DNA of 7,314 bases, taken from NCBI GenBank assembly GCA_026981635.1, contig JALSIF010000317.1:1-7314 (forward strand), given 5' to 3'. Positions 1 through 7,314 of this stretch are shown here, piece after piece. The number at the start of each line of letters is the position of its first letter. The stretch's first letter is position 1. Below the pieces are notes generated by a model that did no database searches, was not told the origin of the DNA, and saw only the letters and a program-made list of their open reading frames with translations. The translations under genes and the position numbers were made by a program. The stretch is from a bacterium. Lineage in GTDB: Bacteria > 4484-113 > JALSIF01.

Positions 1-436
1 CGTGGACGAGAGCGACGCCGAGTTCATCGTCCCCGACCTTATCGCCGATGATGAGGAGCTGATGGCGGTGTGGCAGGAGGCCATCGCCCACTCCCTCATG
101 GCCTACCGCAGGCTTTGCGAGATGCTCTCTGTCAAGGTGGAGAAACGCTTCCCCGAGATGAAGAAGACCTACCGCAGAAAGCTGGTCCGCCAGACCGCCC
201 GCTCTGTCCTACCCAACGCCACCGAGACCAAGATCCTCATCACCGCCAATGCCCGGGCCTTGCGCCACTTCATTGAGATGCGGGCGGCAGAGGGCGCCGA
301 CCGGGAGATCCGGGTGCTGGCGGTAAAGGTGCTTGAGCTCATGCAACGTGAGGCGCCAAACATCTTCTTTGACTTTGAGGTCTACACCGCTGACGACGGG
401 GCGCCGGCCGCAAGGCCCGCCTACAGCAAGGTCTAG
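1..436 (+). CDS. thyX: Flavin-dependent thymidylate synthase ThyX, C-terminal part (5' end outside window)
   Basis: ThyX makes dTMP from dUMP using methylene-tetrahydrofolate, with FAD and NADPH as reductants, in the cytoplasm. About 144 C-terminal residues are visible; the reading frame is open to the window edge, so the GTG at base 2 is not taken as the start. The family's C-terminal signature is clear: an A-R-S-V-L-P segment, then N-A-R-A-L-R-H-F-I-E-M-R, then A-D-R-E-I-R, and a final A-P-N-I-F-F-D-F-E segment. From memory of the family, the arginine of the E-M-R segment corresponds to a dUMP-contacting position. The A-D-x-E-I-R form matches the mycobacterial-type enzyme rather than the A-Q-x-E-I form of Thermotoga. 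The catalytic R-H-R-x7-S flavin motif lies upstream, outside the window. The gene ends 34 bases before the convergent aldehyde dehydrogenase gene. Confidence 0.93.
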   Translation, partial: VDESDAEFIVPDLIADDEELMAVWQEAIAHSLMAYRRLCEMLSVKVEKRFPEMKKTYRRKLVRQTARSVLPNATETKILITANARALRHFIEMRAAEGADREIRVLAVKVLELMQREAPNIFFDFEVYTADDGAPAARPAYSKV

Positions 437-439
437 GAA

Positions 440-480
440 GGGAGAGCTCTGGGCGGGGGGGAATATCCCCCTACCCTCCC
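440..480. terminator. Possible bidirectional hairpin between convergent genes
   Basis: Between the thyX stop and the end of the aldehyde dehydrogenase gene, 457-462 (five G and an A) pairs with 466-471 (T and five C) around a three-base loop. An outer pairing of GGGAG at 440-444 with CTCCC at 476-480 is also possible. The hairpin overlaps the last codons of the leftward gene. No U-run follows on either strand, so this is not a textbook intrinsic terminator. Convergent placement is the main support. Confidence 0.35.
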
Positions 481-2093
481 CGGCGGCGGCGCAGGAAGTC
501 CTCCACCATGCGGCGGATCTGCTCTTCACTGAGGGCAAACTGATCGTTTCCCGCCGGCCTTCCCGCCACCACGGTGGGCTGACCCACCGCTGGTGCAGTC
601 CCGGCTAGGGCGGCTCCTCCCCCCTCCTCGATGGGCACCTGGCCCACCATGGAGCGGGAGGGAGAGGGCCTCAGGCTGCCCTGCTCCCTAAAAGTTGGCA
701 GGGGCTTGTCGGTGTAGCCGTTTTTGGCCCTAACCATCTCCCAGGGGACCGACTCGTAGGCCAGCCTTTTTCGGTTGATGAGATGGAGGGGGGTGATGTT
801 GTCGCTGGTGGCACTGCCCCCCCAGGTTCCGCTGCCCAGGGTCATGGCGGGGGGCAGGTTGGTGGTTAGTCCGATGGAGCCCTGGGAGGCGGGGGTGTTT
901 ACCAGGATGCGAAAGACCGGCTTTTCCAGGGCGAAGGCCATGATCACCTCGGGGTCCTCGCCGTGCACCACCAGGGTGTGGCCCACCCCGCCCAGGTTTA
1001 CGATCTCAATGCAGCGCCGGCAGCCCTCCCGCCAGTCCTCCACCTCCCAGAAGCAGATCACCGGCGAGAGCTTTTCCCGGGTGAGGGGATAGTCCCGGCC
1101 CACCGCGGGCTCTTCCACCACAATCATGGGGGTCCCCTCGGGGATCGAAAAGCCTGCCCACTCGGCCAGCACCCAGGGGGCCTGGCCGACGATCTTGGGG
1201 CTTATGCGCCCCCCGGGAAACATCAGCTCCTGAAGCTTTGCCGTCTCCTCCCGGCTGGCGAAGTAGCAGCCCCGGCTCAGGAGCACCTCCCGCGCCTGGG
1301 GTGCCACCTTGCGGTCCACCACGATGGACTGCTCGCTGGAGCAGATCACTCCCCAGTCAAAGGTCTTGGAGGCGATGATGTCGTCAATCGCCTTCTCCAC
1401 ATTGGCCGACTGGTGGATGTAGGCGGGGACATTGCCCGGCCCCACCCCCAGGGCGGGGTTGCCGCTGGAGTAAGCCGCCCGCACCATGGCGGTGCCACCG
1501 GTGGCCAGGATAATGCCAGTGAGCCGGTGGCCCATCAGCTCCTTGGTCCCCTCCAGGGTGACATTGTGGATGGACTGGACGGTGGCACGGGGAGCACCGG
1601 CTCTTACTGCCGCCTGGTCAAGCAGGTCGCAGAGCTCGGCGATGCACTTTCTGGTCCTGGGGTGGGGAGCAAACACCACCGGGTTGCGGGACTTTACGCT
1701 GATCAGGGCCTTGTATATGACGGTGCTGGTGGGGTTGGTGGAGGGAGTGATGCCTGCCACAATCCCCACCGGCACGGCTATCTCAGCGATGCCCAGCTCC
1801 CGGTCCTCGGCGATCACCCCGACGGTGCGCAGGGGAAGGATAAACTCCAGCACCCGATCGGTGGCGAAGCGGTTCTTCATCTCCTTGTGATCGGGCCTGC
1901 CGTAGCCGGTCTCCTGGTGGGCCAGCTCGGCAAAGTGGCGGGCCTTCTCCCGTGCCGCCTCGGCCATGGCTATGCAGATCTGGTCAACCTGCTCTTGGGA
2001 AAACTCCTTCAGGGCGTGGTAGGCCAGCTCGGCCGCCCGCAGGCGGTCCCTCACCTCCTGGATGGAGCGAATGTCGGGGTCAAGTTCAGCCAT
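471..2093 (-). CDS. CoA-acylating aldehyde dehydrogenase, microcompartment type, with C-terminal encapsulation-peptide-like helix
   Basis: This enzyme is predicted to oxidise an aldehyde to acyl-CoA with NAD+ and CoA, as the core aldehyde dehydrogenase of a metabolosome. The 540-residue protein has the AdhE/EutE/PduP-type catalytic domain at about residues 10-455. Visible motifs are T-P-S-T-N-P-T-S-T at 116-124, S-P/A-P-H-P-R-type motif near 142-146, G-V-G-P-G-N-V-P at 216-223, and the nucleophile Cys251 in G-V-I-C-S-S-E-Q-S. The L-G-S-G-T-W-G-G segment near 419-426 is also family-typical. Residues from about 466 to 518 form a Pro/Gly/Ala-rich linker, and 519-537 form an amphipathic helix (L-S-E-E-Q-I-R-R-M-V-E-D-F-L), the usual design of a cargo-targeting peptide for a BMC shell. 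The domain lacks the iron alcohol dehydrogenase half of AdhE. An in-frame TAG lies three codons before the ATG at 2093, so no longer ATG start exists. The nearest purine-rich Shine-Dalgarno-like stretch is 14 bases upstream, unusually far. It follows two shell-protein genes. The exact aldehyde is unknown. Confidence 0.94.
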   Translation of the reverse strand: MAELDPDIRSIQEVRDRLRAAELAYHALKEFSQEQVDQICIAMAEAAREKARHFAELAHQETGYGRPDHKEMKNRFATDRVLEFILPLRTVGVIAEDRELGIAEIAVPVGIVAGITPSTNPTSTVIYKALISVKSRNPVVFAPHPRTRKCIAELCDLLDQAAVRAGAPRATVQSIHNVTLEGTKELMGHRLTGIILATGGTAMVRAAYSSGNPALGVGPGNVPAYIHQSANVEKAIDDIIASKTFDWGVICSSEQSIVVDRKVAPQAREVLLSRGCYFASREETAKLQELMFPGGRISPKIVGQAPWVLAEWAGFSIPEGTPMIVVEEPAVGRDYPLTREKLSPVICFWEVEDWREGCRRCIEIVNLGGVGHTLVVHGEDPEVIMAFALEKPVFRILVNTPASQGSIGLTTNLPPAMTLGSGTWGGSATSDNITPLHLINRKRLAYESVPWEMVRAKNGYTDKPLPTFREQGSLRPSPSRSMVGQVPIEEGGGAALAGTAPAVGQPTVVAGRPAGNDQFALSEEQIRRMVEDFLRRRRGG

Positions 2094-2139
2094 GGCCCAC
2101 TAGCCGGCTCCCTCCCACCTCCGAGGCAAAGCTCTCACC

Positions 2140-2664
2140 TCAGATGCGACCAAGCTTTCTGAAGGCGTCCAGCAGTTCCTGCTTGGTCGCACTGCTGATC
2201 TCCCTGCCAGAGAGGGGGAAGTTCTCCGTCCGCCGGGCCAGATTCCTCAACTCCCTCACGGACAGACCTTCCAGAGCTCCTCCCTCACCGGAAGCAATAC
2301 GAGATGGTGATGGCTCCCTTCCTCCGCTCTGTCCTTGGGGGACCTCCCTCCTCCCCAGGGTCCGCAGTTTCTCCACCCGAGGACTCTTAAGAAGCTCATC
2401 CACCATCCCGTGGGGGCGAGGAATCACATGGACGAAGAGAAGCTCCCCCACTCTCTGGGCAGCCGCAGCTGCCGCATCCACTGCCGCCTTGACCGCCCCC
2501 ACCTCGCCCAGGAAGTAGACCGTCATCAGTCCACCGCTGGAGCGCTCCTTCCTGAGCAGGGTGACGTCGGCGGCCTTGAGGCCTGCATCGGCCGCTTCAA
2601 TCATGCCGACCAACCCGCGGGTCTCAACCATGCCCAGGGCCCTGTCGGCATACCGGTCAGCCAT
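2140..2664 (-). CDS. BMC-H shell protein with 80-residue C-terminal extension (SAP/Rho-N-like tail)
   Basis: Residues 9 to about 93 form a hexamer-type bacterial microcompartment (BMC) domain, with A-L-G-M-V-E-T-R-G at 9-17, the edge lysine in [18 protein letters not shown] at 53-64, and V-I-P-R-P-H at 80-85. By hand alignment about 70% of these residues match the neighbouring BMC-H, so the two genes look like a tandem duplication. The pore loop differs: R-S-S-G-G at 41-45 instead of V-I-G-G-G. After the domain come a polar Gly/Ser/Pro linker (about 94-132) and a predicted helical unit at 134-172. That unit has [10 protein letters not shown] and then [13 protein letters not shown], which recalls the helix-extended-helix pattern of SAP and Rho N-terminal domains. 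A plain BMC-H is 90-105 residues, so the 174-residue length is clearly extended. The ATG at 2664 has a strong ribosome site and follows the upstream stop by 12 bases. The tail's role is unknown: nucleic acid or cargo binding are possibilities. Confidence 0.95.
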
Positions 2665-2668
2665 GAAG

Positions 2669-2675
2669 ACCTCCT
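2669..2675 (-). promoter_or_regulatory. Strong ribosome binding site for the extended BMC-H gene
   Basis: Reading leftwards, AGGAGGT lies four bases before the ATG at 2664, just after the stop codon of the preceding BMC-H gene. It fixes the start and suggests coupled translation of the two shell genes. Confidence 0.8.
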
Positions 2676-2676
2676 G

Positions 2677-2985
2677 CTAGGTCTCCTTCCCCACCCGCTC
2701 GGTGTAGCCACCGGGGATGATGGTCTCCACCTCAGCGTGGGGCCGCGGGATGACATGGACGCTTTTTAGCTCGCCCACCCGCTGGGCCGCGGCAGCCCCC
2801 GCATCTACCGCCGCCTTGACCGCGCCCACCTCACCGCGGACGAAGACGGTGACGAAGCCGCCGCCGATCACCTCCTTGCCCACCAGGTGGACATCGGCTG
2901 CCTTGACCATGGCATCGGCAGCCTCAATGGACCCGACCAGACCGCGGGTCTCAATCATCCCGAGGGCTATCTCCCTGATGTCCAT
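2677..2985 (-). CDS. Canonical BMC-H hexameric microcompartment shell protein (PduA/EutM/CcmK family)
   Basis: Proteins of this family form flat hexamers that tile the facets of a bacterial microcompartment, with a central pore for metabolites. The 102-residue product is the normal single-domain length. It has [12 protein letters not shown] at 7-18, the conserved edge lysine at 28 (M-V-K-A-A-D), the pore loop V-I-G-G-G at 39-43, [13 protein letters not shown] at 51-63, and V-I-P-R-P-H at 78-83. The reading frame is open further upstream to 3096, but that would overlap the lipoprotein gene. The extra residues are also polar and unlike any BMC protein. The ATG at 2985, which gives M-D-I-R-E-I-A-L-G, has a Shine-Dalgarno sequence and matches family N-termini. 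It is followed after 12 bases by its extended paralogue. Together they would be facet components of the shell serving the downstream aldehyde dehydrogenase. Confidence 0.96.
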
Positions 2986-2995
2986 CTTTCCTGTG

Positions 2996-3003
2996 ACCTC
3001 CCC
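2996..3003 (-). promoter_or_regulatory. Ribosome binding site that decides the BMC-H start
   Basis: GGGGAGGT (leftward strand) ends ten bases before the ATG at 2985, and a second, weaker AGGA sits three bases further on from the start. This supports the 102-residue start over the longer frame beginning at 3096. The rest of the 64-base gap to the lipoprotein stop at 3050 shows no convincing promoter. Confidence 0.65.
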
Positions 3004-3049
3004 AGTTAGAGCCTTGCTCGTTGCTCCCTGTCTATCTTCGGTTCTTCCC

Positions 3050-3475
3050 TCAGCGGCCAAATCCGAAGGAGGGTGGCCCGAAGCCTTTTTCCTCACTCTC
3101 CTCTGGAGATTTAACTTTCACCGTCAGCTTTACCGTCCTGCCCGGCTTAAGAACGACCTGGCTTACATCAGCCTCCATCACGGTACCCTTCGCCGTTTTT
3201 ATGGTCAGGTTGTAGGTTGCAGGAGGAACCTTAGATAAAACCACGACCCCATTGTCAGGTACCGACTGGACTATCCGGTCCTGAACTGATGAGCTACCTA
3301 TCGGTTCCAGCACCACCTGGACAAATCCGCGCCGCATACCGGTCTGAGCGTCCACCACGGTGATGGCGATGGTGCCAGGGTAGTCCTTGAACTTGCCACA
3401 GCTGGTGGAAACGGCCAGGAGAAGGGCCATCACCCCGCCTGCCAGTCCTGCCAGGATAGCCTTGCGCATGGTCAT
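3050..3475 (-). CDS. Small probable lipoprotein with a single beta-sandwich-like domain, function unknown
   Basis: The 141-residue product starts M-T-M-R-K-A, followed by a hydrophobic segment at about 7-22 and a cysteine at 26 (A-V-S-T-S-C-G-K). This resembles a lipoprotein signal peptide, although the lipobox S-T-S-C is weak because it lacks the usual leucine at -3. Residues of about 33-123 are rich in alternating hydrophobic positions. They include [13 protein letters not shown] and [14 protein letters not shown], a pattern typical of carboxypeptidase-regulatory-like (transthyretin-like) beta-sandwich domains. The C-terminus is a charged then Gly/Phe/Pro-rich tail. A second ATG at 3469 is spaced better from GGGGAG (six bases), so the true start may be two codons later. 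It begins ten bases after the purM stop and precedes the shell genes on the same strand. An envelope protein has no obvious role in a cytosolic microcompartment, so its place here may be incidental. Confidence 0.75.
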
Positions 3476-3485
3476 CTCCCCGTGC

Positions 3486-4538
3486 TCACCTTTCCAAGCC
3501 TAGCAGCCTCACCTCGCCCTTTCCTTCAACCAACCTCCCACAAACAAACCCTTCAAACCCTGCCTGGGTGGCAACCTCCACTGCTTTGCCCTCATCCCCT
3601 GTTGCCACAACTGCCAGGTAGCCTGCCCCCATGTTGAAGGTGTGCCACATCTCTTTAGGGGACACCCCACCACGGGCGGCGATTATAGCAAACACCTTTG
3701 GGGTGGGGATGGAGCAGGTATCCACTTCAGCGTCAAGCCCGGCCGGCAAGACCCGGGCCAGGTTGTCCTCAATGCCGCCCCCCGAAACGTGGACCAGCGC
3801 CTTAAGACCAACTCCTTCTTCCCTGAGCCTTGCCACCAGCGGGGCATAGCAAAGGGTTGGGCGAAGCAGGGCATCAACCAGAGCCTCCCCGAGCTCCTCC
3901 CAGGGGCGCGTCCACTCCTCATCACCGAGCCCCTCAAACACCCTGCGCACCAGGGTGTAGCCGTTGCAGTGGACCCCGCTTGAGGCAAAGCCCACCACCA
4001 CATCGCCCGGCTCCATGAGCTCCGGCCTGGGGAGGGGGTCCCCCTCAAGCCTGCCCAGGCCAAAACCTACCAGCTCATAGGTCCCCGGAGGATAGAGGTC
4101 CCCCAGTTCTGCGATCTCCCCCCCCACCAGGGCCGCTCCGATCCGGGAACACTCCTCGGCCATCCCCGCCACCAGCTCCTCAATCACCTCCGGCACCACC
4201 CGGTGGATGCCTATGTAGTCCAGAAGGAGCATGGGGCGGGCGTCGGTAGCCACCACATCGTTCATCACCGCCGCCACCAGGTCCCTGCCCGCATCCCGGT
4301 GGCGGCCAAAGCGGCTGCTTAAAAGAAGCTTTGAGCCCACTCCGTCGGTGCTGGCGGCAAGCAGGGAGCCGTCGGGAAGCCGGTAGAGGGCAGCAAATCC
4401 CCCCACCGAGGAGACCACCTCCGGGCCCAGGGTGTTCTTAACCAGGCGCCTTATGCGGGAGACCGCCTCGTCTTGGGCGGCGATGTCCACCCCCGCCTCC
4501 TTGTAGCTAAGGCCCCTCTTCTCGCCCTCACTTCCCAC
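3486..4538 (-). CDS. purM: Phosphoribosylformylglycinamidine cyclo-ligase (AIR synthetase)
   Basis: PurM closes the imidazole ring in purine synthesis: FGAM and ATP give AIR, ADP and phosphate. The 350-residue length is normal. Motifs appear in order: S-Y-K-E-A-G-V-D-I at 11-19, G-G-F-A-A-L at 46-51, S-T-D-G-V-G-S-K-L at 63-71, M-N-D-V-V-A-T-D-A-R-P at 92-102 followed by L-L-L-D-Y-I-G, G-G-E-I-A-E-L at 139-145, S-S-G-V-H-C-N-G-Y-T-L at 186-196, H-V-S-G-G-G-I-E-D-N-L at 250-260, and F-N-M-G-A-G at 301-306. Isoleucine at 142 replaces the threonine common at that place. The start is GTG at 4538, chosen because it puts the A-G-V-D-I motif at the usual distance. It has no Shine-Dalgarno, but a TAGACT box lies six bases upstream, so the transcript may be leaderless. 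It is divergent from recF and is the first gene of the leftward run that continues into the lipoprotein and microcompartment genes. Confidence 0.96.
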   Translation of the reverse strand: MGSEGEKRGLSYKEAGVDIAAQDEAVSRIRRLVKNTLGPEVVSSVGGFAALYRLPDGSLLAASTDGVGSKLLLSSRFGRHRDAGRDLVAAVMNDVVATDARPMLLLDYIGIHRVVPEVIEELVAGMAEECSRIGAALVGGEIAELGDLYPPGTYELVGFGLGRLEGDPLPRPELMEPGDVVVGFASSGVHCNGYTLVRRVFEGLGDEEWTRPWEELGEALVDALLRPTLCYAPLVARLREEGVGLKALVHVSGGGIEDNLARVLPAGLDAEVDTCSIPTPKVFAIIAARGGVSPKEMWHTFNMGAGYLAVVATGDEGKAVEVATQAGFEGFVCGRLVEGKGEVRLLGLER

Positions 4539-4544
4539 GGGGAA

Positions 4545-4550
4545 AGTCTA
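4545..4550 (-). promoter_or_regulatory. Possible -10 box for purM (TAGACT), leaderless arrangement
   Basis: Reading leftwards, TAGACT sits six bases before the GTG start of purM. It matches TATAAT at four of six positions and the TAnnnT pattern seen upstream of leaderless genes in several high-GC phyla. No Shine-Dalgarno is present between it and the start, and no -35 was found. Confidence 0.4.
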
Positions 4551-4589
4551 GCGCCCATCCCCTGATCCCCGGGGGCAGGCTGGCGGCCA

Positions 4590-4595
4590 TATAAT
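4590..4595 (+). promoter_or_regulatory. Perfect -10 box for recF (TATAAT), leaderless arrangement
   Basis: TATAAT ends seven bases before the GTG start of recF at 4603. Transcription starting about seven bases past the box would begin at or next to the start codon, giving an mRNA with no leader. There is no Shine-Dalgarno upstream of the GTG. There is no recognisable -35 and no extended TGn element. A perfect AT hexamer in such GC-rich sequence is unlikely to be chance. Confidence 0.65.
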
Positions 4596-4602
4596 CGCTC
4601 AG

Positions 4603-5775
4603 GTGTTCCTTTCCCGCCTCACTCTGCGCCACTTCCGAAACTTTGACCAGCAGACCCTTTCCCCCTTTGCCGGCCGCAACCTCATCTTCGGCCAGAACGC
4701 TCAGGGCAAGACCAACCTGATTGAGGCCATCCACCTGCTCACCTACCTGCGCTCCTTTCGCACCGGCCGGGAGCGGGAGCTCATCATGCGGGGAAGGGAG
4801 TGGGCGATGATTGAGGCAGAACTCATGAGCAGCCGCCGGGGTCGGGAACACATCCGGCTGGTCCTGCGCGGCGGGCAGAAGTACCTTCGGGTAAACGGTG
4901 CCCCGGTAGCCCGCCAGGAAGACTACCTGGGGCTGGTGCTGGCCCACTTCTTCATCCCCTCCGACCTGAGGCTGATTGCCGGTGAGCCCCGCGAGCGACG
5001 GGCCCTGCTGGACGTGGAGGTGGTGCGCGCCTTGCCCCGCTCGGCAGCCCACATTCGTGCCTACTACGAGCTCTTGGACCAGCGAAACGCCCTACTTCGT
5101 GAGCTTGCCCAGCAGGAAGGGCCGCCCCCGGAGAGCACCCACAGGCTCCTTCGCCAGTACGGCGCCCAGCTTGCCGAGGAGGGCAGCCGGCTGGTGGAGG
5201 CGCGCATGCGCCTGCTTGCCGAGATTATCCCCCGCACCGAGCGCTTCTACCGCAAGATGAGCGGTGGGCGGGAGACCCTTGCCCTAACCTACCGCACCTA
5301 CTGGGGGGAGGAGGTAGCACCAGAGCAGTTTGACCCCCGGGGCTACCGGCAGAGGATGGAGCAGGACCTTAGTGGCGAGCTCTTTAGGGAGATTGAGATC
5401 GGCCACACCCGTGCTGGGCCCCACCGGGACGACCTGGAGTTTGCCCTGGAGGGGAGGCTGGTGAAGAACTTTGGCAGCCAGGGCCAGATGCGAAGTGCGG
5501 TGCTCGCCTTCAAGCTTGCCCTGTGCGAATTTACCGCCGACTATGGAGAGCCGCCCATCCTCTGCCTGGACGACGCCCTAAGCGAGCTTGACGATGCAAG
5601 AAGGCTGAGGCTAGTTGAGATACTGGGCGAAATCCGCCTGGGCCAGGTCTTTATTACTGCCGCCAGCAGAAGGGAGTGCGCTCCGCTGGAGGGGCAGATG
5701 GCCAAGCTCTTTCTGGTGGAGGCGGGCACCATCAGGGAGCTTACCGAGCCCCTCGGGGCAGGCGGGGCCGATTAA
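4603..5775 (+). CDS. recF: DNA replication and repair protein RecF
   Basis: RecF is an SMC-like ATPase that works with RecO and RecR to load RecA on gapped DNA at stalled forks. The 390-residue product begins M-F-L-S-R-L-T-L-R-H-F-R-N-F, as expected for the family, which supports the GTG start. Walker A is G-Q-N-A-Q-G-K-T at 30-37. An F-I-P-S-D-L segment at 117-122 leads into G-E-P-R-E-R-R-A-L-L-D at 127-137. G-P-H-R-D-D is at 272-277. The signature region is F-G-S-Q-G-Q-M-R-S at 290-298, and Walker B with D-loop is L-C-L-D-D-A-L-S-E-L-D at 320-330. It is slightly longer than the usual 360-375 residues, with extra residues at the C-terminus. It is followed by mutS after 14 bases, so the two are probably cotranscribed. 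No dnaA, dnaN or gyr genes are adjacent, unlike the common recF location. Confidence 0.96.
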   Translation: MFLSRLTLRHFRNFDQQTLSPFAGRNLIFGQNAQGKTNLIEAIHLLTYLRSFRTGRERELIMRGREWAMIEAELMSSRRGREHIRLVLRGGQKYLRVNGAPVARQEDYLGLVLAHFFIPSDLRLIAGEPRERRALLDVEVVRALPRSAAHIRAYYELLDQRNALLRELAQQEGPPPESTHRLLRQYGAQLAEEGSRLVEARMRLLAEIIPRTERFYRKMSGGRETLALTYRTYWGEEVAPEQFDPRGYRQRMEQDLSGELFREIEIGHTRAGPHRDDLEFALEGRLVKNFGSQGQMRSAVLAFKLALCEFTADYGEPPILCLDDALSELDDARRLRLVEILGEIRLGQVFITAASRRECAPLEGQMAKLFLVEAGTIRELTEPLGAGGAD

Positions 5776-5789
5776 GATAGGGCCAGCCC

Positions 5790-7314
5790 ATGGCCAAGGC
5801 GACCCGTGCAGGCGACACCCCCCTCTTCCAGCAGTACCGTCGCATCCATGAGGAGGTGCCCGACGCCCTGCTCATGTTTCGCCTGGGCGACTTCTACGAG
5901 CTCTTCTGGGAGGACGCCAAGGAGGCGGCCGCTCTGCTGGGGCTCCAGCTTACCGCCCGGGACAACCGCGGCGAGCGGGTGCCCATGTGCGGCATTCCCC
6001 ACCACGCCTTCACCCGCTACGTAAGACGCCTGCTGGAGGCGGGAAGGAAGGTGGCGGTAGCAGAGCAGCTGGAGGACCCGGCCACCGCCAAGGGACTGGT
6101 GGAACGGGGGATAGTCCGGGTGCTTACTCCGGGGACGGTGATTGAGGAGGAGCTGGTTGACCCCGGGCTGGGCAACTTCCTCGCCCTCATCCTCCCCTTT
6201 GGGGAGAAGATCGGGGTGGCCATCCTGGAGTCCTCTGGCGGTGAAACCCTGCTCTACGAGCTTCCCTCCGACCAGGTGGAGGAGGCGGTGGAGCTGGTCT
6301 CCACCAGCGGGGCAAGCGAGATTCTGCTGGAGCGGAGTCTTCGCCGGCGGCGGGAGGTGGAGATCCTCCGCCAGAAGCCGGGCCTCTCCCTCGAGTGGTT
6401 TGAGAACCTGACCGACCCCAAGGAGGCGGAAGACTACACCCACCGCACCTTGGGCCTGGCCCGCCTCAGGGGGCTGGGGATCGCCGAGAGCCCCGCCCTG
6501 ATTCTTGCCCTCTACCACCTGCTTCGCTACCTCGCCTACACCTTCCGCATTGAGAATCCTCGCCTTCGCATCCGGGTGGTCCCCCTGGGCGACCACCTGC
6601 TCCTCTCCACCACCGCGGTAGACAGCCTGGAGCTGATCCGTTCCGTCCGCGGTGGGCGGGAGGGAAGCCTGCTTGCGGCGGTGGACCGGACCAAGACTCC
6701 GGCCGGCCGGCGGCGGCTGGCCCAGCTTATCGTCCGCCCCCACCGCCGCCTCGCTCCCATCCGCGCCCGCCAGCGCCTCACCCTCTCGCTCTCCCGGCTG
6801 GAGCCGAAGGAGCGTGGCAGACTCGCCGGGCTTCTGGGGGAGACGGCCGATGTTGAGCGGATCGTAAACCGGATGCACTTCGGTCGCACCACCCCGCGCG
6901 ACCTTGCCGCCCTGCGAGACACCCTTAGGCGGCTTCCCGCCATCGCCGGTCTTATCCCCCCGGCCAGCGGTGCCATGGCCGAGCGGATCCGGGAGCGCCT
7001 GGCGGGGTTTGAGCCCCTGGCCGACTACCTCAGCCGGGCCATCGCCCCCGAGCCGCCGGCAAAGCTGGGCACCGGCGAGGCCATCGCCCCGGGTTTCAGC
7101 GAGAAGCTTGACCGCTACCGGGAGGTCCTCAGGGAAAGCGACGCCTGGTTCAGGGGCTACCAGGAGCGCCTTAGGGAGGAGACCGGGATAAAGAGCCTCA
7201 AGGTTCGCCACACCCCCGCCTTTGGCTGGTTCATTGAGGTGACCAACCCCAACCTCCACCTGGTCCCCGACTACTTTGAACGCCGCCAGACCCTGAAGGG
7301 AGGCGAGCGCTTCA
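5790..7314 (+). CDS. mutS: DNA mismatch repair protein MutS, N-terminal 508 residues (3' end outside window)
   Basis: MutS recognises base mismatches and small loops and recruits MutL. The frame is open from the ATG at 5790 to the window edge. The mismatch-binding domain (about 9-120) contains T-P-L-F-Q-Q-Y at 10-16 and the mismatch-probing F35-Y36-E37 in G-D-F-Y-E-L-F. These are followed by M-C-G-I-P-H-H-A and by V-A-V-A-E-Q-L-E-D-P, then the T-P-G-T-V motif. The connector and lever core follow, with G-L-G-I-A-E-S-P-A-L and the family segment S-L-E-L-I-R-S-V-R-G-G. The clamp region is read up to F-G-W-F-I-E-V-T-N and R-R-Q-T-L-K-G-G-E-R-F, so the ATPase domain with Walker motifs lies beyond the window. 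The presence of the F-Y-E motif and full domain I indicates MutS1 rather than MutS2. It starts 14 bases after recF, with at most a weak ribosome site, and is likely cotranscribed with it. Confidence 0.96.
   Translation, partial: MAKATRAGDTPLFQQYRRIHEEVPDALLMFRLGDFYELFWEDAKEAAALLGLQLTARDNRGERVPMCGIPHHAFTRYVRRLLEAGRKVAVAEQLEDPATAKGLVERGIVRVLTPGTVIEEELVDPGLGNFLALILPFGEKIGVAILESSGGETLLYELPSDQVEEAVELVSTSGASEILLERSLRRRREVEILRQKPGLSLEWFENLTDPKEAEDYTHRTLGLARLRGLGIAESPALILALYHLLRYLAYTFRIENPRLRIRVVPLGDHLLLSTTAVDSLELIRSVRGGREGSLLAAVDRTKTPAGRRRLAQLIVRPHRRLAPIRARQRLTLSLSRLEPKERGRLAGLLGETADVERIVNRMHFGRTTPRDLAALRDTLRRLPAIAGLIPPASGAMAERIRERLAGFEPLADYLSRAIAPEPPAKLGTGEAIAPGFSEKLDRYREVLRESDAWFRGYQERLREETGIKSLKVRHTPAFGWFIEVTNPNLHLVPDYFERRQTLKGGERF

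What the first reader, a model, noticed from the sequence alone, without database searches (positions are those of the whole stretch)
2149..2265. BMC-H shell protein fused to a SAP/Rho-N-like helical tail
Seen: after the BMC domain and a polar linker, residues 134-172 show two short amphipathic helices with L-x-x-L-A-R and T-K-Q-E-L-L-D-A-F patterns. Known: SAP and Rho N-terminal domains have this helix-extended-helix arrangement and often bind nucleic acid. Inference: the tail may bind DNA or RNA, tether cargo, or link shells to the nucleoid for segregation. The second helix could alternatively be an encapsulation-type helix. I do not know whether this exact fusion has been described.
Basis: partly seen in the sequence, partly recalled or inferred. 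Interest (0 to 1): 0.72.

Follow-up and report, generated by a model that had tools for sequence, protein, structure and literature searches.

The report
Organelle shell protein with DNA-binding-like tail
A shell protein of a bacterial protein organelle carries a small, conserved domain shaped like known DNA- and RNA-binding domains, probably pointing into the cytoplasm to anchor or position the organelle, and one bacterial family seems to make it with or without the domain through a stuttering run of A's.

Summary
Residues 131-174 of a BMC-H shell protein (window 2143-2274, minus strand) form a compact three-helix domain after a disordered linker. AlphaFold2 predicts it from the single sequence with core pLDDT 94-96. 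The best solved-structure matches include the Rho N-terminal domain and the FAN1 SAP domain. The tail is not a local oddity: a gapless ~44-aa homologue occurs in about 60 genomes of 14 families and at least six phyla, and every strong hit I read in full is a BMC-H fusion. Four basic positions are invariant, and mean net charge is +4.4. It scores below the cut-offs of Pfam SAP, Rho_N and EutK_C, so it is an unnamed family with a SAP/Rho_N-like fold. The closest precedent is EutK, a BMC-H with a different nucleic-acid-binding-like tail that is needed for organelle positioning. I therefore favour a cytosol-facing nucleic-acid tether; binding itself is untested. New finding: in one family (6 of 7 genomes, 4 genera) the tail lies in another frame, behind an exact A10 run. 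One inserted A gives the tailed protein; A9, A10 or A12 gives the short one. This suggests programmed slippage that sets the dose of tailed subunits.

The parts
2140..2664 (-). Tailed BMC-H shell protein, 174 aa (P0001), stop codon included
   Evidence: ORF and translation; PF00936 E 9.9e-26
2413..2640 (-). BMC (PF00936) domain, aa 9-84
   Evidence: pLDDT 93-98
2275..2385 (-). Variable polar linker, aa 94-130, mostly predicted disordered
   Evidence: pLDDT about 48-61 between the BMC and tail domains, apart from a short helix at aa 95-104; length and sequence differ in homologues
2143..2274 (-). SAP/Rho_N-like tail domain, aa 131-174; invariant basic positions R140, R144, R154, K161 (R or K in homologues)
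   Evidence: conservation; AF2 core pLDDT 94-96; fold matches to Rho N-terminus, FAN1 SAP, T4 endonuclease VII
2677..2985 (-). Basal BMC-H shell protein, 102 aa, directly upstream of the tailed gene
   Evidence: PF00936 E 6.3e-29; the same basal-then-tailed gene order in 14 of 20 loci
471..2093 (-). Acylating aldehyde dehydrogenase (EutE-like), 540 aa, directly downstream
   Evidence: PF00171; TIGR02518 562.8 bits, cut-off 620; homologues next to the tailed BMC-H in G118, G126 and G263
474..536 (-). Probable C-terminal encapsulation peptide of the dehydrogenase (ALSEEQIRRMVEDFLRRRRGG)
   Evidence: sequence reading; matches the type I dehydrogenase rule of PMC8217296; not tested

Best explanation
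The gene encodes a specialised minor BMC-H subunit that inserts into hexagonal shell facets next to the basal BMC-H. Its flexible linker carries a small basic SAP/Rho_N-like domain outward into the cytosol. Six copies per hexamer would give avidity for a polyanion, most likely chromosomal DNA and possibly RNA, so the organelle is tethered to or distributed over the nucleoid. Shown: the fusion, the fold prediction, the conservation and the charge. From the literature: the outward orientation of BMC-H C-termini and the role of the analogous EutK in positioning. Inferred: nucleic-acid binding and tethering. In one bacterial family the number of tailed subunits appears to be set by slippage at an A10 run.
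For: Fold: AF2 core pLDDT 94-96; structural matches Rho N-terminus Z 4.9 (1.8-1.9 A over 42 residues), FAN1 SAP Z 4.6 (39% identity over 44), T4 endonuclease VII Z 4.3. Weak but convergent sequence matches to HeH (0.0022), SAP (0.025), Fan1_SAP and Rho_N. hhalign against a Rho_N alignment is colinear over 37 columns, and 1 of 250 column-shuffled decoys scored as high. Charge: mean net +4.4 (43 tails) against +0.15 for 27 Rho_N domains; R10, R14, R24 invariant and position 31 always R/K. BMC-H C-termini are predominantly outward facing (PMC10902431). EutK has a positively charged, possibly nucleotide-binding C-terminal domain, and its deletion leaves BMCs static at the poles (PMC12487888). The own genome also has two BMC-P genes, so a closed shell is possible. 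Slippage.
Against: No binding or localisation data exist. Z values of 4-5 can reflect a common small-helical arrangement, and no Pfam cut-off is met. The helical N-terminal part of Rho is not its main RNA-contacting part (general knowledge), and SAP/LEM/HeH domains can also bind proteins. Outward orientation is taken from other BMC-H proteins and was not modelled here as a hexamer.
Confidence: 0.5

Rival explanations
1. The tail is a cytosol-facing protein-protein adaptor: the SAP/HeH-like module binds a cytosolic enzyme, a positioning protein (ParA/McdA-like) or another shell, not nucleic acid.
For: Small helix-extended-helix modules also serve as protein-binding modules (LEM-BAF; general knowledge). 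The hydrophobic and G-R-x-I-S-x-A positions are as invariant as the basic ones. The domain stays in BMC-H proteins and was never found free.
Against: Consistent positive charge across 43 tails and the FAN1/Rho/endonuclease VII fold neighbours; no conserved partner gene was recognised beside the tailed gene except the basal BMC-H.
Confidence: 0.28
2. The tail caps or modulates shell assembly or the pore: it folds onto neighbouring hexamers or dimerises facets, and the isoform ratio tunes shell size.
For: The tailed gene is paired with a basal BMC-H in 14 of 20 loci; outward BMC-H termini have been implicated in assembly and in reaching neighbouring concavities (PMC10902431).
Against: A long disordered linker of variable length and an autonomous fold suit a tether better than a fixed contact.
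Confidence: 0.14
3. The second helix is an encapsulation peptide that recruits cargo.
For: Amphipathic helix at a C-terminus; the neighbouring aldehyde dehydrogenase carries such a peptide (sequence reading).
Against: Compact three-helix domain; on a shell protein with an outward-facing C-terminus it would not face the cargo (PMC10902431).
Confidence: 0.05

Closest known systems
EutK (BMC-H with C-terminal nucleic-acid-binding-like domain, PF16365)
   Same: BMC-H with a basic C-terminal domain resembling nucleic-acid binders; deletion leaves Eut BMCs at the poles (PMC12487888, PMC12058022).
   Different: Different tail: no PF16365 match at E 1 in the window protein or in any of 12 tails; the EutK NCBIfam model matches only the BMC part, 55.5 bits against a cut-off of 218. 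The family here spans at least six phyla.
SAP / Rho_N / HeH-LEM superfamily domains (PF02037, PF07498, PF12949; FAN1 SAP)
   Same: Predicted helix-extended-helix fold and size, colinear motif positions.
   Different: Below all curated cut-offs; longer middle segment with invariant G-R and A in G-R-x-[IV]-S-x-A, strongly basic, always found on a BMC-H.
C-terminally extended BMC-H proteins (PduK, CmcE; Sutter et al. 2021 catalogue)
   Same: [quoted passage not shown] the catalogue notes extensions of up to 200 residues that cluster on the tree (PMC8217296).
   Different: PduK has a Cys-rich motif (PMC12058022); the passages of the catalogue that I read do not identify this folded domain.
Slippage-made isoforms: Thermus dnaX, Shigella mxiE; alpha-carboxysome CsoS2 frameshift
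   Same: A homopolymer run joins or separates frames so that one gene gives short and long products (PMC1088944); CsoS2 is a carboxysome precedent for two isoforms by frameshifting (PMC5009743).
   Different: Here the alternative part is a folded tail on a BMC-H shell subunit; the only held paper joining microcompartments with transcriptional slippage is a general review.

Membership tests
BMC-H (PF00936) | Single PF00936 domain over the curated cut-off | tested here: met
   90 bits against 24.5
SAP (PF02037) | Pfam match over the curated cut-off | tested here: not met
   No match to the window protein at E 1; best of 12 tails E 0.025
SAP (PF02037) | Helix-extended-helix fold like solved SAP domains | tested here: inconclusive
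   FAN1 SAP Z 4.6, 2.4 A over 44 residues, 39% identity; Z under 8 can be a common arrangement
Rho_N (PF07498) | Pfam match over the curated cut-off | tested here: not met
   E 0.12, 12.9 bits against 24.9; no Rho_N match in the own genome
Rho_N (PF07498) | Fold of the Rho N-terminal helical domain | tested here: inconclusive
   Z 4.9, 1.8-1.9 A over 42 residues; hhalign probability 26%, 1 of 250 shuffled decoys as high
EutK | EutK_C (PF16365) tail / NCBIfam EutK cut-off | tested here: not met
   55.5 bits against 218, BMC part only; no PF16365
Nucleic-acid-binding protein | Measured DNA or RNA binding | not testable with these tools
   Needs a binding assay
Encapsulation peptide | Single short amphipathic helix at a terminus | tested here: not met
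   Predicted three-helix domain of about 40 residues
Slippage-dependent gene (G061 family) | Homopolymer of 9 or more at a conserved frame transition, downstream frame under selection, no start codon of its own | tested here: met
   A10 in 6 of 6 loci, no ATG/GTG/TTG before the tail domain (the one TTG of L109 lies inside the domain's first residues); third-position excess, e.g. 2,1,18; A11 joins the frames, A9/A12 stop
Slippage-dependent gene (G061 family) | Two mRNA or protein products observed | not testable with these tools
   Needs RNA sequencing or mass spectrometry

The most novel reading that the evidence does not exclude
A widespread, unnamed BMC-H subfamily anchors bacterial organelles to the nucleoid (or to RNA) through an outward basic SAP/Rho_N-like domain, independent of EutK's domain. 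In one phylum the share of anchored subunits is set by programmed slippage at an A10/A11 run: short product by default in one family, tailed by default in the other.
Probability: 0.35. Interest if true: 0.85.

Novelty: new variant of a known kind. Interest (0 to 1): 0.7.

Why it matters
How metabolosomes are positioned and inherited is poorly understood outside McdAB carboxysomes and EutK. A conserved basic tail on a shell subunit in at least six phyla makes the idea directly testable with one small domain and a few invariant arginines. The slippage case would add a way for cells to dose a specialised shell subunit from a single gene.

Tried and rejected
Plasmid records hold BMC-H relatives, but none covers 80% of the query, so no tail was seen there. 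The genome-contig scan gave BMC-H relatives without the tail. Five weak hits (L062-L066) are not BMC-H and were dropped. Downstream RNA hairpins at the A10 site are not shared among four loci (z -2.0 to -0.3), so a hairpin-stimulated ribosomal frameshift is not specifically supported. A single origin of tailed BMC-H is neither shown nor excluded: 6 label changes against 29 for shuffled labels, with many forks unresolved. Assembly error as the cause of the A10 frame break was rejected: six separate assemblies of four genera agree, and the tail frame is under purifying selection. A separate tail gene with its own start was rejected for lack of any ATG/GTG/TTG before the domain; rarer start codons were not excluded.

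Full report
Observation. The window's minus strand carries a BMC-H gene (2140-2664, 174 aa) with a PF00936 domain at residues 9-84. After a polar linker the C-terminus reads [44 protein letters not shown].

Conservation. A search of 60 relatives first showed one other genome with a BMC-H that matched into the tail; its tail is 61% identical over the aligned columns. A profile of these two tails, run over 385 genomes, found 11 true cases besides the window; five weaker hits are not BMC-H. The 12 tails align almost without gaps, while the linkers differ. With a 15-row profile, 7 of 9 genomes of one phylum, 1 of 4 of another, 44 of 64 of a third and 2 of 2 of a fourth have it. Counting distinct genomes gives about 60, in 14 families. 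These four phyla, the window's own, and at least one more for G059, G166 and G328 (which appear in none of the phylum lists) make at least six. All strong hits that I read in full are BMC-H fusions (one of the 30 loci has the BMC part masked by N). No hit over the threshold was a free-standing domain, apart from the frame-split cases below. In the plasmid collection, which holds mainly enteric and Gram-positive BMC loci, no BMC-H match covers the tail.

Fold. AlphaFold2 on the single tail sequence gave mean pLDDT 88, core blocks 94-96, helices at residues 136-145, 153-158 and 161-170 (numbers converted). The full-length model has a confident BMC domain, a linker at about 48-61 and the same confident tail. 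Foldseek alone gave no significant match (best E 1.0). VIA-align on its candidates put TAF1 of TFIID (Z 5.5), the Rho N-terminal domain (Z 4.9), FAN1 SAP (Z 4.6, 39% identity) and T4 endonuclease VII (Z 4.3) on top. Z values under 8 can reflect a common arrangement. What adds weight is that individual tails independently hit HeH, SAP, Fan1_SAP and Rho_N models weakly, and that hhalign to 27 Rho_N domains is colinear and matched by only 1 of 250 shuffled decoys. I conclude a SAP/Rho_N-like fold: probable, but without formal membership.

Chemistry. In 43 distinct tails V6, L9, R10, R14, G23, R24 and A29 are invariant, S27 and L34 nearly so, and position 31 is always R or K. Net charge averages +4.4, against +0.15 for the Rho_N domains used above. 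In the window protein the basic positions are R140, R144, R154 and K161.

Setting. The gene follows a basal BMC-H and precedes an acylating aldehyde dehydrogenase. The order basal BMC-H then tailed BMC-H recurs in 14 of 20 loci, and dehydrogenase homologues adjoin it in three others. The dehydrogenase ends in a helix that looks like an encapsulation peptide; type I BMC dehydrogenases carry it at the C-terminus (PMC8217296). The same genome has two BMC-P genes on another contig, so vertices can be closed. The BMC parts of tailed proteins mostly lie apart from basal BMC-H on a tree (6 changes against 29 shuffled), but the number of origins is unresolved.

How it probably works. BMC-H C-termini are predominantly outward facing (PMC10902431), so the tail should sit in the cytosol on a flexible tether, six per hexamer. 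EutK, another BMC-H with a basic, nucleic-acid-binding-like C-terminal domain, is needed to distribute Eut BMCs; without it they stay static at the poles (PMC12487888). By analogy the tail most likely binds DNA (or RNA) weakly and multivalently and positions the organelle. The binding step is inference.

Unexpected finding: slippage. In the family of G061, 6 of 7 genomes (4 genera) have the tail in the -1 frame relative to the BMC-H gene. The junction is an exact run of ten A in all six, and no ATG/GTG/TTG occurs in the tail frame before the domain. The templated A10 gives a short BMC-H of 107-112 aa. One extra A gives a 182-187 aa fusion with the tail; A9 and A12 stop at once. The tail frame shows third-position excess, for example 2, 1, 18 differences by codon position between G386 and G385. 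A related family of the same phylum (G204) has A11 at the same place, so the tail is in frame by default, while A10 or A12 would stop at once. Sense-strand A runs of ten or more inside ORFs are rare in these genomes: 0 in 190 kb and 3 in 187 kb. No shared downstream hairpin was found. This resembles mxiE and Thermus dnaX (PMC1088944), where transcriptional slippage makes two products. I therefore infer programmed, probably transcriptional, slippage that yields tailed and untailed subunits. No transcript or protein data support it yet. The window's own gene is fused in frame and has no such run.

Novelty. The held library has no paper joining microcompartments and shell proteins with a SAP domain, and the only one joining microcompartments with transcriptional slippage is a general review. 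The library lacks most subscription papers. I rate it a new variant of a known kind: the EutK-like idea with a different, much more widespread domain, plus a probable new expression switch.

Noticed in passing
L108-L113 (G061, G385-G389), junction at the end of the BMC-H ORF: Exact A10 run joins the BMC-H frame to the -1 frame coding for the tail; one inserted A makes the fusion, A9/A12 stop at once.
   Followed up: yes
L055 1483-1493 (G204): A11 at the corresponding linker position with the tail in frame; A10 and A12 would both stop at once, as in Thermus dnaX.
   Followed up: yes
L136 1477-1486 (G428): A10 run in the linker of an in-frame tailed BMC-H; close relatives have shorter runs. Could be slippage-prone or incidental.
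   Followed up: partly
L183 31-683 (own genome, contig C42): Two adjacent BMC-P (EutN/CcmL) genes beside an M48 peptidase and a thioesterase, away from the BMC-H pair.
   Followed up: partly
window 3050-3475 (-): Lipoprotein-like protein of 141 aa with only weak, sub-threshold Pfam matches (carboxypeptidase-regulatory-like among them), directly upstream of the BMC-H pair; function unknown.
   Followed up: no
L067 and L068 (G059, G332): The BMC-H pair sits beside a kinase-like gene upstream (G059) and a subtilisin-like protease gene downstream, with no dehydrogenase homologue nearby.
   Followed up: no
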